A stretch of 64,000 bases of DNA from Cyanobacteria bacterium TGS_CYA1. GTDB lineage: Bacteria > Cyanobacteriota > Vampirovibrionia > Obscuribacterales > Obscuribacteraceae. The notes below the pieces were generated by a model that was given only the letters and a program-made list of their open reading frames with translations, ran no database searches and was not told the origin of the DNA. Shown in pieces: positions 1-64,000 of this stretch (position 1 is its first letter; every line of letters begins with the position of its first letter). The stretch covers positions 62,001-126,000 of the forward strand of contig JAHCIQ010000009.1 in the NCBI GenBank assembly GCA_026129135.1. Direction: 5' to 3'. Both the position numbers and the translations under genes were made by a program.

Positions 1-312
1 AGTAAGAAGATAGATGGCAATCTGAGGAAAGTTCCCCATATTGGATGGAATAAAGTTGTAGTTGACAGCAATTTTCAAGGAAAAGAGCCGATATTCAATT
101 CGTTAGACGATTCTTTCTACAGTTATTTTGTTCACTCTTTCACAGCCATCCCTTCAAATCCAAAGAACTTATTGGCTAATTGCGATTACCAAGGCTTTTC
201 AGTGACAGCCGCAGTTAAACAAAATAATGTCTACGGTTGCCAATTTCATCCCGAAAAAAGTGGTGAAACTGGACTTTCTATTATTCGAAACTTCATTGCT
301 TTGAACTCCTAA
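1..312 (+). CDS. HisH-like glutamine amidotransferase, 3' part only
   Basis: The window opens inside this reading frame, and 103 codons plus a stop are visible. The visible part carries class I glutamine amidotransferase features: PHIGWN, YFVHSF, and QFHPEKSG near the end, where the His and Glu are the last two residues of the Cys-His-Glu triad. HisH releases ammonia from glutamine for imidazole glycerol phosphate synthase. HisH paralogues in surface-glycan clusters work instead with HisF-like and PseA/WbpG-type proteins to make acetamidino sugars. Because pseC starts 24 bases downstream, I favour the glycan-type paralogue, but the upstream genes are outside the window and a true histidine-pathway HisH is not excluded. 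Confidence 0.8.
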   Translation, partial: SKKIDGNLRKVPHIGWNKVVVDSNFQGKEPIFNSLDDSFYSYFVHSFTAIPSNPKNLLANCDYQGFSVTAAVKQNNVYGCQFHPEKSGETGLSIIRNFIALNS

Positions 313-336
313 AAAGTCACTCAGCAGGAAATAAAA

Positions 337-1566
337 TTGAACATCAACCCTCAGACAAAGAACAAGTCCAAATTAGCCATTAATGGTGGTAAACCAGTCC
401 GACCAACGCTTTTGCCTTATGGGCGTCAAAGCATATCAAAAGAGGATCTAGAGCGCGTTTGCAAAACACTGCAATCGGACTGGCTCACACAAGGCCCTGA
501 GATAGAACGATTCGAACAAGCCATGGCAAAATTCGTTGGAGTTAAGTTTGCAATAGCATTTAACAGTGGGACTTCAGCGTTACATGGAGCTTACTACGCT
601 GCTGGTTTGTCTCCAGGAGACGAGGTTTTATTATCACCCATTACATTTGCCGCCACAGGCAATGCGGCACTCTACCTCGGAGCTTCTCCAGTGTTTTGTG
701 ATGTAGAGCCTAATTCGGGCAACATTGATGTTAGCGCTGCTGAAAAGATGATTAGCAAAAAAACAAAAATCTTAGTAGGCATAGATTATTCAGGACAACC
801 TTGTGACGCCGATGAATTAAGCCTCATCGCAAAAAAACACGGTTTAGTTTTTATCGTAGATGCAGCACACTCACTAGGTGGAACCTATAAAAGCAAACCA
901 GCTGGAAGCTTAGCAGACATGTCTGTTTTGAGTTTTCACCCCCTCAAATCGATTACGACAGGCGAAGGAGGAATGGTCCTCACCAATGATTCCAAATATT
1001 ATGACAAGTTGCTGACGTTTCGGACTCACGGTATCGAGAAGCGCTACGAGAGGTACGTTAACGCCGATGAATATCAAGGCGCTTGGTACCACGAAATGCA
1101 AAATCTGGGATTTAATTACCGTATGACTGACATTCAAGCCTCTTTAGGACGCAGTCAACTAGAGCGTCTTACTAAATTCATAGACCGTCGAAGAGAAATT
1201 GCCTCTGCATACAAAAAAAGCCTTGCCACCATGAATGGTATCGAGTTTTTAATCGAGAAAGAGCACCGCGAGTCTGCTTACCATTTGTTTCCAATACTGC
1301 TTTCAAAAGAACCTCTAGCTCTGAATCGCAAACTTATTTTTGAAGCAATGCGAGCGGAGAATATTGGTGTGCAAGTTCACTACCTTCCCATATACCGCCA
1401 TCCTTACTACAAAGACAGACTATCCATGGAGGTTCCTAATTGCCCCGAATCAGACAGATTCTATTCTCGCGAAATTTCACTTCCTATTTTTCCCGACATG
1501 AAAGACTCCGATATTCGAGATGTCGTCACCGCCCTAGACAAGGTTTCTAGAGAGTTTCTGCAATAA
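337..1566 (+). CDS. pseC: UDP-4-amino-4,6-dideoxy-N-acetyl-beta-L-altrosamine transaminase (PseC-like)
   Basis: This is a DegT/DnrJ/EryC1/StrS family PLP aminotransferase of 409 residues. In pseudaminic acid synthesis PseC aminates C4 of the 4-keto sugar made by PseB. Visible signatures are PYGRQ near the N-terminus, SDWLTQGP, NSGTSALHGAYYAAG, the DAAHSLGG stretch with the PLP-contacting Asp, and SFHPLKSITTGEGG, whose Lys (about residue 204) should form the Schiff base. The start is TTG, preceded by an AGGAA ribosome site about 7 bases upstream. PseB lies 2.8 kb away on the other strand, which supports this substrate over other DegT family members. The later steps (PseH, PseG, PseI, PseF) are not in the window. 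Confidence 0.85.
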   Translation: MNINPQTKNKSKLAINGGKPVRPTLLPYGRQSISKEDLERVCKTLQSDWLTQGPEIERFEQAMAKFVGVKFAIAFNSGTSALHGAYYAAGLSPGDEVLLSPITFAATGNAALYLGASPVFCDVEPNSGNIDVSAAEKMISKKTKILVGIDYSGQPCDADELSLIAKKHGLVFIVDAAHSLGGTYKSKPAGSLADMSVLSFHPLKSITTGEGGMVLTNDSKYYDKLLTFRTHGIEKRYERYVNADEYQGAWYHEMQNLGFNYRMTDIQASLGRSQLERLTKFIDRRREIASAYKKSLATMNGIEFLIEKEHRESAYHLFPILLSKEPLALNRKLIFEAMRAENIGVQVHYLPIYRHPYYKDRLSMEVPNCPESDRFYSREISLPIFPDMKDSDIRDVVTALDKVSREFLQ

Positions 1567-1629
1567 GAAAACCGTTTCTTAAAATTTATTCGATATCTCT
1601 TGAAAAGCCCGCTATATAATAGTCTCCTT

Positions 1630-3087
1630 ATGCTTTTCACCAGTTTCCAATATTTATTATTCTTACCTGTTGTAGTTTGTTTGTTTTGGATTCTTCCCAG
1701 GCAAGCTCGTCTACCTATGCTACTTCTCGCCAGCTATCTCTTTTACATGAGCTGGCAGCCAATGTTTGTATTTCTCATTTTCGGAATGACCGTATTCAAT
1801 TGGGTATTAGGAAATATCCTCTCGGCAGCACATGAGAAGAAAAAACTAATATTTGGCTTTGGTATTACGCTCAATTTGCTGTGCCTTGCAATATTTAAGT
1901 ATTCGAACCTTATTTGCTCTTCTCTCAATTCTTTTTCAAATACGTTCTTTGGAAAAAATCCGCATTGGATGTCAGACATCGTTCTGCCTTTAGCAATCTC
2001 CTTTTTTATTTTTGAATTCATCCACTATTTATTTGAGATTTATAGAGGCCACGAACCAATAAAATCATTCACTCTATTTGCCTTATTTGCTGCTTTTTTT
2101 CCAACTCAAATTGCAGGACCGATCAAGCGTTTTCCTGATTTTGAAGTGCAAATGCAAGAACACAAGCCTTTTAAGCTCAGATATCTCGATGACGGAATAC
2201 CGCTCATTATAATTGGATTCGCCAAGAAGATTTTGCTAGCTGATACTTTAGCTCAGCTAGTTAACATGGGATATACAATTCCCAACGAGTTTGGTTCTCT
2301 TGAACTCTGGCTGTTCGCATATGCGTTTGCATTTCAAATTTATTTTGATTTTTCTGGATACACTGACATAGCCCGGGGTTCGGCAATGCTTTTTGGATAC
2401 AAAATTCCAATAAATTTCAACATGCCTTATATTGCCTCGAATATCTCCAACTTCTGGCATCGTTGGCACATTTCTCTATCTACCTGGCTGCGCGATTATT
2501 TATTCATTCCTCTGGGCGGTTCGCGTGGAAATGAGTTTCAAACAAATCGCAACTTATTCATTACTATGGTTTTAGGAGGTCTTTGGCACGGCGCATCCTG
2601 GAACTTTGTAGTTTGGGGCATTTATCACGGTTTGGCACTTGCTGCTCACAGAACATTTTTGACATTTAAGAAAAATTTCGAGTGGTTGGATCGCTTTGTA
2701 TCTAGCAAGTTGGGAAATCTTTTAAGCATCGTTTTCACTTTTCATATAGTGTGTATGGGCTGGGTACTTTTTCGAGTGCAAGACATTGGAGTCGCTTTGA
2801 ATGCGCTTAAAAGAATGGTTTTGTTATCACCCATTTATTCCCATACAGAAGTCACTATCGGCCAATTCCTTGTATTAAAACAAGATCTTCCAGTGATTAT
2901 CATAATTTCGCTCATTTTGACTTTGATTATGTTGTTTTTGAATTTGCCTTTGTCATTTTTGTCTGAAAGAAAGATTTTTCGAAACTGCCCTCCTTGGCTT
3001 GTAGGTTCATTTTGTTGCTGTCTAATTGTAATTATGCTTATTTTTCTTCCTGATGGTACTCAGCCTTTTATCTATTTCCAGTTTTAG
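1630..3087 (+). CDS. MBOAT family O-acyltransferase, AlgI-like (copy 1)
   Basis: A polytopic inner-membrane protein of 485 residues that should move an acyl group, usually acetyl, across the membrane to a surface glycan, working with an SGNH-type partner. Diagnostic motifs are FFPTQIAGPIKR, YFDFSGYTDIARGSAMLFGY, NFWHRWHISLSTWLRDY and GGLWHGASW; the His at about residue 320 is the catalytic candidate. I chose ATG 1630 because the paralogue at 6780-8195 aligns from that Met (MLFTSFQYLLFLP against MLFASFAYLIFLP). An in-frame TTG at 1600 is possible, and neither start has a clear ribosome site. The SGNH gene follows 9 bases after the stop. The acceptor could be the pseudaminic acid type glycan, which is inference. 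Confidence 0.88.
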   Translation: MLFTSFQYLLFLPVVVCLFWILPRQARLPMLLLASYLFYMSWQPMFVFLIFGMTVFNWVLGNILSAAHEKKKLIFGFGITLNLLCLAIFKYSNLICSSLNSFSNTFFGKNPHWMSDIVLPLAISFFIFEFIHYLFEIYRGHEPIKSFTLFALFAAFFPTQIAGPIKRFPDFEVQMQEHKPFKLRYLDDGIPLIIIGFAKKILLADTLAQLVNMGYTIPNEFGSLELWLFAYAFAFQIYFDFSGYTDIARGSAMLFGYKIPINFNMPYIASNISNFWHRWHISLSTWLRDYLFIPLGGSRGNEFQTNRNLFITMVLGGLWHGASWNFVVWGIYHGLALAAHRTFLTFKKNFEWLDRFVSSKLGNLLSIVFTFHIVCMGWVLFRVQDIGVALNALKRMVLLSPIYSHTEVTIGQFLVLKQDLPVIIIISLILTLIMLFLNLPLSFLSERKIFRNCPPWLVGSFCCCLIVIMLIFLPDGTQPFIYFQF

Positions 3088-3096
3088 CCTAGCAAA

Positions 3097-4326
3097 ATGC
3101 CAAAGTTAGCCACCAACGAGAAATCAAAAAGCACTGAACAAATATCAGATGTGAGTATTCCTACGGCATGGAGACCTAGTCAGTCTAGCTTTTTATGGAT
3201 AATCCTGCTTTTAGCCACAATAGACATATTTCTTTCGGTTTTTCGTCCACTTAAATTTGTGTACGTTCAAGGCACAATGTTAAAAGACAACGATTATGTT
3301 GGCATCAAAATAGATAAGTTGTTGACCGATCATAATCAAGTAAATTCATACGTTTTTGGCGACTCAACGGCAGACTCACTGTGCAGTTTCGCTGATATGT
3401 CTCATCTTAAAGTGAAGCTGAATACGGTCACAAGATACAGCTATGACGACGCGAAATTTGCCCAAAATCAAATGCAAGAACAGTTAGGATTACCCTTAAA
3501 AATTAAGAATGCCTATTTTGGCGGATGTTTAATTTCAGACCAAAAATTGATGTTGCAAAAACTATTGGAAAATGGGGCCCGCCCTAAAATAATTTTTTTG
3601 ACTGTGGTTCCTCGACCTTTCATAGATACAACTGTGGAAGAAAACATTTCTCCCGTAAAGTGCTATTTCGAACACAGATATCGCAATTTGGGTCAGGTAA
3701 AAGGTTTTGTCGAACTGGTTGACTACTTACTTGCTACATCCTCTAGCATTTATAAAACACGTTCAGACTACTTCATAGTACTTTCTAGCCTGGCATGCAG
3801 CATTCTTGAAAGACCTTTAGAGCCTTTTGGCACCAAAACTAGTATCACCAAAAAAAACAAAGTTTCATTAGCTGGTGATGAAGAGACTATAGATCCTGAT
3901 AGAAACTCAGATGAAGATTTGAGTAAGCTTTGTATGAGCTTTTATAAAAACGCTTATCGTTTTGATCAAAAAACATATGATTTTCAACTCCAAAACTTTA
4001 AGGAAATGTTGAACCTACTAAAGTCAAAAAAAATAACTACAGTTATAGTCAAGCTGCCCCTGGGAAGAGAAAATTTGGAGCTATTACAAAAGAACGCTTC
4101 TGCAAAATGGAACCAAGATGTAAACAAATTAGCTCAACAATTTGATGTTCATATTGTTGATTTGCAAAACAGCAACAAATTCACTTCAAAAGATTTTTTG
4201 GACACCGTTCACATGACCGGTCCAGGGGCAATCAAAACATGGCAGTGCATTGTTGAAGATATTAGGAATGATACTATGATGCATCAAAAACTAAAAAATC
4301 AGTTCAACCTAGAAACAGCCAAATAA
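3097..4326 (+). CDS. SGNH-fold acyltransferase partner protein, membrane anchored (copy 1)
   Basis: A 409-residue protein with one N-terminal membrane segment (about residues 28-50) and an extracytoplasmic domain. A GDS motif at residues 88-90 (context VFGDSTADS) and a C-terminal DTVHMTGPG block (Asp 369, His 372) give the Ser-Asp-His pattern of SGNH/GDSL esterases. In AlgI/AlgJ-AlgX and DltB/DltD systems such a protein completes transfer of the acyl group delivered by the MBOAT partner. It lies 9 bases behind MBOAT copy 1 and is probably cotranscribed. A distant paralogue is encoded at 5504-6778. The gene is AT-rich relative to the housekeeping genes. The exact substrate is unknown. Confidence 0.7.
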   Translation: MPKLATNEKSKSTEQISDVSIPTAWRPSQSSFLWIILLLATIDIFLSVFRPLKFVYVQGTMLKDNDYVGIKIDKLLTDHNQVNSYVFGDSTADSLCSFADMSHLKVKLNTVTRYSYDDAKFAQNQMQEQLGLPLKIKNAYFGGCLISDQKLMLQKLLENGARPKIIFLTVVPRPFIDTTVEENISPVKCYFEHRYRNLGQVKGFVELVDYLLATSSSIYKTRSDYFIVLSSLACSILERPLEPFGTKTSITKKNKVSLAGDEETIDPDRNSDEDLSKLCMSFYKNAYRFDQKTYDFQLQNFKEMLNLLKSKKITTVIVKLPLGRENLELLQKNASAKWNQDVNKLAQQFDVHIVDLQNSNKFTSKDFLDTVHMTGPGAIKTWQCIVEDIRNDTMMHQKLKNQFNLETAK

Positions 4327-4330
4327 TTTA

Positions 4331-5386
4331 CTATTTTGTCGTTTCTTGCATATCTTTTTCATCACTGAAAATCAGTTTAGTAAGATCATCGACTTGCAAC
4401 CATTGGCTGTTGAGATCGCTTCGATACCTGAAGCCATCATCAACTTTAACACCACCCTTTTCAATCAGTCGGTCAGCTTTCCACCACATTTGATTGGGTT
4501 GAATTATGTACCGATCAGGAAATTCAATACACCATGGGGACTCGTCTCGAGGAACAAGTACCTCGTGTAGCTTTTCTCCAGGACGCAATCCCGAATATTC
4601 GTATCTACAGTAGGGACCTATTGCTTCAGCTAAGTCGATAAGACGCATGCTAGCTATTTTGGGTACAAAAATTTCGCCACCTTCCATCCAATCGATACTA
4701 GACAGAACAAAATCCACTCCTTGGTCCAAAGTGAGCCAGAAGCGAGTCATGCGTTCGTCAGTTAGACGAAGTACGCCAGTCTTACGCATTTCTAAAAAGA
4801 GTGGAATCACACTTCCGCGGCTTCCAAGCACGTTACCATACCGAACTATTGAAAATTGCGTTTCTCGGGAACCAGCATAAGCATTAGCTGTGACAAACAA
4901 CTTATCGGCACATAGCTTGGTTGCGCCATAGAGATTCACTGGATTCGCAGCTTTATCTGTGCTTAGAGCCAGCACCTTTTTTACTCCGCGGTCGATTGCT
5001 GCATCTATTACATTAGCTGCTCCAATAACATTGGTCTTAACGAATTCAAAAGGGTTGTATTCAGCAGCTGGAACCTGCTTGAGAGCCGCGGCGTGAACGA
5101 CGACATCAACATCTTGAAAAGCCCTATAAAGCCTATCTTTATCTCGAACATCGCCTAAGAAATACCGGACACAGCGATCATTTACGGTTTGCGACATCTC
5201 ATATTGTTTGAGTTCATCGCGGCTGAAGACTATCAACTTCTTGGGATTGTACCGACTTAAGACTTGCTTCACAAATTTCTGGCCAAACGAACCAGTTCCA
5301 CCAGTAATGAGTACAGTCGAATCATTCCAGTCTATTTTCGAGTTAGAGCCTATTGACTGCATTAGTTTGCTATCCTTTCCACTCAT
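4331..5386 (-). CDS. pseB: UDP-N-acetylglucosamine 4,6-dehydratase (inverting), PseB
   Basis: A 351-residue extended SDR enzyme. PseB converts UDP-GlcNAc to the 4-keto-6-deoxy-L-arabino sugar, the first step towards pseudaminic acid. Evidence: the NAD(P) loop TGGTGSFGQ about residue 29; SRDELKQYEM, typical of PseB and FlaA1; HAAALKQVPAAEYNP; and the active-site stretch STDKAANPVNLYGATK. The C-terminal SGLRPGEKLHEVL block is also typical. The length fits the short PseB class rather than the long membrane-bound CapD class. It is convergent with the SGNH gene before it (4 bases between stops) and sits between two mirror-image MBOAT/SGNH pairs, so it may be transcribed separately from pseC. Confidence 0.88.
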   Translation of the reverse strand: MSGKDSKLMQSIGSNSKIDWNDSTVLITGGTGSFGQKFVKQVLSRYNPKKLIVFSRDELKQYEMSQTVNDRCVRYFLGDVRDKDRLYRAFQDVDVVVHAAALKQVPAAEYNPFEFVKTNVIGAANVIDAAIDRGVKKVLALSTDKAANPVNLYGATKLCADKLFVTANAYAGSRETQFSIVRYGNVLGSRGSVIPLFLEMRKTGVLRLTDERMTRFWLTLDQGVDFVLSSIDWMEGGEIFVPKIASMRLIDLAEAIGPYCRYEYSGLRPGEKLHEVLVPRDESPWCIEFPDRYIIQPNQMWWKADRLIEKGGVKVDDGFRYRSDLNSQWLQVDDLTKLIFSDEKDMQETTK

Positions 5387-5503
5387 AGACTGACTGCCCT
5401 TCGCCTTTGCAACTTTCGATTCAAGAGGCTCAAAAATGGTCTATATTACGCCCTTCTGGCTTGACCGCCATGATAAGTCCTTTAGATTGTCATTTTTCTA
5501 AAA

Positions 5504-6778
5504 CTATTGAATCGAGCGATCTAGCGCCGCTGCAAGCCTCTTTTGTAACTTTTCGCCGCCCTTTGCATTTAAGTGGACCGTATCCATGAAATCACTTTGG
5601 TCAAACCCATTTCGTAAATCGAGCAACATACATTGATATCGCTCAGCCACTCTGCTCAAATTTGCATCATAACCGTTGGCCGTTTCTGCTGGGACCAGAC
5701 TAAAATTGTCTTTTGTAATCGGCATTTTCACCAAATACAGATTGGTCCCGTTTTCACGGCATATTTTAGCCAGCTTTTCTAAAAGAGCTTGATTCTTTTC
5801 CATTTTCGCTTTGTTACAGGGTAGGTAGTGTCCTTTATATTGAATCAATTGAGTTTGGATTCTCTGTTGCGAAACAGTGTCCCAGGGCATTGTATCCGCA
5901 TTTGTACCAGCTAACTTTGCGTCTTTTGAAACACATTCGACTTTAACTTGTTTTGCAGGAGCAGTTGCGGTTGCAGGAGCAGTTGCAATTTTTGATTTTA
6001 AAAATATGTTTGCCCTCGCTTGAGCAATGTCACTCATATTTTTGCGAACCGCAAAAAGCTGCCAAAAATGGCTGGCTATAACATCGTCAACGTCCTTTGC
6101 GTCAGGAGTTTCACCTAGCCTGGCAAGCTTTATTTGCAATTGATTGAAATAGTTTCTTAAGTCTTTTGGCAGAATTAAATCAGAAAGCTTGTATGCGGTT
6201 AATTCACCCCGCTGAAAAAGATTAGGATGTGAATATTGCGGTGCCAGCTCCAATGCAGCAGTTCCACCCAGAGCACCACCGACAGGCGTTAAATTGTCTG
6301 CTATAGCTCTTGGCTCTATGCCGTATACAACAGTTTTTGGTAGTTTCTCACGTTTCACCAACTCCTTGACAATTAACAAGGCATCAGCGGGCGTTGCAGC
6401 AAGACAGCTCAAATTAACCGCATAGATGGATTTGCCGGTTCTTTCTCGAACCAGATTTGACAAGAATTTGATCTGGACATAACTGTCGCCACACTGTTTG
6501 AGAGGAGCAAATCCCAGCTTAAAATCGGGGAAACTGAAGGCCGTGACGACAAGCGACGAGCCCAAAAGAAGCACGTCTGCTTTGCGACCATTCTGAATCG
6601 ATTCTCTCAAAGCAGGAATACGACTTTCATTGCTGGCTAAACTCGTCTTTGATTTTTCATCTTCTTTTTTTCGAAAATCTAAAACGAAACAATCTGCAGT
6701 CAACAATAGAATCAAAAGCAGAAGAGCAGGGCTCTTTGCCAATCGACCAACGCACCTTTTCAAGAAATCTACACTCAT
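5504..6778 (-). CDS. SGNH-fold acyltransferase partner protein, membrane anchored (copy 2)
   Basis: A 424-residue protein with an N-terminal membrane segment (about residues 17-32) followed by an extracytoplasmic domain. The nucleophile region reads LLGSSLVV (Ser 74 or 75), so GSS replaces the GDS of copy 1. The C-terminal DTVHLNAKGG (Asp 399, His 402) matches the DTVH block of copy 1. An alanine/threonine-rich stretch around residues 262-275 looks like a flexible linker. Its start codon lies one base beyond the stop of MBOAT copy 2, so the two are translationally close and should work together in glycan O-acylation. It faces the same direction as pseB and could be its operon neighbour. Confidence 0.68.
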   Translation of the reverse strand: MSVDFLKRCVGRLAKSPALLLLILLLTADCFVLDFRKKEDEKSKTSLASNESRIPALRESIQNGRKADVLLLGSSLVVTAFSFPDFKLGFAPLKQCGDSYVQIKFLSNLVRERTGKSIYAVNLSCLAATPADALLIVKELVKREKLPKTVVYGIEPRAIADNLTPVGGALGGTAALELAPQYSHPNLFQRGELTAYKLSDLILPKDLRNYFNQLQIKLARLGETPDAKDVDDVIASHFWQLFAVRKNMSDIAQARANIFLKSKIATAPATATAPAKQVKVECVSKDAKLAGTNADTMPWDTVSQQRIQTQLIQYKGHYLPCNKAKMEKNQALLEKLAKICRENGTNLYLVKMPITKDNFSLVPAETANGYDANLSRVAERYQCMLLDLRNGFDQSDFMDTVHLNAKGGEKLQKRLAAALDRSIQ

Positions 6779-6779
6779 A

Positions 6780-8195
6780 TCAAAACTGAAAATAAATAAA
6801 CGGCTCTGAATGATCTGGCAAAAGACTTACCATCAAAACAATGAGAACGAAAGAAAAGAGCGCTTTGGCAAAGGCTGGAGTCTGTTGAAAAAACTTCTTC
6901 TCGTTCAGCCATGAAACAGGGAAATTAGCCAGAAGCAAAGCTCCCACCATTACTGTTACGCAAGGCACGATCAAGGGATAGTCCAGTGTAAAAAATATCA
7001 GTGATTTGAGCGAATTGAAATTGAATACGACCATTTTCTTGACGATACCAAAGGCGGTGCCAATATCGTGCACGCGGAAGAATACCCAACCTATGCAAAC
7101 CACGTGGAAAGTCAGAATTATTGAAAAAATATTCCAGATCTTAGAAGCAAAAAATGGTTTCAGGCCTTGCCACTTCTCAGTCAAACGTGCAAATTGTCTG
7201 TGCGCAATCAAAGCAAGCCCGTGAAACATCCCCCAGACCACGAAACTCCAGGACGCTCCGTGCCAGAGTCCACCAAGAGTCATTGTGATGAGTAAATTGC
7301 GATTAGTCTTGAATTCGCTACCCCTTGAACCGCCCAGTGGAATGAACAGATAATCGCGCAACCAGCTCGAAAGCGAAATGTGCCAGCGATGCCAAAAGTT
7401 TGAGATATTAGAGGCAATATAAGGCATGTTGAAATTAATCGGAATCTTGTATCCAAAGAGCATGGCTGAACCGCGGGCGATATCTGTATATCCCGAGAAA
7501 TCAAAATAAATCTGAAAAGCAAAGGCATAGGCAAATATCCAGAGTTCAGTAGAACTAAAGGCTTCTGGCATCTTGTAGCCCATGTTAACGAAGATGGCAA
7601 AATTATCTGCAAACAAGACTTTTTTAGCTAAACCCAAGATTATGAGCGGGATGCCTTCGTCAAAATAGCTCAAGCGAAGCGATTTTTCTTCATCCATTTG
7701 CTTTTGAAAGTCCTGGTAACGCTTGATGGGACCAGCAATTTGAGTGGGAAAGAAAGCGGCAAAGAGACAAAATAAAACTGGCGATTTCATCGGGGCGGCG
7801 CCGCGATAAATCTCGAATAAATAGTGTATGAACTCGAAAGTAAAGAAAGAAATGGCTAGCGGCAAGGCTATTTGCCAGTGCACATCAAGTCCTGCCATAT
7901 TCAAAGTTTCGCATACTAAGCCGGCATATTTGAAAATTCCCAGACAGAGCAAGTTGATACCAACTCCGATACCAAATATCAATTTCTTTTGAGCAGATTT
8001 ATCGAGTAGATTGCCCCAAAGCCAGTTAAACAAACTCATTGCGACGATCAACACTAAAAAGATTGGAACGCAGCACATGTAAAAGTAGTAGCTGGCTACA
8101 AGCAAAAATAAGAGCCTGAATTTCCTCGGCATCATCCAATGAAGAGCAACGACGACCGGCAAGAAAATGAGGTAGGCAAAACTCGCAAATAACAT
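6780..8195 (-). CDS. MBOAT family O-acyltransferase, AlgI-like (copy 2)
   Basis: A 471-residue polytopic membrane acyltransferase, clearly paralogous to the gene at 1630-3087. Shared blocks include FFPTQIAGPIKR, YFDFSGYTDIARGSAMLFGY, NFWHRWHISLSSWLRDY and GGLWHGASW, with the catalytic His candidate at about residue 312. Both copies end in the same PFIYFQF tail. I start it at ATG 8195 by alignment with copy 1; an in-frame TTG at 8213 would add six residues. It precedes its SGNH partner with one base between. The 84 bases between this start and the divergent gene at 8280 must contain both promoters. Confidence 0.88.
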   Translation of the reverse strand: MLFASFAYLIFLPVVVALHWMMPRKFRLLFLLVASYYFYMCCVPIFLVLIVAMSLFNWLWGNLLDKSAQKKLIFGIGVGINLLCLGIFKYAGLVCETLNMAGLDVHWQIALPLAISFFTFEFIHYLFEIYRGAAPMKSPVLFCLFAAFFPTQIAGPIKRYQDFQKQMDEEKSLRLSYFDEGIPLIILGLAKKVLFADNFAIFVNMGYKMPEAFSSTELWIFAYAFAFQIYFDFSGYTDIARGSAMLFGYKIPINFNMPYIASNISNFWHRWHISLSSWLRDYLFIPLGGSRGSEFKTNRNLLITMTLGGLWHGASWSFVVWGMFHGLALIAHRQFARLTEKWQGLKPFFASKIWNIFSIILTFHVVCIGWVFFRVHDIGTAFGIVKKMVVFNFNSLKSLIFFTLDYPLIVPCVTVMVGALLLANFPVSWLNEKKFFQQTPAFAKALFSFVLIVLMVSLLPDHSEPFIYFQF

Positions 8196-8279
8196 AGTTG
8201 CAAATTCTACCAACTACTCTTTGCAACATCATTTTAGCTCTCTAATTTATAAAGCTATTCGCTATAATGAAGGCGAAAA

Positions 8280-9959
8280 ATGCCCTTAAAGCCGACCAAC
8301 GGCAGGCCGAGTCTCGTGCTTCGCAAGAATATCCTAGTTAACATCTCTATAATATTAGCCCTTTGCGCCCCTGCTCAGGCTCAGTTTTCTCCGACAAGAA
8401 CTAATCCTCTTGAGACAGCGTTAATGGAAAGTTCTGTGCAGTTGGTCGAATTACCCGATGGCAGTTCGGCTTTGAAGGATGGAGTTATCTGTATTTGGCA
8501 TCAAAAACCAACACTGATAAGCGATAACAAGATTTACGAAATTGACACCAAAGAACTCAAATGCAAAGAAGTGCTTTTACCCGACCTTTCCAAGCCGACC
8601 AATCTTCAAGTCAGCCAGGATGGAAGACTGATTGGTACTATAAGTGATGGAAAAGACGATTATCTTTTTGTCGAATCCACAGCCATGCAAGGTTTCGAAA
8701 AAATAAAACTTCCTGTGCATGTGACGAATCCTGGCTCATCCAAAATTCTTTTGTGCGCTCGCGGCAATAACTTGCTTTTACTTTTAAAGAGAAATTTGCT
8801 TTGCTACGACGGCACAAAATGGGAAACCAAAACCTTGCCTCACGTAGAGGGGACTTTTTATTTTCCCAATGAAATGCTTTTGTCACGAGAGAAATTATAT
8901 TTGCGATATGACTTTGGACATTATGGTGGCGGCATTTTGTGCTTTGATTTAATCAATAGTGAATGTAAGAAGATTTTCGATAAATCAGCGGCCACAGACA
9001 TGTTACTCGACGCAAAAGACCGCCTCTGGTTTACCCATCAAGACTCAGAGGGTGGTATCGTACATGGTGTACTTTCCAATTATGAAAACGATAAAATAAC
9101 AGATGTTTTGAGCGATCAGAAAGATTCAAATCCCTTCCTTTCAGTGGCAGTGAACGATGCGGGCACTTTTTTGATTGGAACTCTGGACAAAGGCATCTAC
9201 AAATTCACCGAAGGCAAACCAGTAGAAAAAATTACTCCTGACTGGAACGCTGATGCTTTCATTTTGAGCATACTTCCTTTGAGTAATGACGGTTTCTGTT
9301 TTTTCGCCTCCGGTCACGGGGTAATAGTCTCGAACAATCAAGTCGATCCCAAGTTTAAAACGTCCAACAGCGCGAGTATTTTCCGTCTGAGCATGAGAAA
9401 GTATTTTTTCCAGACAGCTGGTAACAAACAATATTTTGATGATACCGCTGCTATGTTCGAACACAGCGGAAAATACGCTCAAGCAGCAGCGTTCTATTTA
9501 CTTTCATTAATTGACTTTGCTAACGAAAACGCCGAGAAAGAAGCAGAACTGGCTATTGGCTGTGCCCAGCGCGCAGCTCTAAAAGCGCCAGCAGAATTGC
9601 TTCTTCCGTTAACAAAAGAACTTTTCTTGATTGCAAATTCAGAACTGATTAAATCAGTCAAAATAAAGAAATTTGCTTTGCGTACAATTCAAAGTATCTA
9701 TCAAGAAGAAAAACTTCCTGCAGATGCGAATTTAGAAGCGGCTACAGGGCTTCTCAAACTCCTTCCTGAAGATACACAGTTGGTGCGCAAACGAAATGTA
9801 CCAACTCGAAACCGTCCTCAATTCAATACCGAGACCGATTCTCCAGGCGAAGAAACTGGATTCAGCAACGAGCCAGCTTTTGGAAGCGGTGGCGGAACCA
9901 CAAAAGAAGCAGAACAGTTAATGCAAATGCAGATGCAAATGCAAAGTCAGCCGCAATAA
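8280..9959 (+). CDS. Secreted protein with propeller-like repeats and a helical C-terminal region, function unknown
   Basis: 559 residues, not assigned to a named family. The N-terminus has a basic region, a hydrophobic stretch (IILALCAPAQAQ) and a probable signal-peptidase site after AQAQ near residue 35. Residues about 55-360 contain repeated blade-like patterns such as DAKDRLWFTHQD and GTFLIGTLDKGIYKF, resembling sensor-type beta-propellers. Residues about 370-490 look helical and TPR-like (AAMFEHSGKYAQAAAFYLL). The tail is low complexity and ends in repeated Met-Gln. A GAAGG ribosome site lies 6 bases before ATG 8280, and a TATAAT at 8263-8268 may be the promoter -10. The amidase gene follows after 13 bases, so the two may be cotranscribed. 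Confidence 0.6.
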   Translation: MPLKPTNGRPSLVLRKNILVNISIILALCAPAQAQFSPTRTNPLETALMESSVQLVELPDGSSALKDGVICIWHQKPTLISDNKIYEIDTKELKCKEVLLPDLSKPTNLQVSQDGRLIGTISDGKDDYLFVESTAMQGFEKIKLPVHVTNPGSSKILLCARGNNLLLLLKRNLLCYDGTKWETKTLPHVEGTFYFPNEMLLSREKLYLRYDFGHYGGGILCFDLINSECKKIFDKSAATDMLLDAKDRLWFTHQDSEGGIVHGVLSNYENDKITDVLSDQKDSNPFLSVAVNDAGTFLIGTLDKGIYKFTEGKPVEKITPDWNADAFILSILPLSNDGFCFFASGHGVIVSNNQVDPKFKTSNSASIFRLSMRKYFFQTAGNKQYFDDTAAMFEHSGKYAQAAAFYLLSLIDFANENAEKEAELAIGCAQRAALKAPAELLLPLTKELFLIANSELIKSVKIKKFALRTIQSIYQEEKLPADANLEAATGLLKLLPEDTQLVRKRNVPTRNRPQFNTETDSPGEETGFSNEPAFGSGGGTTKEAEQLMQMQMQMQSQPQ

Positions 9960-9972
9960 AGTTCATATAATA

Positions 9973-11133
9973 ATGTTCAACGGCATAATCGAGCCTTTAG
10001 ATATTCAGAAAAGCGATGAAGGTTGTTTGAAAAACATTACTTTCGTCGCCAAAGATTTGCTCGATGTAAAAGGACTGGTCACGGGTGGCGGTAATCCAGA
10101 CTGGAAGAGAACGCACTCTGAAGCACTTCAAAACAGCCCAGCCATAGAGGCTTTGCTCGATGAAGGCGCGCGCCTTACAGGCAAAACTGTAACAGACGAA
10201 TTGGCCTTCAGTCTGGATGGCTTGAACATGCATTTTGCCATTCCACATAACCCCAATTTCGAAGGCGCTATTCCTGGCGGATCTTCGAGCGGCTCCGCAG
10301 CTGCCGTAGCCAATGGAATTTGTGATTTAGCTTTGGGTACCGATACTGCAGGCTCTATTCGAGTGCCTGCGGCTTACTGTGGAATCTATGGAATGCGACC
10401 GACTCATGGTCGCATCAGTCTCGAGGGAACTATCCCTCTTGGCACCACATTCGATACTATCGGCTGGATGTCCAGGTCGCTCGATCTGATGAGTATCACT
10501 GGCTCTGTCTTGCTCAAAGAGAAATGCTTTGAACCTCAATTGCGGCAGATAGCTCTGCTTCAAGATGGTCTTGATCTGCTTGAAAAAGACTGGCATCAAA
10601 GTTTTTTACAAAAATGGCGCGCTCTTTCAGATCTGTCTGTGACCATGAGCGATTTGAGCGAGGAAGCAGGCTTAGACTCATTTAGCCAATCGTTCAATCA
10701 TGCGCGCGGCTTCGAGGCCTGGAGGGCGCATGGCAAATGGTATGAAGAAGTGCATCCCCGGATGAATCCATCTATTGAAGAACGTTTTCTTGCATGCGCA
10801 ACGATAAGCGAGCAAGATTACCACGCCGCGCTGGAGAAGCGAAAACATTCGATTGAACGGGTGAATAAAAAACTACAAGATCTTTTTGTATTACTTCCCA
10901 CCATTCAAAAGGCACCGCCAAAACTCGATGCCAGCGAAGACGAACTGTTAGTGAACCGAAAAGCAAATATCCTTTTAAATTCGCTTGCATCCTTTTGTGG
11001 GTTGCCGCAAATAAGTCTTCCTTACAGGCATGAAAATCATAAATTCGCCCTGTCTCTTGTTGGTCCGCAAGGTTCCGACATGGAGTTGCTTGCACTGGCA
11101 ATATTTATCGAACGCTTGGGCATTCTTGCTTGA
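9973..11133 (+). CDS. Amidase signature family hydrolase (AMI1/GatA-like)
   Basis: A 386-residue amidase-signature enzyme that hydrolyses a carboxamide to acid and ammonia; the substrate cannot be read from the sequence. The Ser-cisSer-Lys triad is visible: Lys in FVAKDLLDV (about residue 27), the first Ser in PGGSSSGSAAAVA, and the nucleophile in GTDTAGSIRVPA. The sequence around GNPDWKRTHSEA and YCGIYGMRPTHGRIS is closest in style to indole-acetamide hydrolase AMI1 and bacterial relatives, and it is shorter than GatA (about 480). No gatC or gatB neighbour is present, so a role in Gln-tRNA synthesis is unlikely. It lies 13 bases after the propeller-like gene. Confidence 0.85.
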   Translation: MFNGIIEPLDIQKSDEGCLKNITFVAKDLLDVKGLVTGGGNPDWKRTHSEALQNSPAIEALLDEGARLTGKTVTDELAFSLDGLNMHFAIPHNPNFEGAIPGGSSSGSAAAVANGICDLALGTDTAGSIRVPAAYCGIYGMRPTHGRISLEGTIPLGTTFDTIGWMSRSLDLMSITGSVLLKEKCFEPQLRQIALLQDGLDLLEKDWHQSFLQKWRALSDLSVTMSDLSEEAGLDSFSQSFNHARGFEAWRAHGKWYEEVHPRMNPSIEERFLACATISEQDYHAALEKRKHSIERVNKKLQDLFVLLPTIQKAPPKLDASEDELLVNRKANILLNSLASFCGLPQISLPYRHENHKFALSLVGPQGSDMELLALAIFIERLGILA

Positions 11134-11164
11134 AGAGCGCATTTAACTCGGCTATATTTTGGGC

Positions 11165-12190
11165 ATGGCTGACCCGAAAAAAATTGCTCCTGGAAATATC
11201 GATGGCGACTTTTTCGTCGATACGACATGTATTTCCTGCGGAAATTGTCGCGATCTGGCACCAGAAAACTTCGCTAAATTAGGCGGTTACTATGTGATAA
11301 GCAAACAGCCTCAAACGAAGCTTGAACTGAAACAAGTAATCGACGCTTTAATTTGTTGTCCGTTAGGTTCGGTGGGAACAACAAATCCCGAGCTTAAACA
11401 TGAAATTGCTCAATCGATATCACGTTTTCCAGAATTAATCGAAAAAGATGTTTATTACCTGGGATTTAATTCCGCCCAATCATTTGGTGGCAAAAGCTAT
11501 TTCATCAAACATCCCGATGGCAACTGGATGGTCGACAGTCCAAAATACAGTCCGCGTCTGGTCAAGTTTATAGAAGAACACGGTGGACTACAAAATATTT
11601 TTCTCACTCATCGCGATGATGTGGCAGAAGCCAGAGAATATGCTCAAAAATTCAGAGCAAAACGCTTTATTCATCAAGCTGATCTCGAAGCACAAAAAGA
11701 TGCCGAAATTGTTTTCTCTGGAATTGAAGTTTTCAATCCTCATTTGCAATTCAAAATCATCCCCACGCCAGGGCACACGATGGGGCATTCGATGCTGCTC
11801 TATGACGAAAAATTCTTATTTTCAGGAGACGTATTCACTTCTTGTACTTATACTTGCGATGCGATTGAAGCGTGGCCGCCCTTTTATTGCTGGCAAAGCT
11901 GGGACGAGCAAACCAAATCTATTGCTCGACTTTTATCATTTAATTTCGAATATATGCTTCCATCGCATGGAAAGCGCCTGTACAGAACCCAAAATGAAAT
12001 GAAAGAAGCGCTTAAACAGTGTCTTTCAAATTGCCAAAACGAAAAGGATCCAGATCCAGTCACTCTTGCACGAGCTATCGCATTTGATGAAATTGCTCTC
12101 TGGGCCAAACAGTCCGGACAAAATGACTATGCAAAATTTGCTCTGAAAAAAGCTGAGTCTATACGTCAAAAACTTAATTCAGAAGGTTAA
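11165..12190 (+). CDS. 4Fe-4S ferredoxin domain fused to a metallo-beta-lactamase fold hydrolase
   Basis: 341 residues from ATG 11165 (an in-frame TTG at 11159 would add two). Residues about 10-80 form a single-cluster ferredoxin module: CISCGNC with Cys spacing 2 and 2, then ICCPLGSV supplying the last Cys. Residues about 95-300 are an MBL fold: THRDDVAEA in place of the usual HxHxDH, PGHTMGHS, FSGDVF and PSHGK. The second and last His of the first motif are absent, so only part of the dinuclear metal site is kept. Such ferredoxin-MBL proteins occur in cyanobacteria, and their substrate is unknown. Redox sensing by the cluster is possible. The SDR gene starts 6 bases after the stop. Confidence 0.8.
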   Translation: MADPKKIAPGNIDGDFFVDTTCISCGNCRDLAPENFAKLGGYYVISKQPQTKLELKQVIDALICCPLGSVGTTNPELKHEIAQSISRFPELIEKDVYYLGFNSAQSFGGKSYFIKHPDGNWMVDSPKYSPRLVKFIEEHGGLQNIFLTHRDDVAEAREYAQKFRAKRFIHQADLEAQKDAEIVFSGIEVFNPHLQFKIIPTPGHTMGHSMLLYDEKFLFSGDVFTSCTYTCDAIEAWPPFYCWQSWDEQTKSIARLLSFNFEYMLPSHGKRLYRTQNEMKEALKQCLSNCQNEKDPDPVTLARAIAFDEIALWAKQSGQNDYAKFALKKAESIRQKLNSEG

Positions 12191-12195
12191 CTGAC

Positions 12196-13218
12196 TTGTC
12201 AAAAAAAATTGTAATTACCGGTGCAAGTGGCTTTGTAGGAGCAAACCTGACCAGACGCTTAATAGCTTTGGGACACGACATTTATCTATTACTGAGACCC
12301 GATTGCAAGACCTGGCGTTTGAATGATGTATTGAGTCATGTCGGAACTCGCTTCACACAACTCCAGGACATAGAATCGCTCTACATAACTTTGAATGAAA
12401 TAAAGCCTGATTGGATTTTTCACCTTGCCTGTTATGGTGCTTATTCCTGGCAAACAGACTGGCGTGAAATGGTTGAGACCAATCTACTTGGAAGCATCAA
12501 TATGATGGAATGCGCATCGAAAATAGGGGTTGGCGCATTCGTCAATTCAGGCTGTTTTAGCGAATATGGAAGTTCTCCGGGCGCCACACCCGAATCTCAA
12601 AGTTTAGACCCCAAAGATTATTACGCGCTAACAAAATCGGCCCAAACAATGGCTGCATGTAAGCCGTTCACGAATAAAATGTATTTACCAACCCTGCGAC
12701 TTTATTCGGTTTATGGTCCCTGGCAGTCGCCGCAAGAATTAATCCCCAATCTGATTTTGTACGGATTGAAAAATGTTTTGCCACCAAATCTGGAGTCTAA
12801 ATCCAGTGACTGGAAGGGGACCCTGAATCATTTAAAAGATTATGTTTACATCGATGATGTGATAGACGCTTATATCAGTGCAGCTCAACAGCCCGCAGAT
12901 CGAGATTTGAGCCCGATCTTCAATGTGGGAACGGGAAAACAAACCTCTACCAAAAAGCTTATAGACATTTCTATCAAAGAGTTCGATTTAAAAGTCAGAA
13001 ATAAAATTGCCTCATTCAAAAATGGTGACTCTTATGAGCACGAGGATGATACTAGTTTCGTATCTGCAATGGCTAACATCACAAAAATCAGAAAGTCGCT
13101 TGATTGGTATCCATCTATAGAACTGGAAGTGGGATTCAAAAAATTTGCTACCTGGTTCAGGGAAAATCCCGAATTCGTCGAACTGTACAAAAGCAAATTG
13201 TCCCAAACTTGCCCGTGA
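12196..13218 (+). CDS. NAD-dependent epimerase/dehydratase (extended SDR), sugar-nucleotide type
   Basis: 340 residues. The Rossmann loop TGASGFVGANL starts at about residue 7, and the active-site pattern is SGCFSEYG followed by YYALTKSAQ (YxxxK). A DYVYIDDVIDAY block and NVGTGKQTSTKKL are typical of UDP-glucose 4-epimerase and CDP/dTDP-sugar epimerase relatives. The exact substrate cannot be assigned. The start is TTG at 12196, 5 bases after the upstream stop, with AGAAGG just before it. It is probably cotranscribed with the ferredoxin-MBL gene. A role in surface-glycan precursor supply would fit the first 8 kb, but this is inference. Confidence 0.78.
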   Translation: MSKKIVITGASGFVGANLTRRLIALGHDIYLLLRPDCKTWRLNDVLSHVGTRFTQLQDIESLYITLNEIKPDWIFHLACYGAYSWQTDWREMVETNLLGSINMMECASKIGVGAFVNSGCFSEYGSSPGATPESQSLDPKDYYALTKSAQTMAACKPFTNKMYLPTLRLYSVYGPWQSPQELIPNLILYGLKNVLPPNLESKSSDWKGTLNHLKDYVYIDDVIDAYISAAQQPADRDLSPIFNVGTGKQTSTKKLIDISIKEFDLKVRNKIASFKNGDSYEHEDDTSFVSAMANITKIRKSLDWYPSIELEVGFKKFATWFRENPEFVELYKSKLSQTCP

Positions 13219-13306
13219 TTGGATGTTTCAGCAAGTCCCACTCAGGGCCCGCTACGGTTGTCAGCAACACGCAATTCCGCCATTTTTAGACACCTCAATC
13301 ACTCTC

Positions 13307-13340
13307 TAAAAAAATAAACCGATATCGGCTTATTTTTAAA
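13307..13340. repeat. Dispersed AACCGATATCGGTT-type palindrome, copy 1
   Basis: The core reads ACCGATATCGGC and is flanked by TAA/TTA and then an A-tract and T-tract. Arms pair outwards from the centre at 13323/13324 for about 14 positions, with one A/C mismatch next to the core. It lies between convergent genes (stops at 13218 and 13360), 20 bases from the stop of the minus-strand gene, so a two-way terminator role is possible. Confidence 0.8.
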
Positions 13341-13359
13341 ATGGGGAAAGGCTTGCCGA

Positions 13360-13800
13360 TTAAGGTTTTTCCTTAATCTTCGACTCGATTTTGAGCACTA
13401 TTGCGTTTTGGTCTAGATCATTGAGGTCGGCTTGAATTTTCTCTGCCAGCTTGGCGCTTGCCCCTAAAATTCGATTAGCATCGTCAAGCTTGCGTTTTTT
13501 CAAAAGATGTTCAATTGTCTCCAGAGATTCAGATAAAAGTGCTGAATCCAAAGAAATCAATTTGAGAGGAGAAGATGAGTGATTGTCAGAATCTTGCGCA
13601 TACTTCTTAGCCAGATCCATATCGTCTACTTTGCGCAAAAGCTCATAACTAATGAGTTTAAGACGCTCCAAGCTATCTTCGAGCAGGGCCTTACGCCGGG
13701 CTATTGTCTTTGGGCGCGATTTGAGTAAATACCAAGTCAGAAAAGCCATTGCCAGGCAGGAAACTTCGCAAACTCCAAGAATAATTAGGGTTTCAGTCAT
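13360..13800 (-). CDS. Small membrane-anchored helical protein, function unknown
   Basis: 146 residues. One N-terminal membrane segment (about residues 5-26, LIILGVCEVSCLAMAFLTW) is followed by a basic stretch (KSRPKTIARRK) and a charged, mostly helical cytoplasmic domain rich in Leu, Lys, Glu and Asp, likely with coiled-coil character around residues 85-140. I do not recognise a family. The stop is 20 bases from palindrome copy 1. It is convergent with the SDR gene and divergent from the small gene at 13924. No enzymatic motif is visible. Confidence 0.55.
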   Translation of the reverse strand: MTETLIILGVCEVSCLAMAFLTWYLLKSRPKTIARRKALLEDSLERLKLISYELLRKVDDMDLAKKYAQDSDNHSSSPLKLISLDSALLSESLETIEHLLKKRKLDDANRILGASAKLAEKIQADLNDLDQNAIVLKIESKIKEKP

Positions 13801-13923
13801 CAGAAATGTCGCTATAAAGATTAATTACTTTGTACCGCCTGAATTCCTATGTTAGTATTTTTCCAAGATATACAGATTTTACTTAATTTGGGTCATTATC
13901 TGCACAGCGCGAGGGTTGTTTAT

Positions 13924-14193
13924 ATGTCGACTCAGAAAATTGAAAACGCGTTACAGACAGCTATTGCAGAGCTAAAAGAATTTGCCTTCCAGAATCAGGG
14001 CAATAATACTGAAACTATCAGCCTGGTTTGTGAAATTGAATCACTGGTAGAAAAACTCGAAAAGAAAGCTAATCACTTTAATTTCAGACCCCCGGCTCAA
14101 AATATCGTAAATCCAATTAGTGCAATGGCTCCAAACGTAGTCCTTCCTGCCTTGCCAGTCGCGCCCCAGTCAATCGTTCCGGTCACGACTTAG
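13924..14193 (+). CDS. Small hypothetical protein with a proline/alanine/valine-rich tail
   Basis: 89 residues from ATG 13924, which has a GAGGG ribosome site about 8 bases upstream. A longer in-frame start at 13849 is possible but lacks such a site. Residues 1-55 look helical (QKIENALQTAIAELKEF, ESLVEKLEKKA), and the tail is rich in Pro, Ala and Val, ending in PVAPQSIVPVTT. No family is recognised. The gene converges on murG and overlaps its end by 11 bases. The ribosome site and amphipathic helix pattern argue that it is real, but the evidence is modest. Confidence 0.4.
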   Translation: MSTQKIENALQTAIAELKEFAFQNQGNNTETISLVCEIESLVEKLEKKANHFNFRPPAQNIVNPISAMAPNVVLPALPVAPQSIVPVTT

Positions 14194-15307
14194 CCGCACT
14201 CAAATTTAGCAACTGCAATGCAAGGGACTTAGCCGCTTCCGGTTTTCCCATTTTCGCCATAGCACTCTGCATTTCCTGCAGTTTTTCATTACCATCGAGC
14301 ACGAGTTCTTTTATTGTTTCTACAAATCGCTCTACACTCAATTCGTCCTGACGAATAACACGAGCCGCATTTTTTGATTCGAAGTATTTGGCGTTATGAA
14401 ATTGATGATTTTGAGCCGCATGCGGATACGGAATAAAGATAGCAGGCTTACCCAGTGCGGACAATTCAGCTAGAGTCATCGCTCCTGCTCTACATACTGC
14501 AAGATCCGAGGCGACATAAGCAAGGGCCAGGTCTTCAAAATAAGCTTTTGGAATATATAGTCCAGACGACAAATAAGTGGGATTAACGCGTGACTTGACC
14601 TCTTCAAGATTCTTTTCGCCACATTGATGAATGATTTGCAAATTGCCCCGCTCAAACAATTGAGGCAATGCCTGAATTAAAGTTTCATTCAATGCACGAG
14701 CACCCTGGGAGCCACCTGTGACAACGATAGTCTTCAAATCCGCACGAACATCGAGTATTCGACAGGCATCGGCGCGACTTTTAGGATTGACGAAATTTGC
14801 ACCAACCGGATTGCCATTAATAATCACCTGACCTTGCACGGCTGGCAATCTATCTCTGGCCCCCTCCATGCCCAGTGAAATTATCTCTGCCCACCTGGAA
14901 AACAGTTTGTTTACGAGGCCCGGATAGGCATCCGGTTCGTGCACAGCAAAAGGGATATTTAACTGCTTGGCGGCAAATAATGCCGGAGCCGAAGCATAGC
15001 CTCCTGTCCCAAGCACCGCTGTTGGTGCAAAATCTTTGAAAATTTTGCGACATTCATACATCGAACGAGACATCTGGGCGACCCACACTATCAAAGACAA
15101 TGATGCTTTACGCGGCAAACCAGAAACATCGAGCCCGTAGAACTTAATTCCACGTGCATTGCAGAGCTTTTCTTCCATATGGTCTTTGGCGCCGATATAA
15201 AGCATGTCGACATCGGGGTTCTGGCGCAAAAGTTCGTCATGGACGGAAAGAGCCGGGTAAATGTGCCCCCCGGTGCCTCCGCCGGTTAAAACGATGCGAT
15301 GATTCAT
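14183..15307 (-). CDS. murG: UDP-N-acetylglucosamine--N-acetylmuramyl-(pentapeptide) pyrophosphoryl-undecaprenol GlcNAc transferase
   Basis: 374 residues. MurG adds GlcNAc to lipid I to form lipid II on the inner face of the cytoplasmic membrane. Signatures: the N-terminal glycine-rich loop TGGGTGGHIYPAL, the second loop LGTGGYASAPALFAA, HEPDAYPGLVNK, and in the C-terminal UDP-GlcNAc site GGSQGARALN, HQCGEKN and AVCRAGAMTLAEL with FIPYPHAAQNHQ. The start ATG overlaps the ftsW stop by one base (TAATG), so translation is probably coupled. It is the last gene of a murD-ftsW-murG operon, a typical division-and-cell-wall arrangement. Confidence 0.96.
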   Translation of the reverse strand: MNHRIVLTGGGTGGHIYPALSVHDELLRQNPDVDMLYIGAKDHMEEKLCNARGIKFYGLDVSGLPRKASLSLIVWVAQMSRSMYECRKIFKDFAPTAVLGTGGYASAPALFAAKQLNIPFAVHEPDAYPGLVNKLFSRWAEIISLGMEGARDRLPAVQGQVIINGNPVGANFVNPKSRADACRILDVRADLKTIVVTGGSQGARALNETLIQALPQLFERGNLQIIHQCGEKNLEEVKSRVNPTYLSSGLYIPKAYFEDLALAYVASDLAVCRAGAMTLAELSALGKPAIFIPYPHAAQNHQFHNAKYFESKNAARVIRQDELSVERFVETIKELVLDGNEKLQEMQSAMAKMGKPEAAKSLALQLLNLSAAKS

Positions 15308-16572
15308 TAATTACTGAATTCGGCTGCTTGAGCGGGACTAGGACTTAAATTCTTTTTGTTGGGATCGTAGTCACGCGAGATTGATAAGAGAATTCCAACC
15401 ATCGCCAGCGTAATTACTATCGAGCTTCCACCATAACTGATAAATGGAAGTGTGATACCAGTTACTGGAATGATAGCGGTGGCAACCATGATATTGATTA
15501 CAGCCTGAGTGCAAAGCGAGCTTGTTATGCCGATTGCAAGCAGTCTGCCAAAGAGACTTGTGGCTTCACTTGCGATTTTGAATCCGTAATACCCAAAGGC
15601 AACGAAAAGTCCAATCAGAACGAGACATCCTAAAAGTCCCAGTTCTTCTGCTATGACAGCAAAAATGAAGTCTGCGTGCTGTACCGGCAAATAATGCAGT
15701 TTTTGCAGCGACTGACCAAAACCTACTCCAGTCCAGCCACCAGACCCGATAGCAAGTTGAGCCTGAATGATGTTCCATCCATCCTGTTGAGGAAATTGAT
15801 AAGGGTCGATCCAGCTCATGATACGCTTCATCTGATAAGGCGTATTCTGGATCTTATGCCATATGAGCAGAGCTCCACCGCCAAGCGCCCCAAACATCAA
15901 CATCGAATTGGTGCCGCTGATATAGAGCAAAGCGATAAGACCCGAAAGGATAGACATCGCACTGCCAAGGTCGGGTTGTTTGACGACGATTGCAGCCATA
16001 CCGATAGTGATGGCGATGCGGAAAAGAACCTGTCTGTGCCACCAGAAATGCTTGGATAGTCCACCCGACAAAAGCAAAATGGAACTTATTTTAGCGAGTT
16101 CTGATGGTTGAAACTGAAAGGGTCCAAAATTGAGCCAGCGGCTCGATCCGTGCGATGTGGTGGAAAGTCCAGGCACCATTGTTAGTGCAAGCATTATGAC
16201 GGCCAGAAAAGAGAGCGGCCAGCCGAATTTTTTGAGCTTGCGATAATCGTATTTGCTCACGACGAACATCACGACAAATCCAAGCAGGCAGGCAATCGTT
16301 TGTTTTCTAAGATATTGCGTGGCGTCGTGATACTGATGCAACGCCATCGGAGCAGACGAGCTGAATACAGCCATGAGACCAAAGCCGCAAAGCGCGGTCA
16401 CCACGACGATGAGGTGTTTGTTTGGCAGACCTCTAAAAACAGAAGAGTAAATCTCGGCAAGATCGTTGCCGTCATTGGTTTCGTCTGATTTTCTTCTGCC
16501 GCTTCCTAGCCCATCATTTGGCTTGAGACGCGAGCTCTTTCTGTTTTGCACGGACAATATTTTTGAAGACAT
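15307..16572 (-). CDS. ftsW: FtsW/RodA/SpoVE (SEDS) family peptidoglycan glycosyltransferase
   Basis: 421 residues with about ten membrane segments after a charged N-terminal tail of about 50 residues. SEDS motifs include KQPDLGSAM, the ELGLLG region and PVTGITLPFISYGGSS near the C-terminus. The protein polymerises lipid II at the septum with a class B penicillin-binding protein; its place between murD and murG favours FtsW over RodA. The start at 16572 has a strong GAGGAG/GAGGA ribosome site, which means the first 59 bases overlap the murD end in another frame. The overlap therefore looks genuine and suggests translational coupling. Confidence 0.92.
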   Translation of the reverse strand: MSSKILSVQNRKSSRLKPNDGLGSGRRKSDETNDGNDLAEIYSSVFRGLPNKHLIVVVTALCGFGLMAVFSSSAPMALHQYHDATQYLRKQTIACLLGFVVMFVVSKYDYRKLKKFGWPLSFLAVIMLALTMVPGLSTTSHGSSRWLNFGPFQFQPSELAKISSILLLSGGLSKHFWWHRQVLFRIAITIGMAAIVVKQPDLGSAMSILSGLIALLYISGTNSMLMFGALGGGALLIWHKIQNTPYQMKRIMSWIDPYQFPQQDGWNIIQAQLAIGSGGWTGVGFGQSLQKLHYLPVQHADFIFAVIAEELGLLGCLVLIGLFVAFGYYGFKIASEATSLFGRLLAIGITSSLCTQAVINIMVATAIIPVTGITLPFISYGGSSIVITLAMVGILLSISRDYDPNKKNLSPSPAQAAEFSN

Positions 16573-17917
16573 GTCCTCGCTCCTCGTAATCCCTGAACAT
16601 ATCGAAACTGGCGCAAGCAGGCGAAAGTACCACTGGACCTAATTTGAGTTCCAGTGCCAATTTTACTGCTGCATCCAAAGTAGCCACCCGGTAGATGTTT
16701 TGTACACCAGCTTGAGTGAAATTTAAATTGAAACGATCTGCGGCTTCTCCGATCAGAATGACGGCGCTCGTGCACTGTCTGACTCTGTTTGCAAGATCTG
16801 TAAGCGAAGTTCCTTTGTCTTTGCCACCCGCAATTAGAACCACTTTTTGATCGCCAAAGGCTTCGAGCGCCTTAATGGTCGATTCGGTGTTAGTGGCCTT
16901 GGAGTCGTTAAAGAATTCGATACCATCTATGGTGTCGATGAATTCCAATCGATGCTCGAGCGCGGTAAAGGATTGCAGTGCGCTTGCTATTGCCTTGCTA
17001 TCGACTCCAAGCAACAACGCACAAGATGCTGCTGCCAGAGCATTTTCAACGTTGTGCGCGCCCTTGATTTTAAGCTGATCGACGCGACACAAAACATGCA
17101 CCTGCATATTGCGTCGCAAGCAAATGAAATTGTCCGAAACATAAGCGCCTTGAATGCAATTTTCGAGTTCTGATTTTTGGGAAAAGGGGAAAATCTCAGC
17201 CATAGTGGTCGTTGAGATTACGATTGGATCGTCATAGTTCAAGACTGCAAATGACGACATCCCTTGCTTGTAAAAGAGTTTTTGCTTGGCTTTGATATAA
17301 GGCTCGAGCCCCTGATGCCAGTCGAGGTGATCGGGGGTGAGATTGAGCCAGACACCTACTTTAGGAGCAAAATCGGTGCAATATTCAAGCTGGTAAGAGC
17401 TTACTTCTGCCACCAGAAAATCGACTTTCTTGCCCTCTTCCGCCTCGGTCAAAACTTCTAAAATTGGCACGCCGATATTGCCACAATATGGCGCGCAAAG
17501 CCCAGATGAACTGAGAATATGGCTAATTAGCGCAGTAGTGGTCGACTTGCCGTTGGTGCCCGTGACTGCGACGATAGGCATCTTTGCCTCACTCGCCCTG
17601 CGAAAGGCGAATTCAATATCGCTCACTACTTCGATACCACGCTCGCGGGCAGTCACGATGATAGGCAGATTTGGCGCCATTCCAGGACTTACGATGCATA
17701 ATTTTGCCTTGGCTAAACACTTTTGCGTGTGACCGCCAAACTCGCATTCGACTGAAAGTTTTTTAAGCTCTTCGCGAACAGTGTCGGGCACCTTATTTTC
17801 GGGTGCAGCATCCGAAACGAATATATCGAAACCCAGGCGCTTCAGATATCTGATAGAAGCAAGTCCGCTCCTACCCAGTCCAAAGACAGTTACATTGCGA
17901 TTTTCAGGCTTGTTCAC
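16514..17917 (-). CDS. murD: UDP-N-acetylmuramoyl-L-alanine--D-glutamate ligase
   Basis: 467 residues from GTG 17917. MurD adds D-glutamate to UDP-MurNAc-L-Ala in the cytoplasm using ATP. Visible: N-terminal VTVFGLGRSGLA, SPGMAPNLP, the ATP loop VTGTNGKSTTTAL, GNIGVP, EVSSYQLE, LNLTPDHLDWH, and the C-terminal FNDSKATN and IAGGKDKG blocks. An upstream in-frame GTG at 17950 would lie inside the hairpin at 17945-17981 and give an atypically long start, so I prefer 17917. It is the first gene of the murD-ftsW-murG run. Confidence 0.94.
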   Translation of the reverse strand: MNKPENRNVTVFGLGRSGLASIRYLKRLGFDIFVSDAAPENKVPDTVREELKKLSVECEFGGHTQKCLAKAKLCIVSPGMAPNLPIIVTARERGIEVVSDIEFAFRRASEAKMPIVAVTGTNGKSTTTALISHILSSSGLCAPYCGNIGVPILEVLTEAEEGKKVDFLVAEVSSYQLEYCTDFAPKVGVWLNLTPDHLDWHQGLEPYIKAKQKLFYKQGMSSFAVLNYDDPIVISTTTMAEIFPFSQKSELENCIQGAYVSDNFICLRRNMQVHVLCRVDQLKIKGAHNVENALAAASCALLLGVDSKAIASALQSFTALEHRLEFIDTIDGIEFFNDSKATNTESTIKALEAFGDQKVVLIAGGKDKGTSLTDLANRVRQCTSAVILIGEAADRFNLNFTQAGVQNIYRVATLDAAVKLALELKLGPVVLSPACASFDMFRDYEERGHVFKNIVRAKQKELASQAK

Positions 17918-17944
17918 TGCCCAATAATAACAACTCTTGAAAGC

Positions 17945-17981
17945 AAACACTACCTGAATTTTTTAGTTTCAGGCAGTGTTT
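17945..17981 (-). terminator. Strong hairpin between the TPR gene and murD
   Basis: Arms at 17945-17958 and 17968-17981 pair over 14 positions around a 9-base loop. The single non-Watson-Crick position is A/C in plus-strand RNA but U-G wobble in minus-strand RNA, so the structure is better suited to the minus-strand transcript running from the TPR gene into murD. No long U-tract follows, so it may be a terminator helped by other factors, an mRNA end stabiliser, or an attenuator of murD. Confidence 0.5.
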
Positions 17982-18018
17982 TAGTGCTATTTGCTTTAAT
18001 TGGCTGTAAAGACCAGCT

Positions 18019-19896
18019 CTAGCCGCCGCGCTTGGCAGCAGCTTCTTTTTCTTTCATCTCGAGCTTATATGCCTTTTCTTTAAGATTGCCAATCCTTTTA
18101 TTGAGCTTTTCTAGCTCTTTAGGCGGAATGCTCGGGCTTAGAGCGATATAAGCATTGTATTGATCCACTGCTTCTTTCAAGTCTTTTGAAGCTTGAGGCT
18201 TTACTCGCTCAAGTGTCGAAGCTAGCGAGTAGCGAGCCATCGGCACTTTGGGGTCACCATATATAGAGGCATGATATTTATCTATTGCAGAAGCCAATTG
18301 TTTTTTGCGCGATAAATCGTCAGCCAGTGTGAGGTCTTGTTTGGCCACGTCACGAGCTTTGGAAACCTGGTTCATGCCGCGCTTAGCGCGTGCTTCTCCA
18401 CCTGGGAAAGTAGAAGCTTTTTTGTAAGCAGCTTCTGCACTCTTCAGGTCTTTAATCATGAGCGCAAGGTCAGCAACAGCGAAAGCGCCTTTGGCATCAG
18501 TAGAATTGTTGATTACTGTAGCCATTTGCTGATCGGCTTCAGCGAATTTGTCTTGAGCAAGCAAGGCTTCAGCGTATGCTATGCGCTCACCATCATTGGT
18601 TGGTGCCTGAATCGATTTGAGATCGACCGGTTCACCAGCCATGATGCGCATTTTCATTTGAGCCAAACGCAATTCCATATTGTTTGGATTCATTTGCACT
18701 GCTTTGTCGATCATCGCTTTGGCATTTTCATACTCGTTCGAAACGAAAAAGGCGCTTGTAGCATCTTTGTTTGCTTTTAGATAATAACCGCGAGTGAGTC
18801 CTTGAGCGGCTTGCGCGTCTTGAGGACTTTTCTCGAGCACGAGCGAATATTCTTTGATTGCATCATCCAGTTTTTCCAGTTTCAAACTGAGGTCGGCGAC
18901 GCGCATGTGAAGCGGGGTGCTGTCCGGGTTCAAAGCAAGTCCGGAGCGCACGTCTGAAATTGCAAGCTCGAGATCACCACGCGACTCGGTGATGTCTGCT
19001 TTGCCAAGATATGGTTCTGGATTCTCTGGCTTGATCCGAATAGATTCGTTATAGGCCGAGACGGCAGCAGTGGTGTTGCCTTGCGCAGCGTATATTTCGC
19101 CACGTGTTTGCCATACTGGAGCGCTGTTTCTGTTTTGATAAAGCGAAGTGTTCAACTCTTTGAGTGCTTCATCATATAGACCTTGTTTGAAATATGTTCT
19201 TCCAAGACCGTAGTGGGCTGTCGAGTTGCCAGATGCAAGCGAAATAGCCTGTTTGAAATCGGCCACTGCAGATGCATAATCGCCTTTGGTCAAATTAACA
19301 AGACCAGCTCCACTAAAGGCTTCTGAGAAATGTGGATCATTTCTTTGCGCTTCTTTGAATTCATTCAAAGCTTCGTCCAATCTACCTTGATTGCGATAGA
19401 TATTACCCAAAGTGTAGTGAGCTTCAGGCATTCCGGGATCGATATTCAATCCCATTTTTGCTTCAGCCTCGGCATTTTTCAAAATCGCATCTGTTTGATT
19501 ACGAATGGTCTGACTGGACGATTGCAATCTGTTATACATGACCATTGCAAGACCAGCATGGGCAGGAGCGTTTTGTGGGTCTAACTCGAGGGCTTTTTTG
19601 AATTGCTCTTCGGCTCCATCTAATTTGAATTGTTTGGCCATCGCCATCCCGTATCCGACACGACCGGGAACGCTCTTTGGATTTCTTTGAATGGCGTCAT
19701 GATAAAGCTTTTCAGCATCACCGAATTTACCTTGAATCATCGCTTCGTCGCCGAGCACTACGTCCTTCTCTAGTTTTACTTTGTATGTTTTCTTTTCTCT
19801 GCAGATACCCTGGCTTCCTACACTGTCGCAGTTCATGCCAATGACGGGCAACAAACCAAGCGTGCAAGCTAGAATCGAACTGGTTAAGATACGCAT
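18019..19896 (-). CDS. Secreted multi-TPR protein
   Basis: 625 residues. The N-terminus (MRILTSSILACTLGLLPVIG) is a signal peptide, and the first Cys lies at MNC about residue 23. From about residue 48 there are roughly ten tetratricopeptide repeats, for example KNAEAEAKMGLNIDPGMPEA, LGNIYRNQGRLDEALNEFKE and LGRTYFKQGLYDEALKEL, followed by a more divergent helical region and a Lys/Glu-rich end (EMKEKEAAAKRGG). TPR arrays are protein-binding scaffolds; here it would act in the periplasm or at the outer membrane. The start has GGAG about 6 bases upstream. It precedes murD on the same strand with a hairpin between. The partner is unknown. Confidence 0.85.
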   Translation of the reverse strand: MRILTSSILACTLGLLPVIGMNCDSVGSQGICREKKTYKVKLEKDVVLGDEAMIQGKFGDAEKLYHDAIQRNPKSVPGRVGYGMAMAKQFKLDGAEEQFKKALELDPQNAPAHAGLAMVMYNRLQSSSQTIRNQTDAILKNAEAEAKMGLNIDPGMPEAHYTLGNIYRNQGRLDEALNEFKEAQRNDPHFSEAFSGAGLVNLTKGDYASAVADFKQAISLASGNSTAHYGLGRTYFKQGLYDEALKELNTSLYQNRNSAPVWQTRGEIYAAQGNTTAAVSAYNESIRIKPENPEPYLGKADITESRGDLELAISDVRSGLALNPDSTPLHMRVADLSLKLEKLDDAIKEYSLVLEKSPQDAQAAQGLTRGYYLKANKDATSAFFVSNEYENAKAMIDKAVQMNPNNMELRLAQMKMRIMAGEPVDLKSIQAPTNDGERIAYAEALLAQDKFAEADQQMATVINNSTDAKGAFAVADLALMIKDLKSAEAAYKKASTFPGGEARAKRGMNQVSKARDVAKQDLTLADDLSRKKQLASAIDKYHASIYGDPKVPMARYSLASTLERVKPQASKDLKEAVDQYNAYIALSPSIPPKELEKLNKRIGNLKEKAYKLEMKEKEAAAKRGG

Positions 19897-20068
19897 AATT
19901 TTCTCCGTTGGGGATGCAGTAAAACTGCCCTTAGCACAGCCGCCCTCTTAAAGTGCTTTCGCAAAGTCCGGCAGGAGTCAGATTCTAACCGGTCAAAGTA
20001 AAAAACCATAATCCTGACAACTTTAGTTTTATGGAGTGCCGGATCTTTGCAGTAAACTCTATGGTTAT

Positions 20069-20830
20069 ATGTCAGGTCATTCCAAGTGGGCAACAATAAA
20101 ACGTCAAAAAGCGGTGGTCGACGCCAAGCGTGGTGTCGTATACGCCAAGATGGCGCGCGAAATTATCGTTGCAGCCAAGCTTGGAGGCCCGGATCCGCAG
20201 GCTAATTTTCGCTTGCGCACAGCTATCGAGCGCGCAAAAGCAGAGGGTGTACCCAACGACAATATTGATAGAGCAATCGAAAAAGGCTCTGGTGGCGCTG
20301 GTGCAAGCGATGTTGAAGAACTCACATATGAAGGTTACGGTCCAGGTGGCATAGCCATCTTGGTTAAATGCGCTACGGATAATAGACACAGAACAGCTGG
20401 AGACCTGCGTTTCTATTTCTCTAAAAATGGCGGCAATATGGGCGAAAGTGGCTGCGTTTCGTGGATGTTCAAAGAGCGGGGCGAAATCATAATTGCCAAA
20501 GAGCAGAAACTGGATGAAGACGAGCTTTTACTCAAGATTAGCGACGCTGGTGCAGATGATTTACTGGACCAGGAAGACTGTTTACTTGCCATAAGTTCTC
20601 CGTCGAATTTCGAGCACGTTCAAAAAGCCTGTCGGGAAGCCGGCGCTCGAATTGAAAGTGCTGATCTCGTGATGTCACCGGACAACACAGTTGAAGTAAC
20701 CGAAAAAAACACGGCCCGCTCACTACTCAAGCTTATAGATACGCTTGAAAATCACGATGACGTGCAACACGTTTATGCCAATTTCGATATGAGCGCCGAA
20801 TGGCTTGAAGAATTTGGTCGCGAAAACTAG
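20069..20830 (+). CDS. yebC: YebC/PmpR family protein (transcriptional regulator / translation factor)
   Basis: 253 residues from ATG 20069, where the family's invariant start MSGHSKWATIKRQK begins; an in-frame GTG further upstream would add an atypical extension. Other family blocks are AKMAREIIVAAKLGGPDP, NFRLRTAIERAKAEGVPNDNI, GYGPGGIAILV and TDNRHRTAGDLRF with KNGGNMGESGCVSWMF. The family was described as DNA-binding regulators, and recent work links some members to relief of ribosome stalling. It stands alone here, divergent from the TPR gene. Confidence 0.94.
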   Translation: MSGHSKWATIKRQKAVVDAKRGVVYAKMAREIIVAAKLGGPDPQANFRLRTAIERAKAEGVPNDNIDRAIEKGSGGAGASDVEELTYEGYGPGGIAILVKCATDNRHRTAGDLRFYFSKNGGNMGESGCVSWMFKERGEIIIAKEQKLDEDELLLKISDAGADDLLDQEDCLLAISSPSNFEHVQKACREAGARIESADLVMSPDNTVEVTEKNTARSLLKLIDTLENHDDVQHVYANFDMSAEWLEEFGREN

Positions 20831-21424
20831 AAACGCATTCCTTATATATAGGAATAGAAATCGTATGGGTTTGAATGTAGAAATTTATGCTCAAACGCCC
20901 CCTTGACATAACGGGCTGTTTGTAACGAACCCGCAATAATTGATCACTTTGCAATAAGGGTTGTAAAGCAGCATTTAATCTCGGCTCTTTGCGTAACATC
21001 CGGACAGCAAGCGGGTTTTCTTGGTCTCAAATGGGTGTCTAATCTTAAATTGACCCCATTACATGCATACTCACTGATTAAATTGATCCGCAAGCGATCG
21101 ATCGTTACAGTTCTTAACCCGGGCGACCTCTTGCCCTTTACCTCCCTCTTACATGAGAAGCATCTCAGAAAGCAAGCCTATATAGGTTCAGTCTGGCCCG
21201 GTGCCTTGGCGCTCGATATACACATCGGACTACAAATGCATATAGTCAACCTTTCTGTCAACGACGATCGGATTAGACCTCTTTCAGATTCAGGTCGATC
21301 CAAACAGGTTCCCAAAAATTGAGGTTGTCAACCGTCCTTTGACGGACTCGACCGAATTTTGGTAACTTGGCGCCTGCTCAAACCCGAACCCCCATTCAAC
21401 GGCAAAGTCGCAAGATCAATACCA
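20831..21424. other. Gene-poor region of about 590 bases upstream of rlpA
   Basis: No convincing gene was found. A possible 95-codon frame (21035-21322) lacks a ribosome site and family resemblance. Structure that can be seen: a short stem at about 20838-20853 just after yebC (ATTCCT/AGGAAT), a TTGACA hexamer at 20903-20908, a longer hairpin with arms 21030-21039 and 21052-21060 (nine pairs and one bulged T, 12-base loop), and a small CCGTC/GACGG hairpin near 21330-21345. These could belong to a leader or small RNA controlling rlpA. I could not match them to a known RNA family. Confidence 0.35.
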
Positions 21425-22222
21425 ATGAATAAATTCAACACTCTGCATAAACTGGCTCTGACAGCGACGCTTCTTGTCGTTTGCGCAGGCAAGGCGCAGG
21501 CGCAACCCAGTCAGGAAAAGCGGGTCAAGCCCGAGATTTCCACTACTGTATGGGTCGACAATAAAGTCGAATACGCCTCGGTCACAGTAAACGGCAAAGA
21601 CATTCTCACTTATACAAGTGAAGGTGAACCAGGAGCAAGCGAAGATAAAGCTTCTAAGCTCGCTGAAAAGATTCAAGAGTGGCTGGACACCAAACATGGC
21701 TCTTTCGACCAGCTACAAGCCACCAGCGAGAGCAATCTTGGTGTTTTTAAATGTGGCAGCGAGACTGCAATCAAATTCGAAGTTCCTGATTCGTGTCAAA
21801 ACGTCGCAGCAGCAAGTGCTCAAGCCCTTGCAGCGATGAAAGATGCAGCTGGAATCAAGGCACAAGCGCCAACTACCGCTATAGCTACTCAAAACGGGAT
21901 AGACCCAGAAGATGTTGATACCCAAGGTTTAAGCCGCTTTTCAGGCAAAGCTTCCTGGTATGGGGGCAAATTCCACGGGCGTCGTTCGGCATCGGGCGAA
22001 CGTTTCGACTGCAACAATCTTACCGCTGCTCACCGCACACTTCCGTTTGGAACCAAACTACTGGTCAGAAACAAACGCACTGGTGCCTCGTGCGTAGTTA
22101 AGGTCTCAGACCGCGGACCTTACTCACATGGACGCGTAATCGATTTATCCATGGGCGCAGCCAAACAGCTCAATATGATATCTTCGGGCGTTGCCAACGT
22201 TGATGTCTTTGTCATGAACTAA
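21425..22222 (+). CDS. rlpA: RlpA-like septal ring lytic transglycosylase domain protein
   Basis: 265 residues from ATG 21425. Signal peptide LALTATLLVVCAGKAQAQ (cleavage near residue 25), a poorly conserved middle region of about 130 residues, and a C-terminal double-psi beta-barrel domain (about residues 175-265). That domain has the RlpA pattern GKASWYGGKFHGRRSASGE, AAHRTLPFGT, VKVSDRGPY and GRVIDLSMGAAKQL. The family cleaves or binds peptidoglycan lacking stem peptides. No SPOR domain is seen. The start lies in a purine-rich context without a strong ribosome site. Upstream is a long structured untranslated region. Confidence 0.88.
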   Translation: MNKFNTLHKLALTATLLVVCAGKAQAQPSQEKRVKPEISTTVWVDNKVEYASVTVNGKDILTYTSEGEPGASEDKASKLAEKIQEWLDTKHGSFDQLQATSESNLGVFKCGSETAIKFEVPDSCQNVAAASAQALAAMKDAAGIKAQAPTTAIATQNGIDPEDVDTQGLSRFSGKASWYGGKFHGRRSASGERFDCNNLTAAHRTLPFGTKLLVRNKRTGASCVVKVSDRGPYSHGRVIDLSMGAAKQLNMISSGVANVDVFVMN

Positions 22223-22285
22223 TACAACGCAAAATAAACCCGCCTCTAAATGTGCCAGAGCTTGTCTGCTAGAATGCTCTGTCTC

Positions 22286-23764
22286 ATGACTCAGATCAAA
22301 ACAGATATGAAACATCGTGTTCGAATTGCCCCGTCACCCACGGGCAAACTCCACCTGGGCACAGCCAGAACCGCGCTCTACAACTATTTGTACGCCAAAA
22401 ATAAAGGCGGCGACTTCATACTGCGCCTTGAAGACACTGATTCGGAGCGGTCTCGCGAAGAGTACACCAAAGATATCATTGCTGGTCTGCGCTGGCTAGG
22501 ATTGACCTGGGACGAAGGTCCCGACATAGGCGGTCCCTATCCGCCCTATCGCCAGACCGAAAAAGAAGAACATTATCAAAATGTGGCAAACAAGCTCATT
22601 TCGAGCACTTTTGCTTATCACTGCTACGCCACTCCAGAAGAACTGGCGGCCCTCAAAGAAGAACAGAGTCAAAAGGGTCTTCCCTCCCGCTACGACAATC
22701 GCGGACGAAATCTAAGCAAAGAAGACCACGAGCGTTTCGAAGCAGAAGGACGCGTACCTTCTGTTCGTTTCAGAGTTGAAGAGCCGCAGGAAATTCACTG
22801 GGACGATTTGATCAAAGGGCGAATCAACGTCAATAGTTCAGACCTTGGCGGCGACCTGGTCATAGTGAAGTCGAGCGGAATCGCAACTTATAACTTTGCC
22901 GTCGTGGTAGACGACATAGACATGCACATGAGTCTCGTCATGCGGGGCGAAGACCATATACACAACACGGCAAAACAGCTTTTGCTCTTCGAAGCTCTTG
23001 GTCAAAAGCCGCCACAGTTTGCTCATGCAGCGCTCATCTTCGACAAAGACCACAAGAAATTGTCCAAACGCGCTCATGGTGAATTCGTGCACATAGATGC
23101 TTATCGTACAGATGGCTATATGCCAGAAGCGATAGTGAATTATCTGGTTCAAATGAGCTGGAATCCGCCAAACAACGAAGAGTTCTTTACCCTGGACGAA
23201 GCGGCAAACATGTTCGACGTGCACAAAGTAAGTAAGAGTCCAGCTGTGTTCGATCCTGATAAACTCAACTGGTTCAACTCACACTACATTCGCCAGCTGC
23301 CACTGGATGTGGTGACAGAGCGCGCCCGCCCATATCTGACCGACTTCGATTTAACCAAATACAGCTCGGATGAATTAAAAGCAATAGTCGCCATTGTTCG
23401 CGAGTCAGTGACAAAGCTTTCTCAAATAAAAGCTCAATCGGCTTTCTTCTTTTCTGACAAAATCGAAATCTCGCCCGAACTGGTAAGCGAAGCACTGAGC
23501 GATGAGACCTCAGCCTTAGTGCTTGAGCGATGTTTGAGCAAGTTATCCGATATTCCCTTTGGCGATGCTGCAGGTGCAAAAGCAATAATTTCAAAAGTAG
23601 GCGAAGAAGCGGGTGCAAAAGGCAAAAAACTTTTCCAACCAATTCGAGCAGCAATACAAGGGCAGGCACACGGACCAGACCTAGGCGCAGTCATTTCCGC
23701 CCTGGGACAATCAAGAGTAAAAGCTCGTCTTGAAGCTGCTCTTGCACACTGCAAAAAAAATTGA
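22286..23764 (+). CDS. gltX: Glutamyl-tRNA synthetase
   Basis: A class Ib aminoacyl-tRNA synthetase of about 492 residues from ATG 22286; a second in-frame ATG at 22307 directly precedes the conserved HRVRIAPSPTG and is equally plausible. The HIGH-type signature is LHLGTARTALYN and the KMSKS-type is KKLSKRAHG. The product Glu-tRNA also feeds the C5 heme pathway through HemA, encoded 18 kb downstream. A TAGAAT hexamer lies about 12 bases before ATG 22286. The cysS start codon follows 10 bases after the stop, so gltX-cysS is probably one operon. Confidence 0.96.
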   Translation: MTQIKTDMKHRVRIAPSPTGKLHLGTARTALYNYLYAKNKGGDFILRLEDTDSERSREEYTKDIIAGLRWLGLTWDEGPDIGGPYPPYRQTEKEEHYQNVANKLISSTFAYHCYATPEELAALKEEQSQKGLPSRYDNRGRNLSKEDHERFEAEGRVPSVRFRVEEPQEIHWDDLIKGRINVNSSDLGGDLVIVKSSGIATYNFAVVVDDIDMHMSLVMRGEDHIHNTAKQLLLFEALGQKPPQFAHAALIFDKDHKKLSKRAHGEFVHIDAYRTDGYMPEAIVNYLVQMSWNPPNNEEFFTLDEAANMFDVHKVSKSPAVFDPDKLNWFNSHYIRQLPLDVVTERARPYLTDFDLTKYSSDELKAIVAIVRESVTKLSQIKAQSAFFFSDKIEISPELVSEALSDETSALVLERCLSKLSDIPFGDAAGAKAIISKVGEEAGAKGKKLFQPIRAAIQGQAHGPDLGAVISALGQSRVKARLEAALAHCKKN

Positions 23765-23774
23765 GAATCTAAAA

Positions 23775-25259
23775 GTGACCGACAACAATAATCAAATTCA
23801 AGTCTACAACACACTGTCAGGCAAGAAAGAAACTCTCGTGCCAATACGTGCAAACGAGCTAAGCATCTATTCCTGCGGTCCCACTGTTTACGACTGGAGT
23901 CATTTAGGACATGCTCGTATGAGCGTAGTCTGGGATGTAGCGCAACGTTATTTTCGTTATTACGGATACAAAGTCACTTATATCCGCAACATCACTGATA
24001 TCGACGACAAAATAATCAACCGAGCAGCCGAATTAGGAATTACCCCTGAAAAATTGGCCCGCTATTTTACTTACACATTCTGGGACGACATGCACCGACT
24101 CAATGTCCAGTCGCCAGATCGCGAACCGCGAGCGACTGAATTCGTTAATCAGATGATCGGGTTTATCGAAGAGTTAATCAAAAAGGGTCATGCTTATCAA
24201 AGCGGCGGCGATGTCTATTTCGACGTAATGTCTTTCGCCGATTACGGCTTGCTTTCCGGGCGCAAAGTAGAAGATTTGATTTCTGGTGCTCGCGACCAGG
24301 TTTTATCTCAAGAAGAACTTTTAGAGCGCAAAAAGAATGCTTGCGATTTTGCTCTTTGGAAATCTATTTCTAAAAAGTCGCCTGACGAAAAAGTCACAAG
24401 CTGGCAAACGCCCTGGGGAGAAGGTCGTCCAGGCTGGCATTTAGAATGCTCCACTATGATTAAACATGTACTTGGAGAGACGATTGATATTCATACCGGT
24501 GGCGAAGACCTCGTGTTTCCTCACCACGAAAATGAAATTGCACAATCGCAAGCTCTGCATGGTAAGCCGCCGGCCAAATACTGGATGCATAACAGTTTCG
24601 TTCAGGTTTCAGCTGAAAAAATGTCCAAATCGCTTGGAAATTTTTCCACGATTCGAGACATTCTAAAAAACTATTCGCCAGACACTGTAAGGCTTTTCAT
24701 TCTACAAACGCATTATCGACACCCAATAGACTTTACGACCGAAAGTCTGAATGCCAGTCGTCAGGCAATGTCTCGTCTGCTTAGAGCAGTAGGAGAACAA
24801 GCACAATCGACGCAAGGAAAACTGGATGTCCTGCAAGCAAACGGTCCAAGGAAAAAAGACGCAACCGACCTGGATAAAATCAAAAACGAGACAAGCCTCA
24901 AATTCGCAAAAGATTTTGAAGAAGCGATGAATAATGACTTGAACACTGCTCAAGCTTTATCCGCTTGCTTCAGTCTGGCGGATAAAATTTTCCAGGAATC
25001 TGAACAGGCCACAAAAGATAATTTGTCCTTGATTCTTGCTTTTCACTTGCAGGTTTTAGGTTTCACCCTGGAAGACTCAAGACTCATAGTGGGACCGGAA
25101 ATCGGCAAATCCGTACTCGACCTGATTGTTGAATTACGACAGGAAGCACGTGTCAAAAAAGACTATGCCACTTCCGACTTGATTCGCCAGAAACTCAGCA
25201 GTTGCGGGGTTACTTTGATGGACAGCCAGGGTGGTAAATCGAATTGGGAACTGGATTAA
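23775..25259 (+). CDS. cysS: Cysteinyl-tRNA synthetase
   Basis: 494 residues from GTG 23775. A longer frame starting at 23730 inside gltX is unlikely because the family begins near QVYNTLSGKKE. Signatures: the zinc Cys in YSCGPTVYDWSHLGHAR (also holding the HIGH-type motif), NITDIDDKII, WHLECSTM, GGEDLVFPHHENE with the zinc-binding His and Glu, and the KMSKSLGNF loop. The C-terminal anticodon domain ends in GGKSNWELD. It charges tRNA-Cys in the cytoplasm. Confidence 0.96.
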   Translation: MTDNNNQIQVYNTLSGKKETLVPIRANELSIYSCGPTVYDWSHLGHARMSVVWDVAQRYFRYYGYKVTYIRNITDIDDKIINRAAELGITPEKLARYFTYTFWDDMHRLNVQSPDREPRATEFVNQMIGFIEELIKKGHAYQSGGDVYFDVMSFADYGLLSGRKVEDLISGARDQVLSQEELLERKKNACDFALWKSISKKSPDEKVTSWQTPWGEGRPGWHLECSTMIKHVLGETIDIHTGGEDLVFPHHENEIAQSQALHGKPPAKYWMHNSFVQVSAEKMSKSLGNFSTIRDILKNYSPDTVRLFILQTHYRHPIDFTTESLNASRQAMSRLLRAVGEQAQSTQGKLDVLQANGPRKKDATDLDKIKNETSLKFAKDFEEAMNNDLNTAQALSACFSLADKIFQESEQATKDNLSLILAFHLQVLGFTLEDSRLIVGPEIGKSVLDLIVELRQEARVKKDYATSDLIRQKLSSCGVTLMDSQGGKSNWELD

Positions 25260-25313
25260 GGAAAAATTTTTGGTTAGTTTGCCTCTTTAGTCCGTCCAAG
25301 AGCCTCTAGCCTA

Positions 25314-25343
25314 TTGACGCATTTCAAATTGATCAGATACGAT
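25314..25343 (+). promoter_or_regulatory. Putative sigma-70-type promoter of the first TadG-like gene
   Basis: TTGACG at 25314-25319 and TACGAT at 25338-25343 are separated by 18 bases, placing transcription start near 25350, about 80 bases before the ATG at 25431. The paralogous gene at 28962 has the same -35 hexamer and the same spacing, which supports a functional pair. Confidence 0.4.
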
Positions 25344-25430
25344 CGTAATATTAACGGAGCTTAATATTCATAACTCTCTGGCGTTCTTTTCGAACAATTT
25401 GGCTTGTTCAGACTTACTATCGAGGTGCAT

Positions 25431-27467
25431 ATGATACGCAAGGTTTCTCATTGGAAACATCGCAGTCCCAAAGGCAATATGCTAGTGCTCATCCTGGCGG
25501 TGACCCTGGGAATTATCACCGCGCTAGTAATATTTATGATGAGTTATGTGCGTTTGATGGGAACGCAGTCAGAGCAAAAAACAGCAATTGAAGCAGCTGC
25601 GCTCGCCGCAGCTCGCGAAATGAGCAAAATAGTCGTGAATACACCCCAGTTCGGCTATGTCGGGCTCTCTGATTCAGCACCAAACGGAACCGATACACAA
25701 TCACTTTCAGGATATTCGACAGATGGTTATTCAACTTCGGTTCATAGTATCAACACATTACTTGGTACAAGCCTTGTTGACTATTTAGTTGCTGAAGATA
25801 TCGGGCCGACTAGAGGCGGTACCGAGATGAAAGAACTTGCAAGACAAGATCTCTCCAGTGCGCGTTCAGCAGCCGATGCTCTCCTGACTGCCCTGCAAGC
25901 TTCAATAACACCAACAGGTAGTGGCAAAGACAAAGATGGAAACACCGTGCGTCCATATCAGGAAGCCTTAAATGCGTACAACAGCAACAGTATGCGCATT
26001 GCAGGCAGTTCAAGCTACGTCAATGGCTCACTGCAACTTTCACTTGGTGCCATCAATGGTGGTGCACCTACAAACGTACGATTACCCGTGGGTTGGAGCA
26101 GCTCCTGGCCAGCCGCTCAAACTGCAAACGGCAGATATAAATCGTATACGACATTCTCCAGAGGCGGAAACGACTGGGTCTTCGCTGGCATAGACGAAAC
26201 TGTAAAATTGATTGACCCGACTAAATTCGTTGCTTCAGCCAGCGGTTTGCCATATCAACACGCCACAATATTACGAGCCCAGGCGACTCAGAGTATCAAC
26301 GACAATGGCACCACCAGAAACATTCAATCATCCGCATGTGCACAACCCGCAAGCGTGTACGACCCCCTGCCCTGTCCAGGTGCACTTGTAGCCTCATACC
26401 CCGATGGGCCTCCAACCGGAGCATGTACCCAAAGACACCTTTCAGACCTGGTCCTGGATTCTGGTTGTATGAACGATGGCAATGACGACTGCGACGTTCT
26501 TACTTCAAATTCTGGTGATTTTCCAGTAGACGGAGGCTCATTAATATACAACTCTGCACTCTGGCCTCTGGGCTCTTTAGACCCCAATCACAAAGCTCAC
26601 AACGCTTGCAAAATTGCAATCTACGATTGGCTTAGAAGAGGCGGCACCAAAGTAAACATTGGAGCTGTCAGAAACGCCATCGACCAAGACTGGGGCGCTG
26701 CACCGGGTATGGTGGCTTGGGCACCAGCTGGCGGAGGGAGCATTCCAGGAGGCATTGCTTATATTTACCGATTTGCAACCAATGGAGACGTGACATTTCA
26801 AGCCAAAACTATCAAACCCCAAAAGTATTACGTAGTCGGCGAGAAACAGGTAATCATGGAGTCTCTCGAAGTACTTACAAATGGTGCTCCAAGTGTGCAT
26901 AAAGTCTCAAATATCAACTTGGGACCAGCTTACCCTGGCAGCACAGGAGAGGCTTGGTTTGAAACCAATTACGATATGTATTTACGCGATTTCGGTCGAA
27001 CACTAGGTCGAAGCTCTGGGGGCAAACACGCTGGCGAACCAATTGACGACCCTCTGGTTGCTCACAAAGCGCCTGATAATAGTGCAGATATTAAGGTTGC
27101 CTGTTCCAGTCTTTCAGGCAATGCCATCTGCCCTGCTGTTTTCTCTGGTGGACTTGGCGCAAAAACCAAGTCTCAAGGACCTCCAGCAGGTTTGGGGGCA
27201 GTACCTCTCATTGGACCGCAAAATGACTTTGCTTACGTCTGGGGCGGAGCTACTCCAAGTTTGGATCCTTCAGTTTCAAAATATAAAACATATGCCGCAG
27301 GTGGCACAGGATTGCGACAAACCTATCAGACAAACGGAACCGTTGCTGAAATTCGTTTCCGCAGACAAGTCGATGTTTATATTCAAACCACAACTACAGA
27401 TCCAGACACTGGTACAACGACCACTAGTAGCGTCAAAGTTGACGATGGATATGTGCAGTTAAAATAA
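25431..27467 (+). CDS. TadG/TadE-like pilus-associated or adhesin protein (copy 1)
   Basis: 678 residues from ATG 25431, with GAGGT 4-5 bases upstream. The basic N-terminus and membrane segment (NMLVLILAVTLGIITALVIFMMSY) followed by GTQSEQKTAIEAAALAAAREMSKIV match the N-terminal part of TadG-like Flp pilus assembly proteins. The long remainder is extracytoplasmic, rich in Gly, Ser, Thr and Asn with Cys-containing stretches between residues 300 and 380, and ends with TYQTNGTVAEIRFRRQVD. It is about 50% similar by eye along its whole length to the protein at 28962-30998 and is separated from it by one secreted-protein gene. Attachment or pilus biogenesis is likely; the exact role is unknown. 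Confidence 0.68.
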   Translation: MIRKVSHWKHRSPKGNMLVLILAVTLGIITALVIFMMSYVRLMGTQSEQKTAIEAAALAAAREMSKIVVNTPQFGYVGLSDSAPNGTDTQSLSGYSTDGYSTSVHSINTLLGTSLVDYLVAEDIGPTRGGTEMKELARQDLSSARSAADALLTALQASITPTGSGKDKDGNTVRPYQEALNAYNSNSMRIAGSSSYVNGSLQLSLGAINGGAPTNVRLPVGWSSSWPAAQTANGRYKSYTTFSRGGNDWVFAGIDETVKLIDPTKFVASASGLPYQHATILRAQATQSINDNGTTRNIQSSACAQPASVYDPLPCPGALVASYPDGPPTGACTQRHLSDLVLDSGCMNDGNDDCDVLTSNSGDFPVDGGSLIYNSALWPLGSLDPNHKAHNACKIAIYDWLRRGGTKVNIGAVRNAIDQDWGAAPGMVAWAPAGGGSIPGGIAYIYRFATNGDVTFQAKTIKPQKYYVVGEKQVIMESLEVLTNGAPSVHKVSNINLGPAYPGSTGEAWFETNYDMYLRDFGRTLGRSSGGKHAGEPIDDPLVAHKAPDNSADIKVACSSLSGNAICPAVFSGGLGAKTKSQGPPAGLGAVPLIGPQNDFAYVWGGATPSLDPSVSKYKTYAAGGTGLRQTYQTNGTVAEIRFRRQVDVYIQTTTTDPDTGTTTTSSVKVDDGYVQLK

Positions 27468-27543
27468 GTAATAGCTTGAGATTTGTCCTCAAAATGCCCG
27501 GGTATAGACCTGGAAATATGGCGTTAGCATTTGGAGGATAAAT

Positions 27544-28887
27544 TTGCTCATGCAAAAAAATAGTCTGGCATTAACGGCGTTGAGCTTAAGCATGTTGATT
27601 TCGTCTGTCGCTCCTGCTTTCGCCATAAGTTCGCAGGAAGCAACTCAAGCTATTAACCAGGCACGCATTTTGGCACCTGGAACCCAGCTAAAAATCAATG
27701 TAGCGAAGGGACTGGCAACCATCTCCACTTTTAGAAACGAACAAGCCAACGAAAAAGACACCAAAATCGAAGCATTGCTCATGAGTAAGACTTTGTTCGA
27801 TTTAGGCAAGTCCGATATTGCTAACGTGAGCATTTATTTTTATGAGGCGCGCGACCCCAAACAATTCAGGTCTATAACTATCACCAAAGGTGATGTGGCA
27901 GCGTTTGGTGCCGGTCAAATTTCGCAAGACGAATTACTCAAATCGCTAATTTTGAAACAAGGCGCAATTCAAGATAAAGCTCGAATGATCGAAAACTATT
28001 TGATGCTAACTTCTGCCAGCCGTCGCAAGATGCAAATTTCTGTCAATGGCGACGAGGTCAATGTCACCACTGACATGCCAGCTGACACGCCAGACCGTGA
28101 ATATAAATATGAAGCACTGAGAATCGCAGAAACCGCTCTGCAACGAAGTGATGCTGGATCTGTTTCGCGAGTGAACATCAAATTTTTTGCCGTAGGTGGA
28201 AACAAAGGTCAGTATAAACAAGTAGTCGTGCCTGTTTCGCAAATCCAGGCACTCGATTCTGAAGTACAAAAAGCGCTTGGCTCGGTTGCCCTTACAAAAG
28301 GCGTCGCTACTCTGACGGCTGAGGATATCGATATTACTCCTGGTCCCCTTCAATCGGAGCGAGCCATGCTACTTGCAGGCATTAGCGAGCTCGAGCAAAT
28401 GGGCGTAGGAACTGCGGCATTTATCAATGCTCTTATGGCAATAGAGCAAAAGGTCAAAGATCAAAACACTGCGACCTTGTCAAAAGATGTTCAATCTTTG
28501 AACACCAGTATAGAGACTCAGAAAGAAACTTATAAAGCCGCAAAAAGTGCTAAACCACTACATGCCAAAGAAGACCCAAAAGCTTGTGCAAACCTGGATT
28601 CATTAAAAACCAATTCCAAAGGGAGTGTAAACAGATGGGCTCTTCAATTTTTCCCATTGCCTGAAACAGATATATTGAAAGACCCTAACGGTTTTCTGGC
28701 CGCTTCCAAAAAACAGTTCGAAGAAAGAATCGGGGGTAAAAAAGCGGAAGAACAGGCTCAATTTGCCTGGGCTCTGCTCTGGTTTGCCGAAGTCTTGAAA
28801 AACAATGGCCGCGCAAGCGAAGCAGCCAGTTTTGAAAGGCAAGCGGCAACCGTAACAGCTACCGTTCAAGCTAAAGCGAAAAAATAA
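27544..28887 (+). CDS. Secreted protein with an internally duplicated domain, function unknown
   Basis: 447 residues. The signal peptide LALTALSLSMLISSVAPAFA is cleaved near residue 27. Two domains of about 110 residues repeat each other: IEALLMSKTLFDLGKSDIAN with VSIYFYEA (first) resembles YEALRIAETALQRSDAGSVS with VNIKFFAV (second), each followed by a short helix-rich end. The C-terminal third is helical and charged. The start codon choice is TTG 27544, because GGAGG lies 6 bases before it; ATG 27550 has a less favourable distance of 12. It sits between two TadG-like paralogues, so it may assist the same pilus or adhesin system. No catalytic motif is visible. Confidence 0.6.
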   Translation: MLMQKNSLALTALSLSMLISSVAPAFAISSQEATQAINQARILAPGTQLKINVAKGLATISTFRNEQANEKDTKIEALLMSKTLFDLGKSDIANVSIYFYEARDPKQFRSITITKGDVAAFGAGQISQDELLKSLILKQGAIQDKARMIENYLMLTSASRRKMQISVNGDEVNVTTDMPADTPDREYKYEALRIAETALQRSDAGSVSRVNIKFFAVGGNKGQYKQVVVPVSQIQALDSEVQKALGSVALTKGVATLTAEDIDITPGPLQSERAMLLAGISELEQMGVGTAAFINALMAIEQKVKDQNTATLSKDVQSLNTSIETQKETYKAAKSAKPLHAKEDPKACANLDSLKTNSKGSVNRWALQFFPLPETDILKDPNGFLAASKKQFEERIGGKKAEEQAQFAWALLWFAEVLKNNGRASEAASFERQAATVTATVQAKAKK

Positions 28888-28907
28888 TTTTGCTCATTCG
28901 AATTGAA

Positions 28908-28937
28908 TTGACGGAAAGAGAAGTCCTCAAATAGAAT
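28908..28937 (+). promoter_or_regulatory. Putative sigma-70-type promoter of the second TadG-like gene
   Basis: TTGACG at 28908-28913 and TAGAAT at 28932-28937 have an 18-base spacer, the same layout as at 25314-25343. Transcription would start near 28944, and a GAGGG ribosome site at 28951-28955 lies 6 bases before ATG 28962. The -10 hexamer is repeated immediately (28938-28943). Confidence 0.45.
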
Positions 28938-28961
28938 TAGAATAGCCGATGAGGGCATTTT

Positions 28962-30998
28962 ATGACCAGTTGCAATTCAAAGCGCAAATCGCGAGGAAGC
29001 GTTCTTCTTCTCGTGCTTGCAGTTACGCTCGGAATCATAACAGCCATCGTAATCTTTTCCATAAGTTATGTACGACTTACAGGTACACAATCGCAGCAAA
29101 AATCAGCTATAGAAGCAGCTTCTCTAGCCGCGGCTCGCGAACTGAGCAAAATCGTAATCGATACTCCACAATTTGGTTTTATCGGTCTATCAGACTCTGC
29201 GCCAAACGGCATTAATACTGCATCCGGCGATGGTTACGACAACTCAGTCCACAGCATTAACACGCTCATGGGCACCACCCTTCTCGATTATCTGATTGGG
29301 GAAGAAATTGGCGCAGCGTATGGTGGCGACGAAATCAAATTGATGGCGCGCCAGGATCTCGACAGTTTAAAAACAGCAGCAAGTCTACTCATGACCGTTT
29401 TGAACAGTTCAGTTACTCCTACTGGCAGCGGCATAGACAAAAATGGAGCCACTGTGCGTCCCTATCAGGAAGCCCTCAACGCCTATAATAGCAACCGAAT
29501 AAATATGGCAGGCAATTCGTCGCTGGCAGCAAACTCTCTTCAATTGTCTCTGGGAGGACTAAGCGACGGCGCTCCGACCAATGTGCGGACGCCCACCGGG
29601 TGGTCGAGTTCATGGCCGTCTAATATTGCCACGAATCAAAGATACAAATCCTATACCACTATCACCAGAAATGGTATCAACTGGGTTTTCGCCGGAATTG
29701 GAGAAGACGTCAAACTTGTAGACATCAACAAATTTCAGACCACCGTATCAGGCTTACCATATCAATTCGGCACAATCGTGCGCGCACAAGCAACTCAAGA
29801 CGTAAATGACAATAGCACCATTCGTAGTATCAGGTCAGTTGCTTGCGCTCAACCAGCTAGCGTTTACGATCCACTGCCAGCTCCAGGAGCACTGGTGGTC
29901 TCTTATCCAGACGGTCCACCCGGTCCTTCTCCCACATTCTCATGTGCACATACAAAATTTGCTGACTTAACATCTTCGAGCGGCTGTCTCAACAATGGAG
30001 ATGACAGCAGCGACGTTTTAACTGCATCGAATGGCAACGGAGACTATCCGGTGAATAGTACATCCTCATTAGTCAACGGCTCAAGCTCATGGCCACTAGA
30101 CTCTGTTGATACAAATCACCTTGCCCATAATGCGTGCAAAGTTGCGTTCTACGATTGGCTTAGACGGGGCGGCACTAAGGTAAACGTAGGGGCCATTCTT
30201 CCTCAAGTATTTATGCAATCCTTCCTCCCAGTGCCGAATGACATAAGCTGGTCTTCAGCTATGCAAACAGGTCCTATCCCTGTACCGGCGCCCCAAATAC
30301 CTGGTGGCGTAGCACATGTCTGGAGATTCAGAGCAAACGGTGATATTGAGTATTTCAGAAAAACGGTCAACCCACTGAATTTCTCCGTCGTAAGCGAAAA
30401 TCAACTTTGCATGGAATCTTTGTCCTGCATCAAAAACAGCGCAGTCGAAAAAACTGTCGGTGTTTATCTGGGTCCTGCTTACAACGGGACTGCAGGTTTC
30501 GTCAAATTCAAGCACACTTACGATTTATATATCCGTGACCATGGTCGCAATCCAGGTCAGACATCGGGTGGCAACCAACACAGAGGGGAGCCAATGCTCG
30601 ACCCTGCCATCAATTCCAAAATCTTACCCAACTCTAGAATAAAAATCGCTGCCAATGCAAATAATGGTTATTTTGAAGGAGACACCATCAGCTATCAAAA
30701 TATTGGAGCAAAAAAGAAATCGGAAAGTCCCCCAATAGGTGGCGGAGCAGTGCCTTTGGTTGGAAAACAAAATGATTTTGCCCACAAGTTTGGTGGCACT
30801 CCACCGGCCCCAGCGGTGATAGACACGACACCTGGAAAATACCGGTCCTTTTCATATGGTTCTGGATTACGTCCTACATATCAAACTAACGGAACCCTGG
30901 CAGAAATTCGCTTTCGCCGCCAGGTTGATGCATGGACTATCGACAGCGACGGCAACATCATGTTCTTTGACAGTGGATATGTCCAGCTAAAACCTTAG
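28962..30998 (+). CDS. TadG/TadE-like pilus-associated or adhesin protein (copy 2)
   Basis: 678 residues, the same length as copy 1 from its preferred start. Shared blocks with copy 1 include VTLGIITA in the membrane segment, the following SAIEAASLAAARELSKIV, SVHSINTL, RPYQEALNAYNSN, CAQPASVYDPLP, SYPDGPP, HNACKVAFYDWLRRGGTKVN and TYQTNGTLAEIRFRRQVD. The repeated presence of HNACK and DWLRRGGTKVN in both copies marks a conserved extracellular module. Like copy 1 it should be anchored by its N-terminal segment and expose a large domain. It is convergent with the minus-strand gene at 30995, and the two stop codons overlap. Confidence 0.68.
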   Translation: MTSCNSKRKSRGSVLLLVLAVTLGIITAIVIFSISYVRLTGTQSQQKSAIEAASLAAARELSKIVIDTPQFGFIGLSDSAPNGINTASGDGYDNSVHSINTLMGTTLLDYLIGEEIGAAYGGDEIKLMARQDLDSLKTAASLLMTVLNSSVTPTGSGIDKNGATVRPYQEALNAYNSNRINMAGNSSLAANSLQLSLGGLSDGAPTNVRTPTGWSSSWPSNIATNQRYKSYTTITRNGINWVFAGIGEDVKLVDINKFQTTVSGLPYQFGTIVRAQATQDVNDNSTIRSIRSVACAQPASVYDPLPAPGALVVSYPDGPPGPSPTFSCAHTKFADLTSSSGCLNNGDDSSDVLTASNGNGDYPVNSTSSLVNGSSSWPLDSVDTNHLAHNACKVAFYDWLRRGGTKVNVGAILPQVFMQSFLPVPNDISWSSAMQTGPIPVPAPQIPGGVAHVWRFRANGDIEYFRKTVNPLNFSVVSENQLCMESLSCIKNSAVEKTVGVYLGPAYNGTAGFVKFKHTYDLYIRDHGRNPGQTSGGNQHRGEPMLDPAINSKILPNSRIKIAANANNGYFEGDTISYQNIGAKKKSESPPIGGGAVPLVGKQNDFAHKFGGTPPAPAVIDTTPGKYRSFSYGSGLRPTYQTNGTLAEIRFRRQVDAWTIDSDGNIMFFDSGYVQLKP

Positions 30999-31708
30999 TT
31001 TTTCGTGTCAGATACTCTTTTGTAATTGTTGAATGCTCTGCGCACGAGTTCCTGAGCTTCGCCTTTTTCAGACTCGTCTAGAGCGTCATAAATTTCAGAA
31101 ATACTACTTGCATAGTCGCTAACATCTTGATGATAAATGGAACACACCACAGACTGAGCTTGTAGCAATGACTTTTTGCAAGCTTCCTCGCGCGAATCGC
31201 CCTCAGCTTCAAAAGATCTTCCAACCACTGACTGTGCCGCCTTGTGAGCTACTGGCTCAGATTCGGAATAGACCTTGACACAAATATCCTGATGTCCTTT
31301 TTCGTGCGCCACTACATTTGGTGCGGGGCTTTTAGGAAGCCAGACAAGAATAGGGGCGCTTAATATCATTTTGACATTTTTAATTTTCAACCGAACAAAA
31401 GTTTTGCCAGTGCTCATGCGGCTTTCTTCTAGAATATCAAAATCAAAATTAGTCTGACATCCAAATTCCCACTCAGTCAGGGCTTCCTGACCTTGTTTCA
31501 AAAGAGGACCTTGTGAATTGCCTTCGAAATTCTTAGGATCAAAGTATCGAAATTTGATTTCCGGCTTTTGGAGTTCGACATTTACATCCGAAACAGCACA
31601 GCCAAATGCCACGACCTGAAGCAAGACGAAAACTAGAGCGACCGGTTTAAATGTTGAAGCGGAAATTGATGCAATCGCCGTCTTGAACTTTATACTCTTT
31701 ACCTTCAA
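30995..31708 (-). CDS. Secreted protein with an HExxH-type zinc site, putative metallopeptidase
   Basis: 237 residues from TTG 31708, which has AAGGA about 11 bases upstream; longer frames reaching 31798 run deeper into ychF and are unlikely. The N-terminus has a basic part and a hydrophobic segment (PVALVFVLLQVVAFGCA) that is a signal peptide, possibly of lipoprotein type with Cys after FG. At about residue 142 is VAHEKGHQDIC, an HExxH zinc-binding motif, in a protein otherwise lacking familiar blocks, somewhat like DUF922-type secreted zinc proteases. The gene starts within the 3' end of ychF (62-base overlap in another frame), suggesting cotranscription. Confidence 0.6.
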   Translation of the reverse strand: MKVKSIKFKTAIASISASTFKPVALVFVLLQVVAFGCAVSDVNVELQKPEIKFRYFDPKNFEGNSQGPLLKQGQEALTEWEFGCQTNFDFDILEESRMSTGKTFVRLKIKNVKMILSAPILVWLPKSPAPNVVAHEKGHQDICVKVYSESEPVAHKAAQSVVGRSFEAEGDSREEACKKSLLQAQSVVCSIYHQDVSDYASSISEIYDALDESEKGEAQELVRRAFNNYKRVSDTKN

Positions 31709-32762
31709 GGCGCACCAGTCCTTTATCTTTAGCTTGATTCCAGCCGCCGTGATCGTGTATGGCAGAATATGCCACCACTTCAGCACGAATGAATCCACGA
31801 GCTATATCGCTATGAATTTTGCCAGCCGCCTCTTGAGCCGGGGCGTCTTTGGTGACGGTCCACGCTCTAACTTCGTCCTCGCCCACGGTGAAGAAGGCTA
31901 TTTGTTTCAACAAAGTGTAAGCAGCTCTAATCACCTTGTCACGGCTAGCTTCTTTGATACCAAGCGCTTCCATGAACTCTCTGGCTTCATTAGGATCGTT
32001 GTTATTTAGTTGAGCGATTTCCATTTCGACTTTTGCACAAAAGCTAATCATCAAAGTGCCAGTGCTTTTCGCCCACTCACTTAGTTTGGACAAAACGGGC
32101 AAGTCTTCTTTTTCGAGATCAGATTCAGAAATGTTTGCAACAATCATCAGTGGTTTTTGCGATAAAAACGTATATCCTCTAATGCTCTGCATTTCATCAG
32201 CTGTCATTTCAAGCGTTCTGAGAGGTTTTTCCGAAGAAAGATGTTCGTTGAAGCGCGCAAGCAAGTTTTTTTCTTCTTCGGCTTTGTTTTTATCTGTTCC
32301 TTTTTTGCGCATGATTTCTTGATCGATTTTGGCAAGGCGTTTTTCTACCACCGACAGGTCCGCTAAAATCAGCTCCAACTCAAGATTCTGCGCATCACGC
32401 AAAGGATCGATTGCACCCGAAGGATGTGGGACCGCTTCGTTTTCGAAAGCTCGAATAACGTTGACCAGAGCATCGACCTGACGTAAATTGCTCAAAAGCT
32501 GTGGGCTCAATTCTTCTTTCTTAGGGCTTCCAGAAGACATTCCCGCCACATCGACGAGTTCGATAGTGGCAGGCACATTTTTCTTGGGCTTATAGTGCCC
32601 GCGCAACCACTCTTGCCTTTCGTCAGGCACTGACACCACGGCAAAATTAGCGCTAGTATCAGCAACAGCCGCGAAACTACGCACCTCAGCACTGCCTCCG
32701 CTTATAGCGTTCAGTACTGTTGTTTTACCTGATGTCGGTAAGCCTATGAGACCAACTTTCAT
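31647..32762 (-). CDS. ychF: Redox-regulated ATPase/GTPase YchF (OLA1)
   Basis: 371 residues. The P-loop GLPTSGKTTVLNA starts the protein, and VDVAGM and KPLMIVANISE (in place of the NKxD motif) are typical of YchF, which prefers ATP. A coiled-coil insertion around residues 140-190 and the C-terminal TGS-like domain (KIHSDIARGFIRAEVV, then YKVQDGDCINFRFN) are complete. YchF binds ribosomes and takes part in stress and translation control. The tRNA-Ser gene lies 30 bases upstream on the same strand. Confidence 0.95.
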   Translation of the reverse strand: MKVGLIGLPTSGKTTVLNAISGGSAEVRSFAAVADTSANFAVVSVPDERQEWLRGHYKPKKNVPATIELVDVAGMSSGSPKKEELSPQLLSNLRQVDALVNVIRAFENEAVPHPSGAIDPLRDAQNLELELILADLSVVEKRLAKIDQEIMRKKGTDKNKAEEEKNLLARFNEHLSSEKPLRTLEMTADEMQSIRGYTFLSQKPLMIVANISESDLEKEDLPVLSKLSEWAKSTGTLMISFCAKVEMEIAQLNNNDPNEAREFMEALGIKEASRDKVIRAAYTLLKQIAFFTVGEDEVRAWTVTKDAPAQEAAGKIHSDIARGFIRAEVVAYSAIHDHGGWNQAKDKGLVRLEGKEYKVQDGDCINFRFNI

Positions 32763-32792
32763 GTTCTTACCGCTTTCTATCTCACTACAAAC

Positions 32793-32880
32793 TGGCGGAG
32801 AGGGTGGGATTCGAACCCACGTGCCTATTAAGCCATCCGCTTTCGAGGCGGCGCCGTTATGACCGCTTCGGTACCTCTCC
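32793..32880 (-). tRNA. tRNA-Ser (anticodon CGA)
   Basis: An 88-base gene including an encoded CCA end. The acceptor stem GGAGAGG pairs with CCTCTCC, with discriminator G as in serine tRNAs. The anticodon stem CCGC/GCGG holds the loop CTCGAAA, anticodon CGA at 32843-32845. A long class II variable arm and a T-arm with GTTCGAATC follow. It reads UCG codons. It lies directly upstream of ychF and 78 bases from palindrome copy 2. Confidence 0.95.
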
Positions 32881-32957
32881 TCAAACTTTTCGAAAATTTA
32901 TTCTAGCATCGAAAGACTTAATGACAACAAATCGACAAGCCGCCCCTACAAGTTCCG

Positions 32958-32999
32958 CAACTAAAAAAATAAACCGATATCGGTTTATTTTTTTAGTTG
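32958..32999. repeat. Dispersed palindrome, copy 2: perfect 42-bp inverted repeat
   Basis: Every base from 32958 to 32999 pairs with its mirror position around the centre at 32978/32979. The layout is CAACT, seven A, TAAACCGATATCGGTTTA, seven T, AGTTG. It lies 30 bases beyond the stop of the SRPBCC gene (minus strand), where it could terminate transcription in either direction. It is the most complete member of the family in this window. Confidence 0.92.
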
Positions 33000-33029
33000 A
33001 TATCAATGTTATAGAGCGTTTTGCCGGAC

Positions 33030-33674
33030 TTACTGGATATTATGACCAGGACGTTTGGCAATACGAACTTTGGTTTCTACTTCGCTTTTCAATGTAGTCA
33101 TCACATTAGGCATGTCGATGCGGCATTGTCTTTTGATCAATGGCTTAGGAATAAACATTCCACCGTCTACAAAAGAAGCATAGGTCACCATAGTGGCTTT
33201 ACCACCATCTTGTGGTTCGAGCTTCCAATAGCCTTTGACTTGTTTGAATGCACCTTTGATTCTGGTCCATTCCATGTAATAAGGTCCCTTTTCTTTCACT
33301 TTCAAAGTGTAGGTGAAGGTTCCAACCGGACCCGATGGGGCAACAGTGTGCGAAATAATCTTTTCCGAACCGTTATCTTCGAGCACTTTGCACGCTTTGA
33401 CCATCCCGAAAATGCGGTAGGCATTATCGTAATCCGACAAAATCTGCCAAATTTGGTCTGCCGGGGCTTTGATAAGTTGTTTGCAAACAGCGTAAGAATC
33501 GCCGCCAATATCAGATTGAGAGATAGCGACCTCATCAGTTGCAGCCTTAGCAAGTGCTTGATTTGAAGTCGTTTGAGGGAACGCCAGCGAAAGAGTGGAC
33601 AAAAGGGTCAAGGTCAAAATGCCTTGAGCTGCCTTCTGGCTGACATTTTTGATTGAGTTAGTTTTGTTATTCAT
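33030..33674 (-). CDS. Secreted SRPBCC/START-like ligand-binding protein
   Basis: 214 residues from ATG 33674, which has AGGA about 6 bases upstream; a longer frame to 33875 lacks such a site. Signal peptide ILTLTLLSTLSLAFPQ with probable cleavage near residue 42. The mature part follows the polyketide cyclase/COQ10 pattern: VCKQLIKAPADQIWQILSDYDNAYRIFG, VKACKVLEDNGS, YTLKVKEKGPYYMEWTRI and GYWKLEPQDGGKATMVTY. Such folds hold hydrophobic ligands; a periplasmic location is implied by the signal peptide. A promoter for it lies at 33799-33826. Confidence 0.78.
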   Translation of the reverse strand: MNNKTNSIKNVSQKAAQGILTLTLLSTLSLAFPQTTSNQALAKAATDEVAISQSDIGGDSYAVCKQLIKAPADQIWQILSDYDNAYRIFGMVKACKVLEDNGSEKIISHTVAPSGPVGTFTYTLKVKEKGPYYMEWTRIKGAFKQVKGYWKLEPQDGGKATMVTYASFVDGGMFIPKPLIKRQCRIDMPNVMTTLKSEVETKVRIAKRPGHNIQ

Positions 33675-34029
33675 GAATTCCTGGTTAAACACCAAATTTT
33701 CCTTTCTGCCATGACATTTAGAGAACGAGGAATGCAGTCTGTTTGCATATTCCTTAAAGCGGACCTGAGGAGACTTAAGACTTAAGTTGGTGTCAAATAC
33801 AATACTGAAAATTTTCTCATTGTCAACGGTGCTCCGGTCGATCCTTGGTAAACCAAATATATTCGTCTTTTGCACGCCTCGCTTGACATCCGACCACTCT
33901 GATTATCAGGCGAAAAAATTGAACGTTGACATCATGCCACAACTACATTCTGCAAAACAAGTAATTATATTTCAACATCGCAAAGCCGGATCGTTACAGG
34001 CGCATATCTAAAAAATAGCTTTGAAATAA
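33675..34029. other. Intergenic region of about 355 bases between the SRPBCC gene and the CCA-enzyme gene
   Basis: It holds the minus-strand promoter described separately, an imperfect inverted repeat at about 33730-33756 (AGGAATGCA with TGCATATTCCT), and a CTTAAG doublet near 33777-33786. Two further TTGACA hexamers on the plus strand (about 33890 and 33926) have no good -10 at proper distance. No gene was found. Confidence 0.4.
33799..33826 (-). promoter_or_regulatory. Putative promoter of the SRPBCC gene
   Basis: On the minus strand TTGACA (33826-33821) is followed after 16 bases by TATTGT (33804-33799). Transcription would start near 33792, giving an untranslated leader of about 118 bases before ATG 33674. 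The -35 is a perfect consensus, and the -10 differs at two positions. Confidence 0.45.
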
Positions 34030-36792
34030 TCACCCACTATCACTTGAAATGGCTCCTGCACCTGATATCTGACGCTCGAGAAACGAAATTTCATCCTCTC
34101 GAGAACTGATAAACCCATCCAGCTTTGCTTCGAGGGCGCAAGTCAAGAGGGCGCCTATTTTTGGACCTCTCGGCACCCCCATATCGATTAAATCTGCTCC
34201 CTTGATTAAAAGTTGCACAGAACTTAACTCATTTAGATACAAAAGGACCATCCTTCTCACTTTAGTACCTGGTGAAGCAAGACTTCCTACTATGGCAAGC
34301 GCTTCTTCCGGCTGGTCTTTGAAAAGTTTGTATATTTCGCTTCGTTTTAGCGTTTTTGACTTGTGCCCAAGCCCAAGCTCGATGGCCTTGGCTCTTATGA
34401 TGATGTCTTTGTGATGGTTACTTAGCTGCAATCTATCGAGCGCTTCCTGGAGCCCGGCTTTAGTCAGACGAGCAAGCAATAGCCCCAAATAAACTATCCA
34501 CTCGTCTTTAACTTTGTATCTAGCAAGCAGACGCTCGGCTCTTCGTATATGAACTCTGCTTTTGGCACCATATTTCAATTTTTCATGCAAAAAGCGCAAG
34601 CCCCCGCCCAAACGCTCGAGCAAATCTAGAGCCTCAAGACGCTTTTCAGATTCGAGAATATATCGAATCTCTTCTTTCAGTCTCACTCCACCAAGACCGT
34701 TGAACAGTCCGACGCTAATGCCTCTGCACGCTCTGTATCGAGTTTTGGGTTCGAGATGAAAACCCAGTTTTGCAGCAAAACGCACTGCTCTTATGATTCG
34801 GGTCGGATCTTCGATAAAACTGAAAGGATGCAAAATTCGAATCACTTTCTTTTGAAGATCATCGTATCCGTTGTATAAGTCAATTAATTCGCCAAATCTA
34901 TTAGTTGCAGGGTGCAAACAAACTGCCAGAGAATTAATGGTGAAATCTCGTCTATAAATGTCCTGGCGCAAAGAAGAAGCTTCCACCACTGGAAGAGCCG
35001 CCGGAAATTCATAATATTCGGTACGCGCGGTGGACAAATCAATTTCACGAACCGATTTTATGGGACTGGAAAGAGTGGCGGTCTGAAATCGTTCGTGACT
35101 GACAAGAATTTCGAACTTATCTTTGTATTTAGAAGTCAGTTGCTCCGCCAATTTGATAGCCGATCCATCTTCGACCACGAAATCGAGATCGAATTTCAAA
35201 TCCCCGGCTGGCGTGACACCTAATATAGTGTCACGTACAAAACCACCCACAACGTATGCCACCATATTCAATTCGGCTGCTTCTTTGCCGACAATAGTGA
35301 ATAGCTCCAAGATTTCTGGATCTACGGTTTTAAATTTCTTTTCGAATTCTTTTTGTCTTTTGGCGCTGGGCGTAGCCGACTTTCGCTCAGGAAGAAATTC
35401 TTTGGCATCCTGACGTGTCTCACCATATATGGGGTCATGGACCAGATTGGACGGACCATGTGCTCTTTTCACTCCATGCCCGTACACAGCTTCAAGCACG
35501 TTCTGGCGCGTAACCAGTCCCAGCAATTCACCATCATCTGCAAGCACAGGCAATCGCCCGATGTCTTCCACCACCATCAATTGTTGAATCTGCTCCAGGC
35601 TGGCATCGGGAGGCACACTGACCACAGGGCGACTCATAAAACCCTGTACCGGCGCGTGATCCAATTTATGATGAATAGCCTGGTCTATATCACGACGAGA
35701 GACTATACCCACTACGTCAAGACCTTCGCAGACCACAAGTCCGTCTTGACCTAATCGGATCATCAAACGATGCGCCTCCGCCATGCGCAAAGATGGTCGT
35801 ATCGTGCGAACAGGCGTCGTCATTAGATTTTTGGCGGTAGGCTGTGGCTTGATCCTGTCTGGCAACAACGATTCGATATGGTCCATGATTTGGCTAACTT
35901 TGCCATTCTTCACCACTGCCGAAGCAGCACCAGGGTGTCCGCCCCCCCCCAGAATCTCCATCAATTCGCCCACGTCGAGAACATTTGCATCTGAGCGTGC
36001 CACCACATGCACTCGATCTTTCATATGTACGAAACAAAATGCGGCGTCTGCGGATTGAACATCCATCAGAGTTCTGGCCATATGAGCGACACCATCAATG
36101 TAACGTTCACTTCTGCTATGCGCTAGCACAATTTTAGTTGCGTGTATTTCCTTGATTTTGCAGCTGGAGAGCAATTCGTTCAAGAGTCCACTTTGCTCTT
36201 CACTCCACTTAGGCTTGATCAAAGACGTGATTTGATTTAAATCGACACCGAAAGTCATTAAATACGCGAGTGCTTTTGCGTCCGTTTCGCTCGTGCCTGA
36301 AAATGTCAATGAACCTGTATCTTCATGGATTCCCAGGGCAAGAAGAGTGGCTTCGAATTGATTCAATACGAATTTTTGCTGACGCATTTTGTCTACCAAA
36401 ATCGAAGTGGCTGAACCGACCTTAGCCACCACTGAATCTTCGCTAGCATATTGCAAGAGACCGTCAGATTCTAAACGATGATGGTCAAAAACAGTAATTT
36501 TCACTGTTTTCGGATTCTTGCTCATCTCTTTTTGTATGAACTTAGATATTGGCTCTGGAAGCCGCTCTACGTCCTGACAGTCGACCACGAATATGGAGGT
36601 AACCTGACTTAGATCAAGATATTTCGGCTCTATTGCTGGAAGCGAACTTCTGTTCAAGCTGAGATATTCGCGCACACTTCCGACTATCGGTTGGCTCAGA
36701 ACCATTTTAGTTCCTGGATAGAGTTTGGTCACTGCAAACTGAGACGCCAGGGCGTCGAAATCAGTATTGTTATGAGTGACTACAATTTCCAC
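34030..36792 (-). CDS. tRNA nucleotidyltransferase (CCA-adding type) fused to DHH phosphoesterase and CBS domains
   Basis: 920 residues. Residues about 1-310 are a DHH/DHHA1 phosphoesterase module: HNNTDFDALAS, VVDCQD, FDHHRLESDG, HEDTGSLTF and GGGGHPGAASA. About 320-440 are two CBS domains (NLMTTPVRTIRPS, FMSRPVVSVPPDASLEQI). About 490-860 are a class II polymerase module: VVGGFVRDTILG, the catalytic DLDFVVEDG, RRDFTINSLAV, and EDPTRIIRAVRFAAKLGF. This domain order is known from cyanobacteria and Aquifex. The polymerase part adds or repairs tRNA 3' CCA, or only part of it; the DHH part may cleave phosphodiesters. The start is GTG. A run of nine C/G (35942-35950) encodes the glycines of the DHHA1 motif. 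Confidence 0.9.
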   Translation of the reverse strand: MEIVVTHNNTDFDALASQFAVTKLYPGTKMVLSQPIVGSVREYLSLNRSSLPAIEPKYLDLSQVTSIFVVDCQDVERLPEPISKFIQKEMSKNPKTVKITVFDHHRLESDGLLQYASEDSVVAKVGSATSILVDKMRQQKFVLNQFEATLLALGIHEDTGSLTFSGTSETDAKALAYLMTFGVDLNQITSLIKPKWSEEQSGLLNELLSSCKIKEIHATKIVLAHSRSERYIDGVAHMARTLMDVQSADAAFCFVHMKDRVHVVARSDANVLDVGELMEILGGGGHPGAASAVVKNGKVSQIMDHIESLLPDRIKPQPTAKNLMTTPVRTIRPSLRMAEAHRLMIRLGQDGLVVCEGLDVVGIVSRRDIDQAIHHKLDHAPVQGFMSRPVVSVPPDASLEQIQQLMVVEDIGRLPVLADDGELLGLVTRQNVLEAVYGHGVKRAHGPSNLVHDPIYGETRQDAKEFLPERKSATPSAKRQKEFEKKFKTVDPEILELFTIVGKEAAELNMVAYVVGGFVRDTILGVTPAGDLKFDLDFVVEDGSAIKLAEQLTSKYKDKFEILVSHERFQTATLSSPIKSVREIDLSTARTEYYEFPAALPVVEASSLRQDIYRRDFTINSLAVCLHPATNRFGELIDLYNGYDDLQKKVIRILHPFSFIEDPTRIIRAVRFAAKLGFHLEPKTRYRACRGISVGLFNGLGGVRLKEEIRYILESEKRLEALDLLERLGGGLRFLHEKLKYGAKSRVHIRRAERLLARYKVKDEWIVYLGLLLARLTKAGLQEALDRLQLSNHHKDIIIRAKAIELGLGHKSKTLKRSEIYKLFKDQPEEALAIVGSLASPGTKVRRMVLLYLNELSSVQLLIKGADLIDMGVPRGPKIGALLTCALEAKLDGFISSREDEISFLERQISGAGAISSDSG

Positions 36793-36834
36793 TTACAGTT
36801 TATTTGCTTGAGTGCTTGGGTAATCTTATAGATT

Positions 36835-37620
36835 ATGCCACTTTTCGATTTTGCCCAGGTTTATGTAATAGCCTTCTTCATCGGAAGCGGTTTCATTATT
36901 TTGAGTTTTTTCCTTGGACACATGCACGATGGCGATTCGGGGCATGGAGATGCCGGACATGGTGGTCATTTGGATTTTCATGGGCATCACGATGCCGGTC
37001 ACGCGCATCTAGACCACAGTGGTCACATGCACGACAGTCACGGCGCTCATGATGATCCAAGTGGTCATGACTCAGGTCACTCGCATGGCGATGATCATTC
37101 TCACCAGTCTGATACTCATTCTCAAGCGCGAGGTCACCATTCTTCGAGCGCCAGCAATAATTCCCAGAATGACCTGGTCTCCAACGTAGGGCGCATCGCC
37201 TTTTCTCTTTTAAGCCCGATGACGATGTCACTATTTTTGATGTTTTTTGGCATTGTGGGTTATTTCAGCCTTAAACTTTTTCCCGCTATAGGTCTTCTGA
37301 CGCTGATTCCGTCCCTGATTGCAGGCGTACTGGCTGTCAAGATTTTCAAACGACTGATAAGTCTGATGATGAGCAAATTATCTGGAGCCACTCAAATTAG
37401 CGAGTGGGCGGCAGTGGGGCAGGAAGCTGAAGTGATGTCCACTATCAAAAATGGAAATGTCGGCGAAATTTCATACATCATCGGCAACAAAATGCACAAT
37501 GGCATTGCCCGATGTACAGACAAATCCATAATGATCGAAAAAGGCTCGAAAGTAATAATTACCGACCTCGATGGATCTACAGCCATTGTAGAGCCGCAAA
37601 AAGATTTTTCAGTCAAGTAG
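36835..37620 (+). CDS. NfeD-like membrane protein with a histidine-rich loop
   Basis: 261 residues. A first membrane segment (about residues 9-28) leads into a stretch of about 80 residues (29-110) dominated by His, Asp, Gly and Ser. Two more membrane segments follow (about 125-170), and then a C-terminal domain (about 180-255) with an OB-like beta pattern (AAVGQEAEVMSTIKNG, VIITDLDGSTAIV). The last domain and the flotillin gene 136 bases downstream fit the NfeD/YuaF-flotillin pairing that organises membrane microdomains. The His-rich loop probably binds metal and is not a usual part of this family. The gene is divergent from the CCA enzyme, 42 bases apart. Palindrome copy 3 follows 5 bases after the stop. 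Confidence 0.68.
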   Translation: MPLFDFAQVYVIAFFIGSGFIILSFFLGHMHDGDSGHGDAGHGGHLDFHGHHDAGHAHLDHSGHMHDSHGAHDDPSGHDSGHSHGDDHSHQSDTHSQARGHHSSSASNNSQNDLVSNVGRIAFSLLSPMTMSLFLMFFGIVGYFSLKLFPAIGLLTLIPSLIAGVLAVKIFKRLISLMMSKLSGATQISEWAAVGQEAEVMSTIKNGNVGEISYIIGNKMHNGIARCTDKSIMIEKGSKVIITDLDGSTAIVEPQKDFSVK

Positions 37621-37621
37621 A

Positions 37622-37655
37622 TCAAAAAAATAAACCGATATCGGTTTATTTTTGT
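37622..37655. repeat. Dispersed palindrome, copy 3
   Basis: A 28-bp perfect inverted repeat (37626-37653) centred at 37639/37640, with TAAACCGATATCGGTTTA in the middle and A- and T-tracts outside. It begins 5 bases after the NfeD-like stop codon and precedes the flotillin gene, so it may separate or attenuate the two genes. Confidence 0.88.
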
Positions 37656-37756
37656 GTCCAGGATTTGAACTCGGGCCGATTCGTCGCCTTTTAAAAAGGG
37701 AACTTAAAGCTAGACCTGCTAACTTAAATTAGCGCCCCAAATTAAGGAGTATTTTT

Positions 37757-39379
37757 ATGGACCTTATGTCGATGACTATTATTGGCGTCGGTATTGCTGC
37801 TTTCATGATTATTTTGTTTATGCTCCCCACTCTCTATCAAAAGTGCGGACCTAACGAAGCAATGATCATATCTGGAGGTGGCAGCCAGCCTCGTATCATC
37901 GTGGGCGGCGGTACATTTCTTATTCCTTTGTTTAACCAGAAAAACCTTCTCAGCTTGGAAATCATGCCTATTGAAGTGCGCTCTCACGCACCCATGATTA
38001 CGAGAAATGGTATTCCGATTTTCGTCGAGGGCGTCGCTCAAATCAAGGTCAAAAGCGACGAATCATCAATCCATACTGCGGCTGAACAGTTTCTAGGTAA
38101 AGATCTGGACGAAATTCAGATGGTCGCACACGAGACATTAATGGGTCACTTGAGAGCGATTCTAGGCACCATGACAGTTGAAGAGTTAATCGGTAACTTT
38201 GATGAGTTTGCCCAGCGTGTTGCCTCAGTTTCTATTTCTGACCTGGCAAAAATGGGATTGACAGTGGTTTCATTCACAATCAAAGAAATCAGAGATGAAG
38301 TTGGATATCTTGAAGCACTCGGTAAAAAGCAGACTGCAGACGTAAAAAGAAGCGCTGCCATTGGCGAAGCCGAAGCTTTGAAAGAAACTCAAATCGCTCA
38401 AGCCAATTCACAAAGAGACTCTCAGATTGCTCAGGCGCAAGCCACTGAAGAAGGTGCCAAAGCCAAGCTCGCAGCCGACACCCGTGTAGCTGAAGCCTCG
38501 AAGAATTTCCAGGTTAGTCAGGCAAAGTATCAGCAGGAAGTCGCGGAACAAAAAGCAGCAAGCGACATGGTTTACGACATTACAAAAGCAAAGTCGCAGC
38601 AAAAACTGATTTTAGAGCAACAGCAGATCAAAATCGTCGAAGCTCAAAAAGAAGTCGAGCTGCAACAAGTAGAAGTTCTCAAAAGAGAAGTCGCACTTGC
38701 GGCCGAAATCACGAAACCCGCAGAAGCTGAACAGACCCGCATTAAACTGATGGCTGTGGCAGAACAAGAAAAACGTCGCATCCTTGCAGAAGGTGATGCC
38801 CAGGCGACTGAAGCCAAAGCGAAAGGTGAGGCTGAAGCGATAAGATTGAGAGCACAAGCCGATGCTGATGCCACAAGACAATTGGGTCTTGCCGCAGCAG
38901 AAGCAGAAAGAGCGAAAGGTCTTGCCGAAGCTACAATCGTAGCCGCCAAAGGTCAGGCAGAGGCTGAAGCAATGGCGAAAAAGGCTGAGGCGTTCAAACA
39001 GTATAACGACGCGGCGATGGCTTCCATGGTGATTGAAAAACTGCCTGAACTTGTTCAAGCGGCCGCTCAACCACTGTCCAAAATTGGAAATGTCACCTTG
39101 CTTTCAACTGGTGGTGAAACCACTGGTCTTGGCAAGATCACGTCAGACGTCCTGAGCGTCGCGGCTCAAGGAGTGACGATGGTGAAAGGCTTGACCGGTA
39201 TCGACCTGGTCGATACTATGTCGCGTACTCACAACGTTTTGCCCAAAGCTCAACAAACAAGTCAAGGTCAACAAGCTGCTTCCGGGCAGGCGCATCCAGT
39301 GCAAACTCAAAACCAACACCCTCCAGAGCAGAAACAGCCTACAGTAAGCGCAAGCACCCAACCTCCGCTCAAAGGATAA
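37757..39379 (+). CDS. Flotillin-like SPFH domain protein
   Basis: 540 residues. One N-terminal membrane segment (about residues 5-26), an SPFH/PHB domain (about 30-200, including KCGPNEAMIISGGG, GIPIFVEGVAQIKV and TVEELIGNFDEFAQRV), and a long helical flotillin region (about 200-420) rich in Ala, Glu, Gln and Lys that forms coiled coils and oligomers. The tail is Gln/Pro-rich and disordered. Flotillins scaffold membrane microdomains. AAGGAG lies 7 bases before ATG 37757. The small ATPase gene follows one base after the stop, so they are cotranscribed. Confidence 0.9.
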   Translation: MDLMSMTIIGVGIAAFMIILFMLPTLYQKCGPNEAMIISGGGSQPRIIVGGGTFLIPLFNQKNLLSLEIMPIEVRSHAPMITRNGIPIFVEGVAQIKVKSDESSIHTAAEQFLGKDLDEIQMVAHETLMGHLRAILGTMTVEELIGNFDEFAQRVASVSISDLAKMGLTVVSFTIKEIRDEVGYLEALGKKQTADVKRSAAIGEAEALKETQIAQANSQRDSQIAQAQATEEGAKAKLAADTRVAEASKNFQVSQAKYQQEVAEQKAASDMVYDITKAKSQQKLILEQQQIKIVEAQKEVELQQVEVLKREVALAAEITKPAEAEQTRIKLMAVAEQEKRRILAEGDAQATEAKAKGEAEAIRLRAQADADATRQLGLAAAEAERAKGLAEATIVAAKGQAEAEAMAKKAEAFKQYNDAAMASMVIEKLPELVQAAAQPLSKIGNVTLLSTGGETTGLGKITSDVLSVAAQGVTMVKGLTGIDLVDTMSRTHNVLPKAQQTSQGQQAASGQAHPVQTQNQHPPEQKQPTVSASTQPPLKG

Positions 39380-39380
39380 G

Positions 39381-39947
39381 ATGCCGCGCATTCTTGTCAC
39401 CGGCTCGGGCTCAGTAGGCAAAACCACTCTGGTTAGTCATCTTGGGCCCGAGCTTTCACTTTGCCCAATTGAAGAAATGGCACGCGATTTATGCACCAGA
39501 CTTGGATATGCACAAATTGGCGACATTTCAGAAAACGAACAAGAACATTTTAAAATAAAAGTTTTGAGCGAACAAATCTCGCGCGAAAATGAGCTCAAGG
39601 ATTTTATAACCGACCGCGGCGCACTCGATTGTTGGGTGCTCTGGCAGCGCTGGCAACTGTGCAAAGCAATGACTTTTACAAGCGAAGCGTATTATAAAAT
39701 GGCGCGAGCACAAAGCCAGAAATACACTCATGTAATACTGGTGCCACCATTGTTCGAGCCCGTGGATGATGGTTTCCGCTGGATTGACAAAGATTATCTC
39801 AATCAAATTCATCGCATGACCGAACTTGCCATCTTCGACTTTGGTCTTCAGAACAAGACGTATATAATTCGGGAGCAAGAACTCGACAATCGTCTTGTGG
39901 AGATAAAAAATTGGTTGTCCCAAAATCAGAATCAAGACCAAGATTAA
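39381..39947 (+). CDS. Small P-loop ATPase/kinase-like protein (AAA_28 type)
   Basis: 188 residues. The Walker A motif GSGSVGKTTLVSHL begins at residue 8. The following EEMARDLCTRLG and FITDRGALDCWV (with TDRG as in NadR-type and AAA_28 proteins) suggest a small nucleoside or nucleotide kinase-like ATPase. The C-terminus is an acidic Asn-Gln-Asp repeat (NQNQDQD) created by a short tandem DNA repeat. AAGGA lies 4 bases before the ATG, and the gene is one base after the flotillin stop. The substrate is unknown. Confidence 0.7.
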   Translation: MPRILVTGSGSVGKTTLVSHLGPELSLCPIEEMARDLCTRLGYAQIGDISENEQEHFKIKVLSEQISRENELKDFITDRGALDCWVLWQRWQLCKAMTFTSEAYYKMARAQSQKYTHVILVPPLFEPVDDGFRWIDKDYLNQIHRMTELAIFDFGLQNKTYIIREQELDNRLVEIKNWLSQNQNQDQD

Positions 39948-40855
39948 GGCCAAGACCAAGATTACGACTAATCTGTTTTCTCTCGACCTTTTTTTTGGTC
40001 GGGACAATTTTTCTTTCGCCCCAGAATGCCTGGTCAAAAAACTCTAAAGTTGTTTCACTAGCACCATCCAACACCGAACTTATTTATGCCCTTGGCGCAG
40101 AAGACAAACTCTACGGAATTTCTTCTTTTTGCCAGGGTAACAAATCTGTAGTTGGAAGCTTCGTAAGCGCGAGTTACGAAAAACTTGCAGTGATAAAACC
40201 AGACATCATCTTACTTGTGCAGGGACAGGAAGCACTTGCATTTCAATTGCAGAAGAGACATTACAAAGTAGAGATTCTTCAAAACGAAAAAATTGGCGAT
40301 ATCTCGAACAACTTGAAAAAAATGGGTCGCCTTTTAGACAAGGAAAAGGACGCTTTGGAGCTGAGTCAGAAATTTGACTATCAAATAAATGAGCTCAAAA
40401 AAATTACTGCTTCAGGTCCAATTTGTAAGACACTCGTCTGCGTTTGGGCAGAACCCATTATTTGTGTCGGCAAAAAATCTTTCATAAACGACCTTGTCAC
40501 TGTATGCGGTGGCGCAAATGTTTTATCTGGAAAAGATCTGGGTTATGCTCGAGTTTCACAAGAAACACTTTTAGCCAGTCGCCCCAACCTCATAATTTTG
40601 CCAAACGAAGCTCTGGGAACCAAAACTCTGAAAAAGATGCCCTGGGTCAAGCTATGTCAAAGGTCAGGCGTTCAAACTCACTTCTTGCCCAAAAACAAGT
40701 CAGACTTTTTATCAAGACCATCCCTTCGGGTGATTGAGGGACTCGCCTGGCTGGCCTTGAAACAACAGCCCAAAGAGAAGTTACGGATAAATCAATGGTT
40801 AGACACAGCTAAACTATCTTTGTTTAAGAAGAATATCAATTCAAGATCTGGCTAG
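39911..40855 (+). CDS. Periplasmic substrate-binding protein, BtuF-like (cobalamin or iron-chelate type)
   Basis: 314 residues. The positively charged N-terminus (RPRLRPRPRLRL) is followed by a hydrophobic signal segment (ICFLSTFFLVGTIFLSP). The mature part has the class III binding-protein pattern: RVVSLAPSNTE-like KVVSLAPSNTELIYALGA, KPDIILL, a long linking helix, FINDLVTVCGGANVL, and a second lobe ending with IEGLAWLAL. Such proteins deliver vitamin B12 or siderophores to ABC importers; no permease or ATPase gene is adjacent. It starts at TTG inside the upstream gene (37-base overlap), and the Arg-rich leader is encoded by the repeat that makes the Asn/Gln/Asp end of that protein. Confidence 0.78.
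   Translation: MVVPKSESRPRLRPRPRLRLICFLSTFFLVGTIFLSPQNAWSKNSKVVSLAPSNTELIYALGAEDKLYGISSFCQGNKSVVGSFVSASYEKLAVIKPDIILLVQGQEALAFQLQKRHYKVEILQNEKIGDISNNLKKMGRLLDKEKDALELSQKFDYQINELKKITASGPICKTLVCVWAEPIICVGKKSFINDLVTVCGGANVLSGKDLGYARVSQETLLASRPNLIILPNEALGTKTLKKMPWVKLCQRSGVQTHFLPKNKSDFLSRPSLRVIEGLAWLALKQQPKEKLRINQWLDTAKLSLFKKNINSRSG
39928..39967. repeat. Short tandem repeat shared by two overlapping reading frames
   Basis: Units of the type CCAAGACCAAGATTA occur twice (around 39935 and 39952), preceded by related AATCAGAATCAAG. One frame encodes the acidic/amide end of the ATPase (NQNQDQD), and the other the Arg-rich start of the BtuF-like protein. Expansion of the repeat would have created the overlap. 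Confidence 0.6.
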
Positions 40856-40972
40856 TTTTGCGGCTTTGAGCTGTTTATAACAATCTTCCAACTTTAGTCA
40901 GCCTTTTGGACGACGTTTGGGTCAATAAACCTGGCTATAATTTGGGAAACTACTCTCCAAAGAGTCATTTCA

Positions 40973-42394
40973 ATGGGTCATCTCATAGTCTGCGGCGTCA
41001 ATTTTCACTTTCATCCTCTTGCCATTCGGGAGCATCTTGTCATTCCTGACTCCTGCCTGAAACACGGCTTGATGGCTCTGGGGCAGTTTCCACACTTAAG
41101 CGAAAGCGTCATCTTGTCAACCTGCAATCGTACCGAAGTATACGCAGTGGTTTCAGACGTTTCCAAAGGTTTTGCCGAGATCGAAAGCTTTTTCCGCTCG
41201 GTCCAACAAGTCAGCGACCACGCTTCTTTGAGTCCTAACTACAAACTCATGGGCGATGACGTAGCTCTACATCTAATGCGCGTAGCATCCGGTCTAGACA
41301 GCATGGTTCTTGGCGAGGGACAAATTATGTCCCAGGTCAAATTTGCCCACCAGTGTGCTCTTGAGGCAAAAACCGCTGGCGCTGTGATGGATAACCTCTT
41401 CAAATCGGCGCTCAATTGCGGCAAAAAAGTCAGATCGCAAACTTCGCTCGGCAAAAGAGCCGTCTCAATAAGTTCGGCAGCAGTAGAAATTGCCAAAGAC
41501 TATTTCAAAGAGCGCAATGTCGAATTCGATAAATTGAAAGTGACCATACTTGGCGCTGGCAAAATGGCAAAGATTTGCTTGAAGCACATGCTTGGCTCCA
41601 AGAAAGCACCTAAAGAAATTCGTGTGGTCAACAGAACCAAGCGCGATTTGCTAGATTGCTTCCAAGCAAGCAAAGTTTCTGCCCCGCGAGTAATCGAAGT
41701 TAACGAGACTTTCACTTTCGAGGAGCGTCACCAGGCCATCGCCCAGTCAGACCTGGTACTTGTGGCAACTTCTGCTCACCGACACCTTTTGACTAAAACC
41801 GAGACAGAAAAGACGCTTTCAGGGTTGAAATCAAAATGTTTGATTGTCGACATTTCGGTTCCTCGCAACGTCGACCCCGAGCTTGCCACTATAGATGGTA
41901 TTACTCTCAAGCACACCGATGACCTGGCCGAACTGGTGAATAAGAACCTGGACGAGCGCAAAAGAGTTGCTCAGGAAGCAGATGACATTATTTTCGCCTG
42001 CCTGGATGAATTTACATCCTGGCAAAAAGCACGTTCTGTCGTTCCAACAATCACCGAGTTAAAAGAAAAAGTAGAAACCATTCGACAGGCTCATATTCAG
42101 GGTGCCGGCTCGGTGGAATACAAGGCGCTCAGTCGCGAAGAAATTGCTCGCATGGAAGAAATCAGCCAGGCAATCGTCAATCAGATTTTGCACATTCCTA
42201 TGGTAAATCTAAAGGCGGCTGCATCATCTTCTGATATTCAAGCACTGGCAAGACAGGCTGAAACACTACGCAATCTCTTCAATTTAGACCCACTATCGAA
42301 AAAATGCGCTTTCTCACAATCGCAAATGCAACTGCAGCCAAACGAGAACAGCCAACTCAGTCAAAATCATCCGGTTCAACCCGGAAAACAATAG
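40973..42394 (+). CDS. hemA: Glutamyl-tRNA reductase
   Basis: 473 residues. It catalyses the first committed step of the C5 tetrapyrrole pathway: NADPH reduction of Glu-tRNA to glutamate-1-semialdehyde. The catalytic Cys 51 is in STCNRTEVYA, then SGLDSMVLGEGQI, the NADPH loop ILGAGKMAKI, VNRTKRD, VDISVPRNVDPEL and a C-terminal dimerisation domain. It is longer than usual (420-450) because of a Gln/Asn/Ser-rich tail of about 35 residues. A TATAAT at 40936-40941 may be the operon promoter -10. The hemL gene for the next step is not in the window. hemC follows after 10 bases. Confidence 0.96.
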   Translation: MGHLIVCGVNFHFHPLAIREHLVIPDSCLKHGLMALGQFPHLSESVILSTCNRTEVYAVVSDVSKGFAEIESFFRSVQQVSDHASLSPNYKLMGDDVALHLMRVASGLDSMVLGEGQIMSQVKFAHQCALEAKTAGAVMDNLFKSALNCGKKVRSQTSLGKRAVSISSAAVEIAKDYFKERNVEFDKLKVTILGAGKMAKICLKHMLGSKKAPKEIRVVNRTKRDLLDCFQASKVSAPRVIEVNETFTFEERHQAIAQSDLVLVATSAHRHLLTKTETEKTLSGLKSKCLIVDISVPRNVDPELATIDGITLKHTDDLAELVNKNLDERKRVAQEADDIIFACLDEFTSWQKARSVVPTITELKEKVETIRQAHIQGAGSVEYKALSREEIARMEEISQAIVNQILHIPMVNLKAAASSSDIQALARQAETLRNLFNLDPLSKKCAFSQSQMQLQPNENSQLSQNHPVQPGKQ

Positions 42395-42404
42395 GATTGG
42401 AAAA

Positions 42405-43358
42405 GTGAGAGTTGGCACTCGATCGAGCAAGCTAGCTCTTTATCAAACTAATCATGTAGTTTCGTTGTTGAAAGAATTGCATCCTCAATTGGATTGCGAA
42501 GTAGTTACCATCACCACATCTGGTGACGCTCAAAGGAGTGTTCCTATTGCCGAAATTGGCACTAGAGGCGTATTTGTTAAAGAACTGGAAGAAGCCCTGC
42601 TTCAAAAAAAAGTTGATTTCGTCGTACACAGCTTGAAAGACATGCCCGTTGAAATTCCTGATGGTTTGTCGCTTGTAGCCACTTTGTCCAGAGAAGATTC
42701 TCGTGACGTAATTGTCTCGCGTGACAATAAATCACTTGAACAGATTCCCAAAAACGGCACTATCGCGACTTCGAGCCGTCGTCGCATCGCTCAGTTGAAA
42801 AAACTATATCCTTCCTTCAAATTCGTCGATATCAGAGGCAATATCACCACTCGTTTGCGTAAGATGGACGAAGGCGAATGCGATGCCATGATTCTTGCCG
42901 CTGCCGGTCTGCACCGATTAAATTTAAAAGACAGGATAGTGAAATATCTGTCTATAGAAGAATCCACTCCCGCTGCCGGACAGGGAGCGCTTGCTATCGA
43001 ATGCCGAATAGACGATACCAACACTTTTTCGACGCTTGCAAAGCTTGACGATTTAAAAACCCGTATAGAAATAAGCGCCGAAAGGGCTTTTCTAGGTGCT
43101 CTTGGAGGTGGATGCTCGATTCCTATCGGAGTATCTGCTTCTTTCGATCAAAAAAATAACGAACTTACCGTCGCGGGTGTTATAGCCTCAATCGACGGTA
43201 AATCGGTGCATCGCAGCTCCTGCAGGAAAAAATTCGATGCAAGCACTTCTGGTGCAAGCGAGCTTGGATATGAGTTTGCCAAATCAATGCAAACTGACGA
43301 AGTGGTCCTCATACTAGAAGAACTCAAAAAAGAGGAAAGCCGAGTTTCGGCTCCGTAA
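42405..43358 (+). CDS. hemC: Hydroxymethylbilane synthase (porphobilinogen deaminase)
   Basis: 317 residues. It joins four porphobilinogens into hydroxymethylbilane. N-terminal MRVGTRSSKLALYQ, FVVHSLKDMPVE with the catalytic Asp region, the TSSRRRIAQL phosphate or acid-binding block, AAAGLHRL and GGGCSIPIG, whose Cys 237 carries the dipyrromethane cofactor. The start is GTG with AGGA upstream. The gene lies 10 bases after hemA and 2 bases before hemD. Confidence 0.96.
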   Translation: MRVGTRSSKLALYQTNHVVSLLKELHPQLDCEVVTITTSGDAQRSVPIAEIGTRGVFVKELEEALLQKKVDFVVHSLKDMPVEIPDGLSLVATLSREDSRDVIVSRDNKSLEQIPKNGTIATSSRRRIAQLKKLYPSFKFVDIRGNITTRLRKMDEGECDAMILAAAGLHRLNLKDRIVKYLSIEESTPAAGQGALAIECRIDDTNTFSTLAKLDDLKTRIEISAERAFLGALGGGCSIPIGVSASFDQKNNELTVAGVIASIDGKSVHRSSCRKKFDASTSGASELGYEFAKSMQTDEVVLILEELKKEESRVSAP

Positions 43359-43360
43359 TA

Positions 43361-44194
43361 ATGGCTAACCACTCGAGTCTTTCCGGCAAACGAATTCTCG
43401 TCACCAGAGCCTCATTCAATCAACAGACCGAAGACGACCTTACCAGTCGACTGACTGAAAAGGGCGCAAGCGTAGTCGAGAAGCCACTTTTGAGCATAGA
43501 CCCTCCATCTTCATACGAAGCTTTAGACAGAGAACTAAATGAATTGAATAAGTTCGACTGGATAGTTTTTGCCAGTCCCAGAGCGGTCGAGAGTGTAATT
43601 TCGCGCTTGATTATTTTGTTCAATTTGACTAATGCAAAAGAAGCGTTGACATTTTTCCAAAACTCAAAAGTGGCTGTAGTAGGCAAATCCACTGCCAACT
43701 GCCTGAAAAATTTTGGCATTAAAGTGGATTTTCAGCCTAAGAATTTCAGTGCAAACGATCTGGTGAAAGAATTTCCAGTGCGGGATCTTGCAGGATTGAA
43801 AATTTTCTGGCCTCGAACACTTGCCGGCGAATCTACCATTCATGATGGGCTCCAAGCTCTTGGGGCACGGGTTATAATGGCTGAAGCATATTCTTCTAAC
43901 CTGCCAAAGTCTAGTGAAAATCTTGCACTTGAGCTTGCAAACCTGATGAATAGCCAACTCGATGTAGTGACATTCACAAGCTCGCAAACGATTCGCAATT
44001 TCGTTTCGGTGCTCGAATCTCAAAAAATCTGTCAAAAACTATCAGATCGTTATCCAGATGTAATCGTGGCTGTTATCGGTCCTAAAACAGCTCAAACAGC
44101 AATTGAAATTTATGGCAAAGCAGATGTCGTGGCCGGGGAATATACTATTGAAGGGCTAGTTTCGTCCCTCGAGCGCTTTTTGCAGCACAGCTGA
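43361..44194 (+). CDS. hemD: Uroporphyrinogen-III synthase
   Basis: 277 residues with the loose HemD pattern: GKRILVTRA near the start, DWIVFASPRAVESV, VAVVGKSTANCL, FWPRTLAGESTIHDGLQALG, DVVTFTSSQTIRNFV and VAVIGPKTAQTAIEIYG near the end. It closes and inverts ring D of hydroxymethylbilane. The family is poorly conserved, but the order hemA-hemC-hemD makes the call firm. The stop is followed immediately by the next gene. Confidence 0.92.
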   Translation: MANHSSLSGKRILVTRASFNQQTEDDLTSRLTEKGASVVEKPLLSIDPPSSYEALDRELNELNKFDWIVFASPRAVESVISRLIILFNLTNAKEALTFFQNSKVAVVGKSTANCLKNFGIKVDFQPKNFSANDLVKEFPVRDLAGLKIFWPRTLAGESTIHDGLQALGARVIMAEAYSSNLPKSSENLALELANLMNSQLDVVTFTSSQTIRNFVSVLESQKICQKLSDRYPDVIVAVIGPKTAQTAIEIYGKADVVAGEYTIEGLVSSLERFLQHS

Positions 44195-44195
44195 A

Positions 44196-46451
44196 ATGAA
44201 TCAGGAAGACCAGCTAAACATCCTCGACACTTGCATAGACCGAATTTCTGACATGGATGGTCATGTAGTTCGTTTTGCCCAAAGCCCGTGGGATGCCGAT
44301 AATTTAAAGCGACTGGCAGAACATTTTTCCATTCTTGCCGAAATCTCTAAGACCAAAGAACAGATGCGCCTTTCTGATATTTACGATATTGCCTGTTCAG
44401 GACAAAATTTGTGCACTACTATCATTGCGCGTCAGCCTGACGACGTAATCGTGTACTGGCGCAGCTTCAAAGAGATGCTCAGTCAAATTCGCAGCCTTTT
44501 CGAAAAAGAAAAAGAACGGATCCTTACCATGCCCGATGAGCGAGGACAGCGCGGGGTGCAGAACCATGCTGGGCAAAGCCAGAATATGCCTACGTCATAC
44601 GATTCGACAGCAGGTTATGACACTTACGGTGGCTCCGGGGCTTCAGGCGCTCCAGGAGCGTTTAGAGCCTCCGGCGCTTACGATGCTTACAGCTCGACAG
44701 GAAATGCGGCTCTAAATTCGCCCGGTAATCCCCCCGGAAACTCGCCTGGACACACTGATGCATTTGGCTCTTTTGGTGGTTCGGGACCTCCCGCAAGTCC
44801 ATCCCCACAAACTGCAAATGCCAGCTCTAGTGTAGGTGCGCATTTGAAGTCCGGGTTTGGCACGAGCTCTGTATCTGAAGCTTCAATCAAATTGCCGCCT
44901 TCTTCCAATTTGCCTCCGTCAGCTTCTCAATTTTCACTCCGGGCTCAGCAACCGCCATCTAACCCATCCCAAGCTGGTGCCACCACACAAGCGCCGATGC
45001 AAACTCCAATGCAAACTCCGATGCAAACTCCGATGCAATCTCCAATGCAGACTCCAACCCCTGTTCCGCTACCATCGCCCGCGCAGGCACCCGTGCAAAA
45101 TCCTGCTCAAACACACAATCAAATGCAAGCGCCCTATCCTTTTTCTACACCAGCTCCGTCTCCCGCACCTCAACAAGCTCCAGCACCACAGATAGTACCA
45201 ACGCACGACGTCGTGGTAGTGAGCAGTAATATGGAAAAACTGCGAGCACTATCAACTGCTTTATCGCATCAAGCCATTTCCGTTCGTCCCTGCAGCGATT
45301 TAAATCAAGCCTGGGAAACGACTTTGAATCACATGCCAAACGGAATTTTAGTCTGTGTTCCAGTGCAAGGCGGCAATGCTTATCAATTCATAAGTCAGAT
45401 CAGAGCGATTCCCGGCGGAGAAAATATCGCAATCGTTGTCTTAGGTGAAGAGCATGCATTTCTCGAATCGATAAACACGGTAAAAGCCAGAGCTGATGCC
45501 TTCCTTGCTTTACCAGTCGAAGTCGATGCCATACTGGAGAAATTCAGATATTTCTTTGGTCGGGGTAAGCCAGAGCTTTATCGAATTTTATGCATGGAGC
45601 AAGATCCACTGCAAGCCCAATCTGTAGTTGAGACCCTCGAGCGGGCGGGCTACAACGTTTTGTGGCAGAGCGATCCTTTTGCCTTTGAAGAATCGTTGTT
45701 AGCATTCAGTCCAGATTTGATTTTGCTCGATGCAGCTTCGAGTCAAATTGACGGTTTCGAGTTGTCGCGTTACGTAAGGCAGAGTGAGCGTTTTGCCACG
45801 GTACCTGTTTTATTCCTCACCGGTGAAAACAATCTCGAGGCCCATATGGAAGGCGCTCGCGCCCTGGCAGACGACTATCTGGTAAAGCCGGTAATTCCAG
45901 AATTATTGATCGCAACAGTAGCCGGGAAACTAGAACGGTTCCGCATTTTCAAAAAGCTTTTGAAAAATGACCCACTTACTCAAATCTTGAATTATGACCA
46001 CTTCGTCGACCTCGCCCAGAGATCACTCAAAGCCAGAGCCAATCTTCCCGGCGCATCGCGAGCGATCCTGACCGTTATAGATATCGACAATCTTAAAAGT
46101 CTCAACAACACATTTGGATTCGCTGTCGGAGACCGCACTTTGCTTGCCCTGGTACAAGTGATTCGCAAAGTTTTTCGCCATACCGATTTGATTGGACGCG
46201 TTGGAGGCGACCGCATCGCTATCCTCGATTATGGTCTGCCTCTGCGCGAAACGATGGAAACAGTTGATGACTTGCTTTTAAATTTCGCCCAAGTACCGCA
46301 CAAATCAAAAGGCAATATTTTCAAAGTTACAGCCAGTGCAGGCATTTCTGCGGCGATGGAGCAAGAACGCTTTTCGGACTTGCTTGAGCGAAGCTTAAGA
46401 GCCGTTCAAAATGCCAAGTCACAAGGTAAAGGGCGTATTTGTCAGGGCTGA
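44196..46451 (+). CDS. Two-receiver/GGDEF signalling protein embedded in the heme operon
   Basis: 751 residues. Residues about 1-110 are helical, perhaps HPt-like. About 115-345 form a disordered linker rich in Pro, Ser, Gly, Gln and Ala. A first receiver-like domain (about 347-455) lacks the phosphorylated Asp (ILVCVPV). A second (about 468-585) keeps it (ILLDAASS) and the Lys (LVKPV). The C-terminal GGDEF domain (about 600-745) reads GGDRI at the signature, so diguanylate cyclase activity is doubtful. It lies directly between hemD and hemB with no promoter space before it (1 base after hemD). This suggests a regulator cotranscribed with heme synthesis. Confidence 0.82.
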   Translation: MNQEDQLNILDTCIDRISDMDGHVVRFAQSPWDADNLKRLAEHFSILAEISKTKEQMRLSDIYDIACSGQNLCTTIIARQPDDVIVYWRSFKEMLSQIRSLFEKEKERILTMPDERGQRGVQNHAGQSQNMPTSYDSTAGYDTYGGSGASGAPGAFRASGAYDAYSSTGNAALNSPGNPPGNSPGHTDAFGSFGGSGPPASPSPQTANASSSVGAHLKSGFGTSSVSEASIKLPPSSNLPPSASQFSLRAQQPPSNPSQAGATTQAPMQTPMQTPMQTPMQSPMQTPTPVPLPSPAQAPVQNPAQTHNQMQAPYPFSTPAPSPAPQQAPAPQIVPTHDVVVVSSNMEKLRALSTALSHQAISVRPCSDLNQAWETTLNHMPNGILVCVPVQGGNAYQFISQIRAIPGGENIAIVVLGEEHAFLESINTVKARADAFLALPVEVDAILEKFRYFFGRGKPELYRILCMEQDPLQAQSVVETLERAGYNVLWQSDPFAFEESLLAFSPDLILLDAASSQIDGFELSRYVRQSERFATVPVLFLTGENNLEAHMEGARALADDYLVKPVIPELLIATVAGKLERFRIFKKLLKNDPLTQILNYDHFVDLAQRSLKARANLPGASRAILTVIDIDNLKSLNNTFGFAVGDRTLLALVQVIRKVFRHTDLIGRVGGDRIAILDYGLPLRETMETVDDLLLNFAQVPHKSKGNIFKVTASAGISAAMEQERFSDLLERSLRAVQNAKSQGKGRICQG
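44997..45056 (+). repeat. Five tandem 12-bp repeats in the linker of the receiver/GGDEF protein
   Basis: Units of ATGCAAACTCCA with single-base variants repeat five times and encode Met-Gln-Thr/Ser-Pro. Because 12 is a multiple of three, unit number can vary without frameshift. The flanking linker also contains Gly-Ala-Ser-rich and Pro-Gln-rich stretches. Confidence 0.85.
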
Positions 46452-46502
46452 GCAAAACATATATACTATTATCTTCATATCGCAAGGAGAATCCGACCGA
46501 AG

Positions 46503-47543
46503 ATGACTAATCTGGTCACGGAGTCAGCCAAATCGCGACTCAACATAAGCGAATCTCAATTTGATCCCATTTACCGTACGCGTCGTATGCGTTCCAGCCA
46601 AGCGCTTAGAGCCATGGTCCGCGAAACAAAAATCGACCTGAAAAAACTTATCCATCCGCTTTTTCTAATTGAAGGCAGAGGCAAAGATAAGAAAAATCCC
46701 ATAAATTCGATGCCTGGCTTCTGTCAGCAAACAGTCGAATCAGCCCTGTTCGAGCTAGAAAATATTCAGAAACTAGGTCTGGGTTCAGTGATTCTTTTTG
46801 GCATACCAGACCAAAAGGACACAGAAGCCAGCCAGTCATACGAAGAAGCAGGCATAATTCAACAAGCAATTCGGGCTTTTAAGAAAGAGTTTCCCGAACT
46901 GGTCGTAATCGCCGACACCTGCTTGTGCGAGTATATGAGTCACGGTCATTGCGGTATCGTATGCGATGGGCAAATTGAAAATGATGCGAGTTTGAACATT
47001 TTAGCCAAAGCGGCTCTGGCTCAAGCTCAAGCTGGTGCAGATATAATAGCTCCTTCCGACATGATGGACGGAAGAGTTGCAGCGATTCGCCAAACATTAG
47101 ATGAGAACGGTTTTTCAAACACTCCAATAATGGCTTACAGTGCGAAGTTCGCTTCAGCATTTTATGGTCCATTTCGCGAAGCTGCTCAATCGGCACCACA
47201 ATTTGGTGATCGTAAGAGCTATCAAATGGATCCTGCCAATGGACGTGAAGCCTTGCGCGAAGTGGAATTAGACATAATGGAAGGAGCTGATATCGTGATG
47301 GTGAAGCCAGCTTTGCCCTACCTTGATGTCATTCATGCTACTCGACAAATTACAAACCTTCCGGTGGCGGCATACAACGTTTCAGGCGAATATTCGATGG
47401 TCAAAGCAGCTGCTCAAAATGGCTGGATTGACGAAAAGAAAGTTGTAGAAGAAGTACTAACTTCTATAACCCGAGCAGGAGCCGACTTGATAATCACTTA
47501 TCACGCTAGAGACTTTGCAAACTGGACTAAGGCTCAAGCGTAA
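46503..47543 (+). CDS. hemB: Porphobilinogen synthase (delta-aminolevulinic acid dehydratase)
   Basis: 346 residues. It condenses two 5-aminolevulinate molecules to porphobilinogen. Visible: [18 protein letters not shown] at the start; the metal region [28 protein letters not shown]; and the two Schiff-base lysines in [13 protein letters not shown] (about 215) and [10 protein letters not shown] (about 268). The Cys-rich metal loop ([13 protein letters not shown]) keeps three Cys as in zinc enzymes. It follows the GGDEF protein by 51 bases and completes a hemA-C-D-x-B run. Confidence 0.96.
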
Positions 47544-47583
47544 CCCACAAGTAGGGTATAACACTGTTAGAGGGAACAAGGGA

Positions 47584-48051
47584 ATGAAAACCAGCACGGC
47601 TTACCAAATCAGCTTCGCCAATCCTTTTGCCGATCTTTATCTCGACAAGGAAAACGGTGAGTTCGCTCTGGATTTTCGTCGTCAGGAAATCACCATTTAT
47701 TTAAATCACACCCAGTATCAAGCTCTTGTTTTATTAATTCAGCAAAGCATGGAAGATGAAAACTTCATCGAATTGCTCAACTGGCAACAGGATCCCTTGC
47801 AGTGCGAAGAGAATCACCTCATTGAAGTCTGTGGGCTCGAACATATCGTCTGCATGTCGTGCACACCAGCATGTGAGCGAGTGAAGCTAACCTTTGACAT
47901 AGGCGTGGCAGTCGACCTTTCGTTTGCTGATTATCAAGGTCTTTCTCAGTTGATCAAAGAAGCCCAGGCAGACTTAGAATGGCGCCGTGAGCTTCTTAAA
48001 TGGAATATTTCAGACAATGGCAACGACTTTGCCATGGGTGCTCAGGACTAA
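47584..48051 (+). CDS. Hypothetical protein with two similar half-domains
   Basis: 155 residues from ATG 47584 (GAGGG about 9 bases upstream), with an in-frame longer start overlapping hemB considered unlikely. Two stretches resemble each other: EITIYLNHTQYQALVLLIQQ and AVDLSFADYQGLSQLIKEAQ, each a beta-strand then helix, suggesting an internal duplication. A CGLEHIVCMSCTPAC segment between them has four Cys and might bind metal. No signal peptide or known family was recognised. It follows hemB and probably shares its transcript, with palindrome copy 4 immediately after the stop. Confidence 0.6.
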   Translation: MKTSTAYQISFANPFADLYLDKENGEFALDFRRQEITIYLNHTQYQALVLLIQQSMEDENFIELLNWQQDPLQCEENHLIEVCGLEHIVCMSCTPACERVKLTFDIGVAVDLSFADYQGLSQLIKEAQADLEWRRELLKWNISDNGNDFAMGAQD

Positions 48052-48054
48052 TTA

Positions 48055-48092
48055 ATAAAAAACGAACCGATATCGGCTTATTTATTTTGGAT
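48055..48092. repeat. Dispersed palindrome, copy 4 (imperfect)
   Basis: Contains CGAACCGATATCGGCTTA between an A-rich left flank and a T-rich right flank, centred at 48071/48072. Two mismatches and one G-T pair separate it from the perfect form. It starts 3 bases beyond the stop of the gene at 47584, where a terminator would be expected for the heme transcript. Confidence 0.78.
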
Positions 48093-48220
48093 GATATCGA
48101 TTTTGATGTCCGTCGGACCAACGGATTTTCATGCTCTAAAAGCTATTGAAGTGCATCCAAAATGTTATAGTGGTTTATATCCTTACTGACATCCACATCC
48201 CAGTTTGTGCGCATTTCGTC

Positions 48221-48226
48221 TATAAT
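48221..48226 (+). promoter_or_regulatory. -10 element of the SRP RNA promoter
   Basis: A perfect TATAAT lies 10 bases before the first base of the proposed SRP RNA. No good -35 hexamer stands at the usual distance, so it may depend on another element. Confidence 0.5.
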
Positions 48227-48235
48227 TAGACCTTA

Positions 48236-48328
48236 CAGATCGTTGGGTGCGGCGAAATCCGACGAACCTGGTCAGGGGGGAAACCCAGCAGCCATAAGTT
48301 GAGTATTTTGGGTGCATCCAGCGATCTG
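48236..48328 (+). ncRNA. ffs: Signal recognition particle RNA, small bacterial type
   Basis: About 93 bases. The ends pair over some 15 positions (48236-48250 with 48314-48328, including G-U pairs). The conserved core CCTGGTCAGG, an apical GGG-GAAA-CCC stem-loop and AGCAGCC follow in order, forming helix 8 with the symmetric loop that binds Ffh. The usual GGAA tetraloop with CC/GG stem is replaced by GAAA with GGG/CCC. SRP RNA directs membrane-protein targeting with Ffh. The MshEN-like coding frame begins 28 bases after its end. Confidence 0.9.
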
Positions 48329-48356
48329 AAAATAAACAGGGTGACAGGCGAGAATA

Positions 48357-48653
48357 ATGACCAATAAAGACTCTAAAGCTAATTCAAGTACCAAGGATTC
48401 AGGAAACGGCAGTGTCGAGACTGAATCTGGCGAACCTAGATATTTACTTGGACAAATCCTTGTCGACCTCAATTACATAACTGTTTATCAGCTAGACGAA
48501 GCTCTTAGCATCCAAAAAAATGATGTTAATGCCGGCAGAGACAATAAACCATTGGGACAAATTCTGCTGGAATTGGGTTATTGCGGTCCTAACCAATTGA
48601 TTAGAGCAATTCAGGTCCAAGTGGAACTGAGAAAAAAGGCTGAGAGCAAATAA
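48357..48653 (+). CDS. Stand-alone MshEN/T2SSE_N-like domain protein
   Basis: 98 residues. After a Ser/Asn-rich start of 25 residues, two motifs in tandem match the MshEN pattern (an LG followed by a helix and a Q): RYLLGQILVDLNYITVYQLD with AISIQ-type ending, and PLGQILLELGYCGPNQLIRA ending IQVQ. In MshE ATPases this domain binds cyclic di-GMP, with the Arg of the first motif contacting the nucleotide; an Arg is present here. No ATPase domain follows. It sits between the SRP RNA and a degenerate sensor kinase. c-di-GMP binding is inference. Confidence 0.68.
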   Translation: MTNKDSKANSSTKDSGNGSVETESGEPRYLLGQILVDLNYITVYQLDEALSIQKNDVNAGRDNKPLGQILLELGYCGPNQLIRAIQVQVELRKKAESK

Positions 48654-48693
48654 AAAAAGGAGCTAAACTTCTTAATATAGAGGTCGCTTCTTC

Positions 48694-51078
48694 TTGGGAA
48701 TAACATCAAAACTTTTTTTCTATTTCGTAGTCGTGATTATTGTCATGATGACTGGTTGGACATGTAGTTCGACCCTCAATGACTTTGTACAATCTCGTCT
48801 TCAAGCTGACCGAAAAGTGGGTGTTGCAGCTAAAAAGATGGCAGATGATTTTCAGGTTGTCATCGCTATGTGTAAACGTTTGGCGGGACAACTTTCATCA
48901 TCGTCCGATTTCAAAAGCGCCGCTCTCAAAAAGAATTCGAATGCAATCGCTGAAGAGATGAACAAAATTCTTTCGCAGGAAAGATTCACTGGCACGGGCT
49001 GCTTATTCGATAAGAATGGAAAAGTGATTTACAGCACAGAGCCGCCAGCAGCGGGCTTTAATGCGCAAGCTTTCGAGTCTTTCCGCAATGTGATGCGCGA
49101 TGGAGAAACTTTCTGCAATTTTTCCGAACTGAATCTTTCACCCGGTTTGAGTATTTCCTGTCTCGTGCCAATGACTGATCCTTCTGGCAATATTGCTTGT
49201 GTACTTGGAATCATTCAGCCCTTGAACATGGAATTTCTCACCGGAGAAATGACTAAACTGAGCCTCGATGAAGCTGATCCCATAACAAATATGGATGTCG
49301 TTCTGCTTTCAAGCAGAGCAAATCGCATCGTAAGCATCACTCCAAGCCTGGTCAGAAGCGGAGGGAGCTTTATTCCAGACCTTAGTAAGAACGGCGTAAA
49401 GGCCATTCCAGGCTCTCCCTATGGTTTGGTTGCGCCTTTACTGAAGCCATTTTTCCCGATCGACTTAAAACGTGCTGATAAAAGCTTCGAAAAAGATAAC
49501 CGCTGGTGGTATCAAGTTCCTTTCTTAAATCCTGGCGACAAGAAAGAATACGCAAGAATTTTACTATCTACGCCATTGACCGACTCTCCTTCTAAATTTA
49601 TTGGATCGCTTGTTGCAGCACTTGGATTTGGAATCGTCGCATTCGTCTTGAGCTTGATTTTTTCTGTGGCCATCAATGCCCAGGTGCGAAAGCCTCTGCG
49701 TTTTTTGATTTCGCGCACCAAAGATATAGCCAACAAAAAGGCGATAATCCAGTCGTTAGATCAACTGCACGGCGAATGGATGGAACTGGGAGAACTAATT
49801 GATACGGCTGTTTCCACCATGCGCTCGTCCACTCAGAATTTGAAATCGAAAATGCACGACCAGAAAGAAGAACTGGCCGAAAAGAGCAAACAAGCAGAAG
49901 AAGCAGCACTCAAGCTAGAGACACTGAGCAAACAGATAAGCACGCAAACTCGTCAGATTTCGGAAGTCTCCAAACAAATTAACCAGGCAAACAGGCAAGC
50001 TGTAATCTTGCAGCACAAGCTAGATGCAGTGCTTCAATCATCGACTGAAGGTTTTTTGATCATCGATCAATTTGGCAACGTACTTTCAGCAAATCCAGTT
50101 TTTCTAAACTGGGTAGGTCTTTCGGAAGGTCAGACTTCAGGTAAGTTGTGCTTTGACCTGGTCAGACGTCCTGACGCCGGCAGAGCTAGTCTTGCAAGCA
50201 TTAATTTTGCTCGCTCGACCGACCCGAACATCGTGATTAATAATTTTCATCCCGAAGGTGTTGTCTTTCATGCAAGTCAGGACAAAAAAATCGAAGTTCT
50301 GATGCACTTGCAACCAATAACTGGCGAAGACAATCAAATTCAAGGCTATGTGATGGTTCTGCGCGACAAATCAATTCGCAGCGAAAATGCTCAACTGCGT
50401 CAAGAACTGGTCGCAATGCTGAAAGACGCCATCAGAGCTCCTCTGGCGCAAGGAGAATCCAGATGGTCAGCCATAATGTCGCAAGCGACGAATAACATGC
50501 ATCCTCAAGTGGCGAAAGCGCTTGCGGAACTTCACTCCAATTATCAGAATCTGCTTGGAGTGGTCGATAGCTATCTTATGATGTATGGAGGAATTGTCCC
50601 AGAGCCAGTGGCTCCGCGAGACTCCATAATCATTTCTCGACTGGTCTCGGATTGTCTCGAAGAAGTGAGCCCGATTGCTCAGCAAAGACAACTTATGCTC
50701 GACTACAAAGCTGCTACAGGTTTACCTCAAGTAAGCACGAATAAAGAAGCAGTAAAAAGCATTCTCACTAATTCGTTAAATAGACTGATAGATGCCACTG
50801 CTCCCGGTGGGCGAGTGCGAGTGGAAAGTTCCATCCGGAACAAAGAAATGCGTCTAAGCGTGACCAGTTCTGGCCCTGGACTGTCTGAAGAAGAAATCGC
50901 AGACATGTTCGCTGGCTTCATCGAAGGCAAGCACACCGAAAACACCTACAGTCAGCGTCTTTCCATGTATCTTGCACGAAATAACGTTGAGCGCCTGGGC
51001 GGTAAAATATGGGCGGAATCAGAAGCTGGACGAGGTATAGGGATTTATTTCACTCTTCCAGTTCACACCAGCAACTAG
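48694..51078 (+). CDS. Membrane sensor protein of histidine-kinase architecture lacking the phospho-acceptor His
   Basis: 794 residues starting at TTG 48694 with AGAGGT about 9-10 bases upstream. Order: membrane segment (5-25), a periplasmic Cache-like sensor (about 30-300), a second membrane segment (about 302-325), HAMP-like (about 328-375), a Lys/Gln/Glu coiled coil (375-440), PAS (about 445-560), a dimerisation region, and a C-terminal ATPase fold. The dimerisation motif reads KDAIRAPL where SHELRTPL is usual, so the His is missing. The ATPase boxes are also eroded (VTSSGPGLS lacks the usual Asp), although WAESEAGRGIGIYFTLP is kept. It is probably a signalling pseudokinase. Confidence 0.78.
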   Translation: MGITSKLFFYFVVVIIVMMTGWTCSSTLNDFVQSRLQADRKVGVAAKKMADDFQVVIAMCKRLAGQLSSSSDFKSAALKKNSNAIAEEMNKILSQERFTGTGCLFDKNGKVIYSTEPPAAGFNAQAFESFRNVMRDGETFCNFSELNLSPGLSISCLVPMTDPSGNIACVLGIIQPLNMEFLTGEMTKLSLDEADPITNMDVVLLSSRANRIVSITPSLVRSGGSFIPDLSKNGVKAIPGSPYGLVAPLLKPFFPIDLKRADKSFEKDNRWWYQVPFLNPGDKKEYARILLSTPLTDSPSKFIGSLVAALGFGIVAFVLSLIFSVAINAQVRKPLRFLISRTKDIANKKAIIQSLDQLHGEWMELGELIDTAVSTMRSSTQNLKSKMHDQKEELAEKSKQAEEAALKLETLSKQISTQTRQISEVSKQINQANRQAVILQHKLDAVLQSSTEGFLIIDQFGNVLSANPVFLNWVGLSEGQTSGKLCFDLVRRPDAGRASLASINFARSTDPNIVINNFHPEGVVFHASQDKKIEVLMHLQPITGEDNQIQGYVMVLRDKSIRSENAQLRQELVAMLKDAIRAPLAQGESRWSAIMSQATNNMHPQVAKALAELHSNYQNLLGVVDSYLMMYGGIVPEPVAPRDSIIISRLVSDCLEEVSPIAQQRQLMLDYKAATGLPQVSTNKEAVKSILTNSLNRLIDATAPGGRVRVESSIRNKEMRLSVTSSGPGLSEEEIADMFAGFIEGKHTENTYSQRLSMYLARNNVERLGGKIWAESEAGRGIGIYFTLPVHTSN

Positions 51079-51185
51079 ATTAAAAGCTGAAAAATTTGTC
51101 TAAAAAATCAACCGGCTGATAGAATGAAATTAGCGTGCACCAGGATCAAAATTTTTATCAACTTGCTCAATTCCGAGTTCTTCGG

Positions 51186-51208
51186 TGGCGGGTATTCCCA
51201 GCCACTAT
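51186..51208. other. Hairpin in the region after the sensor gene
   Basis: GTGGC-GGG-TATT-CCC-A-GCCAC forms eight pairs with one bulged A and a four-base loop. It lies about 110 bases after the sensor stop (51078) and 90 bases before the Flp pilin start. No T-tract follows directly. It could be a terminator without U-tract or a leader structure; the rest of the 220-base gap shows no gene. Confidence 0.35.
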
Positions 51209-51298
51209 ATCTTACTATTTCATAGGTTCATACTAAAAAAACTGGTCTTATAGGTTCCATTTCAGCTTGATTTGTTTTACCGTTAGGGGTGAAGTTGA

Positions 51299-51571
51299 AT
51301 GGACCTCGACCAGAAAAACGAACCGATATCGGTTTATTTTTTTAAAAATATGACAAAGCTAAAATTCAAAATCAAAAAATCAGTTCGCAAAGAAGATGGG
51401 CAGGGAATAGCCGAATACGGCGCTCTTCTTGCTTTTGTAGCAACTCTGGTTGCTCTAGCTTTTGCATTTGCTCCAGGAAAACTCGCTCCAGCGGTGTCAA
51501 GCGCCTTTTCATCTGTTGCGCAAGAGTTAAACAATGAATCAGATGCAGCAAGTGCAGCAAGTGGCTCCTGA
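51299..51571 (+). CDS. Flp/Fap-type pilin precursor
   Basis: 90 residues from ATG 51299, chosen because AGGGG lies 9 bases upstream; ATG 51350 (MTKLKF) lacks a ribosome site. The prepilin pattern DGQGIAEYGALLAFVATLV fits the Flp consensus of G, four residues, then Glu-Tyr, giving cleavage after the first G (about residue 39) and a mature hydrophobic helix. Residues 7-16 (NEPISVYFFK) are encoded by palindrome copy 5. The mature pilin is about 51 residues, Ala/Ser-rich at the end. Flp pilins polymerise through Tad machinery; tadABC genes are not in the window, though TadG-like proteins occur at 25-31 kb. Confidence 0.78.
   Translation: MDLDQKNEPISVYFFKNMTKLKFKIKKSVRKEDGQGIAEYGALLAFVATLVALAFAFAPGKLAPAVSSAFSSVAQELNNESDAASAASGS
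51312..51346. repeat. Dispersed palindrome, copy 5, inside the Flp pilin leader
   Basis: CGAACCGATATCGGTTTA with an A-tract on the left and seven T on the right, centred at 51327/51328. It lies 14 bases after ATG 51299 and just upstream of the alternative ATG 51350. If it is a terminator it would sit within the first codons of the pilin message. Confidence 0.85.
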
Positions 51572-53102
51572 AGAAAGCAAACAAGATTCCACATCCTTCC
51601 TACCAGACGTTGGCGATATTTTGTACATCTGCATCATGCAGGTACTGCTCTTTGGTAGACCTTCCTTTCTTTTTCAAGATTGCTCGATTGGATGGCATCT
51701 TGCTGCTGGCCAGTTCATTTTAGAGCACGGACAAATTCCTCGAACCGATATCGCTTCATATTCTTTTCCAGATAAACCTTGGGTACCCTATGAGTGGTTT
51801 TTCGATTTAATAGCAGCCTGCTTGACCAATCTTGGCGGCTTCAATCTACTGGCTGTTTTTTCGGCTTCACTCATCGCATATGTTTTCGTGAAAACCTATG
51901 ACTGGCAACGATCACAGAATACAGGACTGAAAGTTGCCACGCTAGTTAGCATTATAGGTATTTTCGCATCAGCAGTTCACTGGCTGGCCCGTCCTCACAT
52001 CATCACATTCTTGTGCTTTTCTATTTATCTATCGGTTCTGCAAAAGTACGAGCGTAATGCGATATCTGGTCGCAGAATGCTCATTGTCTTAGCACTGACA
52101 ATGCTTCCCTGGGTCAATTGCCATCCGGCTTTTCCGCTTGGATTGATTCTGATTTCCATTCACCTATTTGCAGCACTGATATCCCGCTCCGCAAAAGACA
52201 AAGTGAAATTCTTGATTATAGCCCTTGCCACCACAAGCGCCACCACATTAATCAATCCAAATTTCTTCGAACTTCATTTGTACATTTTGAATTATCTTAA
52301 GGGAACGGGCATACTAGCGAACACAGAGGAATATTTATCGCCTGTATTTCACGGAAATATCCATGCTTTCTGCCTTGAACTTCTTATTTTCATTCTTATT
52401 ATTGCTTTCTACAAATACAGAGGAACCCAAAAGATCTCTTTGAGTTCAGTCCTCATAAGCATTTTCAGTCTTCATCTTGCATTGTCGGCTGTGCGAAACA
52501 TACCTATTTTCGTTTTAGCGGTCTCTCCTCTAATCGGTTTTCTGATGCAACGAAATACAAATGAAAACGTCGAGATCCAAGGAAAGATCGATGAAGAGAA
52601 CAAAAACAATACCGAGGTTGACAAATCCAGAAACAAGTTTGCAGAATTCGACCAGCAAGAATTGCGGAGTAAAAAGCGCATCTTGTCTGTTGTTTATACG
52701 CTTGTAGTATTAGTTTTGGCATTCACTCCAAACATGAAAACTGGCTTTAATCCAGAAACGACACCAACCAAGACTCTAGATTACATTGATAAGAACTTGC
52801 GTCCCGCCCAGGTCGGCGACTGCGGCTTTAACCTGGACAATTGGGGTGGACTGCTCCTCTACAAGCTGAAAATGAAAGTCTTCATCGACGACAGAGCAGA
52901 TTTTTACGGGCAGGAATATTACGGCAAATACGGCACCATTGTCCAAACAGATCCAGGATGGCAAGGCCTATTGGATCAATTCAAAATCAAATGGATTTTG
53001 ATGCCCGCAAATGCAAAATTAGTGCAAGCACTATCTATCAATCCCCAATGGTCCCTGGTTGCAAAAGACGAGGCTTCAGTCATTTATCGCCGCCAAAAAT
53101 GA
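51534..53102 (+). CDS. Polytopic membrane protein, GT-C glycosyltransferase-like
   Basis: 522 residues with about ten hydrophobic segments between residues 30 and 400. The N-terminal signature DCSIGWHLAAGQFILEHGQI, then PRTDIASYSF and PWVPYEWFFDLI, resembles a widespread group of GT-C-like membrane proteins of unknown or dolichyl-phosphate-mannose-dependent type. A soluble region (about 350-390) precedes the last segment, and the C-terminal 100 residues are extracytoplasmic with DDRADFYGQEYYGKY. It overlaps the pilin gene by 38 bases, so it may act on the pilus, for example by glycosylation, but this is inference. The end overlaps the convergent gene at 53080 by 23 bases. Confidence 0.6.
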   Translation: MNQMQQVQQVAPEESKQDSTSFLPDVGDILYICIMQVLLFGRPSFLFQDCSIGWHLAAGQFILEHGQIPRTDIASYSFPDKPWVPYEWFFDLIAACLTNLGGFNLLAVFSASLIAYVFVKTYDWQRSQNTGLKVATLVSIIGIFASAVHWLARPHIITFLCFSIYLSVLQKYERNAISGRRMLIVLALTMLPWVNCHPAFPLGLILISIHLFAALISRSAKDKVKFLIIALATTSATTLINPNFFELHLYILNYLKGTGILANTEEYLSPVFHGNIHAFCLELLIFILIIAFYKYRGTQKISLSSVLISIFSLHLALSAVRNIPIFVLAVSPLIGFLMQRNTNENVEIQGKIDEENKNNTEVDKSRNKFAEFDQQELRSKKRILSVVYTLVVLVLAFTPNMKTGFNPETTPTKTLDYIDKNLRPAQVGDCGFNLDNWGGLLLYKLKMKVFIDDRADFYGQEYYGKYGTIVQTDPGWQGLLDQFKIKWILMPANAKLVQALSINPQWSLVAKDEASVIYRRQK

Positions 53103-54123
53103 AATTTACGTCCAAAGGCGTTTCGTAAGTCAAAATTTGATGATATGAAATCTCAGAGGATCGCAAACATGCCCTTAAAAGACTATTGGGTCCCCAGGTT
53201 TTTCTATCTGTCCAACACCAGAAAACAGCTAGATAATTCTGCAAATATTTTCGACTTATTCCTCTAAATTTTTCGCGCAAAAAGAGTAGACATTTCGAAA
53301 CGTGCTTTTTCAATTTGTGGGAATATGGCTGAGCATCAAGATTTTGATGCAAGTGTGAATTCGAATTATCTTTGAGCGCGAAATAATTTGCTGGCAATCT
53401 TTCTATCAATCCCGCATCCTCCAGTTCAAAGAGAGGCAACATCACATCGTGAACGGTTGCTTCTAATTTTTGAAGTATGTTATCGAGGTCAATTTTTCCG
53501 GCCCGAATCAATTCGTAGACCTTGCGGTCAAAATCGCTTAGAGAGTTAAGTTTCAATTCAACATCTTCTGAACTTTTATTGAACTCGTCCTTTACGTTCA
53601 CTTTTAGATAAGCCATTTTTTGCTCTGCTTGCGGATGTTCATTAAGTGGAGTAAGCCTGCTCCTCTTCATAAAAATCGGCATGAACAAAGCAGAACCAAT
53701 CTTCTTTTCACGGTTTTCCATCAAGTCTTTTATGACTGTGGATAATTTTTTGAATATCGCCAAACAAGTAGAATAGGCTATTCCCAAATGTTTATGTATT
53801 TGAAAACAATTAAAAGCCAAACCTCGCTCCAGTAGCCAAATCATTTTTAGATATGGTCCGATTTTCCGAACGCCATTAAATATGGTGCCCGCTGTCAATG
53901 ACGAAATAGTGCCACAATCATTGCAAATACAATCTCGCGACCTGGCAAGCCTTCTAACATTACTGCCCTGACATTCCTTGCAACGCACTTCTTTCGCCAA
54001 TTTATTTAGAACATAATTCATGCATGTTTGCTCATCAGCAAACTTAGATTCGAATTTTGTCAAAGCAAGAACAACATCATTTGCGCATCCAAACTGGTCA
54101 TGTGCAAAACGCTCACTACTCAT
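53080..54123 (-). CDS. IS1595-type transposase-derived protein with a DprA-like winged helix replacing the catalytic domain
   Basis: 347 residues from ATG 54123, with AGGAGG 8 bases upstream (GTG 54132 overlaps that site). Residues about 30-85 are a zinc ribbon (CKEC...CNDC), and SLTAGTIFNGVRKIGPYLKMIW then begins the helical DNA-binding part typical of IS1595 transposases. Residues about 190-255 form a winged helix resembling DprA (LSDFDRKVYELI, FELEDAGLIERLPANYFAL). The end ISRKYLQNYLAVFWCW matches the C-terminal tail of the ISXO2-like domain. The DDE catalytic stretch between them is absent. No terminal repeats were found. It may be a domesticated DNA-binding regulator. Confidence 0.7.
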   Translation of the reverse strand: MSSERFAHDQFGCANDVVLALTKFESKFADEQTCMNYVLNKLAKEVRCKECQGSNVRRLARSRDCICNDCGTISSLTAGTIFNGVRKIGPYLKMIWLLERGLAFNCFQIHKHLGIAYSTCLAIFKKLSTVIKDLMENREKKIGSALFMPIFMKRSRLTPLNEHPQAEQKMAYLKVNVKDEFNKSSEDVELKLNSLSDFDRKVYELIRAGKIDLDNILQKLEATVHDVMLPLFELEDAGLIERLPANYFALKDNSNSHLHQNLDAQPYSHKLKKHVSKCLLFLREKFRGISRKYLQNYLAVFWCWTDRKTWGPNSLLRACLRSSEISYHQILTYETPLDVNFIFGGDK

Positions 54124-54185
54124 GCGTCTCACCTCCTTCTAAAAGGTAAGACGAAGAATTGATGCAAAGAGTTCAATTTGCCTCC

Positions 54186-54224
54186 CAACTAAAAAATAAA
54201 CCGATATCGGCTTATTTTTTAAAG
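54186..54224. repeat. Dispersed palindrome, copy 6
   Basis: Arms pair from the centre at 54205/54206 for 16 positions (54190-54221) with one A/C mismatch. It lies 11 bases beyond the stop of the degenerate GGDEF gene (minus strand) and 66 bases upstream of the transposase-derived gene start. Confidence 0.85.
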
Positions 54225-54231
54225 GAGTCAA

Positions 54232-54942
54232 TTAGAAGCAAAAAACGCGGTCTCCACCTCGTTCGATGGCATACTCTAATGATTCAAGAGCCTTGGCTAA
54301 CAAGTCTTCGTAAGAACTGCCGTGTCGAGGGTGGCTTGCAATTCCGAAACTGGCTGTAATTGAAAAGCTTTCCCAGTTATATGAAATGACCTGAGAACCT
54401 ATCTTCTTGCGTATACGCTCAGCCACAAGTGCCGCCTGGGCTTGTTGGGTTTGGGCAAAAATAATGGCAAATTGCACTGGACTGTAAACAGCGCAAATAT
54501 CTACTTCTCGGGTAGAAGTGCGAATAACGTTTGCAATTACCTTTGATATCGCGTCTCTTGTGAGTGGACCATATTTGTCATAAATTTCGTCGACTCTATC
54601 TACACTGAAAAGGCAAATGCACATTTCTTGAGAGTAGCGACTAGCACGCAATAACTCGGCCTGCATCTCTTTGGTAAAAGCTTGATGATTGGGAAGTTCT
54701 GTAAGAACATCTAAATGCGCTAGCCGTTCAATTTCGATACCCTTGGATTTGATTGCAGCAAGTTCTTTTTCTCTTTCTTTGGAAAAACTTTCCAATTGCC
54801 TAACTTTCTCTAAAGTATCTGCTTTGGTCGCTAGAATTTCCTTTAGATGAGGACGCCTTCGCTCAACATCTTCTCGAACCTGAAAGAACGTCAGATTTTT
54901 AAAGTCGGCGCTTTTCTTTGTAGCGGTTTTGTCTTCAGTCAT
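54232..54942 (-). CDS. Degenerate GGDEF domain protein
   Basis: 236 residues. A charged helical N-terminal part (about residues 20-75) is followed by a GGDEF fold (about 76-235): HLDVLTELPNHQAFTKEM, then FSVDRVDEIYDKYGP, and SFGIASHPRHGSSYEDLLAKAL near the end. The signature half reads VYSPVQFAIIF where RYGGDEF is expected, so the active site is lost and cyclase activity is unlikely; a GTP- or c-di-GMP-binding or purely structural role remains possible. It follows the 2Fe-2S ferredoxin gene by 15 bases. Confidence 0.82.
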   Translation of the reverse strand: MTEDKTATKKSADFKNLTFFQVREDVERRRPHLKEILATKADTLEKVRQLESFSKEREKELAAIKSKGIEIERLAHLDVLTELPNHQAFTKEMQAELLRASRYSQEMCICLFSVDRVDEIYDKYGPLTRDAISKVIANVIRTSTREVDICAVYSPVQFAIIFAQTQQAQAALVAERIRKKIGSQVISYNWESFSITASFGIASHPRHGSSYEDLLAKALESLEYAIERGGDRVFCF

Positions 54943-54957
54943 GAAACTTAGAGTAAG

Positions 54958-55260
54958 TTATCGTTTTTTCTTGTGCATTAAATGGAGCTTTCCTTTCGGA
55001 GAACTTCCATCTATATGACACCGGATTATGTCCACACAATCATCCTTAGTGACCTTGAGATAACTATGCCCATCCGGTTTGAATTTGACTACAGGTCCAT
55101 GCTCACAAAGCCCAAAACAGTCAGATTTCTTCAGTTTGAAAATGTTGTCGAGTTCGCATTCTTCAATAAGCATTTTCAGCTGCTTGAAGACAGAGGGACT
55201 GTTGCGACGATTGCAGTGCTTTCCCTTTACGCAGACGAGCAATTTATTTGCTAATTCCAA
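54958..55260 (-). CDS. Thioredoxin-like 2Fe-2S ferredoxin domain protein
   Basis: 100 residues from TTG 55260, which has GAGGGG about 7 bases upstream; TTG 55275 overlaps that site. The pattern VCVKGKHCNRRNS, then about 30 residues, then DCFGLCEHGPVV and YLKVTKDDCVDII matches (2Fe-2S) ferredoxins of the thioredoxin-like type, with cluster cysteines at about residues 10, 15, 48 and 52. The C-terminal tail is Lys-rich. It is cotranscribed with the degenerate GGDEF gene, 15 bases apart. Its electron-transfer partner is unknown. Confidence 0.8.
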   Translation of the reverse strand: MELANKLLVCVKGKHCNRRNSPSVFKQLKMLIEECELDNIFKLKKSDCFGLCEHGPVVKFKPDGHSYLKVTKDDCVDIIRCHIDGSSPKGKLHLMHKKKR

Positions 55261-55307
55261 TTCTGCACCCCTCAAAGAGTCCGCTTGACAAAGACTTATA
55301 ATAAGGG

Positions 55308-55979
55308 CTATTTGGACTCTTGTGGCTTAATTTCTGTAAAGTTGTAGCCTAACTCCCTCGATTTAGCCTTATCCGAAGCTGACAGCTTGTCTTTTCCCAG
55401 TTCTGTGAAGCATTGTCCACGAACGAAATAAAACTGGGCAGCATCTTTGTCCTTTAGTTTTTGAATAGCTATAGTGAGATCCCGGACAGCTTCCTTATAT
55501 TCGCCAAGATAAAACAGTGCGACTCCCCTGTTGCCAAACGCCGAGTAGAAGGTAGGATCCTTTTCAATTGCCTTACTGCAATCGACCATTGCCGGCTTGT
55601 ACTCTTTTAGATTTATCAGAGCACAAGCTCGGTTAACATAGCCAAAAACATTGTCTTTGTTGAGCTTCAGCGCAGATGTTGCATCAGCAAGGGCTTGCTC
55701 ATTTTCATTCTTTTGTAGATGCAAATTTGACTTGAACACATATGCATTATCATTGCGGGGATCAAGTTCTAAAGCTTTCTGAAACATCTGGTTTGCATCA
55801 TCATATTTTCGTTCTGATAATAGCTTGCTGCCCTTCTCAACCATGGTCTGAGCGGTTTCTTTTAATGCCTTGTCGTGACTTTCACCTCTGTACGCACAAG
55901 AGCACAAAGTTGCACAAAGGATAAGGCTTATGAAAAATATGAGTGATTTGGGCATAAAAGGTAGCCAGAACAACCGCAT
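55308..55979 (-). CDS. Lipoprotein with TPR repeats
   Basis: 223 residues from ATG 55979; TTG 55997 or ATG 55955 are alternatives without better ribosome sites. The signal FFISLILCATLCSC has a lipobox with Cys near residue 28, so the protein is probably lipid-anchored. Four or five TPR units follow (EKGSKLLSERKYDDANQMFQ, KALELDPRNDNAYV, DPTFYSAFGNRGVALFYLGE). It would scaffold proteins at the outer or inner membrane. It is separated from the 2Fe-2S gene by 47 bases on the same strand and may belong to the same operon. Confidence 0.78.
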   Translation of the reverse strand: MRLFWLPFMPKSLIFFISLILCATLCSCAYRGESHDKALKETAQTMVEKGSKLLSERKYDDANQMFQKALELDPRNDNAYVFKSNLHLQKNENEQALADATSALKLNKDNVFGYVNRACALINLKEYKPAMVDCSKAIEKDPTFYSAFGNRGVALFYLGEYKEAVRDLTIAIQKLKDKDAAQFYFVRGQCFTELGKDKLSASDKAKSRELGYNFTEIKPQESK

Positions 55980-56021
55980 AATCTTAACAGGTCGCAACTG
56001 CCCGCGCTTAAAACTCTACTT

Positions 56022-58052
56022 TTAGAAATTAACCGATATCGGTTCGATTTTTTCTTTAAGGTCAAGATCAAAAATCAGCGCGTAAAAATAAAGTTCGGCC
56101 TCCATGGTTCTTTTAATATTTTCGGCTTTGCGAAAACCATGCTGTTCGCCTTCATAAGCTAAGTACGCCACAGTGACTTTTTTGTCTTTCAATGCGGCGA
56201 CCATTTGCTCTGCTTGAGACGGCGGCACGACTTTGTCTTCCAGACCCTGAAAAAAGATTACCGGACAGTTCAGCTTATTTGTGAAATTAATGGGCGAACG
56301 ATCGAAATACAGACTCGCAGCTTCAGGATATGGACCGATAAGACTGTCCAGATACCTTGACTCGAATTTATGAGTGTCGTTCATCAAGGCTTTTAGATCG
56401 CCTATGCCGTAATAACTGCAACCCGCGGTAAAAGTGTCGCAAAATGTCAAAGCGCACAGTGTTGTGTATCCACCTGCGCTGCCACCAGCGATAATTAAAC
56501 GCTTGGGATCTACAAGCCCCTTGTCGCATAAATATTGCGCGGCACCCTGGCAATCCAGCATGTCTACGATGCCCCAGTTTTTCAGTAAGCGATTTCTGTA
56601 CTTCCTGCCAAATCCCGTGCTCCCGCCATAATTAACATCAACTACAGCAAAACCTCTACTGGTCCAGAATTGATAAGTGAGATTCAAAACAGCATCAGAT
56701 GCCGAAGTAGGTCCGCCATGGCTTCGAACTATTAGGGGCGGCTTGTCAATATTATTTACTTCGACGTTCTTATTTTGCGGCGGATAGAAAAATGCATGCG
56801 CCAATTCTTTGTTTGCGCCTTCAAATTCAATAGTCTGTGGAATTGAGATAAATCCTTTGTCTATCTGAAGACTAGAGCCCGAGCGCAAAATTTGAAAGCT
56901 TTTATCACGAGTGTCGAATTTCACCACCGACCGCACCATATTTGGTGCTCCTGCAATCATCACGATATCGGTGCCTCTAGCCGAGACGTAGTCCATGTCA
57001 GTAAATGGAGTCTCTATTTTGCAAAAAGTGTAGTGATTCTTTTTATTATCAAACTCTAATAGCGACAGAAACCACAAGCCTTTTTCGCAATAAACGCTAT
57101 ATAAACTCTTTTCGTCCTCAGCCAAGGCATATGTATTATCAGCGAAGACCCAGAGCGGCAACCCAAATTCAGCAGACATCGAAACAACGGGAATTTTTTT
57201 CTCCACAGAAGAAGAACTAAAAACAGTTTCGGGCGCACTAATTTTATAAATATTCCAGAATCCAGATTCTTCATCGACAAAGAACAAAGTTCCATCCGGA
57301 GCAAACAAGGGCTGATAGACAGAGTTATCAACACCGCCTGCAACTATTTCTGGTTCTCTTGTCGGATCATTCAAGTCTGCTAAAAACAATCTACTTTCAT
57401 CCCAGGGCATGTTGGGATGTTCCCAGGCAATAAAGGCACACAGTGAGCCACTTTCGTTCAATCTTGGAAAAGCGAAAAAGTCATGTCCGGCATAAAGTAC
57501 GATTGGTTCATTGCCAACACTGTTCTGGTCTAGTTCAAGTGAGACGGCTGCAATTACGTTCTGGGGCTCGCCGCCAGCTTCAGGCAGTATTTCCATCACG
57601 CACAAAATGCGATTTCTATTTTTGTCGAAAACCAGATCTGCATATCGCCAGGGTCCTTCACAAGACAAGGCGCGAGGCTCTTTTCCACTTGCCGCAAGAT
57701 AAAGTCGCTGATCTTTATAATTGACAAAAACGATTATTTCTTGAGCGTCCCCAAAAACTGTGCATTCCGGTAAAACGGCATAAGCACCGCCGCCATACTC
57801 GTGTACGAGAGTACGAGCATTGTATCCCTGCGGAAACATATCCTCCGCACCATGCTTATCATTGCGCACCACAACGTTGCGTCCGCCTTCGAGAGGTCTG
57901 GTTTCAAGCCAATAAACAAATGGATCAGAACCGTTTGCACTTTTAAAACCAAATTGCGATTCCTGCAATTTGATGCTCCCACCAGCGATTTCTTGAGCAC
58001 CAATGGGACTTTGCCAAACTTTTCTCTTATTCGATGATTCAGTCTGATTCAT
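56022..58052 (-). CDS. S9 family peptidase (prolyl oligopeptidase/acylaminoacyl-peptidase-like)
   Basis: 676 residues. Residues about 40-380 form a beta-propeller (FDKNRNRILC, FAWEHPN-type FIAWEHPNMPWD, FAPDGTLFFVDE), and about 400-665 the alpha/beta-hydrolase domain. The catalytic Ser is in IIAGGSAGGYTTL, with Asp in FFQGLEDKVVPPSQ and His in EGEQHGFRKAENI. SHGGPTSA and VNYGGSTGFGR form the oxyanion region. It cleaves peptides, probably in the cytoplasm as no signal peptide is seen. The C-terminal end (EPISVNF) is encoded by palindrome copy 7. Its start overlaps the end of the upstream MshEN-like gene by 14 bases. Confidence 0.88.
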   Translation of the reverse strand: MNQTESSNKRKVWQSPIGAQEIAGGSIKLQESQFGFKSANGSDPFVYWLETRPLEGGRNVVVRNDKHGAEDMFPQGYNARTLVHEYGGGAYAVLPECTVFGDAQEIIVFVNYKDQRLYLAASGKEPRALSCEGPWRYADLVFDKNRNRILCVMEILPEAGGEPQNVIAAVSLELDQNSVGNEPIVLYAGHDFFAFPRLNESGSLCAFIAWEHPNMPWDESRLFLADLNDPTREPEIVAGGVDNSVYQPLFAPDGTLFFVDEESGFWNIYKISAPETVFSSSSVEKKIPVVSMSAEFGLPLWVFADNTYALAEDEKSLYSVYCEKGLWFLSLLEFDNKKNHYTFCKIETPFTDMDYVSARGTDIVMIAGAPNMVRSVVKFDTRDKSFQILRSGSSLQIDKGFISIPQTIEFEGANKELAHAFFYPPQNKNVEVNNIDKPPLIVRSHGGPTSASDAVLNLTYQFWTSRGFAVVDVNYGGSTGFGRKYRNRLLKNWGIVDMLDCQGAAQYLCDKGLVDPKRLIIAGGSAGGYTTLCALTFCDTFTAGCSYYGIGDLKALMNDTHKFESRYLDSLIGPYPEAASLYFDRSPINFTNKLNCPVIFFQGLEDKVVPPSQAEQMVAALKDKKVTVAYLAYEGEQHGFRKAENIKRTMEAELYFYALIFDLDLKEKIEPISVNF
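56023..56052. repeat. Dispersed palindrome, copy 7, overlapping the S9 peptidase stop region
   Basis: AACCGATATCGGTT at 56031-56044 is a perfect 14-bp palindrome, with a T-rich right flank. On the minus strand it encodes the last residues of the peptidase (EPISVNF) before the stop at 56022-56024, so the gene end has been built on the repeat. Confidence 0.82.
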
Positions 58053-59256
58053 TTTCTATTTGATTTTTTCGCATTGCAAAATTGATTAGCGCCTGCTCCA
58101 AAGTCAATTTGCCTCGCTGCAACAATTCGTGAATAGCTAAGCCTGACTCTATTACCTGTTCTTCTTTGGGTTTTAAATAACGCAAAATATTAGCCAGCAT
58201 CGACGCGTCGCGAAAACTCTGTTTAATAGCTTCTTTCAAATAGCCTGAGGATAATTCTTCCGTACGTTGGGCTTTTTTCATAATCATCGAAATCAAATCC
58301 GGATTACCCATAATTTCACCGATTACGTTTTTAGTTGACTCACGGCTCAAATAGCCACTCAAGCGGAGGAAGTCCAAAAACAAGAGATTGCGCTGGACGT
58401 CGTTTGGAACTGAGTTGGTATCTTTGACTGCCTGTTCCAGACTGATATTGGTCTTATGAATTACATTGAGCAGGTCAGCCGCTTTCGCCGATGTCAACTG
58501 ACTTTTCCAGATCATTTCTTGCAATTTCAAAGTTGCAGTTAAGAGATCCTCCGACAACCAGCCCATTTCGATTAGGACTTCGCCTATCATTTTGTCATTT
58601 GCTTGAGCCATTTCCACTGCAGACATCACTTCTGTAGGCGTCAAAAGCCTCGCAGCCACAAGCATCTCACCAAGTCTTATCTTCTGTCCATTCGAATCCG
58701 CTTGCGCAACTGGCGGTATGAGCTCTTTTTCAAGTTTGCTTTGAGCCTGCCCCAGATCCAATTGCCCCAGACGAACTTCTTTCTGGAGATTCAAAGCTAG
58801 TTCCAAGGAAGGTGTAGAAATTCGATTTAGTAGAAGCAACACGCGTCCCAGCGGCAGGCCCGATGTATCACTGACTCTGAGCGACATATCGAGCTGATCG
58901 TCGTTTATACATCTAGCGGCCGACAGCAATTCGCCCAGTCGTGTCCCTTTAGAAGCATAGGCTTCTACCCCGAGTCCAATCAGAGCATCCGAAAGCATCC
59001 ATTTTTTGCGATAAACCATCCCCATGGCTTCGCGAGCATCGTAAAGCCCGAGCAAGCCGTCTTTTATCATCGATTGAGCTTCGATGGCGGCTCTGATAGT
59101 TGCAGGATTGAGCAAATCAAGCATGGTTAAGCACTTGCCAAGCGGCAACCCGGTTTGCTTAGAGAGAGCCAAACCTCTCTCAATATCTTCTTTTGTGACC
59201 AGTCCAAAATAATTGAGTAGACTGCCGAGCTTTAATTCCTCCGGCTCACCGGACAT
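58039..59256 (-). CDS. Protein with three tandem MshEN/T2SSE_N-like domains, no ATPase
   Basis: 405 residues. Three domains of about 60 residues repeat: LKLGSLLNYFGLVTKEDIER (about 8), TRLGELLSAARCINDDQLDM (about 103) and IRLGEMLVAARLLTPTEVMS (about 190). Each has a second half-motif (LPLGKCL, LPLGRVLL, KMIGEVLIEMG) and a Gln. Arg-Leu-Gly is present in the second and third. In type II/IV pilus ATPases this domain binds c-di-GMP or the partner GspL; here it stands alone with a helical C-terminal third. A poly-purine AAGGGG lies about 8 bases before the ATG. It overlaps the S9 gene. Likely a multivalent sensor or adaptor. Confidence 0.68.
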   Translation of the reverse strand: MSGEPEELKLGSLLNYFGLVTKEDIERGLALSKQTGLPLGKCLTMLDLLNPATIRAAIEAQSMIKDGLLGLYDAREAMGMVYRKKWMLSDALIGLGVEAYASKGTRLGELLSAARCINDDQLDMSLRVSDTSGLPLGRVLLLLNRISTPSLELALNLQKEVRLGQLDLGQAQSKLEKELIPPVAQADSNGQKIRLGEMLVAARLLTPTEVMSAVEMAQANDKMIGEVLIEMGWLSEDLLTATLKLQEMIWKSQLTSAKAADLLNVIHKTNISLEQAVKDTNSVPNDVQRNLLFLDFLRLSGYLSRESTKNVIGEIMGNPDLISMIMKKAQRTEELSSGYLKEAIKQSFRDASMLANILRYLKPKEEQVIESGLAIHELLQRGKLTLEQALINFAMRKNQIENESD

Positions 59257-59385
59257 GCTGAGGACCCCTTCAATTGCTTAAATCTGCAAAACTGCATTCC
59301 ATAGTAATTTGCCCTTATATTATGACTACTTATCGTGGAAGGATCACTATTTTTGTGGGACAATAATTATTTTTCCGGCAATTAT

Positions 59386-59646
59386 ATGTCCGCTCAAGCG
59401 CCTACAAAACAAATCAAGGTCAGATATTTCGCTATCTTGCGTGAGGAACGCGGGCTTGACCTTGAGGAAATCAGCACGAATTGCGAGACACTGGAACAAC
59501 TCTATAAAGAATTATCGAACCGATATCGGTTTAGTTTGGAAGCGAGCCGGCTTGCAGTGTCTCAAAACGACAATTTTGCCGCCTGGACCGATCCCGTGAA
59601 ACATGGCTCGACAATAGTTTTCATCCCTCCAGTTGCAGGAGGCTAG
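59386..59646 (+). CDS. moaD: Molybdopterin synthase sulfur carrier subunit MoaD
   Basis: 86 residues from ATG 59386. The ubiquitin-like fold is shown by IKVRYFAILREERGL at the start and the C-terminal IVFIPPVAGG, whose last Gly becomes thiocarboxylated to feed sulfur to molybdopterin. Residues 45-50 (NRYRFS) are encoded by palindrome copy 8, yet the length and alignment fit normal MoaD. An in-frame GTG at 59335 is less likely. moaE begins 4 bases after the stop. Confidence 0.9.
   Translation: MSAQAPTKQIKVRYFAILREERGLDLEEISTNCETLEQLYKELSNRYRFSLEASRLAVSQNDNFAAWTDPVKHGSTIVFIPPVAGG
59515..59536. repeat. Dispersed palindrome, copy 8, within moaD
   Basis: CGAACCGATATCGGTTTA lies in frame within moaD, with a perfect AACCGATATCGGTT at 59518-59531 but without long A- and T-tracts. 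It encodes Asn-Arg-Tyr-Arg-Phe at a place where MoaD proteins often have RY-containing sequence, so it may be chance or a captured copy. Confidence 0.65.
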
Positions 59647-59650
59647 ACAA

Positions 59651-60109
59651 ATGAGCGACTTAGATTTTCAATTCGAAATTTGCCAGAACAAAATCAATCC
59701 CGAATGTCTTGCTGAAAAGTTGCGCTCAGACAAGAGCCTTGGCGGAATTGTCGTTTTTGAAGGACGAGTGCGCAATCAAAGCGAAGGCAAAAAAGTTCTC
59801 AAATTAGAGTACGAAGCTTACAAAGCTCTCGCCATACAAGAAGGCGTAAAAATCCTAGACGAAGCGCGTGCAAAACATCCAGAAATTAAAAGTTTGATTT
59901 GCGTTCACGCGGAAGGCGAGCTTGAACCGGGTGAACTAGCTGTCTTTGTCGGCGCTGCATCAGCCCATCGTGATGAAGCATTTCTTGGTTGTCGTTATGT
60001 AATCGAAGCAGTGAAGCACCGTTTGCCAATATGGAAAAAAGAAACGTTTGAAACTGGCGAAGCTCATTGGGTCAACTGTAGCGAACATCACGGTGCCGCA
60101 TGCAACTAA
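59651..60109 (+). CDS. moaE: Molybdopterin synthase catalytic subunit MoaE
   Basis: 152 residues from ATG 59651, which has AGGAGG 8 bases upstream. Signatures are GIVVFEGRVRNQSEGKKV, LEYEAYKALA, VHAEGELEPGE, VGAASAHRDEAF and the catalytic Lys region VKHRLPIWKKETFE. With MoaD it converts precursor Z (cPMP) to molybdopterin. The end overlaps moaA by 10 bases. Confidence 0.95.
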   Translation: MSDLDFQFEICQNKINPECLAEKLRSDKSLGGIVVFEGRVRNQSEGKKVLKLEYEAYKALAIQEGVKILDEARAKHPEIKSLICVHAEGELEPGELAVFVGAASAHRDEAFLGCRYVIEAVKHRLPIWKKETFETGEAHWVNCSEHHGAACN

Positions 60110-61107
60110 TCGACAACTATAATCGCAAGCACTCATATCTACGCATTTCAGTAACTGACAGGTGCAATTTACGCTGTTTTTATTGCCTTCCTAAGGACGA
60201 AGACATAATCTGGAAGCCAAAAAACAAATTATTGAGTTTTGAAGAAATTGAAAAGCTTTCTAGAATTTTTGTTTCACTTGGTGTAGATAAAATCCGCATT
60301 ACAGGCGGCGAGCCACTTGTTCGTAACGCTCTTCCTCAACTGCTCAAATCGTTAGGCAAGCTAAAACAATCCGGACTGAAAACTTTAGCTATGACGACTA
60401 ACGGGCTGCTTTTAGCTAAACACGCTCATGCAATTAGCCAGGCGGGTGTCACGCATTTAAATGTTAGTATCGACAGCTTGCAGCGAGATCGATTCGAGAA
60501 AATAACCGGAAGGGACCAATTATCAGATGTTTTGAGCGGAGTCGAAGCGGCAGTTAAATGCGGCTTTCCATCAATTAAGCTGAACGTGGTCGTCATTGCA
60601 GGAGTCAATGACGACGAAATTCTAGACATGATTGAATACGCCAATGGGCTCGCACAAAATAGAAGCATGATCAACGTTAGATTCATTGAATTCATGCCCT
60701 TTGTGGGCAATGGCTGGAACATCGAAAAAGTTATTCCATATACACAGATATTGCAACAAATCGAATCGAAGTACAAAGTAACACCTCTAAAAGCTGAACC
60801 ATCTGCGGTGGCAAAGGATTTTGCTGTCGATGGATACGATACCAGTGTTTCGTTCATTACTTCTATGACCGAAAGCTTCTGCAGCACCTGCAACAGGCTC
60901 AGACTCACCGCCGACGGCTCGATTAAGCCATGCCTCTTCGACTCATCCGAAATCAGCCTGCGCGATTTGCTTAGAAATAATACAAGCGAAGAAGTGATTA
61001 TTCAAACAATTTTGGACGCTCTAAAACTAAAACCAGAAGCACACGAACCAGCAGAAGACCTGGCAGCTGATTACAACAATCGATCAATGATTCAGATTGG
61101 AGGATGA
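60100..61107 (+). CDS. moaA: GTP 3',8-cyclase MoaA (radical SAM)
   Basis: 335 residues. The radical SAM cluster motif CNLRCFYC is at about residues 22-29, followed by KIRITGGEPLVR and TTNGLLL. The C-terminal second cluster (CSTCNRLRLTADGSIKPCLF) holds three Cys for substrate binding. The family's terminal Gly-Gly is present (IQIGG). MoaA starts molybdenum cofactor synthesis from GTP with MoaC. The start overlaps moaE, consistent with coupling. Confidence 0.95.
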   Translation: MQLIDNYNRKHSYLRISVTDRCNLRCFYCLPKDEDIIWKPKNKLLSFEEIEKLSRIFVSLGVDKIRITGGEPLVRNALPQLLKSLGKLKQSGLKTLAMTTNGLLLAKHAHAISQAGVTHLNVSIDSLQRDRFEKITGRDQLSDVLSGVEAAVKCGFPSIKLNVVVIAGVNDDEILDMIEYANGLAQNRSMINVRFIEFMPFVGNGWNIEKVIPYTQILQQIESKYKVTPLKAEPSAVAKDFAVDGYDTSVSFITSMTESFCSTCNRLRLTADGSIKPCLFDSSEISLRDLLRNNTSEEVIIQTILDALKLKPEAHEPAEDLAADYNNRSMIQIGG

Positions 61108-61114
61108 AAACACG

Positions 61115-62068
61115 ATGAAAGATGTTTCGGACAAAATTTCCACCCAGCGAATTGCCGAAGCGAAGGCGACATTGCGCCTGAGTCCATCAACTGTTGAAAA
61201 AATTAAGAATCACAGCCTTCCCAAAGGTAATGCCCTGGAAGTGGCTAAGGTTGCCGCAATTCAGGCAGCTAAAAATACTCATCAAATCATTCCTTACTGT
61301 CATCCAATTCCAGTCGATTATGTCGGAGTCGAGTACGATATTGATGAAGACTCGGTTTGTGTAAGAACTATAGTAAAAGCGATTTATAAAACCGGCGTGG
61401 AAATGGAAGCCTTGACTAGCGCTTCAGTAGCAGTGTTGACAATTTATGACATGGTCAAAATGTTCGACGAACTGGCTGAAATAGAGGGCGTTACTCTTTT
61501 GAGCAAAAGTGGTGGTAAATCAGACTTTTACAAGAAACAAAAATGTCAGGACTTAAGAGCTAAAGTTATAGTACTTTCGGATAGTTTGAGCCAAGGCGAA
61601 GGCGAAGACAAATCGGGAAAAACTATTGTCGAACATTTGCTCAGCATAGGATTTGCGCCTGCAAATGTAGAATTACAGATCATCGCCGACGATCCTGATG
61701 AGCTGTCATTTTTAGTTACAGAAGCAATCGACAAAAAAGCCTTTGATTTAGTCGTAACCACTGGTGGTACCGGCGTAAGCCCTACCGACCTTACCTTTAC
61801 TTGCTTGCAAAGTCTCATTGAAAAACCTCTTCCAGGCGTGGTTGAGGCTATTCGAACCTATGGTCAAAAACGCAACCCACTAGCCATGCTCTCACGACAG
61901 GTAGCAGGCACCAGAGGCAAGGCTCTGATAGTGAGTCTTCCAGGCTCAAACTCCGGCGTTAAAGATGCGATGATTGCTGCCTTTCCCCACGTGCTGCACA
62001 GCCTCGATATGCTAAACGGACAAAAGCACAAAAGCGAGAAGGCGAAGCAAACCAGCGCTTCTAAATAA
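61115..62068 (+). CDS. Bifunctional MoaC / MogA(MoaB)-type fusion
   Basis: 317 residues from ATG 61115 (GGAGG 11 bases upstream). Residues 1-145 are MoaC, which makes cyclic pyranopterin phosphate (MKDVSDKISTQRIAEA, QIIPYCHPIPVDYVGVE, TGVEMEALTSASVAVLTIYDM). Residues about 150-305 are a MoeA_N/MoaB/MogA adenylyltransferase-type domain (VIVLSDSLSQGE, TTGGTGVSPTD, RNPLAMLSRQVAGTRGKALIVSLPGS). The second part likely binds and adenylylates molybdopterin. The order within the operon fits. Confidence 0.93.
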   Translation: MKDVSDKISTQRIAEAKATLRLSPSTVEKIKNHSLPKGNALEVAKVAAIQAAKNTHQIIPYCHPIPVDYVGVEYDIDEDSVCVRTIVKAIYKTGVEMEALTSASVAVLTIYDMVKMFDELAEIEGVTLLSKSGGKSDFYKKQKCQDLRAKVIVLSDSLSQGEGEDKSGKTIVEHLLSIGFAPANVELQIIADDPDELSFLVTEAIDKKAFDLVVTTGGTGVSPTDLTFTCLQSLIEKPLPGVVEAIRTYGQKRNPLAMLSRQVAGTRGKALIVSLPGSNSGVKDAMIAAFPHVLHSLDMLNGQKHKSEKAKQTSASK

Positions 62069-62070
62069 AC

Positions 62071-63312
62071 ATGTTATCTTACGTCGAAGCTCGCAATCTC
62101 ATAATTAGCTCGCTGAATACGCTCGAAGCTATAAATTTACCTATCTCCGAAAGTCTGCACCACACCTTGGCGGAGCCTGTTATCGCCCCGTTTGAAATGC
62201 CATTGTTCGATAATTCTGCAGTCGATGGATATGGTGTACTGGTTAACGACTTGATTAATGCTGATTTGAATAATCCAATCGAACTGAAATTGATTGGGTC
62301 ACTCGAGGCCGGTACTAAAAATTTGGATGGGCAACCTCGAATAAAACTGGGCGAATGTGTCAAGATCCTGACTGGTGCGCCCGTTCCACCAGGCGTAGAG
62401 GCCGTCATCATGAAAGAATATAGCGCTTTTGAAAAACAAACCGATATCGGTTTATTTTTTAAATCGGTCTCTAAGGGCGAGAACATCCGCAAACAAGGCG
62501 AAGAGTTAAAGAGGGGAGATCGGGTAATCCCAGCAAATACGCGGATCAACGCTCCTGTTGTCGGAATGTTGGCAAGTCTGGGATATGCAAATTTCAAAGT
62601 AATTAAGCAACCCCAAATAGCCATTCTCACAACAGGTGATGAGTTAATTGAACCTGGCCAAAACCTGGCAAGAAATCAAATTTTCAATTCAAATTCTTAT
62701 GCCATAGAAGCCGCCTGCAGGTCTTTGGGATTGAGCCAATTAATCAAACTACATTGCATTGATACCAGGGAAGATACCATCGAAAAGATGACGCAAGCAA
62801 TCGAATTTGCGGACGTAATTATTTGTACGGGTGGCGTCTCGGTTGGCGACAGAGACCTGGTGAAACCAGTTCTGGAAGAGGATTTCAAAGTCGAGACCAT
62901 TTTATGGAGGATCGCCATCAAGCCAGGCAAGCCCGTTTTCTTCGCCAGGAAGAATGAAAAATATTTCTTTGGGTTACCTGGGAATCCCGTCAGCGCCCTG
63001 GTTACATTCCATCTTTTTGTAAAGCCTGCCCTGATGAGACTGCAAGGCGTAGCTCCATGCGATCCAGCGCAAAATAGGGCCATTTTGAGCAAAAAAATCA
63101 AAAAGAAAGCTGGGCGGATGGAATTTGTCAGAGGTATTCAAAAGAGAACTAAAGATGATAACCTGATGGTTGAGCCGACCCGTGGTCAAGAATCACATAT
63201 GCTTAGCGGTCTGGCAGCTGCGGATTGCCTAATCCATTTCGACCTGGAAGACGAAGTTTTGGATGAAAATACTCAAGTCGAAATTCAAAAATTGGATTGG
63301 CAAAACTATTAG
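62071..63312 (+). CDS. moeA: Molybdopterin molybdotransferase MoeA
   Basis: 413 residues. MoeA inserts molybdenum into adenylylated molybdopterin. Signatures: MPLFDNSAVDGYGV, KILTGAPVPPGVEAVI, GENIRKQGEELKRGD, LTTGDEL, NSNSYAI, CTGGVSVGDRDL, RIAIKPGKPVFFA and FGLPGNPVSALVTFHLF. Codons 123-130 (QTDIGLFF) are encoded by palindrome copy 9 in a variable loop, without changing the expected length. The gene starts two bases after the fusion gene's stop. The dienelactone hydrolase gene follows after 18 bases. Confidence 0.95.
   Translation: MLSYVEARNLIISSLNTLEAINLPISESLHHTLAEPVIAPFEMPLFDNSAVDGYGVLVNDLINADLNNPIELKLIGSLEAGTKNLDGQPRIKLGECVKILTGAPVPPGVEAVIMKEYSAFEKQTDIGLFFKSVSKGENIRKQGEELKRGDRVIPANTRINAPVVGMLASLGYANFKVIKQPQIAILTTGDELIEPGQNLARNQIFNSNSYAIEAACRSLGLSQLIKLHCIDTREDTIEKMTQAIEFADVIICTGGVSVGDRDLVKPVLEEDFKVETILWRIAIKPGKPVFFARKNEKYFFGLPGNPVSALVTFHLFVKPALMRLQGVAPCDPAQNRAILSKKIKKKAGRMEFVRGIQKRTKDDNLMVEPTRGQESHMLSGLAAADCLIHFDLEDEVLDENTQVEIQKLDWQNY
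62431..62462. repeat. Dispersed palindrome, copy 9, within moeA
   Basis: Arms pair around the centre at 62445/62446 for about 14 positions with one mismatch. AAACCGATATCGGTTTATTTTTT includes the T-tract seen in the intergenic copies, so it could act as an intragenic terminator on the plus strand. The open frame passes through it. Confidence 0.85.
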
Positions 63313-63330
63313 TAAAGGGGCGTCAAATCT

Positions 63331-64000
63331 ATGTCTGAAATGATCACAACCCATGTTTCCGACGGTTATTTCGATGGTTATTTAGCCCTGCCTAATAGTG
63401 GTGAAGGTCCAGGCATTTTGCTTATTCAGGAAATTTTTGGAGTCAATTCGCATATTAAAAAAGTGGCGGACAAACTTGCCGAAGAAGGTTTTGTCGTTCT
63501 AGCACCCGACTTGTTCTGGAGACTTCAACCCCATGCCAATTTCGGTTATGAAGGACAGGATAAAGAAAAGGCTTTTGCCTTGATGCAAAAATTCGATGAG
63601 AAACTAGGTCTGCTAGATTTGAAAGCCGCAAGCGGCGTTTTGAGATATCATTCAGCGTGCACGGGTCGTATGGCTTCCATGGGTTTTTGCCTCGGGGGAA
63701 AACTGGCATTCAGATTGGCAGCACACACCAATTTGAACTGCGCCGTTTCCTATTACCCTGGTGGAATCGATGCCTGTCTCGACGAAGCAAACAATATCAA
63801 GTGTAAGACCATTTTGCATTTTGGAGTCGAAGACCAGCTCATTCCAGAGTCCGTGCGCGATAAAGTGAAAGCTGACCTTTCTCAGTACAAGAATTTCACC
63901 GTGTATGAATACGAAAACGTCGGACACGGTTTTAACTGCGACGAGCGCGCCTCCTATAACAAAGATGCCGCAGACTTGGCTTATAAGCGGAGTCTGGAAG
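63331..64000 (+). CDS. Dienelactone hydrolase family protein, 5' part
   Basis: The visible 223 codons run past the end of the window. ATG 63331 has AAAGGGG about 10 bases upstream. The alpha/beta-hydrolase shows LLIQEIFGVNSHIKKVAD (Glu as in dienelactone hydrolases), FWRLQPHA, MGFCLGGKLAFRLA with the catalytic Cys at about residue 114, FGVEDQLIPESVR with Asp, and VGHGFNCDERASYN with His. The usual length is about 230-240 residues, so only a few codons are missing. The family hydrolyses cyclic esters or related compounds; the substrate here is unknown. Confidence 0.92.
   Translation, partial: MSEMITTHVSDGYFDGYLALPNSGEGPGILLIQEIFGVNSHIKKVADKLAEEGFVVLAPDLFWRLQPHANFGYEGQDKEKAFALMQKFDEKLGLLDLKAASGVLRYHSACTGRMASMGFCLGGKLAFRLAAHTNLNCAVSYYPGGIDACLDEANNIKCKTILHFGVEDQLIPESVRDKVKADLSQYKNFTVYEYENVGHGFNCDERASYNKDAADLAYKRSLE

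Follow-up and report, generated by a model that had tools for sequence, protein, structure and literature searches.

The 64,000-nt window analyzed in this study (the whole stretch of contig DNA, from a genome of the Obscuribacterales) contains an open reading frame whose product has the two ends of an IS1595 transposase, a winged helix between them, and a palindrome upstream of its gene. What is the role of such a protein, and is the palindrome its target? To our knowledge, there is almost no experimental biology of the Obscuribacterales, an uncultured group of non-photosynthetic relatives of the cyanobacteria. The protein, its relatives and the DNA surrounding their genes were compared computationally.

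Domain organization of the predicted protein

The gene, its translation signals and the domains of its product are as follows:

53080..54123, minus strand: putative gene for an IS1595-derived DNA-binding protein (intact ORF, ATG at 54123, 347 aa; full-length homologs)
GTG at 54132, minus strand: alternative start of the same ORF, which would give 350 aa
54130..54139, minus strand: ribosome-binding site GAAGGAGGTG, separated by 6 nt from the ATG at 54123 (from the sequence)
53713..54075, minus strand: IS1595-type N-terminal domain, residues 20–140 of 350 (zinc ribbon C51/C54/C70/C73 and helix-turn-helix)
53620..53685, minus strand: family-specific motif FxxxFxKRSxxTPxxxHPxxEQ, residues 150–171 (from the alignment; R157, S158 and P167 invariant)
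53383..53544, minus strand: DprA-type winged helix, residues 197–250 (PF17782 and structure model)
53092..53331, minus strand: IS1595-type C-terminal tail GISRKYLQNYLAVFWC, residues 268–347 (NF033547 and C-terminal profile)

The intact frame and the strong ribosome-binding site agree with the preliminary description of this DNA, in which the zinc ribbon, the adjoining helical part and the C-terminal tail had been assigned to the IS1595 type. These assignments were confirmed when the protein was cut into parts that were searched separately. The N-terminal half was aligned by hhalign with seven IS1595-family transposases from related genomes (probability 99.8, E 3e-30, profile columns 24–142), and the N-terminal profile matched IS1595 proteins with E 1e-20. 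The C-terminal profile matched them with E 1e-7, with no match for shuffled controls, and residues 284–307 of the window protein matched NF033547 (the NCBIfam IS1595 family) with E 4e-4, under the curated cut-off. In IS1595, the segment corresponding to this tail follows the catalytic residues.

Between the two ends, residues 197–248 matched PF17782 in a single-sequence search (E 8e-4). Among 28 members of the family, NF033547 was matched by 14 (best 1.5e-7) and PF17782 by 27 (best 1e-15), the latter above the cut-off in all four copies of the window's genome. Since the relatives match both families, the weak single-sequence matches of the window protein can be considered firm. In an AlphaFold2 model based on a 28-row alignment (pLDDT 89.3), the winged helix is placed at residues 200–253, with helices at 200–210, 216–223 and 227–239, and strands at 243–253.

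The claim that the catalytic region is gone, and that a DprA-type winged helix lies in its place, is also borne out by these analyses. The model of the window protein contains no RNase H-type sheet, no match to PF12762 (the IS1595 DDE domain) was found anywhere in the window's genome, no conserved acidic triad is visible in the alignment of 28 members, and the middle and winged-helix profiles of the family matched no IS1595 protein. The family-specific motif occupies approximately the position expected for the first catalytic strand of IS1595, and it too matches no IS1595.

No match to the Rossmann-type (ssDNA/RecA-loading) domain of DprA was found in the window protein with Pfam or NCBIfam. 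Structure searches of PDB and BFVD yielded no match for the whole chain; only winged helices and partial hits were returned, and E was never < 0.001. Searches of PADLOC and PHROGs yielded nothing beyond weak, partial similarity. The possibility that this is a phage or plasmid gene was rejected, since the window protein has no phage match and its sole plasmid match is an annotated IS1595 transposase with 26% identity.

A C-terminal DprA-type winged helix was also observed in a HigA/XRE-type antitoxin-like protein (L005:1126–1689; G000:C15, about 71.3–71.8 kb), so the domain is present in another fusion in the window's genome.

Distribution and evolution of the family

A profile search revealed 228 full-length copies (the sum of per-genome counts) in 40 of the 50 genomes of the same bacterial family, Obscuribacterales, with up to 20 copies per genome and almost all frames intact; gene calls were the longest ORFs, in MAG data. 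The window's genome has four full-length copies, 31–34% identical, on four contigs. Among 386 genomes sampled from the phylum, the full architecture was not found outside this family, the other genomes containing separate halves only (DprA winged helices or IS1/IS1595 zinc ribbons). All 26 named matches came from Melainabacteria/Obscuribacterales-type MAGs or from entries titled only Cyanobacteria or uncultured bacterium. The winged helix is present in 129 of 130 collected members, the exception being L131 of genome G029.

In a quick tree with many weak branches, all members were separated from six IS1595 proteins with a branch support of 99. The four copies of the window's genome, as well as those of several other genomes, group largely by genome, which suggests that expansions were repeated within lineages. 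Recent duplicates in genome G033 consist of the gene together with 150–340 nt of upstream DNA, and no inverted ends were found at their borders.

Comparison of two congeners, G027 and G035, allowed selection to be measured. All 17 of the G027 copies compared have a reciprocal best match in G035 (65–80% identity), the nearest paralog being at most about 42% identical, and these genes are syntenic 1:1 orthologs, with 70–100% of each 7–8 kb locus alignable. The dN/dS ratio (NG86) was 0.13–0.27 in all 17 pairs. The family is functional, vertically inherited and under purifying selection, as measured in this sister-species pair. The term “transposase relic”, originally applied to the gene, is not upheld by the existence of full-length paralogs and orthologs and by purifying selection where it is measurable.

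Two observations concern IS1595 transposases. In a 155-aa IS1595 reading frame (L055:1204–1671; G020:C38), most of the DDE region is deleted and both ends are kept, which may picture the first step of domestication. The lineage's IS1595 transposases at L048, L049, L050 and L051 seem to be devoid of the usual catalytic glutamate, with VHRAISLFKRFL replacing HTNxIESFW.

A conserved palindrome upstream of the family genes

The following element precedes the window gene:

54192..54219, no strand: upstream palindrome, putative operator, with core CCGATATCGG at 54201–54210 and 13/14 arm pairs

Its position 66 nt upstream of the ATG (centre 54205/54206) was correctly given in the preliminary description. 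Alignment of the regions upstream of eight G033 paralogs revealed a conserved palindrome with the same core as that upstream of the window gene. Operator-like palindromes, in which the core CCGWTAWCGG is common to the family and the arms are specific to each paralog, were found approximately 100 nt upstream (median centre −98 nt) of ~100 of 130 family genes.

Between positions −450 and +200, exact copies of CCGATATCGG are present in 59/130 members and those of CGATATCG in 77/130. Among the 256 palindromic 8-mers, the latter ranks first in enrichment (82 occurrences vs. 4.3 expected), followed by CGTTAACG. At least 12 of 14 arm pairs were recorded for 68/127 family genes, compared to 0/127 shuffled sequences and 7/166 other ORFs of the same loci, and perfect 28-bp palindromes for 38/127 (shuffled, 0); since related genomes are non-independent samples, fewer independent events are involved than these counts suggest. 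In about 28 of the 130 family genes the operator was undetected, in some cases due to a misplaced ORF start.

The operator cores vary little (CCGATATCGG 54, CCGTTAACGG 8, TCGATATCGA 7). Within the arms, positions 8, 10 and 11 are free and positions 12–14 are A-rich. The arms are symmetric despite differing among paralogs, and a paired change was identified between the orthologs L078 and L094. The arm mismatches on the sense strand comprise 22 GT/TG, 20 AC/CA and 23 others, and this absence of wobble bias fits double-stranded DNA rather than RNA. Analysis of covariation between protein residues and palindrome bases gave a signal dominated by shared ancestry, with no clear recognition residue. 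In the IS1595 copies of related genomes, no inverted-repeat pair resembling the palindrome was found.

Tandem palindrome arrays were observed at several loci: (i) L131:1250–1655 (spacing about 35 nt), preceding the gene of the one member that is devoid of a winged helix, and (ii) G027:C1:424212–424353, 478762–478992 and 2873775–2873999 (spacing about 66, 40 and 45–57 nt, respectively).

Palindrome clusters around the family genes

Further palindrome cores (no strand) are dispersed throughout the window:

13319..13328: core, same arm type as that of the gene (AAAATAAA), between convergent genes
32974..32983: core of a perfect 42-bp palindrome, intergenic
37635..37644: core, same arm type as that of the gene, intergenic
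48067..48076: core, same arm type as that of the gene, intergenic, 16 nt after a stop codon
51323..51332: core, same arm type as that of the gene, in the 5′ end (probably the leader) of a small ORF of 90 aa
51745..51754: degenerate core CCGATATCGC, inside a 522-aa ORF
56033..56042: core, at the 3′ end of a 676-aa peptidase-like ORF
59520..59529: core, inside moaD; no insertion in the PDB alignment
62441..62450: core flanked by long arms, inside moeA; about 3 extra residues at most in the PDB alignment

Since the moaD and moeA sites add no or about three residues relative to solved homologs, these sites seem to have arisen in place. A site in the formate-tetrahydrofolate ligase gene, inspected by eye and unaligned, looks length-neutral too.

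Genome-wide sites were identified by pattern searches, with site definitions derived from the data except in the case of the CCGTTAACGG prediction. The window's genome contains 61 CCGATATCGG sites, every one of which was read, compared to 0 sites of the reversed string. Eleven of the 61 are located on C16, the contig of the window, most of them with AAAATAAA arms (P 5e-6), and eleven CCGATATCGG sites, most with AAACGTAAT arms, lie on C10 within 53 kb around the paralog L002 (P 3e-10). The operators of the paralogs L003 (C12) and L004 (C15) have the core CCGTTAACGG, and it was predicted in advance that CCGTTAACGG sites would be located near both of them. This prediction held for 19 of the 20 sites in the genome, 14 of which are on C15 and 5 on C12 (P about 3e-16). 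The arms of the four further C15 sites read agree with the operator of L004, the mean similarity being 0.88. The difference between home and other arm types exceeded that in all permutations (0/5000). For three of the four paralogs (on C16, C10 and C15), sites of the matching palindrome type gather around the gene itself; the operator of L003 on C12 is imperfect and its cluster is weak. The association of palindromes with family genes, their symmetry, the specificity of their arms and their clustering in the window's genome are all shown by these analyses.

Among 47 cluster sites, 26 are located in coding DNA (vs. 41 expected) and 21 in intergenic DNA (vs. 12% expected), where they are about fourfold enriched. 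The intergenic sites lie in 3 convergent, 16 tandem and 2 divergent gaps, with no preference for divergent or promoter-bearing gaps.

The support from other genomes is less extensive. There, 41 second sites are more similar to the operator found in the same locus than to those of other loci (Wilcoxon P 6e-4; short loci). The local clusters of G027 are small (one to few sites), and many of its sites are far from known family genes, as are tandem arrays. Genomes that have the family contain more copies of the core (P 3e-5 for 24 genomes; P 8e-4 within the bacterial family alone), and no excess of the core was found in genomes without it; a control string also differs mildly between the two groups (P 0.01), so part of the difference in core counts reflects genome size or composition.

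Two groups of sites were observed apart from known family genes of the window's genome (G000). Contig C5 (L194–L195, G000:C5:30–54 kb) carries about nine palindromes, including CCGATAACGG, CCGTTATCGG and CCGTTAACGG variants, and no family gene was detected on this contig. A third arm type, AAAACCTAAACCGATATCGGTTTAGGTTTT, is present at sites on C1, C5 and C9, and none of the operators of the four known paralogs matches it.

Proposed function and alternative explanations

The gene probably encodes a domesticated transposase turned into a site-specific DNA-binding protein, dimeric and autoregulated, which acts on its own chromosomal neighbourhood. According to this model, a DprA-type winged helix replaced the catalytic DDE core of an IS1595 transposase, while the zinc-ribbon/HTH end-binding part and the C-terminal helices would have been retained; the gene would then have multiplied within the Obscuribacterales. 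Reuse as a DNA-binding protein had already been suggested for the window gene, and the data support this suggestion. The target of each paralog is most likely a private palindrome of 28 bp or more, bound by a dimer in which a conserved module would read the shared core and the rest of the protein the paralog-specific arms.

That the family proteins are palindrome binders is very probable. The support is indirect but strong, and is provided by (i) the palindrome core, which is the most enriched upstream palindromic 8-mer of the family, (ii) the paralog-specific arms and (iii) the matching clusters of three of the four paralogs. The imperfect operator and weak cluster of L003, the family genes in which no operator was detected, the small clusters and distant sites of G027, and the C5 cluster and third arm type that lack a matching gene count against the model. 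Since the protein is proposed to bind a copy located about 70–100 nt upstream of its own start, autoregulation of the family genes is rather likely, and would most simply be repression, as exerted by InsA in IS1. A simple scan of region 53950–54450 revealed no sigma-70-like promoter, so the argument for autoregulation is one from palindrome position only.

The further copies distributed over about 50 kb around the gene in the window's genome, in intergenic and coding DNA alike, would also be bound. This spread suggests that the protein marks, organizes or regulates its neighbourhood, and does not act on promoters alone; a neighbourhood role is given an even chance, with its architectural and regulatory versions about equal. 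A more tentative proposal is that the genomes of this lineage are in part split into private territories, with palindrome copies every 2–4 kb over about 50 kb, in which each paralog would mark and organize the neighbourhood encoding it.

An ordinary family of autoregulated transcription factors with local regulons, in which each paralog would repress or activate its own gene and a few adjacent ones through operators and the in-gene sites are weak or incidental, has a somewhat less than even probability. It overlaps with the model of a domesticated, neighbourhood-acting protein, the neighbourhood role setting the two apart. Bacterial regulators are often encoded close to their targets, and the position of the operator (about −98 nt) and the roughly fourfold intergenic enrichment (21/47 vs. 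12% expected) are in agreement with local regulons, whereas the 26/47 cluster sites in coding DNA, including the genes of the conserved enzymes MoaD, MoeA and formate-THF ligase, and the intergenic sites without preference for divergent or promoter-bearing gaps argue against them.

It is improbable that the family is still mobile, with the palindromes being either element ends or repeats similar to REPINs or Rickettsia palindromes, moved by the family itself or by an active IS1595 in trans. A mobile unit was rejected because the G033 duplicates have no inverted ends and no palindrome-like inverted-repeat pair was found in the IS1595 copies of related genomes, despite the dispersed single-gene duplications carrying 150–340 nt of upstream DNA in G033 and the clusters around the source gene, which resemble local hopping. 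Furthermore, genes and sites stay in place between sister species, the moaD and moeA sites add no or about 3 residues, the family is devoid of a catalytic core and the window's genome contains no IS1595 DDE domain. A similarly low probability is assigned to a separate, family-independent regulator with all the palindromes as its targets and the family genes under its control. The core common to most family genes would be expected of such a regulator, but not the paralog-specific arms, the clustering of sites with the matching paralog in the window's genome, or the lack of a core excess in genomes without the family.

It is very unlikely that the palindrome works at the RNA level, as a hairpin or a leader element such as a terminator or attenuator, instead of as a DNA site. 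Its arms covary and several of the window copies are located 15–47 nt after stop codons, but copies are also present within coding sequences and in convergent gaps, and no terminator was called in the scan of 53950–54450. An RNA element was rejected given the lack of G-U bias in the arm mismatches and of any Rfam match near a family's gathering score. Finally, a decaying relic without function, as the missing DDE core and the IS1595 ancestry might imply, has hardly any probability. It was rejected on the basis of copy data (228 copies are full-length, and nearly every frame is intact), selection (dN/dS of 0.13–0.27 in 17/17 pairs) and synteny, and the conserved upstream palindromes also speak against it.

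Comparison with known systems

No family in Pfam or NCBIfam describes the zinc-ribbon/winged-helix/tail architecture, and no description of this architecture or of the palindromes was found in the open-access literature. Exapted transposases and autoregulated DNA-binding proteins are already known; private territories would be new in kind and, if functional, would represent a new way of organizing a bacterial chromosome. Host-transposase fusions are better known in eukaryotes, and the present proteins are a clear example from bacteria: a transposase exchanged its catalytic domain for a further DNA-binding module, and its descendants diversified into a large family. Approximately 100 natural pairs of protein and palindrome, in which the core is constant and the arms vary, amount to a readable specificity code suited to the study of specificity evolution.

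The family shares with IS1595 transposases (NF033547, PF12762) the homologous N-terminal zinc ribbon/HTH and the C-terminal tail, but it has a winged helix instead of the DDE domain, no inverted ends were found, and each copy is vertically inherited in the sister pair G027/G035. With DprA it shares the winged helix (PF17782, matched in 27 of the 28 members tested), while the Rossmann-type domain is absent, the partner domains are different and the role is probably another one. RAYTs keep the tyrosine (Y1) transposase that spreads REPINs. In the REPIN-RAYT system, a domesticated transposase is likewise tied to many genomic palindromic sequences (PMC8049555). The present family, in contrast, has no catalytic core, and the few coding-gene sites inspected show no insertion.

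InsA, the zinc-finger/HTH repressor of IS1, acts on its own promoter (PMC12428005), and this precedent indicates that the zinc-ribbon/HTH half of such a transposase can perform the self-repression step alone. InsA also consists of a zinc ribbon and HTH without a catalytic part, and it binds the ends of the element in addition to repressing its own promoter. Unlike the proteins described here, which belong to no element and contain a winged helix and a C-terminal tail, InsA is part of a live insertion sequence. It acts on transposon ends, whereas each paralog of the family has its own palindrome, in the window's genome mostly with a chromosomal cluster.

TldR was exapted from TnpB. It is also a transposon protein turned into a DNA-targeting regulator (PMC13418256), but it is RNA-guided and of unrelated origin. 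The two features of MatP- and ParB-like systems looked for, namely (i) regional concentration of sites (on C16, C10 and C15) and (ii) sites untied to promoters, were both found. In both ParB-parS and MatP-matS, a protein binds a short DNA target that is repeated and whose copies are concentrated in one region of the chromosome. MatP-matS defines one domain of 800 kb with 23 sites (PMC3330122), whereas in the window's genome several paralogs of other origin, with private palindromes, would each have a territory of ~50 kb centred on their own gene.
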